From Alphaproteobacteria bacterium (lineage in GTDB: Bacteria; Pseudomonadota; Alphaproteobacteria; SMXQ01), in the NCBI GenBank assembly GCA_029863585.1, contig JAOTVC010000006.1:1-42825 (forward strand): 42,825 nucleotides of DNA, in the 5' to 3' direction. A program made the translations under genes and the position numbers. Numbering within the stretch: the stretch's first letter is position 1; each line of letters begins with the position of its first letter. The notes under the pieces are model-generated. The model ran no database searches. It was not told the DNA's origin and saw only the letters and a program-made list of their open reading frames with translations. Below are positions 1-42,825 of the stretch, one piece after another.

Positions 1-235
1 ATAAGTATCTTCGCTAGGCCCGTGCCTCCGGCACCTACTGCCTCGAACTGCCGGACGGCGACACGGAAACCTGTCGAAACGCCAAGCGTCTCAACGGCGA
101 CGTGATGACCGAGACGGACGGGCTCGGGGCTGCCTCGGACAAGAAATTCGTCGTGCTCAAAGGAAATCCCAGGCTGCCATTGCGCTGCGCCGAAGTTCGA
201 GTGCGCCGCCACTTTCCAGGCGCTGCTGGCTTGCC

Positions 236-874
236 TCAACCGGTCATCATCTTTGGTATCACCGCCGCAATTCCGTCGATCAGGAACTGCACGGCGAGCG
301 CGGCAAGGACGATGCCCGCGAGGCGGCCCACCACGTTGACCCCCGTCACGCCGAGAAGGGTCATGAGGCGGGTGGCAAACAGGAAGGCGATCAGGCAGAT
401 CAGCAGCACGACCAAGATGAGCAAAAGGACGAGGCTGCTCGACACCAGGTTTCCCTGCGCCTGACCCATCAAAAGAATGACGGAGGTGATGGCGCCGGGG
501 CCGGCGATGAGGGGGATCGCAAGCGGGATTATGGCGACGTCCTTGCGGTCTTCGGCCTCTTCGGTCTCTTCCTCCGTGGCGGAGCGGATACCGCTTTGGC
601 GCGCCAGGATCATGTCGATCGAGACCAACAGCAAAAGGATGCCCCCCGCGATCCGAAAGGCCGGCAGGGAAATGCCGAGAAGCCGCAGGAAAAATTCACC
701 GGTCAAGGCGAACCCCAGCATGATCATGCCGGCGAGAACGATCGCGCGGAAGGCGGTTTGTTTGCGCATGGACGGCGACTGGCGATGGGTCAGCGCCATG
801 AAGATCGGCACCTGGCCGATGGGATCGACAATGACGAAGAGCGTCGCAAACGCGGTCATTGCAAATTCGTACAT
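236..874 (-). CDS. MarC family integral membrane protein (UPF0056)
   Basis: Protein MYEFAMTAFATLFVIVDPIGQVPIFMALT...LAIPLIAGPGAITSVILLM is characteristic of MarC/YchE; ORF 236..919 with likely internal start at 874. Confidence 0.9.
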   Translation of the reverse strand: MYEFAMTAFATLFVIVDPIGQVPIFMALTHRQSPSMRKQTAFRAIVLAGMIMLGFALTGEFFLRLLGISLPAFRIAGGILLLLVSIDMILARQSGIRSATEEETEEAEDRKDVAIIPLAIPLIAGPGAITSVILLMGQAQGNLVSSSLVLLLILVVLLICLIAFLFATRLMTLLGVTGVNVVGRLAGIVLAALAVQFLIDGIAAVIPKMMTG

Positions 875-1054
875 GACGCCTGGCCAACCCGAAACGGGCG
901 TCCTGATCATTCGAGGCAACCGAAGACAAGAATACAGAGAATCATTAATCCAGGCTTCAATTATGCTGATTGCCCTCCTCGCCGCCGATATTGAATCGCC
1001 CGGGCCGCCTGTTTACCCTCAATGTGTTGCGCGCATTCAACCGGGAGAACGACG

Positions 1055-2056
1055 ATGATCCGCATGGTTTCCATGACCTTTCTCGCCTTAGCCACGTTCA
1101 ACGTGGCGGCGATGACCGAAGTGCCGTTGGCATCGGCGGCGGATTACTACAAGGGCAAGACCCTGAAACTCATCATTCGTTCCGGTCCAGGCGGCGGATA
1201 CGATTATTATGGCCGGCTAGTGAACCGCCACCTCGCGCGCCATATTCCCGGCAACCCCTCCTCCACGCCGGTCAACATGCCGGGCGCCGGGGGCATCGTG
1301 GCGACCAATTACCTCATGAACCGGGCCAAGCGCGATGGAACGGAGATCGCAATCCTCAACCGTGAACTGGCCATCGCCCAACGCACCAAATCGACCGGCG
1401 TCAAATACGACGTGCGGCAGTTGATCGCCGTCGGAAGCGCCGCGTCGTCCACGTCCCTCACGGTGTTGGCGGGCAGCCATCCGGTCAAGACGATCAGTCA
1501 GCTCAGGACCTATGGAAAGACCGTTAAGATGTCGGTGACCGGACCCGGCAGCGGCTCCTACCAGCGGGTGGCGATGCTGAAATTCGACGGGTTCCCTGTG
1601 GAGATGATCACCGGTTATACGTCCAGCCAGGAACGGTTCCTTGCCATTGCCCGTGGCGAGGTTCAGGGCACCGTGAACAGCTACGAGAGCACCGCCACGG
1701 CGATCAGGGAATACGGGCTGACGGTGATCGGCTATCTCGGCAACGCTCATCCCGAGCTTAAGGGCGTGCCAAACTTGCGCACGGCGCTTTCGGAGAAAGG
1801 ACGCCAGCTTGCAAGCCTGATGGCGGCACCGATGGCCGCGGGGCGCCCGTTCTTCACCACGCCGAAGGTGCCCGCCGATCGCGTGAAGATCCTTCGCGCG
1901 GCTTTCAAGGCGGCGCTGTCGGATCCCAAGCTGCTGGCCGAGGCCAAGAAAGCCAAGCGTTCGATTTCCTGGACCGACCCCTTGGAGATCGAGAGCATCA
2001 ATCGCGACATCCTCAATGCCACCGACGATGTGATCAAGACGTTCAAGAACATGTAG
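1055..2056 (+). CDS. TctC-like tripartite tricarboxylate transporter substrate-binding protein (copy 1)
   Basis: Signal peptide followed by YYKGKTLKLIIRSGPGGGYDYYGRLVNRHL...NMPGAGGIVATNYL; paralogous to 4367..5386. Confidence 0.8.
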   Translation: MIRMVSMTFLALATFNVAAMTEVPLASAADYYKGKTLKLIIRSGPGGGYDYYGRLVNRHLARHIPGNPSSTPVNMPGAGGIVATNYLMNRAKRDGTEIAILNRELAIAQRTKSTGVKYDVRQLIAVGSAASSTSLTVLAGSHPVKTISQLRTYGKTVKMSVTGPGSGSYQRVAMLKFDGFPVEMITGYTSSQERFLAIARGEVQGTVNSYESTATAIREYGLTVIGYLGNAHPELKGVPNLRTALSEKGRQLASLMAAPMAAGRPFFTTPKVPADRVKILRAAFKAALSDPKLLAEAKKAKRSISWTDPLEIESINRDILNATDDVIKTFKNM

Positions 2057-2132
2057 TGGCGGTCCGATCCTGCTATCCTGCCCGTAAGAGGCGGCGGCAC
2101 CGTGCCCCGCCGAATTCAGGGGAGCATCCTGC

Positions 2133-2900
2133 ATGGCGGGGAAAGGCATCAATCTTGACGGCCAGGTGGCCATCGTCACAGGCGCAGCGATCAATACCGG
2201 GCGCGTCATCGCCAAGATGTTGGCGGGCGCCGGGGCTGCCGTGGTGGTGAACTATTTGACGTCCGCGGACGCGGCGGCGGAGACCGTCAGGGAAATCGAG
2301 GCCGACGGCGGTCGGGCTTTCGCCCATAGTGCCGACGTTCGGGACCTCGCTCAGGTCAAGGAGATGGTGGCCGAAACGGTTTCACGGTTCGGCGGGCTCG
2401 ATATCCTGATCAACAACGCCAATATCCGCAGCTACCGTCCGCTGATGGAACTGACGGACGAAGAATGGCGCGCGACGCTGATGACTGCGCTCGACGGGCC
2501 GTTCCACTGCATCCAGAGTTCCGTTCCCCACATGATCGAACGCGGCAAGGGCACCATCGTCAATATCGGCGGCGGGTCCGGCCATTCCGGGGTCGCCAAC
2601 CGCTGCCACGTGACCACGGCCAAGGCGGGGGTCGCGGGACTGACCGGTGGCCTGGCGGCGGAGTTGGCGCCCCACAACATCACCGTCAATTGCATCGTGC
2701 CGGGTCGGGTCGATACGGTGAAGAAGCCGGCCGGCGAGCGTAACGAACACCGCACCGACCGCGGCGACAGCCCCATGGGCCGGTCGGCGGAGCCGGAGGA
2801 GATTGCCGATCTCGCGCTCTACCTTTGCGGCGACGGCTGCCGCTACATGAGCGGCCAGATGCTCCACGTCAACGGCGCGCGCTACATCACCATCGCCTGA
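2133..2900 (+). CDS. SDR family oxidoreductase
   Basis: GQVAIVTGAAINTGRVIAKMLAGAGA nucleotide-binding start, NNAN motif, GGLAAELAPHNITVNCIVPG. Confidence 0.85.
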   Translation: MAGKGINLDGQVAIVTGAAINTGRVIAKMLAGAGAAVVVNYLTSADAAAETVREIEADGGRAFAHSADVRDLAQVKEMVAETVSRFGGLDILINNANIRSYRPLMELTDEEWRATLMTALDGPFHCIQSSVPHMIERGKGTIVNIGGGSGHSGVANRCHVTTAKAGVAGLTGGLAAELAPHNITVNCIVPGRVDTVKKPAGERNEHRTDRGDSPMGRSAEPEEIADLALYLCGDGCRYMSGQMLHVNGARYITIA

Positions 2901-2912
2901 CAAGGAAAAGAA

Positions 2913-2928
2913 GCCCCGCGTTTGGGGC
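2913..2928 (-). terminator. Possible hairpin terminator between convergent SDR and CoA-transferase genes
   Basis: GCCCC-GCGTTT-GGGGC hairpin; on the minus strand followed by TTCTTTTCC. Confidence 0.4.
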
Positions 2929-2936
2929 GGACCCAC

Positions 2937-4148
2937 CTATTCGGCCGCCGCGCCCTGCTCTTCCCGGCCGGCCACGACTCCGTCGCGCATCATTGTCGCG
3001 ATCTCTTCGGCGCTGAACCCGAATTCCGCGAGCACCTCCTCCGTGTTCTCGCCGTATTCCGGAATCGCCGTCCAGTTTTCGGTCGGTGTGCGCGACAGGC
3101 GGAAGGCCTGAGTCAACAGCTTGAAATCCCCCATGGAGGGCGAATGCAACTCCTGGGCAAGGTCGAGGTGCCGCACCTGGGGGTCGTCGAAGGTCTGATC
3201 CATGGTGAAGACCGGGCCTGATGGAATGTCGGAGGCCTCGAGCCTTTGCAGCATTTCCTCCGTGCTGAATCTAGCCATGGCCTCGGCAATCATGCCGTTG
3301 CATTCCTCGCGATGGGCGCGGCGGGCTTCGCGGGTGTCGAAGCGAGGGTCGTCTGCGGCATCTTCGCGTTCGATGGCGCGGCAGAGATCGGGCCACATGC
3401 GGGGCATGATCGAAATGCTGACATAGCCGTCCGACGTCTTGTAGGTGTTGGTCGGCACCCCGGTGGGATGCTCGTTGCCGACCTGCTTGGGCACGATGCC
3501 GTTGACCAGGTAACGGGCGGCGTGGATGTCCATCATCGACAGAAGCGCTTCCATCAGGGAGGTCTGAACCCATTGCCCTTGGCCGGAACGTTCGCGTTCG
3601 TAAAGTGCCGTCAGAATGCCGATGGCGCAGAACAGGCCGGCGGCGACGTCGGCGATGGCGATGCCGGCGCGGATCGGTCCCCGCCCCGGTTCGCCGGTCA
3701 CCGACATGAACCCCGACATGCCCTGGACGATCTGATCGAGGCCCGGACGGTCGCGGTAGGGCCCGTCCTGGCCGAAGGCGGATACGCTACCTAAGATGAT
3801 GCGGGGGTTGACCTTCTTCAGGGATTCGTAATCGAAGCCGAGCTTGTCCTTGACCCGCGGGCGGAAGTTTTCCACCACCACGTCGGCCTGTTCCACCATG
3901 CGGTCGAGCACTTTGCGTCCCGGCGCTCCCGTCAGGTCGAGAACCATGGACCGCTTGTTGCGGTGCTTGCTTTGGAAATCGGCCTCGTAGCGCCCGGCCC
4001 AGTCCGGCGGATTGCCCGGGCGTTCGATCTTGATCACATTGGCGCCCCAATCGGCAAGCTGGCGCACGCAGATGGGCCCGGCGCGGGCCTGGGTCATGTC
4101 GAGGACGGTGAGGCCCTTGAGGGCGGTGGACGGCGCGGGCTGGACCAT
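2937..4148 (-). CDS. CaiB/BaiF (class III) CoA-transferase
   Basis: LKGLTVLDMTQARAGPICVRQLADWGANVIKIERPG...NKRSMVLDLTGAPGRKVLDRMVEQADVVVENFRP...QTSLMEALLSM; start chosen at MVQPAPS, the ORF extends further upstream. Confidence 0.92.
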   Translation of the reverse strand: MVQPAPSTALKGLTVLDMTQARAGPICVRQLADWGANVIKIERPGNPPDWAGRYEADFQSKHRNKRSMVLDLTGAPGRKVLDRMVEQADVVVENFRPRVKDKLGFDYESLKKVNPRIILGSVSAFGQDGPYRDRPGLDQIVQGMSGFMSVTGEPGRGPIRAGIAIADVAAGLFCAIGILTALYERERSGQGQWVQTSLMEALLSMMDIHAARYLVNGIVPKQVGNEHPTGVPTNTYKTSDGYVSISIMPRMWPDLCRAIEREDAADDPRFDTREARRAHREECNGMIAEAMARFSTEEMLQRLEASDIPSGPVFTMDQTFDDPQVRHLDLAQELHSPSMGDFKLLTQAFRLSRTPTENWTAIPEYGENTEEVLAEFGFSAEEIATMMRDGVVAGREEQGAAAE

Positions 4149-4366
4149 GAATCGTTCCCTCGGATCATTCTTGTTCGTTGTCCTGGAAGTGGGCTCGACT
4201 GCAAGGCTACAGGGGGCAAGTGATCCTGTCCATATCGCGCATTTTTTAGGTTCCCGGATCGCAGAGTCGCCAGGCGCGGCGGCCGATCGTTGACAGGCCA
4301 CCTGCGAGCCCTCATGCTGGTGCGAACCTGTAACCGAAAATCGCTGGTTCATTGGGAGGCTAAAGC

Positions 4367-5386
4367 ATGAAATTCGGAAAACACGAGTATTTCACGATCG
4401 TTTCGCTGGCAGGACTTGGCGTTATCGCCGTAGGGGCCGCCCAAGGGCCGGCGTTTGCGGCCGACGGCTTTTACAAAGGCAAGACGCTTCGGGTGATCAT
4501 CCGTTCCAGCCCCGGCGGCGGCAACGACTATTACGGCCGTTTGATGGCGCGCCACATGCCGCGCCATATCCCCGACAATCCCAATTCGATTCCGATCAAC
4601 ATGAAGGGTGCGGGCGGCATCGTCGCGGCCAATTACCTGCACAACCGGGCCAAACGGGACGGCACGGAGATCGCCATTCTCAGCCGTGCCATCGCGGTGG
4701 TGCAGCGGACCAAGACAAAGGGCGTGTTGTATGACGTCAACAAACTGATCCCGCTGGGCAGCACGGCGTCCAACACCGCCGTATTCTTGGTGGCGCAGAA
4801 ATCGAAACTCATGTCCTTGAAGGATATCAAGCGGGGTGGCCGGGTGATCACTGTCGGCACCACGGGTCCCGGGGGCGGTGCCTATCAGCGCTCCATGGTC
4901 ATGAAGCTCGACGGTTTCCCGATGAAGATCATCACCGGCTACGGCTCCAACGGGGAAAAGGTCCTTTCGGTCGCGCGCGGCGATGTGGAAATGACGGCGG
5001 GCAGCTATGAGACCATGCGGACCAATATCAAGGAGGAAAAATTCCGAATCATCGGCAAGCTGGGGGCCGATCATCCCGAGATCCCCAAGGGGACCGTCGA
5101 CCTGCGCGACGTCGTTTCGCCCGATCGCAAGGCGCTGGCCAGCTTGCTGGTCGCACCTCTTGAAGCGGGCCGTCCCTTCTACACCACGCCCGGGGTGCCG
5201 GCCGACCGCGTCAAGATCCTGCGTGCCGCGTTCGTGGCCGCGCTGAAGGATCCGAAGCTTCTGGCCGAAGCCAAGAAGGCCAAGAAGGGCATCGAGCCGT
5301 TGACCTGGCAGCAGATGGTGAAGACCAACAAAGAAATCCTTGGGGCGTCGGACGAGATCATGGAGCAGTTTAAGAAGCTCATGTAA
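4367..5386 (+). CDS. TctC-like tripartite tricarboxylate transporter substrate-binding protein (copy 2)
   Basis: Signal peptide (GVIAVGAAQGPAFAAD) then FYKGKTLRVIIRSSPGGGNDYYGRL...MKGAGGIVAANYL; clear paralogue of 1055..2056. Confidence 0.8.
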   Translation: MKFGKHEYFTIVSLAGLGVIAVGAAQGPAFAADGFYKGKTLRVIIRSSPGGGNDYYGRLMARHMPRHIPDNPNSIPINMKGAGGIVAANYLHNRAKRDGTEIAILSRAIAVVQRTKTKGVLYDVNKLIPLGSTASNTAVFLVAQKSKLMSLKDIKRGGRVITVGTTGPGGGAYQRSMVMKLDGFPMKIITGYGSNGEKVLSVARGDVEMTAGSYETMRTNIKEEKFRIIGKLGADHPEIPKGTVDLRDVVSPDRKALASLLVAPLEAGRPFYTTPGVPADRVKILRAAFVAALKDPKLLAEAKKAKKGIEPLTWQQMVKTNKEILGASDEIMEQFKKLM

Positions 5387-5410
5387 TCATCTGAATATAA
5401 AAATTAATCT

Positions 5411-5445
5411 GGGGGCGGAACTGATTTGGCCGCCCCCATTTTTTT
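5411..5445 (+). terminator. Rho-independent terminator after second TctC gene
   Basis: Perfect 8-bp stem GGGGGCGG / CCGCCCCC followed by a T7 run (A then TTTTTTT), 25 nt after the stop codon. Confidence 0.88.
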
Positions 5446-5512
5446 GTGTCGGGACAGGCGTTCGGGATGGCCGGATGTGTCCATCCTTTGGCCCCATCGG
5501 GCGATCTTCAAA

Positions 5513-5570
5513 GCCTGTTAACCTGGCGTCTCCTTTTGACCCAAAGCGGACATCAGAACCTGTTCCTGCG
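5513..5570 (+). repeat. Left imperfect inverted repeat / degenerate palindrome flanking the GGDEF gene
   Basis: GCCTGTTAACCTGGCGTCTCCTTTTGACCCAAAGCGGACATCAG matches the reverse complement of 6711..6754 ungapped (32/44 by hand count); similarity resumes for about 11 nt after a 2-nt gap. Confidence 0.65.
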
Positions 5571-5647
5571 GCATTCGTAAGTTTCCTATTTATTAAGCAA
5601 CTCCGCGCTAAGAGACTTGAGATTTAGAATGGCTCAGGCGAGACAGC

Positions 5648-6655
5648 ATGGTGTCAGAAACTGACGGCGTGATGGCAACGAGCGAATCGGTTGCCTCACA
5701 TGAACAGGCGCGTTTGGAAGAACTGGAATCTTTCGACGTTCTGGACACGCGTCCCGAAGAAGCTTTCGACAGCATTACACGACTGGCACAGACCGCTATA
5801 GGCACGCCCATTGTTCTCGTGTCTCTTGTGGATAAAGAGCGCCAGTGGTTTAAATCCCGCCAGGGTCTGGACGCGGAAGAAACACCGCGTGACATCTCCT
5901 TCTGTACCCACGCCATCGCAAGTGACGATGTGTTTGTGGTCGAAGATGCCGCAGAACATCCTTTGTTCAAATCCAATCCCCTTGTGACAGGAGACCCAAA
6001 TATCCGCTTCTATGCGGGTGCACCGCTCAAGACGAGCAGTGGCTACCGGATCGGCACTCTGTGTGCGATAGATCGAGTTCCCCGTGGACTCTCTGATACT
6101 GAAGAGAAAATCCTCGTTGAGCTGGCATCACTCGTTGTTAGGGAAATGGAACTTCGGAAAATCGCGGCCCTGGACGGTCTTACGGGGGCAATGTCGCGAA
6201 GCAACTATATGACTTTGTGTAATAGAGAACTCGCTCGATCGAAGCGCCACGGCCATGACATGAGTGTGCTTGTTCTGGACCTGGATCACTTCAAGAACAT
6301 TAACGACACATACGGTCATCCAGCAGGTGATCAAGTGCTCAAGGTGATTGCGCGCCTGTGTCTGTCCGAGTTACGCGAGCATGATCTATTCGGCCGGATT
6401 GGCGGTGAAGAATTTTCGATGCTGCTTCCAGAGACGGGGCAGAAAGGAGCGATTGAAGTCGCTGAACGAACGAGAGCGGGAATTGAAGCACTGGATATTC
6501 TTTGGGTGGGTCACAGGATTCAGATCACCTCAAGCATCGGCGTCGCATCCATGAATGAAACAGACCACACAATCAGAGAGATAATTTCCAGGGCTGATGC
6601 AGCTCTCTATGACGCAAAGGGCGGCGGCCGAAATCAGGTTCAAGTACGATTTTGA
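5648..6655 (+). CDS. GAF domain diguanylate cyclase (GGDEF)
   Basis: N-terminal GAF (VSLVDKERQWFKSRQGL...FCTHAI...FYAGAPLKTSSGYRIGTLCAID); C-terminal LDLDHFKNINDTYGHPAGDQVL and RIGGEEF active site with REHD I-site five residues upstream. Confidence 0.95.
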   Translation: MVSETDGVMATSESVASHEQARLEELESFDVLDTRPEEAFDSITRLAQTAIGTPIVLVSLVDKERQWFKSRQGLDAEETPRDISFCTHAIASDDVFVVEDAAEHPLFKSNPLVTGDPNIRFYAGAPLKTSSGYRIGTLCAIDRVPRGLSDTEEKILVELASLVVREMELRKIAALDGLTGAMSRSNYMTLCNRELARSKRHGHDMSVLVLDLDHFKNINDTYGHPAGDQVLKVIARLCLSELREHDLFGRIGGEEFSMLLPETGQKGAIEVAERTRAGIEALDILWVGHRIQITSSIGVASMNETDHTIREIISRADAALYDAKGGGRNQVQVRF

Positions 6656-6698
6656 CGCTGCCCGACAGCCGAAAGCTATTCTTCCATCTCAACAGCTA

Positions 6699-6754
6699 CG
6701 CATGAAGAGCCTAATGTCCGCTATTGGCTAGAAGCGGACATGAGGTTAACAAGC
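6699..6754 (-). repeat. Right imperfect inverted repeat flanking the GGDEF gene; contains a perfect 9-bp palindrome ATGTCCGCT/AGCGGACAT
   Basis: Palindromic arms at 6714..6722 and 6733..6741; reverse complement aligns with 5513..5570. Confidence 0.65.
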
Positions 6755-6788
6755 CCCAGGCCTGCCAGGCGGGGGGATCGACAGCGTC

Positions 6789-7583
6789 CTAGGTTCCGGT
6801 CCATTGGGGCTTACGCTTTTCGTTGAAGGCGCGCCGCCCTTCCCTGAAGTCGTTGCTTTCGATGCAGGCCTTGCGCACCGCCCGCACCCGGTCCATGTCG
6901 CGGTCCTCGGGGTCCTTCATGATTTCGTCGATCATCGCCTTGGCGGCGATCACCGATAGGGGGGCATTGTCGGCGATTGCCGCGGCGATACCGGTCACCG
7001 TGTCGCGCAACGCAGCGACCGGCACAACCTGGTGGACCAGTCCCATTTGCAGGGCTTCCTCCGCCGAATAGCGCCGTGCGGTGATGAGAATTTCCTTGGC
7101 CCGGGCCGGGCCGACGAGATCGACCAGCATGCGGGTGTAGGTGAAGTTGTAGGCGTTGCCGAGCCGGGCCGCCGGGATCCCGAACTGGGCATCAATGGCG
7201 GCGATGCGGAGATCGGCATAGAGCGCCGTGGCGACGCCGCCGCCCAGGCAGTAGCCGCGGATCATGGCGATCAGCGGTTTGGACAGGCTGAGGTATCGGT
7301 CTTGCACCAGGCCCGACAGTTTGCCTTGGCGCTCGAGCTGCTCGGGAGTCGCTTCCCCCTTCTCCGTGCGGGAGATATCGGAGCCCGAAACGAAGGCTTT
7401 GTCGCCGGCGCCGGTCATGACGATGACGCGGACCTCCGGGTCGGTCTCGAAATCGTCGAGGATCGTCAGGATGGCCTCGCGCATTTCGTGGGAGATTGCG
7501 TTGCGCCGCTCCGGCTGGTTGAAAGTCATCCAGCCGATGCCGTCCGCCTTCTCCGCGATCATTTTCTCGGTTTCGAGTATCAT
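6789..7583 (-). CDS. Enoyl-CoA hydratase/isomerase family protein
   Basis: GIGWMTFNQPERRNAIS, GDKAFVSGSDIS, KPLIAMIRGYCLGGGVATALYADLRIA crotonase signatures. Confidence 0.92.
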   Translation of the reverse strand: MILETEKMIAEKADGIGWMTFNQPERRNAISHEMREAILTILDDFETDPEVRVIVMTGAGDKAFVSGSDISRTEKGEATPEQLERQGKLSGLVQDRYLSLSKPLIAMIRGYCLGGGVATALYADLRIAAIDAQFGIPAARLGNAYNFTYTRMLVDLVGPARAKEILITARRYSAEEALQMGLVHQVVPVAALRDTVTGIAAAIADNAPLSVIAAKAMIDEIMKDPEDRDMDRVRAVRKACIESNDFREGRRAFNEKRKPQWTGT

Positions 7584-7842
7584 CGACCGTCCTCCCCTTC
7601 TGCGGCGCCGGTGCCGGGTCCCGCACCGATGCTAACCCAGATCGCTGCCCCGCGCGAGGCGGCGGAGCGCGGCCGGCAACGGGCGTGGGCCCGCTCCTCC
7701 GTCCGCTCCGCTAGGGTTAACACCAGTGCCGTTGAAAGACGGCGCCCTTTGGGTTAGCGTCGGGCGTCAATACGAGCGGTACCGGAAACGGCGGCATGAT
7801 GCCGCACGAGAAAATCACAGCGGGCGGCCGGGGGGTAGTTAC

Positions 7843-9339
7843 GTGATCGATGCAGCCATAGAAGGCCTGATCGGGATTCTTCATTGGAAGGCGTTCCTTC
7901 TGATGGTGTTCGGGATCATCATCAGCTCGACGCTGGTGGCCATGCCCGGGATCGGATCCAAGACGGCCATTGCGCTTCTTTTGCCCATTGCCTTCGTTCT
8001 CAACAAGTTCGAGGCGGTGGCGCTGATCGTCAGCATCTGGGCGGTGTCAAACACGGCCAATTCCATCACCTCGATCCTGTTTTCGGTTCCGGGAGGCGGC
8101 GGATCCCAGGCCACCATCATGGACGGCTATCCCATGGCCAAGAAGGGCGAGGCGGCACGCGCGCTGGCCGCAGCCTTTACCTCCTCCGCCATCGGCGGGG
8201 TGATCGGGGCCATTGTGCTGCTGGCGGCGATCCCGGTTCTGCGGCCGCTGGTGCTGCTGCTTGGGCCGCCCGAGTTCTTCATGCTGGTGATGATCGGCGT
8301 GGCCATGGTCGGCGCGTTGTCGGGCAAGGCGCCGGTCAAGGGGATCATCGTCGGCGCCTTCGGGTTAGCCGTTTCCATGATCGGCGTGCACATGCTGACC
8401 GGCATCCACCGGTTTACGTTCGACCAGCTCTATCTGGTCGACGGCATCAAGCTGGTGCCGATGACCATCGGCCTGTTCGCCATTCCGGAGATGCTCTACA
8501 TGGCCAGCAAAGGCACCGGGATCTCCGACGTGCCGCTGGGCGATCTCACCTCCGGCCGGCGACAGGGGATCAAGGACGCTTTCACACACTGGTGGCTGAT
8601 CGTCCGGTGCAGCTTCATCGGCGTCTGGGTCGGCATCATTCCGGGCCTCGGATCGTCGGTGGCTGACTGGTTCGCCTACGGCCATGCCAAGCAGACCTGC
8701 AAGGGTGCGCGCGAGACCTTCGGTACCGGCGACGTGCGCGGAGTGATCGGCGTCGATGCCGCGACCAACGCCAAGGAAGGCGCGTCTCTCATCCCGACGC
8801 TGGCCTTCGGCATTCCCGGATCATCGACCCTGGCGTTGATCTTCGGCGGCCTCATCATCGTCGGCATCACGCCGGGCAAGGACATGCTGACCAAGGACCT
8901 CGACGTCACGTTCTCGATGATCTGGCTGTTGATCATCGGCAGCATCCTCACGACGATCCTGTGTCTCGCTTTCACCAAGCAACTCGCCATGGCGACCAAG
9001 TTGCGGCCGACCCTGATGATCCCCATGATCCTCGCCATGGCGGTGATCGGAAGCTTTGCGGCCTCGGGACGCTTCGAAGACGTTCTGGTGATGATCGCGT
9101 TCGGGACGCTGGGTTACTTCATGCGGGCCGCGGGATGGCCGCGCCCGCCCCTGCTGCTGGGCCTGGTCCTCGGCCCCATCGCCGAGCGCTACATGTGGAC
9201 CTCGGTCCAGCTCTACGGGGCAAGCTTCCTATTCCGGCCGGGCGTGCTGATCATTTTTTCGTTGTTGATGCTTTCGGTCATGTATCCGATGTGGCAGGAC
9301 CGGTACTTCAAGCGGATGGAACGGAACGTGGAGGTCTGA
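7843..9339 (+). CDS. tctA: TctA-like tripartite tricarboxylate transporter large permease
   Basis: GIIISSTLVAMPGIGSKTAIALLLPIAF...GIPGLGSSVADWFAYGHAKQT...LAFGIPGSSTLALIFGGLIIVGITPG; GTG start at 7843 inferred (ORF opens at 7726). Confidence 0.88.
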   Translation: MIDAAIEGLIGILHWKAFLLMVFGIIISSTLVAMPGIGSKTAIALLLPIAFVLNKFEAVALIVSIWAVSNTANSITSILFSVPGGGGSQATIMDGYPMAKKGEAARALAAAFTSSAIGGVIGAIVLLAAIPVLRPLVLLLGPPEFFMLVMIGVAMVGALSGKAPVKGIIVGAFGLAVSMIGVHMLTGIHRFTFDQLYLVDGIKLVPMTIGLFAIPEMLYMASKGTGISDVPLGDLTSGRRQGIKDAFTHWWLIVRCSFIGVWVGIIPGLGSSVADWFAYGHAKQTCKGARETFGTGDVRGVIGVDAATNAKEGASLIPTLAFGIPGSSTLALIFGGLIIVGITPGKDMLTKDLDVTFSMIWLLIIGSILTTILCLAFTKQLAMATKLRPTLMIPMILAMAVIGSFAASGRFEDVLVMIAFGTLGYFMRAAGWPRPPLLLGLVLGPIAERYMWTSVQLYGASFLFRPGVLIIFSLLMLSVMYPMWQDRYFKRMERNVEV

Positions 9340-9340
9340 C

Positions 9341-9829
9341 ATGAACGTGCGATTTCAGCCTCGAACGGTCCTGACCGTCTTTTTCATCGTCGTCTTCGGA
9401 TACATCTTCTATGAATCCCAGGAGATGCCCCAACAGGCGCGATTGTACCCCTATACCATTGCCGCGATCGCCCTGGGGCTGTTGTCGATCCAGTTGGTGC
9501 GCGAAGTGTTCTTCGCACCGGTCGCGAATTCCAGGGAGACCGGCGCCGACGTCGATTTCACCGATGAAGAAGCCTCCTCCGAGGGCCAGAAGCGGACCCT
9601 CGAGCTGTTTCTCTGGGTCTACGCCTTCGCCGTTGCCCTTTGGCTGATTGGATTTTTCGTCGCCATTCCGGTCATGGTGTTCCTATACCTGCTTCGCCAT
9701 AAGGAAGGGTGGATCATCACCATCGCCATGCCCACCGTTGCCGGTGTGTCGACCTGGGCGCTGTTCAACAACCTACTGCACCTGCCCTTCCCGCCCGGCT
9801 TGGTGTTCGAGGCGCTGGGCTTCGATTGA
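9341..9829 (+). CDS. tctB: TctB-like tripartite tricarboxylate transporter small permease
   Basis: Immediately downstream of TctA (2-nt spacing); about 160 aa with four hydrophobic segments. Confidence 0.75.
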   Translation: MNVRFQPRTVLTVFFIVVFGYIFYESQEMPQQARLYPYTIAAIALGLLSIQLVREVFFAPVANSRETGADVDFTDEEASSEGQKRTLELFLWVYAFAVALWLIGFFVAIPVMVFLYLLRHKEGWIITIAMPTVAGVSTWALFNNLLHLPFPPGLVFEALGFD

Positions 9830-9879
9830 GGACCCGCGGCGCGCGGCGCCGTTTCAAAATGTTTCCGAGGGGGACGATC

Positions 9880-11625
9880 ATGGCGCATCGCGTCCGCCTG
9901 GTTGGCGTCTTCATTTTTGTCTTCATCCTGTCCGCCGCCCCTCATGGCGCCGGGGCCTGGGCTCAGTCGGTCATCGCCAAGGCAGAGCTCGATTCGATCC
10001 TTGCGCGCTTCGGCCAATCGCGGCCGACCGCGTTTCGAGACTTCGCGGATCAGGTGGCCGCCGCCATGCCCCATGCCGGATTGAAGCGGGCGGTGGCCCG
10101 TTATCGCGCGGGCGCTCAACTCGATGGCGGCGATCGCCTCAACCTTTACCGGCTGCTCGGCCTCCATACCCGGATCAAGGACCGCGACGAGATGGTTGCC
10201 ACCCTGGCCCGGCTGGTCGCCATCCCCACCGCCAAGTTGGAAGGCCAGCCCCAGTTTGAGAACCCCAATATCCACCGCCTGGGCCGAGAGATCGCCCACA
10301 TCGCCAAGAGCTACGGTCTTGGCTTCCGCAATTTTGATAACCGCATCTTCGAGGTGACGCTGAAAGGTTCGGGCGCAGGGTCCATCGGGATTTTCACCCA
10401 TGGCGACGTGGTGCCCGTCGACCCGGGCAAGTGGGTGCTCAAGGACGGAACCAAGCTCGATCCTTTCAAGCTGACCGTGATCGGGGACCGCATGTACGGG
10501 CGGGGTGCATCGGATAACAAGGGTTCGATCACCGCGGCGCTCCATGTGCTCGGTGCCATCGCTCGGGAAGGACTTCCGATCGCGCGGACCATTCGGTTCG
10601 CCATCGAGACCACCGAGGAGACCGGCGGGTCGGCGACCGAGTACTACAAGTCCAAGACCAAACTGGCGCCTTATAACCTGGTGCTGGACGGCCGTTATCC
10701 GGTGGGCGTCGCGGAGAAGGGTTTCGGTGTCGTCATGGCGAAGTTCCCCCTGCGCAAGGGCGCGGGCGACGGGCCGGAGATCCTGGAGGCCACCGGCGGC
10801 GTGGTTCTCAACCAGATTCCGGCCGAGGCCAGGGCGACCATCGCTACCTCGGACCCGGCGTCCCTCAAGCGGATCCTCGACCCCGCCGCCAAGCGGTATA
10901 TCGCGGCCAATGGCGGCAACTTCCATATGGAGACCGAGGGCGCCTCGGCACGGCTGATCCTCACCGTGAAGGGAGAAGGCACCCATTCCGCCAGGCCTTC
11001 GCGCGGGGTCAACCCGACCTCCAGGCTCTATGACTTTCTCCATCAGGTGCGCGCGGCCGCCCGCTTCAAGACGAATCACTTCACAGACGCCGCCGCTTAT
11101 GTCGCGGACAATTGGGGGCTCGATTATCTCGGCGGCAAGCTCGGCATCGGGTATTCCGATCCCTTCATGGGAGCGCTGACCACCCCCGTGACCTACGTCA
11201 AGGTCAAGGAAGGCGCGCTGCATCTTGCGGTCAATCCGCGCGCGCCAAGGGGCAAGGACCGCGATGTCCTGATCTCCGAGATCCGCCGCGCCTTGGACGC
11301 CTGGACGCAGCACACCGGGACCCGGGTGGATATCGATATCAAGATCAAGCGGTTCATGTACCGCGATCCCAAGGGGCCGTGGATCCAGGTGCTGCTCTCG
11401 ACGTTCCGCGACGTCACCGGGATCGACGCCAAGCCGCGTTCGTCCAACGGCTACACCTCGGCCCGCCAGCTTCCCAACGGGGTGCAGTTCGGCCCCGGCA
11501 TGCCGGGGCGCCGGGGCACCGCGCACAAGCCCAACGAGTTCAAGTCGCGCGAGCACATGCTGACCGATGTGCAGATCGTCACCGAGATGGTGCTGCGCCT
11601 CGGCAATCTGGAGCGGATGGAGTAG
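9880..11625 (+). CDS. Exported M20 family dipeptidase (PepV/Sapep-like)
   Basis: Signal peptide; FTHGDVVPVDPGKWV, GDRMYGRGASDNKGSITAALHVL, ETTEETGG, GEGTHSARPSRGVNP. Confidence 0.85.
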   Translation: MAHRVRLVGVFIFVFILSAAPHGAGAWAQSVIAKAELDSILARFGQSRPTAFRDFADQVAAAMPHAGLKRAVARYRAGAQLDGGDRLNLYRLLGLHTRIKDRDEMVATLARLVAIPTAKLEGQPQFENPNIHRLGREIAHIAKSYGLGFRNFDNRIFEVTLKGSGAGSIGIFTHGDVVPVDPGKWVLKDGTKLDPFKLTVIGDRMYGRGASDNKGSITAALHVLGAIAREGLPIARTIRFAIETTEETGGSATEYYKSKTKLAPYNLVLDGRYPVGVAEKGFGVVMAKFPLRKGAGDGPEILEATGGVVLNQIPAEARATIATSDPASLKRILDPAAKRYIAANGGNFHMETEGASARLILTVKGEGTHSARPSRGVNPTSRLYDFLHQVRAAARFKTNHFTDAAAYVADNWGLDYLGGKLGIGYSDPFMGALTTPVTYVKVKEGALHLAVNPRAPRGKDRDVLISEIRRALDAWTQHTGTRVDIDIKIKRFMYRDPKGPWIQVLLSTFRDVTGIDAKPRSSNGYTSARQLPNGVQFGPGMPGRRGTAHKPNEFKSREHMLTDVQIVTEMVLRLGNLERME

Positions 11626-11998
11626 GCGGCGGCGCGTCGAAACGGCTTCGCTTCGAACCCTGCCCGGTCTTCGTTGCCCGACTTGGCGGCCACTTTTGCC
11701 CGAAGCGGGCACAGCTACTGCTGCCGACCACGACCTCTTCCTGTTTGCGCTCGTGCCGATCTCCTTGTCATGGCGCGCGGCGGTTCCATGCAAGCACTGG
11801 GGGCACCGCACAATGTTGCCAGCCGGGCGGTATTGGCGCACAGTTCGCCCTGTTGAAGACGCTTAATTGGGAATCTCGTTGACGGCACCTCGCGGGCGCC
11901 AGCTATGCGGGGACATTGAGTGGCCAATTCGACGCCTGACCCAGGAACAACGATAACCAAGACCGCCGACACATTCACAAACAGGAAGGAAGGAAGCG

Positions 11999-12427
11999 AT
12001 GTCCAAGCCCAAGATCAAGCATCTCGCCATCGTCACGTTGGATCCCGAAAAGCTCGCGAAATTCTATGTCGACGTGTTCGACATGGAGATCCTGCATCGC
12101 GGCGGCAACGGGGGGATTTTCGTCACCGACGGCTACCTGACGGTGGCGCTTCTCCAGAGTCACGCCGACGGCAAACCGGCCGGCCTCAACCATTTCGGAT
12201 TTCATGTCGAAGACGCCGAGGAGATCGCCGGCCGCCTCAAGTCCTTCGGCCTTGCCGAGCCCGTAAAGCGGCCCGACGACCGGCCCTATGCCGAGACCCG
12301 GGCCACCGATCCCGACGGCAATAATTTCGATCTCTCGGTGCATGGCTTCCAAGAGGTCGAATCAGGCGCCGACAGGGCGGAGAAGGGCAAGGCGCCCGAA
12401 AAGGAACTCGCCGATTCACCGAGCTGA
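11999..12427 (+). CDS. VOC superfamily (glyoxalase/dioxygenase-fold) protein
   Basis: KIKHLAIVTLDPEKLAKFYVDVFDMEIL...GLNHFGFHVEDAEE...DPDGNNFDLSVHG. Confidence 0.88.
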   Translation: MSKPKIKHLAIVTLDPEKLAKFYVDVFDMEILHRGGNGGIFVTDGYLTVALLQSHADGKPAGLNHFGFHVEDAEEIAGRLKSFGLAEPVKRPDDRPYAETRATDPDGNNFDLSVHGFQEVESGADRAEKGKAPEKELADSPS

Positions 12428-12626
12428 CCGGGGTCCCCGCGCGCGCGTCCCGCTCGCGGGCCTGTGCAAACCGGGATACCGGCCGAGCGGCGTATTCGCG
12501 CTTCGATCCAAGCTGTCTGTCGGCATGCCCACGGTGGTGACGCCGGGCGTGGGCGCGTCGCTGCCCAATCCGTCGCGGCATGGATGCCGGCACGCGAATG
12601 GGAGGCTGCGACCAATTGGAAGGCAA

Positions 12627-13586
12627 TCAGGGAACGGCGGTCTGATACCCCCGGCCCTGATCGAGCCCGATCCCTTTGAGGTGGCCGAATTGCGTGGCCA
12701 ACCGGTCGACATCGGCCTTCGGCAAGGGTGGTTTGAGAAGCGAGGCGATATTGGCCTCCAAATGCCCCAGGTCACCGGTGCCGAACAGCACGACATCGGC
12801 GCCGGTTTCGTGGCGGGCAAACCGGTATGCGGCATCCATTAGGCTGTCGGCGCCTCCTTCATGAACCAGAAAGCCGAGCGGATCGTCGGTTTCCCCGAAA
12901 GCCGGCGGCAGCGCGCCTTGTTCCGCAAGCGCCGTGATCGCCTGCGCCAGACGGTCCGGGGTGCTGACCCGGCAGCGGGCCGGCGCCATGATCACGGTGC
13001 CTAGATTGCGCTTCTTGGCTTTCGGCAAGACCCGGGCGCGCGCACCCTGATGCATCAAATTGAAGGAGACCATCATGACGTCCCAGCAATCATCGCCGAG
13101 CGCCCGCGTCAACGCGACGTGATCAAGGTCCGCGGAGGTTCGTTCGGTAATACCGAGAAATCGAAACTTCCCGCGCTCTCGTTCCCGCATCAGCGCCGGC
13201 ACGAGGCTATCGACGGTCCGGTCGTAATCCTCCGGCAAGACGCCATGAAGATGGAAGATGTCAAGATAGTCGGTGCCGATGTTGCGCAGTGAATCGTCGA
13301 GCGCCTGGACGATTCGATCGGCGGAAGCGTCCTGGGAATAGTATTTTGTCGACAGGATGACCGAATCCCGGGGGACATCCTTCATGGCCGCGCCCAGGAT
13401 CTCTTCGGTCCCGTAACTCTCGGCCGTGTCGAAAAAATTTACCCCAAGATCGAAGGCGCGACGAATCAGGGCGACCCCGTGCGCGTTCGACAGGCCCGCT
13501 CCCTGCCCGATCCGGCTCGGTCCGCCCGATCCCAGACCGGCGACGCTAACCTTCAGTCCCGTCCGTCCCAGTGTGGTGTAGTCCAT
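12627..13586 (-). CDS. Aldo/keto reductase
   Basis: MDYTTLGRTGLKVSVAGLGSGGPSRIG...GVNFFDTAESYGTEEILG...TDYLDIFHLHGV. Confidence 0.92.
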   Translation of the reverse strand: MDYTTLGRTGLKVSVAGLGSGGPSRIGQGAGLSNAHGVALIRRAFDLGVNFFDTAESYGTEEILGAAMKDVPRDSVILSTKYYSQDASADRIVQALDDSLRNIGTDYLDIFHLHGVLPEDYDRTVDSLVPALMRERERGKFRFLGITERTSADLDHVALTRALGDDCWDVMMVSFNLMHQGARARVLPKAKKRNLGTVIMAPARCRVSTPDRLAQAITALAEQGALPPAFGETDDPLGFLVHEGGADSLMDAAYRFARHETGADVVLFGTGDLGHLEANIASLLKPPLPKADVDRLATQFGHLKGIGLDQGRGYQTAVP

Positions 13587-13763
13587 GTATCCCCTCTTGG
13601 CGGCGTTCTAGCGAAGCCACAATTTCCTACGGTTTCACAGATATAAGACGGTCAATAAGCGTTCATCCCCGCATTCGGATAGATGCGGGCATCAGGTCAA
13701 TGCATCGAGAAATCCCGGGCCGGCGAAAAGAAGGGTGCAGAGATCCAGTTGGGCTGCGGGTGC

Positions 13764-14825
13764 TCACCACATTTCCATCGGCCGGGTCGCGAAACTTTGC
13801 CCCTTGGCGCCGGCCTTGGCGATCGCCGCGGCGACCGCGGGGTCTTCCAGGATCGCAGGCGCCAGCGCGCCATCCTCATAAAGCGTCTCGCCATTGACGA
13901 TCAGAGTGTGGCCGAAGGAAGCGAGGTTCGTCGTCTCGTGGGTGCGGCCCAGATGGTAATGCATGATTCCCGGGCTGCAATGGCTGAAACCGAACCACTG
14001 GCGGCTGTTGGCTTGGCGCGTGACCGGCGTCAAAGTTTCGGGGTTGACGCCGGCATGCCAGGAATCGATCCAGCCGTCGCTGCTGCCGATGGCGTCGCGG
14101 AGCTGGCCGCCGGCGGCCCCGCCGGTGATCCGCGCGATCCGGCAGTCCTTGATTTCCAGTTCCAGCGCCGGGTCGTCCTCCGACTGCGGCACATTGTCCA
14201 TGTATTCGACGACTAAAATGCCGTCGAGGGTCGCACAGGCGCGCGGATCGTGGACGCCGCCCGGGAAGTTCTTGCGCGCCCTGCCCGCCTCGCCCGCGTC
14301 GACGAAGAAGGCGGCGCCCACCTCGCCCCCGGCATCGGCGGCGGCGAAGGTCCCCGCGAGGTCGGTGCCCGCGGGGCTGGTGATGCGCCAGGCGAGGCCC
14401 GGCGCCATCCTTTCCTCGAGCCGCTCGGCGATGGCGCGCTGCACCGAATAGGGAAACCGGGCCCAGCCCGAACCCAGCAGGTCGCCGGTGCGCGCCCGGT
14501 TGGGCACACGGATGCGGCTTTCACCGGGGAAATGCGGATGAAGTGCCTCGCGGGTCAGCGATGGGAAATGGGAGATGACGATGTCGCCCTCCCGGTAGGC
14601 GGCCAAGGCGGCCTCGGGGATCGCATCGGGAGTCGCCTTGGGGATGGGATCGACCCAGATGTTTTCCACCTGGGCGCCGGCATCGCGGCCCGCCGCCGTG
14701 ATGGCATCGTTGACTTGCCTGTCCACCGCGCCGCGTTCGCTGACGACGAACAGGCGAGTGCTCGTGCCGACGCCGGCGCAGTCGATGACGCAGTTGGCCG
14801 CGCCCGCCTCCAACTCCGCGCTCAT
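13764..14825 (-). CDS. M29 aminopeptidase-like / 2,5-dihydroxypyridine dioxygenase (NicX)-like protein
   Basis: DSWHAGVNPETLTPV...FGFSHCSPGIMHYHLGRTHETTNLASFGHTLIVNGETLYEDG resembles the M29/NicX C-terminal metal-site region; start overlaps the stop of the upstream VOC gene. Confidence 0.55.
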   Translation of the reverse strand: MSAELEAGAANCVIDCAGVGTSTRLFVVSERGAVDRQVNDAITAAGRDAGAQVENIWVDPIPKATPDAIPEAALAAYREGDIVISHFPSLTREALHPHFPGESRIRVPNRARTGDLLGSGWARFPYSVQRAIAERLEERMAPGLAWRITSPAGTDLAGTFAAADAGGEVGAAFFVDAGEAGRARKNFPGGVHDPRACATLDGILVVEYMDNVPQSEDDPALELEIKDCRIARITGGAAGGQLRDAIGSSDGWIDSWHAGVNPETLTPVTRQANSRQWFGFSHCSPGIMHYHLGRTHETTNLASFGHTLIVNGETLYEDGALAPAILEDPAVAAAIAKAGAKGQSFATRPMEMW

Positions 14826-15622
14826 GCCGCGCTATCCCATACGTCGATATCGACCTCCCAGCCCTTGCTCTGGGACAGGTCGAACTTGTTGCCTTCGGGA
14901 TCGAACAGGCGGTATTCGGCGAAGGGCCGGCTTTCCGGCCGTGGCGCCACCTCGATTTCCTTGGACAGCGCCTCGAGCTTGCGGTCCATATCGTCGACCA
15001 GGAACCCGAAATGGTTGACCCCATAACGCGCCTCGTGCCCCTCGGTGTCGTTGTAGAAGGGATGGATGGCGAGATTGGTGACCCCGTCGCCGGCGAAGCG
15101 ATTGAGGCGGCCGCGCTGGCGGTAGGTCAGGCTGGTGTTCACCTCGCGGAAGCCGAAAACCGAGGCGTAGAATTCCAGCATGCGCTGGGGGATCAGCGCG
15201 TTCAGCGCAATATGGGCGACATGCGGTTGGCGCCGGTCTCGTTTTTCGGGGGCCCCGAAGCTGGTGGTCGAGACCGTCACGGGAGAGCATTCGGGATCGA
15301 AGAAACGGCGCTCGCCAAAATGAAGGCCGCCTCGCTCCGCCACGATCACGCCGTCCGGCGCGGAACGCAGGTATTCGCGCGTGACCTCGCCGATATCGCC
15401 GACCTGGAGGCCGACATGATGGAGGCCGGTTTCGTTGTGCAGTTCATTGAGGTCGGGCCGGCGCCGGAGGAAGGTGATGTTGTAAAAACCGTCTGTCAGC
15501 GAGACGTCCCCCTCGTTGGAGCGGCCCAGTTCATCGAGCGCGAAATGCCGCGCGTAGAAATCGGCGAGCGTCCCCGGATCGTCGCTGAGAAACGCAAGAT
15601 AGCGAATCGGACTGGCAGGCAT
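14822..15622 (-). CDS. Two-module VOC family dioxygenase-like protein (ring-cleaving type)
   Basis: Two VOC units: PIRYLAFLSDDPGTLADFYARHF...GLHHVGLQVGD and AHIALNALIPQRMLEFYASVFGF...GVNHFGFLVDD...FDPEGNKFDLS; RBS GGAGGAGA before MPASP. Confidence 0.85.
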   Translation of the reverse strand: MPASPIRYLAFLSDDPGTLADFYARHFALDELGRSNEGDVSLTDGFYNITFLRRRPDLNELHNETGLHHVGLQVGDIGEVTREYLRSAPDGVIVAERGGLHFGERRFFDPECSPVTVSTTSFGAPEKRDRRQPHVAHIALNALIPQRMLEFYASVFGFREVNTSLTYRQRGRLNRFAGDGVTNLAIHPFYNDTEGHEARYGVNHFGFLVDDMDRKLEALSKEIEVAPRPESRPFAEYRLFDPEGNKFDLSQSKGWEVDIDVWDSAA

Positions 15623-16013
15623 GATCTCCTCCCTTTCTTGCTCCGGCGGGAACAGGCGTTGCGGCCATCGTCGCCCGGCATCCTGGATTACAATTTCAGT
15701 ATATTCCGCTATCGCCGAGGCGGAAACCATGGGCGGCCCGGCGTCCCATCGGTGCAGGTGTCGGCGGGTGCGCCGATCCGCCGGCCCGCGGCAATTCGCC
15801 CTGCGGCGCCCGGGTTAGGAGCGCGCTGTGCCCGGCCCGACATCCGGGTGGGCTTGCCCGAGCCTGCCTTTCGTTCTTGTTGACCCGATTCGGCACCCTG
15901 GCTCGTCAACATTCATGGGAAATATTTTACTTGATATCAGCATCTTAGAAGAATTCCATCATCTAATCCTACTGCACTGCAATTTGGTTGTGGAAAACTC
16001 CCGTCATTTATGG

Positions 16014-16028
16014 TTAAAAAAATCTTAA
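16014..16028 (+). promoter_or_regulatory. Perfect CtrA-type box TTAA-N7-TTAA upstream of the methyltransferase gene
   Basis: TTAA AAAAATC TTAA(C), ending 34 nt before the ATG at 16063, in an AT-rich intergenic region. Confidence 0.65.
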
Positions 16029-16062
16029 CGCCATCAGTAACTTGGGCTATGGCGAGTAAGGT

Positions 16063-17514
16063 ATGAGAACCTACGAAGAGTTGACCGGCGCGCGGGGCAG
16101 CCGGGTGTTCTACCGGGCTGAGCGCTTCAGGGCCCGGGATTTGTTCGCGCGCACGCCGCCGCTTGTCGCCTTCGGCGACACCTATTTCCAATTGGACAAT
16201 CTCTCGATGACCGGCCTTGCGGCGACGCGCAAGGGCGGTGTGTCCTTGACCCGGCATGCCGCCGATGACGTGGCCATCATCTTCGAAGGCGACAACAAGC
16301 CGCTGTTCAGCAGCAAGGGGCGGCTCGAGCGGCTGGAACGCGATCCGGCCGCGACCCGGATCGCGCTGAGCTTTACCGGCGCGCCTTTGGACATCCCGGA
16401 ACTGGTCTGCCGCTACAACGAATCCCTGCTGCGCCGGGACCTCAACGGCGGACTCCATCATGCGGTGGAATCCGTCGCGCCCGACTACCGGAGGCATTGC
16501 GTCGACGTGCTCCATCTGTTGCGGCGTTATCGTTCCACCCTGGAGCAATTCGAGAACAACCCCGCGACTGGACCCGATCGCTCGGAATCCCTGTTCGACC
16601 TCTGTGAACAGCGCATGCTGCCCGAGTGGCGGCAGCTCTGGCGCGCGGGCAACGAACTGGTTAGGCCCCTGGTCGACGAGCCGGAATTGATGCAGGCGGC
16701 CAAGGATTATACCGAGCAGGTGCTGACGCCGGACTTCCTGGCCGGCCCGCTTTGGGACCACAGCTACCGCAAGCCGTTCGGTTATCCGGGCGATTTCCAG
16801 TTGATGGGATACGTCTACGACTGGCGGCCCCGGGGCAAGACCGTCTATGAGAAGCTGCTGGACCGTATGGGACTGGAACTGCTGGAGTGCATTGCCACGC
16901 GCATGATGATGGTGCAGCAGGAGATCGCCCATCTGGTTGCCGCCGCGGCACCGTCGCGGCGGCCGTTCCGGATCCTCAACCTGGGCTGCGGTTCCGCGCG
17001 GGAGATCAGCAACTACCTCGATCAGGCCGAACTCCCGTGTCCTGTGGAGATCACCCTGGTCGATCAGGACGAGCGGGCCCTCAGCCACGCCTATGAACAG
17101 TCTTATCCGAAGATCATGAACCGGGGCGACGGATCGTCGCTGCGCTGCCTGCAGATATCGTTCGTGGAATTCCTCAAGTTCGGCCGAATCTTCCAGTCGC
17201 TACCGCCTCAGGATTTCATCTACAGCATGGGCCTGATGGACTACTTGACATTGGACCGCGCCAGGTGCCTGGCGACGGCGATCTATGCCAAGCTCGCACC
17301 GGGGGCGCGGATGGTGATCGGCAATATCGCCGATGTGCCCGAGGGTTTGTTCTGGCCCAGCGAATTCATCAGCGACTGGAGCATGCGGTTCCGCACGGAA
17401 GCAGACCTCCTCGCCATGACCGGGGGCATTTCCGAAACGGCTCCGCGGATCGTTCCCGATCCCACCGGCAAGTTCTACCTGATCTATATCGACAAGCTCG
17501 CCGTCGTGGAATGA
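16063..17514 (+). CDS. PilZ-like domain + class I SAM-dependent methyltransferase fusion (PhcB-like, 3-hydroxypalmitate methyl ester synthase family)
   Basis: N-terminal RVFYR (RxxxR), 27 aa spacer, NLSMTG ([D/N]xSxxG); central YRKPFGYPGDFQLMGYVYD; SAM motif ILNLGCGSAREISNYLD and EITLVDQDERAL. Confidence 0.75.
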   Translation: MRTYEELTGARGSRVFYRAERFRARDLFARTPPLVAFGDTYFQLDNLSMTGLAATRKGGVSLTRHAADDVAIIFEGDNKPLFSSKGRLERLERDPAATRIALSFTGAPLDIPELVCRYNESLLRRDLNGGLHHAVESVAPDYRRHCVDVLHLLRRYRSTLEQFENNPATGPDRSESLFDLCEQRMLPEWRQLWRAGNELVRPLVDEPELMQAAKDYTEQVLTPDFLAGPLWDHSYRKPFGYPGDFQLMGYVYDWRPRGKTVYEKLLDRMGLELLECIATRMMMVQQEIAHLVAAAAPSRRPFRILNLGCGSAREISNYLDQAELPCPVEITLVDQDERALSHAYEQSYPKIMNRGDGSSLRCLQISFVEFLKFGRIFQSLPPQDFIYSMGLMDYLTLDRARCLATAIYAKLAPGARMVIGNIADVPEGLFWPSEFISDWSMRFRTEADLLAMTGGISETAPRIVPDPTGKFYLIYIDKLAVVE

Positions 17515-17536
17515 TTGTCCGCCCGCCGGGCCGGAG

Positions 17537-19066
17537 TCAGCTTCCCACATTGGAAAGATCCTGGTGCCCCTGAGCGCCGGTGGCGGCTTCTCCTGAACCT
17601 TCACCCGTATCGTTACCCGCCCCGGGATCAATCTGGTCGCCCCATTCCGCGCGGCGCCAACCCGGCAGCGTCACCGTCACCGTGGTGCCCTCGCCCAGGG
17701 TGCTCTCGATTCTTACCTCGCCTCCGTGAAGGCTCATGATGCGCTTCACGAGGGGCAGCCCGAGGCCCAGGCCTTCATGAGATCTCGCGGTAGCGCTTTC
17801 GACCTGGATGAAGGGTTCCAGCACCCGCAAGATATTTTCTTCGGCGATGCCTATTCCAGTGTCGGTGACACGGATGGAGCAGCAATCGTTTTCGTCGCTG
17901 AAGGCTGTGACGGTGATGGCACCGCCGCTGGCCGTGAATTTGACGGCGTTGCTGAGCAGGTTGATCAGTACCTGATTCATCAGCCGTTGATCGGCTTGGA
18001 CGTTGAGCTCCTCGGAAATCTTGTAGGACAGGCGAATCCCCTCCTCCGCCGCCTTGTTCCGGAACATGCGCAGGCACCCGTCGATCATTTCGCCGAGGTT
18101 GAATTTCTCCTCGATGACTTCCAGCTTGTTGGCCTCGGCGCGCGACAGATCGAGAATGTCGTTGATGATGTGCAGGAGGTGCTGGCCGCTGCGGTAGATG
18201 TCTTCCGAATAGGACTTGTAACGGTTTGACCCCAACGGGCCGAACATCTCCATCTTGAGGAACTCGGAAAATCCGATGATGGCGTTGAGCGGCGTGCGCA
18301 ATTCGTGGCTGACCACGGCAAGGAATTCACTCTTCGCGTGGTTGGCGGCTTCGGACTCGGCGAGCAGCTGCTCGGATCTTCCTTTCTCCTCAATCAGCAG
18401 GCGTGTCGAGACATAGTTGAAACGCACGTAAAGGTCCTGGATGTAGCTACCGAAAATGCCCACTCCGGTGGCCGAAATGAGAAAGAAATTGTTGCTGAGC
18501 AGCGCCGGCAGGGGAATGGGATTGAGCTTCAGCGCAACGATGTTGTATGCGGCCACCAGACAGATCGAGATCATCGCCGAGATGTGGAACTTCATGCGCG
18601 CCAGGGTCGAACCGTAAATGACGACCACCAATAGTCCGGCGTAATACGCCGCGTTCGTGGGCGGCGGTATCACGGCCGTCATGGTGATGATGCCGAGCCC
18701 GGCGGTCGACATGCCGATCCCAAGGATCAACTGGGCGTAACGCCAGAATTCCTTCCAAAGGGTGGCGGCCGCCGTCAAAAGCACCACGGGGACCACGATG
18801 CCGAAACGGATCGCCCAAACCTGATGCAGCGCACCGTCAAGCGAGAGGTAGTCCAGGACCCCGAACGCGGCGTAGAGCATGGCGCCGAGGCAGAGCGAGA
18901 GGCGGATCAGCGGCAGCGCTTTGTGGATGTCATTATAGGCGTAGGCCCGTTCGACCTTTCGGTCGCGGAACCTTAGGGTCAGCCAGGACAGGGCGAAACG
19001 GCCGGACTCCTGCTCGTTCTCTCCATCCACGCTGATATTGCCGAGATACAGCGGCATTCGGCCCAC
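17537..19066 (-). CDS. Membrane-bound sensor histidine kinase with about six N-terminal TM segments
   Basis: Six hydrophobic segments; H-box [21 protein letters not shown]-box [15 protein letters not shown]1 [12 protein letters not shown]2 [20 protein letters not shown]. Confidence 0.93.
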
Positions 19067-19138
19067 ACCATTCCCTTTCGGGTCTGGTGCGGCGCCAGAC
19101 CCGTCGGATATCCAAGCCTCAAAATAGGATTGGAACGA

Positions 19139-19153
19139 TTAAGGGTCTGTTAA
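19139..19153 (-). promoter_or_regulatory. Perfect CtrA-type box TTAA-N7-TTAA upstream of the histidine kinase gene
   Basis: TTAA GGGTCTG TTAA, 72 nt upstream of the kinase start at 19066 (minus strand). Confidence 0.6.
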
Positions 19154-19452
19154 GGCTGATCGCACCCCGGACGGGTAGGGAGGCCAAAGAAACAGAGGGA
19201 AACCCTCGAAAAATCCAGGCCGTTGCGGCGTTTTTCAGGACCGGGCCGAGCGATCCGCCGGGACGAACCGTGGGTGCCGCCCGATGTCTTGTCGAACGGG
19301 GCCGCGAGGCCCGCGCGGTCACTCCCCTGTACGGCACTGGAATGTTAACAAAAATTAAGCATAATTGCCTTGCCGAAACCGGTAGACGCGGCAGACAGTA
19401 CGCCGTGTGCCACCGTGTTGCCGCCAGCGACCAATGGGAATCAGGTTTCGAA

Positions 19453-20628
19453 ATGTCAGCGACGTTCCCCCTTGAATTCCCGGAAACCGAAAATCGGGAG
19501 CAAGGCACACCTCACACCTGGTTGACCAAGGGGGACCGGCTGGAGGTCAGTCGTCCATCGTTGATGCGTGGCCTCGCGTTGCTCGGGACCTATTTCTGCC
19601 TGTATTACGCGACCATGATCGGGGCCGTGGCGGACCTGCCGCTGGCGGCCAATTTGGTGCTTGGTTTTTTCAACGGTTACATGATCGGCATGATTTTCAT
19701 CATCGGCCATGACTGCGGGCATCGCGCCTTCGTCCCGGGCCGCGGCTTGAACTGGTGGCTCGGCAGGCTGGCATTTATCCCCTGTGCCCATTCGATCACG
19801 TTATGGGACGTGGGTCATAACAAGACCCATCACGCGCGCACCAATCTCAAGGGTTTCGATTACCCGTGGTCGCCTATGTCGAAAGAGGATTACGACGCCT
19901 GCGGCCCGTTCCGTCGGTTCCTGGAACGCGTCTACCGCAGCCCCTTTGGGCCGCTGGTCTATTACTACCCCCAGATTTGGCTCCCGCGGCTTGTGCTACC
20001 GGTGGCTCATGATTCGCGCCACGAATGGCGGCGTCACGTGTTCGATTCCGCGTTCGTCATTCTCGGTCTGATCGCGACGATCGCCGGGGTTCTGGTCCTG
20101 GGACAGTGGCTGGCGCCCGAGCGGCCGCTTTGGCTGACCTTCGTGGTGGGATGGGTGGTGCCGTTCGCCGTCTGGAACTACCTCATGGCGCTCTCGATTT
20201 ATCTTCAACACACCCATCCGCGGATACCGTGGTTCGATAACGAAGACGAATGGTCGTTCTATAACGGCAATATCCGTGGGACGACTCATGTGGAATTCCC
20301 GAAATTCACCGGACTGATGCGGAATGTCCATGAGCATCCGGCCCATCATGCGCTGCCTTCCATCCCCATCTACAAATTGGAGCAGGCGGAATCCAAGCTA
20401 TTGGATGCTTTCGGTGAAGATGTCGTCCGCTACAAATGGACGCCGGCGGCATACCTAGCCGTGACCCGAGCCTGCAAACTGTACGATTTCCGCAATCACG
20501 TCTGGACGGATTTCCAAGGCCGGCCGACCGGCGCGCGCACCTTGCCGGTGCGACTATCGGCCGCCCGGGCTGGCCGGCCCCTTCGGGTCGCCTCCGCCGA
20601 AGATCGAGCCGAAGATCGAGCCGATTGA
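19453..20628 (+). CDS. Membrane fatty acid desaturase (acyl-lipid type)
   Basis: Three histidine boxes: HDCGH, HNKTHH, HEHPAHH; multiple TM segments. Confidence 0.9.
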   Translation: MSATFPLEFPETENREQGTPHTWLTKGDRLEVSRPSLMRGLALLGTYFCLYYATMIGAVADLPLAANLVLGFFNGYMIGMIFIIGHDCGHRAFVPGRGLNWWLGRLAFIPCAHSITLWDVGHNKTHHARTNLKGFDYPWSPMSKEDYDACGPFRRFLERVYRSPFGPLVYYYPQIWLPRLVLPVAHDSRHEWRRHVFDSAFVILGLIATIAGVLVLGQWLAPERPLWLTFVVGWVVPFAVWNYLMALSIYLQHTHPRIPWFDNEDEWSFYNGNIRGTTHVEFPKFTGLMRNVHEHPAHHALPSIPIYKLEQAESKLLDAFGEDVVRYKWTPAAYLAVTRACKLYDFRNHVWTDFQGRPTGARTLPVRLSAARAGRPLRVASAEDRAEDRAD

Positions 20629-22731
20629 GGTGTCATCGGATTCGTCCGATCCCATTGCACCGCCCTGCCCGGGCGCGGGCACACTCCAGTCCCTGTCCGG
20701 TGTTTCGGCCTGCTCCGAACGGTCGCTTTGATCCGATGCTTCCGCTTTCTTCTCAGGCGCTTGGGACTTAGGCGAAGGCGCAGATGGCGGGTTGACCGCG
20801 GCCTTCGGTTGGGGCGTTGAATTGTTTCCGGAAGCGGGTCCCGGATGTTTGGCGGCACGCTTTCCGGTCGGCGATACGGGTGGACCCAGTTGCCGCCAGG
20901 GTGCGAAATCGCCCCGCGCATCGACCTTGAACATCAGGAAATCACGTCCTCCGGCACCCATCGAGTCGGTGGCGCCGGCCAGGATCACTCCGTCGTCTTC
21001 GGTCGCGAGGCCGCTGGTTGCAAGGTCGAAGCCGTCATGGCCGTAAATCTTGTCCCAAAGGACCGTGCCCTTGCCGTCGATCGCGATCAAGCGGATATCG
21101 GTGTTCTTGCGGTTGCCCCTGCCCTGGAACCCCAGGACCAGATAGCCTTTTTGGCGCGCTATGATCGACGCCACCGACAGGAAAGGGGTCCCTGTCTGGC
21201 AGGCCGCCTGGCGCACGGCGGCGACGCGGTCCGCATCGGGAACGGGGTCGTTGGCAGCTTTTTGGGCTTCTGCGATCCGCTCTCGCAGTGCCGGAACGGC
21301 GCAGATCTCGCGAGCTGCGGCCGGCAGCAGATCGCGATAGGGGATCGTCTTGAGCCATTCCTGACGCCCGTCCGGACGGGTTTTCAACAAAAGCAGGCGC
21401 TGGCCCTGGCGGCCGCCTGCGATGATCCCGCCGCCCTTGGTGGGCACCACGGTTGAATACCGGACATCGCTTTTGTCCTGGGATGGGGTCCGGTGGGCCC
21501 AGACCAGGCGGCCTTCGGAGGTCACGCGCAACAGGAAGCCCATTCCCGCCCGGGTGTCCCAGGCGGCTTGGGCCCTCGCCTCGCCGACGGCGATGATGTC
21601 GCCGTTGGGCATCGCCGCGGCGTCGGCAATGTCGTGCCAGAACCGCGTGGCATTGCCGGAATAGAAGGTCTTGCCGAGCGCCTTGCCGTCCTCGGCGAGC
21701 CGGAGCGTATAAGGCAGGCGCGCCGTCGTGCCGTCCTTGGTAACGGTTTCGGCCCCGATCGCGACGATCGTCCCTCCGGTGCTTCTCAGCACAACGGGAC
21801 CCTCGCCGTCTTTGATGCCGGCATAGGCACTGACCCACGGTTTGCCTGCATGATTGGGAATCGGCACCGCGTTCTTGTCGATCCGGACGGCAACGGCGCG
21901 TCCCCGGTAAATACCGCCCAGCAGGAAGCCGCCGCCCGGCAGCGCGGTCGCCGACCGCACGGCGCCGTCCTTGGCGGTACCGAGGATCACCCGATTCCAG
22001 GCCATCCGGCCGTCGCGATTCAACGCGATCATGCCGAGGCTCCGGCTTTCCTTGCGCTTGTTCTTCTTGTCTTCGGGCTGGTGGAAGGTGCCGGCTACCA
22101 GGATTCCGCCGCCCGCGCGGCGCGCCATGGCCCAGGCGGTGTCGTCTTTCGGCCCGCCGAAGGTGATGGCCTTCGCCTTCCAGAATTCACGGATCTTGTT
22201 TGCCCGGTCGAAAGCCGCCGAGGCCGCCGCCCAGCCGTGGCCCGCGCGTTCGCGTTCGGCGCCCCCTTGCCTCGCGGCTTTGAGGGCGCGCTCGGTATTG
22301 ATGAACAGGGTGATCGCGAGGTTGTAGTTGCGCCCCTTGCGGCCGACGGTGTTGAGGTATTCCACCAGCGAACGATAGGCCGGCTCCCAATCCTTCAACT
22401 GGTAATGCGCGTGGCCTTCGAAGAAGATCAGCTCGCCCTTGACGCCCTGGGGCAGCTTTCGCATCTCGGCAATGATGGCAAGCGTCTCTTTGGGCGTCTT
22501 GGCGCGGACCGAGGTATTGAGCTTGAGCCGCAATACATCGTAGCGCGCCGTCGGATCGAGATTGTCGGTTTGCGCGACCGACGGGCCTGGGCTTGCCAGC
22601 ACGAGGCTGGCCGCGAGTGCGACCGCCGCCGGGACCGCGCGGGGGCTCCAAGGGGCCAGCCGTGGCCGGCCGGTCGGGTGCTGTCGGGATGCGCCCTCTT
22701 TGGAAGATGCTAGACTGTGGCCGTGGATCAT
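20554..22731 (-). CDS. Secreted beta-propeller-like repeat protein with N-terminal helical region
   Basis: Signal-like segment ending SVAQ; repeats such as GGFLLGGIYRGR, GDIIAVGEARAQ, GGIIAGGRQGQRLLLLKTRPDG, GVILAGATDSMGAGGRDFLMFKVDARG. Confidence 0.75.
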   Translation of the reverse strand: MIHGHSLASSKEGASRQHPTGRPRLAPWSPRAVPAAVALAASLVLASPGPSVAQTDNLDPTARYDVLRLKLNTSVRAKTPKETLAIIAEMRKLPQGVKGELIFFEGHAHYQLKDWEPAYRSLVEYLNTVGRKGRNYNLAITLFINTERALKAARQGGAERERAGHGWAAASAAFDRANKIREFWKAKAITFGGPKDDTAWAMARRAGGGILVAGTFHQPEDKKNKRKESRSLGMIALNRDGRMAWNRVILGTAKDGAVRSATALPGGGFLLGGIYRGRAVAVRIDKNAVPIPNHAGKPWVSAYAGIKDGEGPVVLRSTGGTIVAIGAETVTKDGTTARLPYTLRLAEDGKALGKTFYSGNATRFWHDIADAAAMPNGDIIAVGEARAQAAWDTRAGMGFLLRVTSEGRLVWAHRTPSQDKSDVRYSTVVPTKGGGIIAGGRQGQRLLLLKTRPDGRQEWLKTIPYRDLLPAAAREICAVPALRERIAEAQKAANDPVPDADRVAAVRQAACQTGTPFLSVASIIARQKGYLVLGFQGRGNRKNTDIRLIAIDGKGTVLWDKIYGHDGFDLATSGLATEDDGVILAGATDSMGAGGRDFLMFKVDARGDFAPWRQLGPPVSPTGKRAAKHPGPASGNNSTPQPKAAVNPPSAPSPKSQAPEKKAEASDQSDRSEQAETPDRDWSVPAPGQGGAMGSDESDDTSIGSIFGSIFGGGDPKGPASPGGR
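20596..20624. repeat. 12-bp tandem repeat (GCCGAAGATCGA) in the tail-to-tail overlap of two genes
   Basis: GCCGAAGATCGA GCCGAAGATCGA GCCGA; encodes AEDRAEDRAD* (+) and SIFGSIFGG (-). Confidence 0.75.
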
Positions 22732-22766
22732 GGCGCAAGAATAATCATCCTTGGATTTGGCGCAAG

Positions 22767-23276
22767 ATGCTGGATGCGCCCGGCGGGCCGGATGTGGGCG
22801 GCGCCCCCATGATCGGTGCGACCAATGATCTGCCGCGAATCGGCGGCGCCTACGCCCTGTTGATCGAAACCCGAAGTCCGGCCGCCATCGTGCTTCGCGG
22901 TGTCTCCTTTGGGCTCGAACCCGGGGAATACCTTTATTGCGGCAGTGCCCGGGGGCCCGGGGGAATCCGGGCCCGGGTCGGCCGCCATGCGAGAAAGAAA
23001 AAGGCGCTGCGTTGGCATATCGACCGCTTGACCGGGATCGGCCGTGTCCGGGGCGTCATCATTGCGCCGGGCGGTACGGAGTGCGCCTTGTTCGCGCGGT
23101 TCGCGGCGTTTGAAGGCGCGGTGGTTCCGGCGCCCGGCTTCGGGTCCAGCGATTGCCGGCACTGCCCCTCGCACCTGTTGCGGATCGACGGCCTGATCGC
23201 GAACGCCAGAGAGTTGCCCTTGGAACCGTCGGAAAACTTGGTGCTGGGTGCCGGAAACAGCCGGGCGGCTACCTAG
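22767..23276 (+). CDS. DUF123 GIY-YIG-type nuclease family protein
   Basis: GGAYALLIE...GEYLYCGSARGPGGIRARVGRHARKKKALRWHIDRLT...FGSSDCRHCPSHLLRI; start at 22767 or 22809. Confidence 0.85.
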   Translation: MLDAPGGPDVGGAPMIGATNDLPRIGGAYALLIETRSPAAIVLRGVSFGLEPGEYLYCGSARGPGGIRARVGRHARKKKALRWHIDRLTGIGRVRGVIIAPGGTECALFARFAAFEGAVVPAPGFGSSDCRHCPSHLLRIDGLIANARELPLEPSENLVLGAGNSRAAT

Positions 23277-23692
23277 GTTCCCTTCGCGGTTGCCTCTGCT
23301 TTCTCCGCGTGTCGGCCCATCCGGGCAACCAGGTCGTCGAGCTCTTGCAGAAACTTCTCAATTGCCGGGTTGGGCGATTGGATGGACGCGCCGAGGCATA
23401 GCCTCATGCAGGCGAGATGGACCTTGGCGGCATCGGGGAAATGTGCCTCATCTCCGGTCTTGAGGGCGGCGTCAAGGGAGCGGGCAACCAGGCCGATGAT
23501 GGGCCAGCCGCAGGTCCCGGCCTGGCCCTTCAGGTCATGGGCCGCGACATGCAGAGCGTCCCAGTTTTCCGCCGCCGCAAGCGCGGCCATCTCGGTGAAT
23601 GTCGCTTCCAAGTGTTTCGGGTAATCGGCGAACACGGATTCCAGCATGGCGTCGGCCCGGGCAATCGCTTGGTCGCGTGTCATCGGGGGCAT
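23273..23692 (-). CDS. Histidine phosphotransfer (Hpt) domain protein
   Basis: HVAAHDLKGQAGTCGWPIIGLVARSLD: Hpt HxxKG motif in an all-helical 139-aa protein. Confidence 0.85.
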   Translation of the reverse strand: MPPMTRDQAIARADAMLESVFADYPKHLEATFTEMAALAAAENWDALHVAAHDLKGQAGTCGWPIIGLVARSLDAALKTGDEAHFPDAAKVHLACMRLCLGASIQSPNPAIEKFLQELDDLVARMGRHAEKAEATAKGT

Positions 23693-23700
23693 GGCGGTCC

Positions 23701-24264
23701 TCAGGAGGAAAGAAGGCTGTCGATGTCGTTTTGCCGAAGGCCCTTATTCATTCGCCGCTCTATCCCGTCATATTTCACGTTGCCCCGGCGCCTGCGGCAG
23801 GGACCCGTGTAGCCCGGCGTGATGATGAAGGGCCGCGGTTTGAAGATCGCGGCTTCCAGCTTGTCGAAGAGCGACTTGGGGGACAGCGGCTTGGTTAGAA
23901 CCTCTGATACACCGGCATCGCGTCCCTCCTCCACCCGGTCCCGATCGGTATGCCCGGTGCACAGGATGAGCGGGATATCGGGCTTGGGGCTCTGGGGGCT
24001 CGTCCGGACCATCAGGACAAACTCGATTCCACTCATCCCCGGCATCAGCCAATCGACAATCAGGCAGTCGACGCGGGACAGGCGAATCTTTTGAAAGGCG
24101 TCTTTCGCGTTGTTGGCATGAAAGATTGTGCCGACATCGAACGCGCGGAGCATATGCCCGATCAACTGACGCATGTACTGGTCGTCGTCAACCACCAGAA
24201 CCGCAACTTCTCCGAAATCCACGGCTTCTTCAGGCACGTCTACTCCTCCCGACCGGCGATGCAT
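23701..24264 (-). CDS. CheY-like response regulator with C-terminal extension ending LRQNDIDSLLSS
   Basis: VAVLVVDDDQYMRQLIGHML, DCLIVDWLMPGMSGIEFV phospho-acceptor region, LTKPLSP; C-terminal YTGPCRRRR tail. Confidence 0.92.
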   Translation of the reverse strand: MHRRSGGVDVPEEAVDFGEVAVLVVDDDQYMRQLIGHMLRAFDVGTIFHANNAKDAFQKIRLSRVDCLIVDWLMPGMSGIEFVLMVRTSPQSPKPDIPLILCTGHTDRDRVEEGRDAGVSEVLTKPLSPKSLFDKLEAAIFKPRPFIITPGYTGPCRRRRGNVKYDGIERRMNKGLRQNDIDSLLSS

Positions 24265-24331
24265 CCGGAGGCATTCGGGGCCTGGCCACCGGGATTAAAA
24301 TAAATGTTATTACCTAGATATATAAGAGTAA

Positions 24332-24346
24332 TTACCCATCGGTTAA
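24332..24346. promoter_or_regulatory. Near-consensus CtrA-type box (TTAC-N7-TTAA) between response regulator and FrnE-like gene
   Basis: TTAC CCATCGG TTAA(CC), one mismatch from TTAA-N7-TTAA, about 67 nt upstream of the regulator start. Confidence 0.35.
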
Positions 24347-24419
24347 CCGGCGCTGTTCCCAAAGCCGGCGGGGCTGTGCTATCGCTCTCCGACCGCTTGG
24401 TATTTCAAGGAATCGGCCC

Positions 24420-25073
24420 GTGGGGAAGACCACCATCGAGGTTTATTCGGACCCCGTTTGTCCGTGGTGCATGATCGGCAAACGCCGCCTCGATCGCGCG
24501 TTGGAGTCGATCGGAACGGGGTCGCACGGTCCGGAGGTTCTGGTGCGCTGGCGGGTGTTTCAGCTGAACCCGTCGATGCCGTCCGATGGGATGGACCGGG
24601 CCGCTTACCTGGCGGCAAAGTTCGGGGGCGCCGCCCGGGCGGGGGAGATCTACCGTGCCATCCGAAATGAGGGGGCTGGCGAAGGCATCCGTTTCGCCTT
24701 CGAGCGAATCAAGCGAACCCCTAATACCCTGAAGGCGCACGCCCTGATTGGGGCGGCCACCGCAAGCGGACTTGACCACGCCATGGTCGAGCGGCTGTTT
24801 CGCGCCTATTTCCTTGAAGGACTCGATATCGGCAGGGCCTCGGTTCTGCGTTCCCTGGCCGAAGAAGTGGGCCTTTCGGGTGCCGAAATCGACGCCTGCC
24901 TTGGCGATCATACGGACCACGGCCAGTTGACTGCGGAAGACGCGCGCGCGCGCGCCGGCGGCATTTCAGGGGTCCCCTTCTTTCTGATCGATGGCCGCTA
25001 TTCCCTGGCCGGAGCCGTACCCTCCGAGGTCCTGATCCGCGCCTTGCAGCTCGCGGGTCAGGCGGTTTCCTGA
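24420..25073 (+). CDS. DsbA family / FrnE-like oxidoreductase
   Basis: IEVYSDPVCPWCMIGKRRLDRAL (CPWC) and GISGVPFFLIDGRYSLAGA; GTG start. Confidence 0.9.
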   Translation: MGKTTIEVYSDPVCPWCMIGKRRLDRALESIGTGSHGPEVLVRWRVFQLNPSMPSDGMDRAAYLAAKFGGAARAGEIYRAIRNEGAGEGIRFAFERIKRTPNTLKAHALIGAATASGLDHAMVERLFRAYFLEGLDIGRASVLRSLAEEVGLSGAEIDACLGDHTDHGQLTAEDARARAGGISGVPFFLIDGRYSLAGAVPSEVLIRALQLAGQAVS

Positions 25074-28000
25074 GGCACGCCGGCACCTTCGCGCCCGGCG
25101 ATGCGGGCCAATGCGTCGAGCTCGCGTCCCAGGCCGCGAATCTGATCCGCGGGCGTCGGCCAGTCCGCCTTGATGACCAGGGTGTGGTCGGGACGCAGTC
25201 GCATGGTGCCCGCCTGTGCGGCAAGGACGGCGATCAGCCCCTCAGGATTGGCAAAGTTCTCGCCCCGGAACGTCAGCAGGCAGCCTCGCCGGCCGGCGTC
25301 CGCTTTTTCGACTCCGGCTGCCCGGCAGCTTTGCTTCAGGGTAAGGACGGCGAGAAGGTTGTCCACTTCCATGGGCAGGGGCCCGAAACGGTCGATCAGT
25401 TCGGCGGCGAAAGCCTCGATCGCGTCGCCGTCGGTCAGCCCCGCGAGGCGCCGGTAGAGGCCCAGCCGAAGACCCAGATCGGCGACATAGGTTTCCGGGA
25501 TCAGGACGGGGATGTCGAGATTGACCTGGGGCGACCATTCGGTTTCCGCCGGGGCGGCGCCGCGCAGTTCGGCGACGGTTTCCTCCAGCATGTGCTGGTA
25601 AAGCTCGATCCCGACCTCGCGGATATGGCCCGACTGTTCCTCTCCGAGCAGGTTGCCTGCGCCGCGAAGATCGAGATCGTGGCTCGCCAGGGTGAAGCCG
25701 GCTCCCAGGCTGTCTAGGGTCTGCATGACTTCGAGCCGCTTGAGGGCGGCCGCCGTCGGCACGCGCCTGGGCGGCAGCGTCAAGTAGGCATAGGCCCGCA
25801 CGCGAGAGCGCCCCACCCGGCCGCGCAGTTGATAGAGCTGGCCCAGGCCGAACATGTCGGCGCGATGGATGATGATGGTGTTGACGTTGGGCAGGTCGAG
25901 GCCCGATTCGATGATGTTGGTGGATATCATGATATCGAACGCGCCTTCCAGGAAGGCGGCCATGGTGCTCTCGATCTCCGAGGCTTGCATCTGGCCGTGG
26001 ACCGCGCGCACCCGGGCATCCGGCATGATCTCCGCGATCTGAGCCGTGACCGTCGCGATATCGCTGATGCGGGGGCAGACGTAGAAGCACTGGCCGCCCC
26101 GGTGAATCTCGCGCTTGATCGCTTCCCGGGTCACAAGCGGATCGTAAGGCAGGACGAACGTGCGCACCGCCAGCCGGTCGAGCGGGGGACTGGCAATGAT
26201 GCTCATGTCCTTGACGCCGGTCAGTGCCAATTGAAGCGTCCTTGGGATCGGCGTTGCCGTCAGGGTGAGGACGTGGATATCGGCACGGAGCTGCTTCAGG
26301 CGCTCCTTATGGGCGACGCCGAAATGCTGTTCCTCGTCGACAACGAGGAGACCGAGGTTGGCGAAATCGATGCTCTTTGCCAGCAGGGCGTGGGTGCCGA
26401 TGACGATGTCGACGCTCCCATCCTTGATCCGTTCCTTGACCCGCGCGGCGTCCGCAGGCGTTACCAGGCGCGATAACTGGGCGACTTCCGCGCCGGTTCC
26501 TTCGAACCGGGTGGAGAACACTTCGAAATGCTGGCGGGCCAGAAGGGTCGTGGGCACCACCACGGCGACCTGGGTGCCCGAAATGACGGCGGCGAAGGCC
26601 GCCCGCAGTGCGACCTCGGTCTTGCCGAACCCGACATCGCCGCAGATCAGCCGGTCCATGGGCCTGTCGCGGGCCATGTCGGCGAGGGTGTCGGCGATGG
26701 CGTTCTGCTGGTCTTCGGTCTCGCTGTACGGGAAACGGGCGCAGAACTCTTCGAACTCGCGGCCGCCCGGGCTCATCGGCTTGGCCGGGGCCAAGGTCCG
26801 TGCCGCAGCGATCTTGAGAAGCTCGGCGGCCATTTCCCGGATGCGATTCTTGAGCCGCGATTTGCGTGACTGCCATGCCGCACCGCCCAACCGGTCGAGT
26901 GCTACCGTTCCATGGTCTTCGCCGTAACGGCTCAAGACGTCGATGTTCTCTACCGGGACATAGAGCTTGTCGCCGCCGGCATAGATCAGGCGCAGGCAGT
27001 CGTGGGCGGCGGTTCGTGCGCCGCCTTCCCCCGGTAGTTCCAGGGTCTCGAGCCCTTCGTAGCGGCCGATGCCGTGATCGGCATGGACCACAAGGTCGCC
27101 CGCCTCCAGTGCGGAAAGCTCGGCCGCGAAGGCCTCTTTTGCACGATCCCGCCGCCGCGGCCGGGCGAGTTTGCGTCCGAGGATGTCGGGTTCGGTGATG
27201 ACCGTGAGGCCGGGTGCGGTGACGCCTTGCTCCAGATCGAGCTCGATGATCGCAGGCACGGCGGGGGCCAGCGCTTCCAGCTCGGACCAGTCGGCGCAAA
27301 GGGCAAGGTCGCGCACCCCGTGCTCGATCAGGAGACGGCGGATGCGGCTCAGGCTGCCGGGACTGGAACAGGCGAACACTACCCGGGCGCCGGTATCCCG
27401 CCGCGCCCGGGCGAGGCCGGCGGCGAGATCGAACGGATTCTCCTGCGTGGCCCGGGCCTGGGCCGCGAGGCTCGAGATCAGCCGCCCGCCGGCGTCGATC
27501 ACTTTGCCACCGTCCGCCGGCCTGGCGAAGGCATCGAAGCGCAGCGCTCCACGTCCGCCGATCGCCTCCTCCCATGCGCCGGCCATCAGGTAGAGGGCAT
27601 CAGGCGGCAGCGGGTTATAGACATCGCCACCGGCCGTGCCGGCGCTGCCCTCGAGTTCCTTTCGCGCGGCGTAGTAGTCCGCTATCTGCTCCTGGCGGGA
27701 AACCACAGCTTCCGACGTGCCGGCCGCGAAACTCACGGGCGTCGCCGGCAGGTAATCGAACAGTGTGGCCATTTCCTCCTGGAACAGGGGCAGCCAATGC
27801 TCCATTCCCGCCATGCGCCGGCCTTCGGAAACCGATTCGTAGAGCAGGTCACCGTCTTGCGCGGCGCCGAACAGCGCCCGGTAGCCGGTTCTGAAGCGGT
27901 CGATGCATGGCTTGGTCAGCAAGACCTCGCTGACCGGCTTGAGTGTAACCTCGTCGATCTCCTGCCCCGCCAGAGTCATCTGATTGATCGGGTCGAAGGC

Positions 28001-28606
28001 GTCGATGCGTTCGACCGTATCGCCAAAAAGATCCAGGCGCACCGGGGCATCCGCACCGGCGGGAAAAACATCGACGATGCCGCCGCGAACGGCAAACTCG
28101 CCCGGTTCCATCACGGTCTCGCTTCGGCTGTAGCCGAAGCGGTCCGCCGCGGCCCGGAACGAATCGAGGTCGAGCGGCCCCCCGCGGGTGATCCCGAAGG
28201 CCGCTCGGGCGAAACTATCGGGTGCTGCGACCTTCTGCAGCGCGGCATTGACCGTGGTCAGAACGGCGAACGGCGCGGCGGGCCCCGCCTCGGGGTCCCG
28301 CAGGCGGCGGGCGAGGCGCCAGAGGGTGTCGATCCGCCGGGCCGAGATCATGCCGTTGGGACCCACCCGGTCGTAGGGCAGGCAATCCCAAGCGGGGTAT
28401 AGCAGGAGCTCGATCCCAGGGACCAAGAAGCGCAGCGCCGCGGCCATGCCGGCCAGTGCCCGGTCGTCGACGGCGATGTGGATCAGTTGGTTCAGCCGGC
28501 CCGCACGAAAGCGTTCGCCCAGCCACAAGGCATCGAGGGCGCCGGGCGCGGCAGCGATCACCGTTTCCGTATTGGCGTCGAATTTTTTTATTTTAAAATC
28601 AGTCAT
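25058..28606 (-). CDS. mfd: Transcription-repair coupling factor
   Basis: 1182 aa; RICGDVGFGKTEVALRAAFAA, LLVVDEEQHFGVAHKERLKQL, TATPIPRTLQLAL, DLDLRGAGNLLGEEQSGHI. Confidence 0.98.
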   Translation of the reverse strand: MTDFKIKKFDANTETVIAAAPGALDALWLGERFRAGRLNQLIHIAVDDRALAGMAAALRFLVPGIELLLYPAWDCLPYDRVGPNGMISARRIDTLWRLARRLRDPEAGPAAPFAVLTTVNAALQKVAAPDSFARAAFGITRGGPLDLDSFRAAADRFGYSRSETVMEPGEFAVRGGIVDVFPAGADAPVRLDLFGDTVERIDAFDPINQMTLAGQEIDEVTLKPVSEVLLTKPCIDRFRTGYRALFGAAQDGDLLYESVSEGRRMAGMEHWLPLFQEEMATLFDYLPATPVSFAAGTSEAVVSRQEQIADYYAARKELEGSAGTAGGDVYNPLPPDALYLMAGAWEEAIGGRGALRFDAFARPADGGKVIDAGGRLISSLAAQARATQENPFDLAAGLARARRDTGARVVFACSSPGSLSRIRRLLIEHGVRDLALCADWSELEALAPAVPAIIELDLEQGVTAPGLTVITEPDILGRKLARPRRRDRAKEAFAAELSALEAGDLVVHADHGIGRYEGLETLELPGEGGARTAAHDCLRLIYAGGDKLYVPVENIDVLSRYGEDHGTVALDRLGGAAWQSRKSRLKNRIREMAAELLKIAAARTLAPAKPMSPGGREFEEFCARFPYSETEDQQNAIADTLADMARDRPMDRLICGDVGFGKTEVALRAAFAAVISGTQVAVVVPTTLLARQHFEVFSTRFEGTGAEVAQLSRLVTPADAARVKERIKDGSVDIVIGTHALLAKSIDFANLGLLVVDEEQHFGVAHKERLKQLRADIHVLTLTATPIPRTLQLALTGVKDMSIIASPPLDRLAVRTFVLPYDPLVTREAIKREIHRGGQCFYVCPRISDIATVTAQIAEIMPDARVRAVHGQMQASEIESTMAAFLEGAFDIMISTNIIESGLDLPNVNTIIIHRADMFGLGQLYQLRGRVGRSRVRAYAYLTLPPRRVPTAAALKRLEVMQTLDSLGAGFTLASHDLDLRGAGNLLGEEQSGHIREVGIELYQHMLEETVAELRGAAPAETEWSPQVNLDIPVLIPETYVADLGLRLGLYRRLAGLTDGDAIEAFAAELIDRFGPLPMEVDNLLAVLTLKQSCRAAGVEKADAGRRGCLLTFRGENFANPEGLIAVLAAQAGTMRLRPDHTLVIKADWPTPADQIRGLGRELDALARIAGREGAGVPQETA

Positions 28607-28867
28607 TTATAAGTTATTCTTAAAGTTCTTAAGAAGGTGAAAAATGGGGCTGTCCAGGACCCCCGGGACGTCCATGCGACCGCTGATCCAGTCCATCAGA
28701 TCGGCATCGGTCTGCCCGATCAGGGCTTCGAACTGGTCGAGCTCCTCAGGGCTCATGGCGCCGAGGTGCAGGGCGGCGAATCCGCCCAACACCAAGTCAC
28801 CCTCCTGGGTCCCCCGGTGGCGGGCCTGATAGAGAAGGCGTTTCCGCCGGATCGCCGGATCATCCAT
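28607..28867 (-). CDS. sdhE: FAD assembly factor SdhE (succinate dehydrogenase assembly factor 2, DUF339)
   Basis: IRRKRLLYQARHRGTQEGDLVLGGFA...LDQFEALIGQTDADLMDWISG. Confidence 0.93.
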   Translation of the reverse strand: MDDPAIRRKRLLYQARHRGTQEGDLVLGGFAALHLGAMSPEELDQFEALIGQTDADLMDWISGRMDVPGVLDSPIFHLLKNFKNNL

Positions 28868-28991
28868 GAACTTCCGTCCCGTACGCGCACGACAAACCCC
28901 GCTCCCGGTCGGTGACAGGGGGCGATGGTGTGCGTAGGATATAAGCCCTCCAACCGCTCCTGTCAGCCATCCTTGTCGGAAACGGCGGTCC

Positions 28992-31088
28992 ATGCGCCCG
29001 GAAATTCTCTACCCCCTGTTCAAACCATTGACGACGCTGCCCGGCATCGGTAGCCGCAACGCCAAGTTGGTCGAGCGGATCACCGGCGGTGAACATGTCG
29101 TGGATCTGCTTTGGCACCTTCCGAGCGGCCTGATCGACCGCAGCTTCCAGCCCAAGGTCAAGGACGCGCCGGCGGGCCGCATCGCCACCCTGAGTATCAA
29201 GGTGGACCGCCACGTTCCCGGTGCCAACCGGCGGCTTCCTTACAAGGTTGTCTGTTCCGACGATACCGGCACGGCGGAGCTTGTGTTTTTCCATGCCCGG
29301 CCCGATTGGTTGGAAAAGGCCCTGCCGGTAGGCGAAGAACGGGTGGTCTCCGGCAAGGTGGAACACTACCGGGGCGTGGTCCAGATCACCCATCCCGACC
29401 ACATCGGCCCGCCCGAAGACCGCCTCACGCTGGCCGGCATCGAACCGGTCTACCCCCTGACCCAGGGTCTTTCCCCCAAAACCCTGAACCGCGCCATGGC
29501 CGCGGCGCTCGACACGCTTCCCGATCTCGCGGAATGGCTGGATACCGCGCTCGCCACCCGGGAGGGCTGGTCCGCCTGGCGACCGGCGTTGCGCGCTGTC
29601 CATCGGCCGAATTCGCAACGTGATCTCGACCCGCTGGCCGCGCCCCGCCGCCGCCTTGCCTATGACGAGTTACTGGCCAACCAATTGGCGATGGCCCTGG
29701 TGCGGGCGCATATGCGCCGCCAGGGCGGCCGCGCGACGGCATCGGACGGGGCATTGCGGGGCCGGGCCGAATCCGCCCTGCCCTTCTCCCTCACCGGCGG
29801 CCAGCGGCAGGCGCTTGCGGAAATCCTCGGGGACATGTCCTCGGATCGGCGCATGTTGCGGCTCCTGCAAGGCGATGTCGGCAGCGGTAAGACGGTCGTG
29901 GCGGCGCTCGCCATGTTGGAGGCGATCGGTGCCGGCCGCCAGGCCGCCCTGATGGCGCCGACGGAGATTCTTGCCCGGCAGCACCTCGCCGCGATGACGC
30001 CGGTGTTCGAGGCGGCGGGTGCCAAAGTCGCCCTGCTGACGGGCCGCAATAAAGGCGCGCCGCGCCGGCGCTTGCTGGAAGACCTCGCCGCGGGGCGGAT
30101 CGAAGCCGTGGTCGGCACCCATGCCCTGATCCAGGACGACGTGGTTTTCGCCGACCTTGCCCTGGTGGTGGTGGACGAACAGCACCGCTTCGGTGTCGCG
30201 CAGCGCTTGCAGCTTGCGGCCAAGGGCAGAGGCACCGATGTGCTGGTGATGACGGCAACGCCGATTCCTCGGACGCTGACCCTGATGGCCTATGGCGACC
30301 TCGATATCTCGCGGCTGACGGAAAAGCCCGCCGGGCGCAAGCCGATCGACACGCGGACCCTGCCCCTGAGCCGGCTGGAGGAAGTGCTCGACGGCATCGG
30401 CCGGGCCATCGGGCGCGGTTCCGATGGGGGGCGCCGGGTCTTCTGGGTGTGTCCCCTGGTGGCGGAATCGGAAGCGCTCGATCTTGCCGCGGCCGAGGAA
30501 CGCTTTGCCGCGCTGGAACGCCGTTTTCCAGGCAGGGTCGGGCTGGTGCATGGCCGCTTGAAAGGGCCGGAGAAGGATGCGGCCATGGCCGCTTTCGCCG
30601 CTGGTCATACCGCCATCCTGGTCGCGACCACGGTGATCGAGGTGGGGGTCGACATTCCCGAAGCGACGGTCATGGTGATCGAGCATGCCGAGCGTTTCGG
30701 CCTGGCTCAGCTTCATCAGTTGCGCGGGCGGATCGGGCGCGGCGCCGAGGCTTCGACCTGCCTGCTGCTCTACGGCGGCGGACTGACCGCGACGGCGCGC
30801 GAGCGTCTCAAGATCCTGCGCGAGACCGAGGATGGTTTCCGGATCGCCGAGGAAGACCTCCGCCTGAGAGGCGCGGGCGAGATTTTGGGCACGCGGCAGT
30901 CGGGTTTGCCGGCGTTTCGCATCGCCGATATCGCGGCCCATGGCGATCTCATGGAGATGGCGCGTGACGATGCCGCACTGATCATGGAAAAGGACGGCGG
31001 CCTCGCCTCGGCGCGCGGCGAGGCACTCAGGGTGCTGCTCTACCTGTTCGAACGCGACGCGGCAGTCGCCTACGCCCGGTCGGGCTGA
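28992..31088 (+). CDS. recG: ATP-dependent DNA helicase RecG
   Basis: LLQGDVGSGKTVVAALAML, VVDEQHRFGVAQRLQL, TATPIPRTLTLMAYGDLDIS, AERFGLAQLHQLRGRIGRG. Confidence 0.98.
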   Translation: MRPEILYPLFKPLTTLPGIGSRNAKLVERITGGEHVVDLLWHLPSGLIDRSFQPKVKDAPAGRIATLSIKVDRHVPGANRRLPYKVVCSDDTGTAELVFFHARPDWLEKALPVGEERVVSGKVEHYRGVVQITHPDHIGPPEDRLTLAGIEPVYPLTQGLSPKTLNRAMAAALDTLPDLAEWLDTALATREGWSAWRPALRAVHRPNSQRDLDPLAAPRRRLAYDELLANQLAMALVRAHMRRQGGRATASDGALRGRAESALPFSLTGGQRQALAEILGDMSSDRRMLRLLQGDVGSGKTVVAALAMLEAIGAGRQAALMAPTEILARQHLAAMTPVFEAAGAKVALLTGRNKGAPRRRLLEDLAAGRIEAVVGTHALIQDDVVFADLALVVVDEQHRFGVAQRLQLAAKGRGTDVLVMTATPIPRTLTLMAYGDLDISRLTEKPAGRKPIDTRTLPLSRLEEVLDGIGRAIGRGSDGGRRVFWVCPLVAESEALDLAAAEERFAALERRFPGRVGLVHGRLKGPEKDAAMAAFAAGHTAILVATTVIEVGVDIPEATVMVIEHAERFGLAQLHQLRGRIGRGAEASTCLLLYGGGLTATARERLKILRETEDGFRIAEEDLRLRGAGEILGTRQSGLPAFRIADIAAHGDLMEMARDDAALIMEKDGGLASARGEALRVLLYLFERDAAVAYARSG

Positions 31089-31888
31089 TCGTCGCCGGTG
31101 TCGGCCGCTACCGCCGGCCGGCCCTTGTAGCGTTCGCGCAGGACATCGAGGTCCTCGAAGGTCTTGGCGGAAACGACGGGGCTGCTGCGCAGCGTCTCGG
31201 GCCGCCGGTCGGTGGGCGTGACGATGCCGCCCGACATCACCATCTTGATGCCCTCCTCCACCGTCATGTCGAGCACGACGACATCCTCATGGGGCACGAA
31301 GAGCAGGAAGCCCGAGGTCGGGTTCGGCGTCGTCGGCAGGAAGATGTTTAGGACTTTTTCCTGAGTCAGGTTCTGGACTTCACCTAGGGTTTCGCCCGTC
31401 AGGAAGCCCAAGGCCCAAATTCCGCGGCGGGGATATTCAACCAACACCACTTGGCGGAAAGCGTCGGACTGGTGGCTCAAGACGGTTTCGAACACCTGTT
31501 TGATGGTCGCGTGGATGCCGCGGACGATCGGCATGCGGTCCAACATGCGTTCGGACATGCGCAGGAAGCTGCGGCCCAGCAGATTGGTGGTCAACGCGCC
31601 GATCAACACCAAGCCGAGCAGCACAATGACAAGCCCGAGGCCGGGAATGGTGAAGGGCAGATAGGTTTCGGGATGATAGATATCGGGCACCAGCGGCATC
31701 ACCCGATCGTCGATCCAGGTCACGAAGGCCCAGGACAACCAGATCGTCAGGCCGATCGGCGCGGTGACGAGGATGCCTGCGATCAGGTAATTGCGAATGC
31801 GATGGAGAATGAGCGCGCTCAGCGCGGAGCGGAGACCGCGCCCGGCGGGGGCCTCGCCCTTTGGCTTATTCGTCGGGGAATCGTTCAT
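31070..31888 (-). CDS. DUF502 family membrane protein
   Basis: IRNYLIAGILVTAPIGLTIWLSWAFVTWIDDRVMPLVP...FLPTTPNPTSGFLLFVPHEDVVVLDMTVEEGIKMVMSGG. Confidence 0.92.
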   Translation of the reverse strand: MNDSPTNKPKGEAPAGRGLRSALSALILHRIRNYLIAGILVTAPIGLTIWLSWAFVTWIDDRVMPLVPDIYHPETYLPFTIPGLGLVIVLLGLVLIGALTTNLLGRSFLRMSERMLDRMPIVRGIHATIKQVFETVLSHQSDAFRQVVLVEYPRRGIWALGFLTGETLGEVQNLTQEKVLNIFLPTTPNPTSGFLLFVPHEDVVVLDMTVEEGIKMVMSGGIVTPTDRRPETLRSSPVVSAKTFEDLDVLRERYKGRPAVAADTGDDQPDRA

Positions 31889-32013
31889 GACCGTGGGCCG
31901 CGTCGCTTCATGTCAGGTCTTTTGCCGCTTGCTTTAGACGCGCGCGTTCTTCCGCATGCGTCCGGGAGTCAGGCCTTGGGCCCGGGTTCGGGCCGCTGCA
32001 TCACGCTTGACCC

Positions 32014-32328
32014 CTAGTTGAGGTCGTACCGGCGGAAGTACTCGCCGTTGGAGAACTCCTCGAAGATCCCGATATCGGGGTGATCGATCGGTTCGCCCGA
32101 ATTGTCACGCTCGAGGTTGCGTTCCGCCACGTAAGTCCAATGGTCGGCGCCGTGGACCAGAATGTGATACCAGGGCGCGTCCTTGGGCGGGCGGCTTCTG
32201 GCCATCTCCCGGTACCATTCCGGCGACCCCTGGTAGTCGGGATCGACATCGACGATGACGCCGCGATAGTCGAACAGTTTGTGGTGGATCGGCTGGCCGA
32301 CATGAAAACGGGCATATGACTTCTTCAT
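32014..32328 (-). CDS. hspQ: Heat shock protein HspQ (hemimethylated-DNA-binding/YccV family)
   Basis: ARFHVGQPIHHKLFDYRGVIVDVDPDYQGSPEWY...PWYHILVHGADHWTYVAERNLE. Confidence 0.94.
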   Translation of the reverse strand: MKKSYARFHVGQPIHHKLFDYRGVIVDVDPDYQGSPEWYREMARSRPPKDAPWYHILVHGADHWTYVAERNLERDNSGEPIDHPDIGIFEEFSNGEYFRRYDLN

Positions 32329-32503
32329 GTGAGGACACTCCGGCGGGACCAGCTAGGCAACTCAGCACCTTCTACCAACTACGGAACAACGGGACAAAAC
32401 TACCTAAATTTCACGTGGCGCAAGCTACCATCCAAGCGCACCCAGGTAAAATGTTTTGGCGTCGGTTGGTTAATCGAAACCGGCCCTCGCCGGTGTGGCG
32501 GCG

Positions 32504-32518
32504 TTAACGGATCGTTTA
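32504..32518 (+). promoter_or_regulatory. Near-consensus CtrA-type box (TTAA-N7-TTTA) upstream of a small lipoprotein gene
   Basis: TTAA CGGATCG TTTA(CC), one mismatch, 38 nt upstream of the ATG at 32557. Confidence 0.3.
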
Positions 32519-32556
32519 CCCAGCCCCTCCTACGTTCCTATTCGGAGGGATGTGGG

Positions 32557-32862
32557 ATGCCGATGATTGCCTTGGGGCGCCTCTGCGCCGTTGCGATCCT
32601 GCCGCTTCTGGCACTTGGTGGCTGCTTGCTGGTCAGGGAGACGCCGACCCAGGTGGGCAAGACCGAGCAGGTCGATGAGCAGGGTCGCAAAGTCACCGTT
32701 TACCGGGTCTGCGAGCAGAAGCGCCTGCCGCTGTCCATGGCCTCGCGCACCCGCTGCCATACCGAGAAAATTACCCAGACCTTCTGCTACCGTTCGATCG
32801 GCAAGATCGATTGCTATGACAAGCCGATCCCTGGCCGAGTCCCGGTGGAGACCGGCCAGTGA
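32557..32862 (+). CDS. Small putative lipoprotein of unknown function
   Basis: Signal peptide with lipobox LALGGC; mature part has four further cysteines. Confidence 0.7.
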   Translation: MPMIALGRLCAVAILPLLALGGCLLVRETPTQVGKTEQVDEQGRKVTVYRVCEQKRLPLSMASRTRCHTEKITQTFCYRSIGKIDCYDKPIPGRVPVETGQ

Positions 32863-33257
32863 GCCGGGCGGCGGCGACTGTGCCGATCCTGCGGCCACGC
32901 CACCGGCCCGGTAGCCGCGTCAGGCCGAGGGCCGCCCGCCCGCTGCCCATGGCGACGGCGCCCATTGCGCAGCTGCGGACGGCAGGGCAACCCGTTGAAG
33001 CGCCATCCCCGGAGCCCGGGGAGGCGCCAAAATCGCCTCGAATATGGGTTGCCCAGTATCTTTATCCCGGACCCGGCGGCGAAGGCCGTTTAGCGGTTCG
33101 GAAGATCCGCGCCAAGGACCGTGAAAGCGCCGAAGCGGTGGCCCTCAGGGCCGCTCCCTGGGAAGAGTTTGTCCTAACATTGGTGCCGGAGTCCGACGAT
33201 CAGTTTCTCGGCCAGGTCCGACACCGCGCGCTGGCGGCGAAAGCGCGGCGTTCGTAG
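32859..33257 (+). CDS. Hypothetical protein, translationally overlapping the preceding lipoprotein
   Basis: GTG start overlaps the preceding stop (GTGA); PRIWVAQYLYPGPGGEGRLAVRKIRAKDRESAEAVALRAAPWEEFVLTLVPE looks like genuine coding sequence. Confidence 0.5.
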   Translation: MSRAAATVPILRPRHRPGSRVRPRAARPLPMATAPIAQLRTAGQPVEAPSPEPGEAPKSPRIWVAQYLYPGPGGEGRLAVRKIRAKDRESAEAVALRAAPWEEFVLTLVPESDDQFLGQVRHRALAAKARRS

Positions 33258-33323
33258 AACGGCCCGGGCCACTCGTGCCTCCCATTAACCGCTCCTTTAA
33301 GGCTTGGGCCTAGTGTGCCGCGG

Positions 33324-33761
33324 ATGGAACAGGACAGCATCCAGTTGAGCGATCAAGAGGCCGCGGACGCCCCGCCGGGGGGCAACGTCTGCGCACCGGC
33401 CCGCTATGTCCTAATCGGCCTCGGCTGGTTCAATGTGGCGCTGGGCATCCTGGGCCTGTTTGTGCCTCTCATGCCGACTACGGTGTTCTTGTTGATTGCC
33501 CTTTGGCTGTTCTCCAAAAGCTCGGTCCGGTTCCACCGCTGGCTTTACGATCACCCGCGCCTCGGCGGCCCGCTGAGGGCCTGGCATGTTCACCGAGCGA
33601 TCCCGCTGTCGGCGAAGCGCGCCGCCATCGGGATGATGAGCCTGAGTTGGATGGGCGTCGTGCTGTTCGTCGCGGACGGGTGGCTGGTGCCCTGCGCGCT
33701 GGCCCTGGTGCTCGTGCCGATCGGCGGTTACATCCTGCGCCGCCCGAGCTTGCCTGCCTGA
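33324..33761 (+). CDS. YbaN/DUF454 family inner membrane protein
   Basis: LGWFNVALGILGLFVPLMPTTVFLLIALWLFSKSSVRFHRWLYDHPRLGGPLRAW. Confidence 0.92.
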   Translation: MEQDSIQLSDQEAADAPPGGNVCAPARYVLIGLGWFNVALGILGLFVPLMPTTVFLLIALWLFSKSSVRFHRWLYDHPRLGGPLRAWHVHRAIPLSAKRAAIGMMSLSWMGVVLFVADGWLVPCALALVLVPIGGYILRRPSLPA

Positions 33762-33930
33762 TTCAGATTTTTCCCCCCTTTTGATCCGTCATATTGAAGC
33801 GTGTCGCGCCCGCGTGGTATGCAAACAGGTGCGTCTCCGGCGTCGGCCCTGCTAGTGCCGCTACGTGTCGGGACCCGGGGCATGGCGAAGCCAACTCACT
33901 CGCCCCCGTGTCGCAGTCAGGGATCTCCGA

Positions 33931-34494
33931 ATGCAGATCAACACCAGAGCGGGATGGATCTTATGTGTCGTCGGAGGTCTCGGCTTCGTAGGGTTTCTGG
34001 CGCTGGAGCTGGCGGTCGAAGACGGACCGCTGACCATTGCCAAGGTCACGCTCGAGGCGTTTGAATTGTTGCTGATCGTCGGTACCGCCGCAGTGACGGC
34101 GCTGCTGTTCTCCCAATTCCGGGCCCACCGCGAGGAGCAGGCCGCTTTGGTGGATGAGTTGGAGCGGGCGCGCTCCCAAGGTCAGGCTTGGCGGGAAAAG
34201 GCGCAGAAGCACATTGCCGGTTTGAGCGCTGCGATCCAGGAACAGTTCGAACAATGGGGGCTGTCTCCCGCGGAAAGCGAAGTCGCGATGCTGATGCTGA
34301 AGGGCTATTCCCACAAGGAAATTGCCCGCCTGCGCAACGCCGGGGAACAGACGGTGCGCCAGCAAGCCCGCGTGGTCTACGCCAAGGCAGATGTGACCTC
34401 ACGTCATGCCTTTTGCGCCTTCTTTCTTGAGGATTTGTTGCTGCCGGCGGAGGAAGAAGAGAGCGATTCCTCTCTGATCCATGCGTCGCGATAG
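33931..34494 (+). CDS. Membrane-anchored LuxR-type helix-turn-helix regulator
   Basis: Two N-terminal TM segments, coiled linker, then WGLSPAESEVAMLMLKGYSHKEIARLRNAGEQTVRQQARVVYAKADVTSRHAFCAFFLEDLL. Confidence 0.83.
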   Translation: MQINTRAGWILCVVGGLGFVGFLALELAVEDGPLTIAKVTLEAFELLLIVGTAAVTALLFSQFRAHREEQAALVDELERARSQGQAWREKAQKHIAGLSAAIQEQFEQWGLSPAESEVAMLMLKGYSHKEIARLRNAGEQTVRQQARVVYAKADVTSRHAFCAFFLEDLLLPAEEEESDSSLIHASR

Positions 34495-34586
34495 GCCAGC
34501 GGTCTATTGCCGCGCGACACTTCTACTGGTTTGCCAAGGGATATCTGTTAAGCTTCCTCGACTTCGATCGGTTGAAGGAGGCGACT

Positions 34587-35018
34587 ATGAACGTCGAATC
34601 CGTTCTCAATGCCAAGGGCAGCAGCGTCGTCACCGCACGGCCCAATATGCCGGTTGCAGAGATCGCTAAACTCCTGGCCGACGCCGGCATCGGCGCGGTG
34701 GTGATCAGCGCGGACAATGCCCGGGTCCAGGGGATACTTTCCGAACGCGACATCGTCCGGGCCATCGCTGAGCAAGGCGATGGCGCCCTTGCGCTGGCCG
34801 CTTCGGACTTGATGACACGGGATGTCGTGACTTGCGGGCCGGCTGATCACGTTGCCGACCTGATGGGGATCATGACCGAAAAACGGATCCGCCATCTGCC
34901 CGTGGTTTGCGAGGGCACCTTGTCCGGGATCATCTCCATCGGCGATGTGGTCCGTTGCCGGGTCCAGGAAATCGAATCCGAGGCCGAGGCGCTCCGGAAC
35001 TACGTAACCCAAGGCTGA
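34587..35018 (+). CDS. CBS-domain pair protein
   Basis: ARPNMPVAEIAKLLADAGIGAVVISADNARVQGILSERDIVRAIAEQG...LMTRDVVTCGPADHVADLMGIMTEKRIRHLPVV. Confidence 0.92.
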   Translation: MNVESVLNAKGSSVVTARPNMPVAEIAKLLADAGIGAVVISADNARVQGILSERDIVRAIAEQGDGALALAASDLMTRDVVTCGPADHVADLMGIMTEKRIRHLPVVCEGTLSGIISIGDVVRCRVQEIESEAEALRNYVTQG

Positions 35019-35123
35019 GCAGCCCACCCCGGCGGGGGATCCAGGGTGGACCCGAGGTTTTGTTCCCGGGGCCGGCTCGTGGTACGATTTAGACCAATTC
35101 TCCATCGACGAAAGGCTTGTCCG

Positions 35124-35456
35124 ATGACGTACAGGTCGATCTTAACGGCGGGTTGCTTGGCTCTAGGCTTTGGGTTTCCGGCGGCACTGTCTACCATCCT
35201 TCTGGCAAGTGACGGGCGCGAGTCTTTAGAGGGTTTACCCACGCTCGATTCGGGGCAAATGGGCGAGTTTCGCAGCAAGCGGTTCAAACCGAAATGGGAT
35301 GGCGCCTACATCGCCGAGCCCAAACCTTCGAAGGTCGGCAAGACGGCGCTTCCCAGATTTGGCGGGGACACGGCCCGGCCGTTCGACGGTAGCGGAAGTA
35401 TCTCCGGCCCACTTCCGTTTTCCGGGTTGCGCGCCCCCCCAACCGATACCCGCTAG
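35124..35456 (+). CDS. Hypothetical small secreted protein
   Basis: Signal-peptide-like N-terminus MTYRSILTAGCLALGFGFPAALS; proline/glycine-rich mature part; no family recognised. Confidence 0.5.
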   Translation: MTYRSILTAGCLALGFGFPAALSTILLASDGRESLEGLPTLDSGQMGEFRSKRFKPKWDGAYIAEPKPSKVGKTALPRFGGDTARPFDGSGSISGPLPFSGLRAPPTDTR

Positions 35457-35552
35457 GCGCGAGCTGGCGTCGCGGCGCGGGCCCGTAGCCAAGGGCTCCC
35501 GGGCTGCTTCGATCGTAAGGGCAAAGGGCATCTCACCCGTTGGCAGGGCGCC

Positions 35553-35858
35553 ATGAGTGACGTCGATACAGGCACACGCACCAAAGTGAAGGTGAAGACC
35601 GAGCGTCCGCGCCTGCACAAGGTAATCCTGCTCAACGACGATTACACCCCCCGGGAATTCGTCGTTTTGGTCCTGAAAGCGGTGTTCCGCATGAGCGAGG
35701 ATCAGGCGCTCCGGGTGATGATGACGGCGCATCGGCGGGGTGCCTGTGTGGTGGCGGTTTATACGAAGGACGTTGCGGAAAGCAAGGCCACGGAAGCGAC
35801 CGAACTGGGGCGGACCAAGGGCTATCCGCTCATGTTCACGACCGAACCGGAAGAATGA
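35553..35858 (+). CDS. clpS: ATP-dependent Clp protease adaptor ClpS
   Basis: LHKVILLNDDYTPREFVVLVLKAVFRMSEDQALRVMMTAHRRGACVVAVYTKDVAESKA. Confidence 0.96.
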   Translation: MSDVDTGTRTKVKVKTERPRLHKVILLNDDYTPREFVVLVLKAVFRMSEDQALRVMMTAHRRGACVVAVYTKDVAESKATEATELGRTKGYPLMFTTEPEE

Positions 35859-35871
35859 ACCCGGTCCCGTG

Positions 35872-36423
35872 TCAGTCCGAATCCGAGGCAGGGTGCTCGG
35901 CTCGGCCCTCCGCCGCCGGCGCCAGATCCTGCCAGCCGTACGCCAGTTGCCGTACCTTGGAGCCCCACAGGCGTTCCCGGCGGTGGGCAACGAGCCGGCC
36001 ACCGTGGGCTTCGTAAAAGAACCGCGCCGGGTTTTCGCTGAGCACCCATACCAGGGCGGAGTCCCAACGGTCGTGGACCAAGGTGGTGAACAGCGCCTGA
36101 AGCAGAGTGCCGCCGACGCCTTCGTTGCGGCGGTCGAGATCTACGTAGAGGGTATAAATTTCGCCCCCGAAGGGAAGGTCGGAATCCCGAGCCGGGCCGC
36201 AGCTTCCGAATCCGAGGATCTCCCGCGCACTTTCGACAACCAGGACGCGCTCCGCAAGCCGGGGCCGGGAGATGGTTCGGCGCCATTCGACGGCCTGTCG
36301 CCGCTCGGACATGCGGACCAGCACATCATCCGGAATCAGTCCGGCATAAGTATCGCGCCAGCAATCCACATAAATCCTGGCAATTTCTTCTGCGTCGTCT
36401 GCTTGGGCACCTCTGATAATCAT
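35872..36423 (-). CDS. GNAT family N-acetyltransferase
   Basis: MIIRGAQADDAEEIARIYVDCWRDTYAGLIPDDVL...EIYTLYVDLDRRNEGVGGTLLQAL. Confidence 0.92.
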   Translation of the reverse strand: MIIRGAQADDAEEIARIYVDCWRDTYAGLIPDDVLVRMSERRQAVEWRRTISRPRLAERVLVVESAREILGFGSCGPARDSDLPFGGEIYTLYVDLDRRNEGVGGTLLQALFTTLVHDRWDSALVWVLSENPARFFYEAHGGRLVAHRRERLWGSKVRQLAYGWQDLAPAAEGRAEHPASDSD

Positions 36424-36482
36424 CAGCCTTACTCACGCTTCGATCTCGTCAGCCGCCGCCGCCGGCGGCAGCCGTCATTCCT

Positions 36483-37181
36483 TCATTGCGCTGCGGCCCG
36501 ATTGGCCTCGATCAACGACCAGAGATAGGTTTCACGCCGCTGGAGATTGCTTTCGTATTCCTGTGCGAAGTTTGGTGCCGTCGAATTGATGACATAGCCG
36601 TTCTGCATCAGCGCGTCCGACCAGGCTCGAACCAGCGGAAAGCCGTCCAGCAGTCCCGTCCGCAAGACCGCCTCGGCGATCCCGAAACGTTGCAGGAACG
36701 GGGCGTAGCCCGCGTCCACCAGGCTGAGCGTATCGCCGTTGAAATAGGGCCCGTCGTTGCCGCGCTCCTTGGCGAGCGCTTCCTCGAGCAGGCTCAACGC
36801 CCGCGATGCCGCCGCGCGTCCTTCTTCCGCTTCTTCCTTGCTCTTGGCGTAGATCACCTTGCCGAGGGCGCTCGAAAACCCAGGGACGAAATCGGTCCAG
36901 GCGCGATTGCGCGCCCGCTTGATGGGGTCTTCGGGATGCAAACGCGGCGGCACCGTTTCGTCCAGGTATTCGGCGATCGCGTTGGATTCGAACAACACCT
37001 CGTCGTCCACCTTGAGGACCGGGACCTTGCCGTGCGGCGAAATCTCCAGCAGCCAGTCGGGCTTGTCCCGGAGGTCCACGTAAGTCACCTCGAACGGAAC
37101 TTCCTTGGCCCGCATCGCAATGACCGCACGCTGCACCCATGGGCAGGTATAGGACCCGATCAGGTGGTAGCTCTTGGCCAT
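36483..37181 (-). CDS. Glutathione S-transferase family protein
   Basis: YTCPWVQRAVIAMRAKEVPFEVTYVDLRDKPDWLLEISPHGKVPVLKVDDEVLFESNAIAEYLDE. Confidence 0.94.
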   Translation of the reverse strand: MAKSYHLIGSYTCPWVQRAVIAMRAKEVPFEVTYVDLRDKPDWLLEISPHGKVPVLKVDDEVLFESNAIAEYLDETVPPRLHPEDPIKRARNRAWTDFVPGFSSALGKVIYAKSKEEAEEGRAAASRALSLLEEALAKERGNDGPYFNGDTLSLVDAGYAPFLQRFGIAEAVLRTGLLDGFPLVRAWSDALMQNGYVINSTAPNFAQEYESNLQRRETYLWSLIEANRAAAQ

Positions 37182-37366
37182 GTCCGCCTCCCGTGCCGAA
37201 TCACGCTGTTCAGGTCATGAGCTTACGATGCCCAAAAGCCGCCGTCAAAGCGCAACGTCGACTGCCGGCGCGGTGCGTCCCCGGCCCCGGCCGCCAAGCG
37301 GCGTCATCCCTCTTCCCTTCTGGGACGGCTGCGCTACCATGGGGCGCGAACCGACCGGGGGGCCTC

Positions 37367-37756
37367 ATGGGAAGCGAATTGATCAACGGTCTCGACTGGT
37401 GGGCCATCATCATCGGCACGGTGTTGTCCTTCCTGCTTGGCTGGCTCTGGTATTCGCCGAAGTTGTTCGGCACGAAATGGGCCGAAGGGGTGGGCCTGTC
37501 CCTGGAAGATTGCGCAGAAATGCCCGTCGCGGCCATGGTGGGCCAGCTTGCGGGCACCTTCCTTCTGGCGTGGCTGGTGGGGATCATGGCGATTGCCGGG
37601 GCCTATGTGACCCTTGCGCTCATCGTCGTGACGATCGTCGTGCTGATGGCCGCGGGTGGCCTATTCGCCAAGAAAAGCGCCTATGCCATCGCCACGGAGA
37701 CCGGTTTCGTCCTCGTCATGGCGGTGGTCATGGTGGTGGTCCAGACGGTTCTCTAG
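37367..37756 (+). CDS. DUF1761 family membrane protein
   Basis: LDWWAIIIGTVLSFLLGWLWYSPKLFGTKWAEGVGLSLED. Confidence 0.83.
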   Translation: MGSELINGLDWWAIIIGTVLSFLLGWLWYSPKLFGTKWAEGVGLSLEDCAEMPVAAMVGQLAGTFLLAWLVGIMAIAGAYVTLALIVVTIVVLMAAGGLFAKKSAYAIATETGFVLVMAVVMVVVQTVL

Positions 37757-39000
37757 GGCACAGCCCCTTCCTCTGGGTGTTCGATATTGGTGATTTGCGG
37801 GAACTTGCGCATCCAGACGACGACGATCAGGATCGCCGCGGCACCTCCCAGGAACACGGAGCCCACGGCCCCGAACCACGCGGCCGTGACGCCGGATTCG
37901 AATTGCCCCAACTGGCTGCCGACCGTGACCGTCAGGTTGCTGACGGCGGCCACGCGACCGCGCATGGCATCCGGCGTGCGGAGTTGGATGATGGTCTGGC
38001 GCAAGACCTGGCCCATCATGTCCCCGGCGCCCACGGCCAGCATGCAGGCGACCGACAGGATCATGTTCTCGGAAAAGCCGAAGATGATGGTGGCGATCCC
38101 GTAAATCGCGACCCCCCCGAACAGCCAGCGCCCGGCCCGGGTCTTGACGGGGAAACGGGCGAGAGCCACACCCATCACCAGGGCGCCGACCGCGGGTGCC
38201 GCCCGCAGGATGCCGAGGCCGATCGGGCCGACGTTCAGGATGTCCTTGCAGAAAATGGGCAACAGGGCGGCCACCCCGCCGAAGAAGGTGGCCAGCAGGT
38301 CGAGCGACATGAGACCTAGGATTACCGGTGTCTTGAAGATGAACTGGAGCCCGGAGAAAACCGTGTTCCAGGTGCGGCCCCGGGGATTGGGGTCGCCGTA
38401 TTCCGGTTCCGGCAGGATATAGCTTGCCACCGCCGCGATGATGGTGAAGGCGAGGCAGACACCGTAATCGATCGAAGCGCTGACGACGTAGAGCAGGCCG
38501 CCCAGCGCCGGACCCATCAGGGCCGATATCTTTTGCGCCGAGGTTGCCAAGCTGATCGCCTGAGCCACCAGTTCGCGGGGCACCATGCTGGGCAGCAGCG
38601 CCTGCTGGGCCGGGCTCTCGAAGGTTCGGGCGATGGCCAGGATCAGCAACAGAACGTAGAACGCCCAGATCGGCGGTTCCGCAATGTTGCTGAGGAATAT
38701 AAAGCCCACCGGCACCACCAGCTGGCAGGTGAAGCTGATCCGCAGGATCCAGCGACGGTCGAAACGGTCCGCCACCTGGCCCGCGGACAGGGTGAGCGCC
38801 AGCGGCGGCAAGAACTGGATCAGGCCGATCAGCCCGAGCTGCAGGGCGCTGTTGGTCAGTTCGTAGATCTGCCAGGAAACGATCACACCGATCATTTGGC
38901 TCGCCGTGTTGGAGGTGAGCCGCATGGTGAACAGCAGGCGGAAGGTTCCGTCGCGAAACAGGGCGCGAACAGTATCTTTTTTCTCGGATTCGGGGCTCAT
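37753..39000 (-). CDS. MFS transporter (enterobactin-exporter-like family)
   Basis: FRDGTFRLLFTMRLTSNTASQMIGVIVSWQIYELTNSALQLGLIGLIQFLPPLALTLSAGQVADRFDRRW; about 12 TM. Confidence 0.9.
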   Translation of the reverse strand: MSPESEKKDTVRALFRDGTFRLLFTMRLTSNTASQMIGVIVSWQIYELTNSALQLGLIGLIQFLPPLALTLSAGQVADRFDRRWILRISFTCQLVVPVGFIFLSNIAEPPIWAFYVLLLILAIARTFESPAQQALLPSMVPRELVAQAISLATSAQKISALMGPALGGLLYVVSASIDYGVCLAFTIIAAVASYILPEPEYGDPNPRGRTWNTVFSGLQFIFKTPVILGLMSLDLLATFFGGVAALLPIFCKDILNVGPIGLGILRAAPAVGALVMGVALARFPVKTRAGRWLFGGVAIYGIATIIFGFSENMILSVACMLAVGAGDMMGQVLRQTIIQLRTPDAMRGRVAAVSNLTVTVGSQLGQFESGVTAAWFGAVGSVFLGGAAAILIVVVWMRKFPQITNIEHPEEGAVP

Positions 39001-39142
39001 GGGCGGGGCGGCAGGCTGGCGGATGGCTGGCGGAATTGCCGAAGAGGTATCCAGACTTACCGGCTTTCGACCGTCTGTCACCAAAAAAACTCTCACAGCG
39101 CCGGTTTGCCGCGCCGCTTTGGCCTCCCTAGAATGGCAGGCG

Positions 39143-39496
39143 ATGAGTCTCGAACGCCTGATGTGGATTTTCGCGGGCCTTTTCGTCTTCTTCGGCCTCC
39201 TGTTGGGCGTCAGCGACGAAACGGCAACCCGCAACCTGTGGGGTGGCTTGAGCGCGGGCTCCCTTGGGTGCTTCGCCCTCTCGATGGCGGCCGACGGCGT
39301 CCATCAGGGACGGATCAGGATCGGTTTCGACGTGATCGAGCGCGCGGCGCAGCCTCGCCTGTTCGCTGCGGCCGTCGGCGTGGTGGTCGCGGCCGGTCTC
39401 GGGACATTGTCGGCGGCGGTTTGGGTCGCATTCCTCAAACCGGTCTTGGCGGTTGCGGTGGCGCACGAGACAATTATTACAAACGCCTACACATGA
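39143..39496 (+). CDS. Hypothetical small membrane protein
   Basis: Hydrophobic segments WIFAGLFVFFGLLLGV and LFAAAVGVVVAAGLGTLSAAVWVAFLKPVLAVAVA. Confidence 0.55.
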   Translation: MSLERLMWIFAGLFVFFGLLLGVSDETATRNLWGGLSAGSLGCFALSMAADGVHQGRIRIGFDVIERAAQPRLFAAAVGVVVAAGLGTLSAAVWVAFLKPVLAVAVAHETIITNAYT

Positions 39497-39550
39497 ACGA
39501 TTTTTGAGTGTCTAATGTCAAAATGGTTGTCAATGATAGGGACGGCGGCC

Positions 39551-40570
39551 ATGGTCAAAAGGATCATAACGGTCATCACGTTGACGCTGGCTTTCGCCCT
39601 GCCGGCGGCGGCACAAGATTTCGAACAGGGGTTGGCCGCGCAAAAGCGCGGCGATTACGCTGCCGCGCTTAGGATGTGGCGGCCATTGGCGGAGCGCGGC
39701 CACGCCGCGGCCCAGAACGGCGTCGGATTGCTGTACGATAATGGCCAAGGTGTCACCCAGGATCATGACCGAGCACTGGTTTGGTACCGCAAGGCGGCCC
39801 GCCAGGGTCATGCGGATGCCCAATATAATCTCGGTCTGATGTATGCCAATGGGCTGGCGGTCGGCCAGGACTACTACGCGGCTATGACCTGGTACCGCAA
39901 GGCGGCCCGCCAGGGCCATCGCGAAGCCAAGGTCAATCTCGACGTGCTCTACCTGATGGGCCACGTCACCCCAAAGCCCGGCGGCAGTGGACAAGCGCAG
40001 GCCCAGCGCGCCCCGGCTGTGACGGTCACGGGCAAGACCGCCCAAGCTCCCGCCACCATCGCCGCCAAGTCTCGGGAATCAGGGGAACAAACCGCGATGG
40101 GTGCGGCACCGGCGGCTGAATCCACATCCGGAAGGGTGGAGGCCGAGCTAGCCGCGGAGGCCGCCGCGGCGTTGTCCCGCGAGACGGCCCGGGACGTTGC
40201 CGCGGTCGTCGAGCCCGCGAAACCCTCCGGTGTCCGGCCGGTCGTGAAGACGCCGGCGGCGCCGGCGCCTGCCGAGGTCGCAACGCCAGCGGGTTCCGAG
40301 ACCCAACCCCCCGCCCCCGGCGGCGACTTCCGCGTCCAGCTCAGCTCGGTCAAGACCAAGCTGCGGGCCATGAAGGAGGCCTCCCGCCTGAAACAGGCCC
40401 ACGAATCGCTGCTCGGTCCGCTTGAGATCGAGCCCGTGCGCGCCGATCTCGGTGATCGGGGCGTCTTCTACCGGCTGCGGGCAGGCCCGATTTCCGATGC
40501 GAGCAGCGCGAGGTCGTTGTGCCGCGAGCTTTCGTCCCGCAATCAGGGCTGCATCGTGGTGAAGAAATAG
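39551..40570 (+). CDS. Secreted Sel1-repeat protein with C-terminal SPOR domain
   Basis: Signal peptide; Sel1 repeats (NGVGLLYDNGQGVTQDHDRALVWYRKAARQGHADAQYNLGLMYANGLAV...); Ala/Pro-rich linker; GDFRVQLSSVKTKLRAMKEASRL...YRLRAGPISDASSARSLCREL. Confidence 0.88.
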   Translation: MVKRIITVITLTLAFALPAAAQDFEQGLAAQKRGDYAAALRMWRPLAERGHAAAQNGVGLLYDNGQGVTQDHDRALVWYRKAARQGHADAQYNLGLMYANGLAVGQDYYAAMTWYRKAARQGHREAKVNLDVLYLMGHVTPKPGGSGQAQAQRAPAVTVTGKTAQAPATIAAKSRESGEQTAMGAAPAAESTSGRVEAELAAEAAAALSRETARDVAAVVEPAKPSGVRPVVKTPAAPAPAEVATPAGSETQPPAPGGDFRVQLSSVKTKLRAMKEASRLKQAHESLLGPLEIEPVRADLGDRGVFYRLRAGPISDASSARSLCRELSSRNQGCIVVKK

Positions 40571-40594
40571 AATGTTGCGGCGAGGCGATTCCCG

Positions 40595-41491
40595 ATGACG
40601 GTCCTGGGCACGGAAACCGGTTTGCGCGTCACGCCCCTGGGCTCGGCACTCGGCGCCGAGATTTCGGGGATCGATCTCAGCCAACCGCTTTCACCGGAAC
40701 GGGTGGAAGAAATTCTCGGGGCCTGGCGAGCTTATCTCGTCCTGGTGTTCCGCGGCCAGTCGCTCAGCACCGAGGAACAGCGCCGCTTCGCCGCCAATTT
40801 CGGAACGCTCTATGAACGCCGGCGCGGCGGGACCAGCTTCGCCAAGGACAAGTACGGCCTCTACGACGGCGATCCCGCGATCCGCGAGGATCCCAACCTC
40901 ATGCTGGTCAGCAACGTGCGGGTGGACGGCAAGCCGATCGGCGCGGTGGCCGATGGCGACATGTGGTTCCATATCGATTCCGGTTATTCCGAACGGCCCT
41001 ACCGCTACACCATTCTGCACGCCATCAAGTTGCCCTCTACCGGAGGCGATACCTTGTTCGCCAATATGTACAAGGCCTATGAAACCCTGCCCGAAGACCT
41101 GAAGGCCAAGATTGCGGGGCGCAAGGCGCTGCACATTCACGAATACAAGCGTACGGCCAAGGTGGACCTCACAAAGGATTTCACCAATTCGCCGCACTAT
41201 TTCCATCCGGTGGTGGCGACCCATCCCGAAACCGGTCGCAAGACGCTGTTCGTCGATCGCCTGATGACGGCGCGCATCGAAGGCCTGGAGGCGCAGGAAA
41301 GCGCGGACGTCCTCGCCCGGTTGTTCGACCATGCGGAGCGGCCGGAGATGATCTATGCCCACAAGTGGCGGCCGGGCGACGTGGTGATGTGGGACAACCG
41401 GTGCGTGACCCATGGCCGCACTGATTTCCCGCATCATGAGGAACGCATCCTGCGCCGCTGCACCATCGAAGGCGATCCGATCCTGCCTTGA
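40595..41491 (+). CDS. TauD/TfdA family Fe(II)/2-oxoglutarate-dependent dioxygenase
   Basis: GLRVTPLGSALGAEISGIDLSQPL...WFHIDSGY (HxD)...GDVVMWDNRCVTHGRTDF...RRCTIEGD. Confidence 0.92.
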   Translation: MTVLGTETGLRVTPLGSALGAEISGIDLSQPLSPERVEEILGAWRAYLVLVFRGQSLSTEEQRRFAANFGTLYERRRGGTSFAKDKYGLYDGDPAIREDPNLMLVSNVRVDGKPIGAVADGDMWFHIDSGYSERPYRYTILHAIKLPSTGGDTLFANMYKAYETLPEDLKAKIAGRKALHIHEYKRTAKVDLTKDFTNSPHYFHPVVATHPETGRKTLFVDRLMTARIEGLEAQESADVLARLFDHAERPEMIYAHKWRPGDVVMWDNRCVTHGRTDFPHHEERILRRCTIEGDPILP

Positions 41492-41531
41492 GCGAGACAC
41501 CTCGCACGGCCAGTCAACGAGGCCCCATACC

Positions 41532-42119
41532 ATGACCCAACGCCTGCCCGCCTTTCAGAAATTCATCGACGATCTGCGTGCCGCCTTCGCCGATGCCGAA
41601 GGCGATAGCGCCCGGGCCATGGGTCAAGCGCGGAGCCTGCTGGAAGGCTTTGTCCTGGACGACAGTGTGCTGGCCCATTCCAGGGGCTGGCCGTCGACCG
41701 AAGGGCACAAGAACCTGTTGCTCTACGAGGATCCCGATTATGGCTTTGTCATCAATGCGGTGGTGCGGACCGAGGACAAGCGCCGCGGCATCCATGATCA
41801 CGCCCATGCCTGGACCGCCTATGGACTGGTCGACGGGGTGGAGGAGCTAGACCGCTACCGGCGCCTCGATGACGGCACCCGGGACGGCTATGCCGAGATC
41901 GAATTGGAAAGCACCACCCGGGGGCGGCGCGGCACGGTCGATCTGGTGCCGCCCTTCGCCATCCATTCTGAGAACGGCGGCAAGGACCGCTCGGTCGCCG
42001 TGATCGTGCGCTCGGAGCGGCTGGTGGGCAAGGTCGAGCAGGGCCGCTACCGGCCGGGAAACCAATACTTCACCGGTACCGGCCCGGATCAGGTCCCCTA
42101 CCCTCTGATGGTCGATTGA
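41532..42119 (+). CDS. Cupin-fold, cysteine dioxygenase-like protein
   Basis: NAVVRTEDKRRGIHDHAHAWTAYGLVDGVEELDRYRRLDDG...VDLVPPFAIHSENGGKDRSVAVIVRSE. Confidence 0.65.
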   Translation: MTQRLPAFQKFIDDLRAAFADAEGDSARAMGQARSLLEGFVLDDSVLAHSRGWPSTEGHKNLLLYEDPDYGFVINAVVRTEDKRRGIHDHAHAWTAYGLVDGVEELDRYRRLDDGTRDGYAEIELESTTRGRRGTVDLVPPFAIHSENGGKDRSVAVIVRSERLVGKVEQGRYRPGNQYFTGTGPDQVPYPLMVD

Positions 42120-42176
42120 GCGCTGCCGCCGCGTCATGCCACTTGGCGCGATGGTGTTGCCGCCTGCCAGTTTAGG

Positions 42177-42825
42177 TCAGCACCTGCGGCTTGCCTCGGT
42201 GTCATTCGTGGCGGTGTCTGCCTTCCCTCGCACAGCCTTGACTGCGTGGGCCGCGATCACCGGCGCGGCACTGGTGCAAAGAACCAAGGTCCAGCCTTCC
42301 GGCGATGGCGGCGACAGGGCCAGCACCGACGCCAGGGGGGGCAGATAGGTCGCCATCACCACCAGGGTGATGGTGAGGGCCAAGGCGGCCCAGACCCATG
42401 GGTTGCGGGTGACCTCGTTGGCAAAAAGCGGCGAATGCCGGTCGGCCATATTGAACACATGCCAGATCTGCGCGAGGGAGAGCGTCAGGAAAGAAATTGT
42501 GACGGCATCGGCCCGACCCATCCTCAACCAATAAAGGGCCAATAGAAACGCAGCCAGCGTCGCGCCCGTGATTGCAGCGCCATGGATCACGATGGCCGAC
42601 CAGTGGGCGGACGCCAGCACGGGCTCAGCGGGATCGCGCGGCGGGCGCCGCATGACGCCGGGGTCCCCTTCCCCGATGCCAAGCGCGAAAGCGGGAAAGA
42701 CGTCGGTCACCAAATTGAGATAGAGGATTTGAAGCGGCAGCAAGGGTAAGGGCAGGCCGCTCAAGGTCGCGATGCCGATCACCATAATCTCGGCGATGTT
42801 GCAGGACATCAGGTAGACGACGAAC
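42177..42825 (-). CDS. C-terminal part of a cation-transporting P-type ATPase (truncated by the window edge)
   Basis: MSCNIAEIMVIGIATLSGLPLPLLPLQILYLNLVTDVFPAFALGIGEGDPGVMRRPPRDP: C-terminal TM region of P2/P3-type ATPases; frame open to the edge. Confidence 0.9.
   Translation of the reverse strand, partial: FVVYLMSCNIAEIMVIGIATLSGLPLPLLPLQILYLNLVTDVFPAFALGIGEGDPGVMRRPPRDPAEPVLASAHWSAIVIHGAAITGATLAAFLLALYWLRMGRADAVTISFLTLSLAQIWHVFNMADRHSPLFANEVTRNPWVWAALALTITLVVMATYLPPLASVLALSPPSPEGWTLVLCTSAAPVIAAHAVKAVRGKADTATNDTEASRRC

Follow-up and report, generated by a model that had tools for sequence, protein, structure and literature searches.

Does the stretch at positions 16,014-24,346 of the window (the whole 42,825-nucleotide stretch of alphaproteobacterial DNA that was analysed), where a methyltransferase gene, a histidine kinase gene and a desaturase gene lie together, encode a signalling system, and which of the genes belong to it? 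The initial annotation suggested an acyl-based autoinducer circuit comprising these three genes, with a stand-alone Hpt and a CheY-like regulator nearby. Its description of the layout is correct: the methyltransferase (MT) and kinase (HK) genes converge with 22 nt between their stop codons, the desaturase gene, encoding three histidine boxes, is divergent from HK, and the Hpt and regulator genes lie about 4.2 kb from the latter. Our analyses indicate that MT and HK probably constitute a two-gene lipid-signal synthase/sensor module, sharing ancestry with PhcB and with the PhcS sensor domain, respectively. The features are as follows:

16063-17514, + strand: PhcB-related SAM methyltransferase (MT), 483 aa, with N-terminal PilZ-like domain (Pfam methyltransferase and PilZ matches among homologues, hhalign, fold)
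16102-16383, + strand: PilZ-like domain, residues about 14-107 (Pfam in homologues, motif conservation, modelled strands)
16771-16794, + strand: KPxGYxGD signature, residues 237-244 (invariant or nearly so; KPLGYAGD in PhcB-type proteins)
17515-17536, no strand: gap between the convergent stop codons (22 nt is also the median gap of the 67 pairs that converge among homologues)
17537-19066, - strand: sensor histidine kinase (HK), 509 aa, with PhcS-like 6-TM sensor domain and HisKA/HATPase_c (Pfam, hhalign, model)
18305-18307, - strand: codon of the predicted phospho-acceptor His254 (SHELRTP; invariant in alignments)
19453-20628, + strand: FA_desaturase-family protein, divergent from the kinase, in the position taken by FadL in relatives (PF00487, 3.2e-25)
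23273-23692, - strand: Hpt protein, outside the module (5.2e-9 match; retained in genomes G002 and G003, which lack the module)
23701-24264, - strand: CheY-like response regulator (RR), outside the module by synteny (2.4e-23 match; retained in G002 and G003)

The window MT, queried alone against Pfam and NCBIfam, was assigned to no named family; a PDB sequence search gave no genuine match, and the relatives found in plasmid records were partial and weak. Its structure model has a class I methyltransferase fold, and the protein was aligned by hhalign with PhcB-type proteins over 388 columns (probability 99.9, E 8.6e-37). The PhcB- and PhcS-type proteins used for comparison come from phcBSRQ-like clusters (L132-L136), not from Ralstonia records. 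Since identity to the PhcB-type proteins is only about 25-28%, homology does not fix the MT substrate, and the role as lipid-signal synthase is a proposed one. The initial annotation suggested a PilZ input. Residues R18, R21 and [D/N]46-x-S48-x-x-G51 are retained in 75-78 of 79 MT homologues, the structure model places strands over residues 34-104 (pLDDT 87.5), and 6 of 10 homologues match PF07238 (best 1.6e-4), whereas the window protein itself does not match Pfam PilZ even at E<=5. With respect to the motifs of PilZ c-di-GMP receptors, [D/N]xSxxG is retained, while the nearly invariant R18/R21 form RxxR, not exactly RxxxR.

The HK gene starts with GTG at 19066 or, alternatively, with ATG at 19057, and its product contains HisKA (3.6e-21) and HATPase_c (4.1e-28) domains (Pfam). 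Six membrane helices are present in the AlphaFold model, although simple hydropathy recovers only four strong ones. This membrane region aligned with the PhcS-type sensor domain over about 158 columns (hhalign 93.8-96.1%, E 2e-7), compared with <=1.3% for five unrelated membrane-domain controls; among the matches listed by Foldseek for the HK model, all were kinase cores and none covered the sensor. The homology of MT to PhcB and of this domain to PhcS bears out the likeness to phcB/phcS noticed earlier. It is only the sensor half of HK that is PhcS-like: the H-box reads HELRTP in HK and HEVNNP in PhcS-type proteins, and the HK core scores best against DivJ/LuxQ-type models, the PhcS-type core against EspC/AtoS models. 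A relative of the 6-TM domain also occurs fused to adenylate/guanylate cyclases, so the domain need not be a receptor of a signal ester.

Conserved linkage of MT and HK in related genomes, the check put forward by the initial annotation, was found. Among the best 80 of 268 MT relatives, whose neighbours were analysed, an HK homologue lies beside MT in 67 convergent and one same-strand arrangement out of 73 assessable alphaproteobacterial loci, and the pairing recurs in 22 of 23 lineages clustered at 60% MT identity. The scripted tally of lineages (21/22 paired, FadL 8/20) had left out the cluster containing L093, which is paired, with FadL present and one desaturase; it was restored by hand, giving 22/23 paired and FadL 9/21. 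This locus is on a MAG contig labelled Blastocatellia, but it groups with alphaproteobacterial proteins and was handled as a probable misbinning. Each genome has dozens of kinases that match the kinase core; such matches were discarded as evidence of orthology, and the co-occurrence test was based on the sensor domain for this reason. A strong sensor domain was present in 10/10 MT-positive versus 1/51 MT-negative relatives (Fisher p 1.2e-10), the sole exception (G007) having a truncated kinase encoded by a broken gene. In a genome of the same genus (G003) the MT, kinase and desaturase block is absent from between conserved flanks in otherwise intact synteny, i.e., the pair has been lost together. 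Linkage of MT and HK is thus far beyond chance, and the two genes are a conserved unit, while the genes flanking them are common to narrow groups only. That MT, kinase and desaturase are functionally unrelated chance neighbours would agree with the lack of a desaturase beside the pair in most relatives, same genus included, but in view of the conservation of the pair across 22 lineages and its co-loss this is very improbable; for MT and kinase, and for this pair only, a chance neighbourhood is excluded.

The Hpt and RR genes were proposed to act with the kinase, and HK signalling through both would make the locus one larger circuit. The window and locus L020 of the same genus do have four genes in common on one side of the kinase (Hpt, RR, a gene for a 725-aa protein and a DUF123 gene; 75-85% identity), and a related but distant RR directly follows the kinase in one locus (L078). 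However, RR and Hpt hold the same syntenic block in the congeners G003 and G002, both without MT and kinase; in most other families they lie away from the pair. Because congeners devoid of the pair keep them, they are placed outside the module, which has no dedicated response regulator of its own, and we consider the larger circuit improbable.

Membership of the desaturase in the FA_desaturase family is indicated both by the PF00487 match and by its three histidine boxes, HDCGH (19708-19722), HNKTHH (19816-19833) and HPAHH (20335-20349); the gene probably starts at ATG 19453, which lies 386 nt from the start of HK. Its suggested place in the circuit holds in part. Desaturases recur by the module in L036, L039, L046, L051, L042 and L101, and four lineages have one there, versus about 0.15 expected (best 80 of 268 relatives), but the L020 pair of the same genus has none. 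The desaturase is an accessory, lineage-specific component: a core role was rejected, as the gene is missing at L020, beside the pair in most relatives, and in the block of G003.

The commonest third gene is that of a FadL fatty-acid porin, found beside the kinase in 27 loci (best 80 of 268 relatives) and in 9 of 21 assessable lineages, compared with about 0.06 expected; in the remaining 12 it has no place beside the pair. In G005, G014 and G020 this is the genome's only FadL, while the single copy of the source genome lies beside another kinase (L140), away from the MT-HK pair. A cyclopropane-fatty-acid synthase gene is among the neighbours in L094/L099, and an MMPL transporter gene is upstream in other lineages. 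The initial annotation omitted both FadL, the commonest third partner, and MMPL. A literature search found no paper joining FadL with a Phc-like MT-kinase system, or reporting such a system in Alphaproteobacteria.

The genes for FadL, desaturases, cyclopropane synthase and MMPL have ordinary roles in lipid metabolism as well, and the pair might serve membrane-lipid homeostasis, not cell-cell signalling: the kinase would sense membrane or imported fatty acids, with the genes for FadL, desaturase and cyclopropane synthase under its control, and MT would modify free fatty acids inside the cell. DesK, a kinase regulating a desaturase, likewise has a multi-TM sensor. This explanation is possible, though doubtful, since the two genes co-occur strictly, the constant partner being a PhcB-related MT, and PhcB/PhcS, the homologous pair, act in quorum sensing (PMC8578825, PMC11960443).

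According to the preferred synthase/sensor reading, MT, possibly gated by c-di-GMP via its PilZ-like domain, would be the SAM-dependent synthase of a hydrophobic signal, which is probably a fatty-acid methyl ester. The exported signal would recross the outer membrane via FadL (encoded beside the kinase in many relatives and elsewhere in the source genome) and be detected in the inner membrane through the 6-TM domain; HK would then autophosphorylate at His254 and pass the phosphate to a response regulator whose gene lies elsewhere. The desaturase beside the kinase of the source genome may modify the acyl chain of either the signal or the membrane.

A bolder and, in its full extent, rather unlikely extension is an undescribed, widespread family of alphaproteobacterial quorum-sensing systems, in which a c-di-GMP-gated PilZ-MT would make a long-chain lipid methyl ester, FadL would return it across the outer membrane, the reading of the signal would fall to a PhcS-like sensor joined to another kind of kinase core, and lineage-specific desaturases or cyclopropane synthases would set each lineage's own signal. 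Quorum sensing by fatty-acid methyl esters has one known example, a betaproteobacterial system; under the preferred reading already, a homologous module, differently arranged and tied to a FadL porin, would take it to many mostly uncultured Alphaproteobacteria, and would suggest a route for a hydrophobic signal across the outer membrane and, by way of the PilZ domain, direct c-di-GMP input to signal synthesis. The module is open to experiment, as cultured carriers exist (Sneathiella, Rhodovibrio and Ferruginivarius).

Several known systems resemble the module in part. Lqs/Cqs alpha-hydroxyketone systems also combine an autoinducer synthase with a membrane histidine kinase, but rely for synthesis on a PLP enzyme that has no relation to the window MT; both kinds stand side by side in L078, where a BioF/LqsA-type synthase gene adjoins FadL-MT-kinase-RR. 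In rhizobia, FadL mediates the uptake of long-chain AHLs, likewise long-chain lipid signals, although in the accessible part of that report (PMC9938287) the signals are AHLs and FadL is not tied to an MT-kinase pair. The PhcB-like loci of Acidobacteria and Verrucomicrobia (L095-L100) encode an MT 30-34% identical to that of the window, flanked by kinases and receivers, but they are same-strand clusters in which one protein is a kinase-receiver-kinase fusion and another combines receiver and kinase, and they lack a window-type sensor kinase. The closest parallel is PhcBSRQ of Ralstonia, Cupriavidus and other Betaproteobacteria, a system with a 3-OH fatty-acid methyl ester as its signal; a published survey (PMC10653808) describes the occurrence of phc clusters as restricted, in Betaproteobacteria. 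PhcBSRQ shares the homologous MT, including KPxGYxGD, and a homologous multi-TM sensor domain on the kinase encoded next to the synthase. It is, however, a single co-directional operon (phcB-phcS-phcR-phcQ; PMC8578825), unlike the mostly convergent window-type pair, and contains phcR (receiver and kinase) and phcQ (receiver), both present in L132-L136, neither of which adjoins the pair in the window or in the alphaproteobacterial loci. The distinctness from phcBSR claimed initially stands for gene order and, for the desaturase, only as an accessory. For PilZ it holds only in part: an N-terminal domain is found in PhcB-type proteins too, and although it has no Pfam PilZ match, its later part aligns with the window PilZ-like domain. 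The window-type module is set apart by its recognisable PilZ-like domain with retained [D/N]xSxxG, by its FadL, MMPL and desaturase neighbours, and by its occurrence in Alphaproteobacteria.

Gene positions, domains and orientations were re-examined, and the initial annotation, which had proposed a candidate acyl-signal circuit, proved accurate in its account of the genes of the window:

16063-17514, + strand: methyltransferase (MT), 483 aa
17537-19066, - strand: histidine kinase (HK), 509 aa, stop codon 22 nt from that of MT
19453-20628, + strand: desaturase, divergent from HK
23273-23692 and 23701-24264, both - strand: Hpt protein and CheY-like response regulator (RR), approximately 4.2 kb past HK

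In the structure model of MT (pLDDT 87.5), strands lie at residues 34-104 and are followed by helices and a methyltransferase fold of class I. The N-terminal domain is PilZ-like (Pfam PilZ match in 6 of 10 homologues; motif residues conserved in 75-78 of 79), and its conserved [D/N]xSxxG motif suggests possible c-di-GMP control of the enzyme; the arginine pair is RxxR, not the exact RxxxR. In the HK model, six membrane helices precede HisKA.

Conservation of the MT-HK linkage was analyzed in (i) the genome of the window and 60 relatives and (ii) a scan of 85,488 species, one genome each, which yielded 268 relatives, the best 80 of which were examined. MT is present in 10 of the 61 genomes of the first set, and in nine of these a convergent HK homologue immediately adjoins it; in the tenth, G005, the kinase is split by a contig break and its end adjoins MT (locus L013). 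The HK sensor domain is strongly matched in 10/10 MT-positive vs. 1/51 MT-negative genomes (p 1.2e-10), and because it tracks MT across the 61 genomes, MT and HK are gained and lost jointly. The sole strong MT-negative genome, G007, has a kinase truncated with a stop and no MT. This remnant (L160:8485-9150) lies beside a 724-aa gene occupying the place of the 725-aa gene of the window (20554-22731), whose product has no Pfam family and which is kept next to the DUF123-Hpt-RR genes within the genus. Weak matches in G011 and G017 correspond to the same type of membrane domain fused to adenylate/guanylate cyclase domains (L162:4491-5774 and L163:2126-3439; hhalign 98.8% against the kinase sensor set).

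For the second set, 76 alphaproteobacterial loci were tallied (L022-L101, of which eight belonging to other phyla were excluded, together with L014, L016, L020 and the window). HK is convergent with MT in 67, on the same strand in one, missing from five and cut off in three, with a median MT-HK gap of 22 nt. Across these loci, drawn mainly from the best 80 of 268 relatives, the two genes are paired in 22 of 23 lineages (MT clusters at 60% identity); the scripted tally was 21/22, one cluster having been dropped for containing L093, suspected to be misbinned. The genome assembly containing the window is fragmented (383 contigs, ~7% contamination), and the conservation of the pair is independent of its quality.

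The Hpt protein and RR, noted by the initial annotation as lying nearby, are independent of the pair, since both persist without MT in G003 (same genus) and G002. G003 keeps the order glyoxalase, 725-aa gene, DUF123 gene, Hpt, RR, DsbA and Mfd, with MT, HK and the desaturase all absent between the first two. A third genome, G001 (same genus; L020), contains MT and HK and no desaturase between HK and the 725-aa gene. Comparison of the window with L020 revealed 59% identity in the sensor half and 91% in the kinase half of HK, 54% in the MT piece and 75-85% in neighboring genes. Such fastest divergence in sensor and MT would be expected if both track a changing signal; rapidly evolving sensor domains are common among kinases in general.

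Adjacency of the desaturase as such, which the initial annotation placed in the possible circuit, is not conserved. Desaturases nevertheless occur beside the pair in four lineages vs. ~0.15 expected (P ~2e-5, a rough value from a ten-genome background with lineages not fully independent): FadL is followed by a desaturase in L036, L046 and L051 (L039 holds the start of one), L042 encodes a desaturase 49% identical to that of the window, and L101 encodes two. A cyclopropane-fatty-acid synthase relative adjoins MT in L094 and L099. Acyl-modifying enzymes are thus recurrent accessories of the pair, and the idea of acyl-chain tailoring by neighboring enzymes therefore receives moderate support. In G014, one desaturase of the L036 type and one of the type found in the window, at 49% identity, stand in tandem (L142:4701-6998), on a different contig from the module with its FadL.

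Besides MT and HK, the commonest family near the pair is the FadL/TodX outer-membrane porin (Pfam 1.9e-92), which adjoins HK in 27 loci (22 divergent, four on the HK strand and one in the same-strand cluster L078). This neighborhood was found in 9 of 21 assessable lineages (8/20 before the cluster holding L093 was added), with ~0.06 expected by chance from FadL density in ten carrier genomes. In G005, G014 and G020 the HK-adjoining FadL is the only one found. The only FadL of the window's genome, and likewise of G001, is encoded on another contig, directly upstream of a multi-TM CckA-like histidine kinase (L140:5486-8420 and L141:1-2691). In other lineages an MMPL-family transporter adjoins MT: directly upstream in the Parvibaculum/Rhodobiaceae group (L014:6219-8543 and similar loci), and nearby in L025 and L089. 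All on one strand, the genes of cluster L078 (L078:3-9623) encode an additional membrane histidine kinase, a PLP synthase of the BioF/LqsA type, an OmpW protein, FadL, MT, HK and a response regulator; the cluster places two synthases of autoinducer type side by side.

In rhizobia, FadL-mediated uptake of long-chain AHL signals has been described (PMC9938287). On the most likely reading, MT would produce a lipid signal re-entering via FadL (unlinked to the pair in the window's genome), and HK would be its putative sensor, phosphorylating a regulator encoded elsewhere; the main rival is that the genes form a lipid-homeostasis circuit instead of one for cell-cell signaling.

No published description of the alphaproteobacterial module was found in a search of a literature collection with few subscription journals. 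Six genomes of another class of the phylum contain MT relatives clustered with genes for a multi-TM kinase, a receiver-kinase and a receiver (complete in 5/6), matching the published phcB-phcS-phcR-phcQ layout (PMC8578825); according to a survey, phc clusters are restricted, in Betaproteobacteria (PMC10653808). In a quick tree with long branches and unsure placements, the PhcB-type proteins form a single clade distant from the alphaproteobacterial ones, and five Acidobacteria/Verrucomicrobia proteins, encoded in same-strand kinase/receiver clusters, form a separate clade. A PhcB-like methyltransferase stretch was also noted within a gene annotated as a type I polyketide synthase on an Enterobacter ludwigii plasmid (NZ_CP134637.1:46599-47450). 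Profile comparisons matched MT to the PhcB-type proteins (prob 99.9, E 8.6e-37) and the HK sensor domain to that of PhcS-type proteins (94-96%, vs. ≤1.3% for unrelated membrane domains). With both methyltransferase and sensor domain homologous by these comparisons, the module is homologous to Phc and probably works like it; it nevertheless falls outside the phcBSRQ system, because its kinase core belongs to a different subfamily (HELRTP vs. HEVNNP in PhcS-type proteins), MT and HK are convergent, and phcR and phcQ are absent.

Follow-up and report, generated by a model that had tools for sequence, protein, structure and literature searches.

A PilZ-methyltransferase fusion of Alphaproteobacteria, paired with a membrane histidine kinase, as a candidate c-di-GMP-controlled synthase of an acyl methyl-ester signal

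The gene at 16063-17514 of the stretch of alphaproteobacterial DNA analysed here (the window, 42,825 nucleotides) raises the question of whether production of a lipid signal could be set by c-di-GMP acting on the synthase itself. Most of the known connections between c-di-GMP and quorum sensing lead from the signal to c-di-GMP or operate through transcription. At this locus, a predicted c-di-GMP receptor domain would lie inside the presumed signal synthase. An earlier note, made from the sequence alone, had read the gene product as a PilZ domain fused to a methyltransferase resembling PhcB of Ralstonia, and had supposed that c-di-GMP might control signal synthesis.

The fusion gene and its PilZ domain

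An AlphaFold2 (AF2) model of the full-length protein, built on the family alignment, places a PilZ beta-barrel at the N-terminus, an extended helical linker after it and a SAM methyltransferase at the C-terminus (Table 1). A profile search of public genomes yielded a family of at least 80 full-length named loci. Nearly all of the 80 named loci align over essentially the whole length of the window protein, with 35-50% identity, and their hosts, as far as the records carry names, are Alphaproteobacteria of many lineages, including Parvibaculum, Sneathiella, Oceanibacterium, Tepidicaulis and many uncultured lineages. When genomes were sampled from the Alphaproteobacteria, a family match was present in 36 of 389. 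The fusion recurs throughout the family and is not a one-off. An open reading frame on the opposite strand (15937-17088, minus strand) was rejected as a real gene, because it matches no family and the 80 homologs preserve the sense frame over its whole length. Two loci have interrupted frames: in L105 (8001-9445, genome G009) the frame is broken inside the PilZ domain, between query residues 53 and 79, and L107 (6649-8094) contains one internal stop. These may be either sequencing errors or decayed copies.

Table 1. Features of the fusion gene, its partner and related genes, in window positions
Feature	Position	Strand	Evidence
PilZ-methyltransferase fusion, 483 aa	16063..17514	+	ORF with ATG start; 80 full-length homologs; AF2 model, mean pLDDT 88.8
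N-terminal PilZ domain, aa 1-110	16063..16392	+	AF2; PDB fold search; Pfam PilZ in 53/66 members at E<=0.1
RxxxR motif, R14-VFY-R18	16102..16116	+	Sequence; R18 in 80/80; position 14: R 41, K 20, other 19
[D/N]xSxxG motif, N46-LSMT-G51	16198..16215	+	Sequence; full motif in 78/80 homologs
Helical linker/bundle, aa 111-236	16393..16770	+	AF2 helices 111-136, 140-164, 171-205, 207-220, 229-236; aligned with PhcB
Family signature KPFGYPGD, aa 237-244	16771..16794	+	Invariant K237, P238, G240, Y241, P242, G243, D244 in 66 members
SAM methyltransferase core, aa 300-478	16960..17496	+	Rossmann-type fold; fold search; weak Pfam methyltransferase matches
Partner sensor histidine kinase	17537..19066	-	HisKA, HATPase_c; convergent, 22 bp from methyltransferase stop codon
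Kinase membrane sensor region, aa 30-230	18377..18979	-	hhalign to PhcS-type sensor; common to cyanobacterial partner kinase
Fatty acid desaturase, directly beyond kinase	19087..20628	+	PF00487, E 3e-25; same place in 6 homologous loci
GAF-GGDEF diguanylate cyclase	5648-6655	+	Same window, ~9.4 kb before fusion

The two peptides to which the earlier note drew attention, RVFYR at residues 14-18 and NLSMTG, are present in the sequence where it placed them, and are exact RxxxR and [D/N]xSxxG motifs with a spacing of 28 residues from R18 to N46. When the first 120 residues were shuffled, 0.9% of the trials produced a two-part PilZ motif with suitable spacing; taken alone, the motif is suggestive of a PilZ domain and not decisive. 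The window protein by itself has no PilZ match in Pfam or NCBIfam, and its Pfam methyltransferase matches are weak, all falling under the curated cut-offs, so it is the homologs that settle the PilZ assignment. When family members were scanned one by one with the Pfam PilZ model (PF07238), 53 of 66 matched at E<=0.1, with a best value of 1.7e-6. The Pfam match that the earlier note had proposed as a check is found in the relatives and not in the window protein alone.

The AF2 strands of the N-terminal domain lie at residues 34-37, 40-47, 51-57, 69-76, 79-93 and 97-104, followed by the first helix of the linker, and a model of this domain alone had a pLDDT of 82.8. When the latter model was used for a fold search of the PDB, ranks 1 to 20 were all PilZ structures (probability 1.00, E 0.001-0.013), among them VCA0042, PlzA, Alg44, BcsA, YcgR, MotI and MapZ, several with c-di-GMP bound. 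By both AF2 and the PDB fold search, the domain has the six-stranded PilZ beta-barrel. PDB searches by sequence gave no useful PilZ or methyltransferase match, with YcgR appearing only at E 0.74. We conclude, with very little room for doubt, that the N-terminal domain has the PilZ fold. The assignment made in the earlier note therefore holds, in the AF2 model that it had proposed as a check as well as in the fold search and the family matches, and the lack of a PilZ fold at the N-terminus, which it had named as the result that would overturn it, was not found.

The methyltransferase and its relation to PhcB

A fold search with the full AF2 model returned methyltransferases as the top matches, and both of the methyltransferase motifs quoted previously, ILNLGCGSAREI and YRKPFGYPGDFQLMGYVYD, were found in the protein. 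No known unrelated substrate was found for any member of the methyltransferase clade, so this second ground for giving up the earlier proposal did not arise either. We predict an acyl methyl ester as the product, a prediction that we regard as evenly balanced.

For comparison with PhcB, we used a reference clade of proteins outside the Alphaproteobacteria that was obtained by profile search and whose identity as PhcB is taken from the phcBSRQ gene order. A clade member in Paraburkholderia graminis lies in an operon of methyltransferase, kinase, regulator and regulator genes, and the same operon (MT-HK-RR/HK-RR) was found in seven of seven further betaproteobacterial-type loci, the third gene, of ~400 residues, matching both receiver and kinase models. 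Since this anatomy matches phcB-phcS-phcR-phcQ, we take the clade to be PhcB. An independent sign of this identity is that an invariant R22 in the barrel of the clade coincides by number with the published R22 of PhcB, which is reported to be conserved in Ralstonia, Cupriavidus and Paraburkholderia (PMC6989110). The R22C substitution, which lies outside the methyltransferase domain, reduces the amount of active signal (PMC6989110), so the N-terminal domain of PhcB matters for output. The previously unassigned N-domains of the PhcB-type clade that carry this invariant R22, for example the one at 2527-2856 (minus strand) of L127, look like PilZ-like barrels without the c-di-GMP arm.

Aligned as whole proteins with hhalign, the window family and the PhcB-type clade match with an E of 4e-38 over 400 columns, from inside the barrel to the C-terminus, while the N-domains alone give a moderate match of 43 columns (P 2.9e-4). 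On these alignments, the PhcB barrel is most likely of the same origin as the window PilZ domain, minus the RxxxR arm. The two groups differ at one position of their signature, which reads KPxGYAGD in the PhcB-type clade and KPxGYPGD in the window family. In a maximum-likelihood tree of the methyltransferase domains only, a split with support 100 separates the window family and one cyanobacterial protein from PhcB, the polyketide-terminal proteins and the short forms. We therefore rejected the identification of the window protein as PhcB itself, since it is separate in the tree, its gene order is unlike phcBSRQ and its partner has a different kinase core. The window protein is PhcB-like, and is not PhcB. 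What remains of the PhcB link drawn in the earlier note is the shared architecture and the pairing with a kinase that has a PhcS-like sensor; membership of the PhcB clade does not. The best reading of these comparisons would be a system related to PhcB and PhcS that forms a separate clade with its own sensor kinase.

In a gene cluster on an Enterobacter ludwigii plasmid (L154, 6820-9957), the final polyketide synthase terminates in a PhcB-superfamily methyltransferase domain at its C-terminus. This position would fit methylation of the carboxyl group of an acyl chain at release, and suggests release of the chain as a methyl ester.

The partner kinase, neighbouring genes and competing explanations

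The fusion gene is followed by a minus-strand gene for a membrane histidine kinase. Of the 79 loci with enough sequence, 75 pair the methyltransferase gene with such a kinase, and in 73 of 80 the two are arranged tail-to-tail, at gaps of -26 to 307 bp (median ~13 bp). The other seven loci comprise one with an overlap of 142 bp, one with the kinase 1,085 bp away, one that ends early and four with none. The kinase is by far the most widely shared neighbour, the next real gene being found in 34 loci, and we consider it very probable that methyltransferase and kinase are functionally paired. Distances among the PilZ, methyltransferase and kinase parts correlate at 0.81-0.91, values obtained without a housekeeping control and hence set aside as evidence.

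Alignment of the sensor alone with PhcS-type sensors, a reference named from operon order, gave a probability of 96 and an E of 4.4e-9 over 142 columns, by which the kinase sensor is a remote relative of the PhcS type. Around the phospho-histidine, the kinase core reads SHELRTPLN in the window family versus LHEVNNPVN in the PhcS type. The best NCBIfam match of the window kinase core is the DivJ model, at 217.6 bits against a cut-off of 1000 bits. No response regulator recurs beside the methyltransferase-kinase pair among the homologous loci. An adjacent regulator was accordingly rejected as the partner of the kinase, the target of which is probably unlinked; a regulator of the DivK/PleD type might be considered as an idea for this target.

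A relative of the pair was found outside the Alphaproteobacteria, on a plasmid of Pseudanabaena sp. PCC 7367 (L153, 5076-7695), where a convergent methyltransferase-kinase pair lies next to a response regulator gene. The Pseudanabaena methyltransferase is 34% identical to the window protein over residues 181-478, and its partner kinase shares 33% identity with the window kinase across almost the full length, sensor included. Unlike the window protein, the cyanobacterial methyltransferase has no PilZ domain, and unlike the window locus, a response regulator adjoins the pair. In the methyltransferase tree, the cyanobacterial protein nests inside the alphaproteobacterial clade, which suggests horizontal transfer of the pair and loss of PilZ.

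The reading that we put forward, with slightly less than even confidence, is that the fusion is a PhcB-like SAM methyltransferase whose output would be set by c-di-GMP on its own PilZ domain, that its product would be an acyl methyl-ester signal, and that the adjacent kinase would serve as the receptor. The genes around the pair bear on this reading. In 33 loci, the gene immediately upstream, in the same orientation, encodes an MMPL-type lipid transporter; these loci are mostly from Parvibaculum and its relatives and so are not independent cases. A gene for FadL/TodX, an outer-membrane transporter of long-chain lipids, directly follows the kinase gene in 15 loci from mixed lineages, in either orientation, and a desaturase gene follows the kinase in six loci as well as in the window. 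The MMPL and FadL neighbours vary with lineage, and neither was found beside the pair in the window. In most Sneathiella loci, a gene for a FAD-dependent oxidoreductase follows the kinase, at the place that FadL or the desaturase takes elsewhere (L097, L101, L106, L111-L113, L120, L121). The window also contains a 725-residue open reading frame (20554-22731, minus strand) that matches no Pfam family at E<=1 and resembles a delta-60 repeat only below the threshold.

The MMPL, FadL and desaturase neighbours fit work on membrane lipids equally as well as signalling, and the cognate regulator is not among the adjacent genes, as would be the case if the c-di-GMP-regulated methyltransferase acted on a cellular lipid or other small carboxylate with no secreted signal, while the kinase sensed the state of the membrane and regulated unlinked genes. 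However, the sensor of the partner kinase is related to PhcS-type sensors, PhcB with such a partner makes secreted signals in Ralstonia (PMC6989110), and linkage of methyltransferase and kinase over such distances, the cyanobacterium included, is typical of a synthase-receptor pair. We consider this alternative unlikely, with about one chance in a few.

Control by c-di-GMP depends on its supply and on the PilZ residues. Genes with a GGDEF domain were present in all 28 of the family-bearing genomes tested, and the host genome has nine over the cut-off, one of them in the window (6164-6637). Such genes permit c-di-GMP control and support it weakly, as they are common. The RxxxR and [D/N]xSxxG motifs are both exact in the window protein and in 41 of 80 family members; in 20 of the 80 the first motif is KxxxR, and in 19 position 14 holds another residue, which is E in eight. 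Because this first arginine is not conserved, some family members may bind c-di-GMP weakly or no longer bind it. R18, R21, G51 and R90 are invariant and S48 is nearly so. Y4, L7, G9 and G12, also invariant, sit in an N-terminal arm of low AF2 confidence, which could be a stretch that gains order once the ligand is bound. We predict that the window member binds c-di-GMP, and think this probable.

The variability of R14 would also be expected if the PilZ domain were a structural or docking module in which c-di-GMP binding has been lost, as it apparently has in the degenerate counterpart of PhcB, and if the signal synthase were regulated otherwise. PhcB-type proteins retain a barrel-like N-domain that lacks the RxxxR arm, and the R22C mutant of PhcB shows that a domain of this kind matters for signal output (PMC6989110). 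Set against this are the intact pair of motifs in the window member, the invariant or nearly invariant barrel residues, and the conserved positions of the low-confidence arm, as expected if the arm is ordered on the ligand. On balance, a purely structural role is improbable, marginally more so than action on a cellular lipid.

A CheR-like methyltransferase of chemoreceptor type that carries its own equivalent of the MapZ adaptor was rejected as very improbable: CheR is among the weak Pfam matches (E 0.011; 28 of 66 members at E<=0.1), and MapZ, a PilZ protein, inhibits CheR1 when bound to c-di-GMP (PMC6370697), but the CheR match of the window protein reaches 15.6 bits against a curated cut-off of 27, generic methyltransferase models match as well, and no chemotaxis gene was found among the recurrent neighbours scanned. 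It is equally improbable that the kinase gene is a neutral neighbour, retained through shared terminators and not for its function, because, even though convergent genes cannot be co-transcribed and their adjacency is no operon, the pair persists while other neighbours change, genes beyond the kinase change in type and orientation, and the pair with a related kinase is also present on the Pseudanabaena plasmid.

Proposed mechanism and comparison with known systems

In the preferred reading, c-di-GMP control of an acyl methyl-ester synthase, the N-terminal arm (YEELTGARGSRVFYRAER) probably closes over a c-di-GMP ligand that sits on the barrel at N46-x-S48-x-x-G51, and the ligand-driven change would travel along the helical bundle to the enzyme at the C-terminus. 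This enzyme would most likely methylate a 3-hydroxyacyl or unsaturated fatty acyl chain at its carboxyl end, giving a diffusible methyl-ester signal that the tail-to-tail kinase could sense with its PhcS-like membrane domain before passing phosphate to an unlinked response regulator. Computation gives the PilZ fold and motifs, the family-wide fusion, the conserved kinase pairing, the relation to PhcS-type sensors, the PhcB-type layout, the recurrent lipid genes and the diguanylate cyclases of the host; we infer that c-di-GMP binds, in which direction it controls the enzyme, what acyl substrate is used, that the product is an ester and that the signal is sensed.

A broader and somewhat more tentative proposal is that the locus represents a class of lipid quorum-sensing system, not yet described though found widely among Alphaproteobacteria, that joins a PhcB-like synthase with its own c-di-GMP switch to a PhcS-like receptor kinase, so that lifestyle, by way of c-di-GMP, would gate the signal within one protein. 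We found no description of a PilZ-PhcB-like fusion in the open-access literature, which was the scope of the search, and the locus suggests a link between c-di-GMP and cell-cell signalling in Alphaproteobacteria that was previously not described. If the synthase reading is true, c-di-GMP would act directly on signal output at the post-translational level, many Alphaproteobacteria would have a candidate lipid signalling system, and the unassigned N-terminal domain of PhcB, where R22C alters signal output, would be explained; if the quorum-sensing reading is true, the barrel of Ralstonia PhcB would be a PilZ domain that shares this origin and has decayed.

The window N-domain shares its barrel fold and motifs with MapZ, YcgR, Alg44 and BcsA. 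MapZ controls the methyltransferase CheR1 in a c-di-GMP-dependent way, as an inhibitor, and so provides a precedent for control of a methyltransferase by c-di-GMP through a PilZ protein (PMC6370697). MapZ is a separate adaptor on a protein methyltransferase, whereas the window PilZ domain is covalently fused to a PhcB-like methyltransferase. The window kinase resembles PhcS in having a related membrane sensor followed by HisKA and HATPase_c, and differs from it in kinase core subtype. CqsS and LqsS, like PhcS, are membrane sensor kinases. PhcB of Ralstonia solanacearum, the synthase of 3-OH PAME or 3-OH MAME, and its betaproteobacterial clade share with the window family a barrel-like N-domain, a helical linker, a SAM methyltransferase with KPxGYxGD, and a linked histidine kinase with a related membrane sensor. 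In contrast to the window family, the PhcB-type proteins lack the RxxxR arm, have N-L-Q-R-x-S in place of N-x-S-x-x-G, and are encoded in MT-HK-RR/HK-RR operons, while the window family forms a separate clade with a convergent kinase gene and no adjacent regulator.
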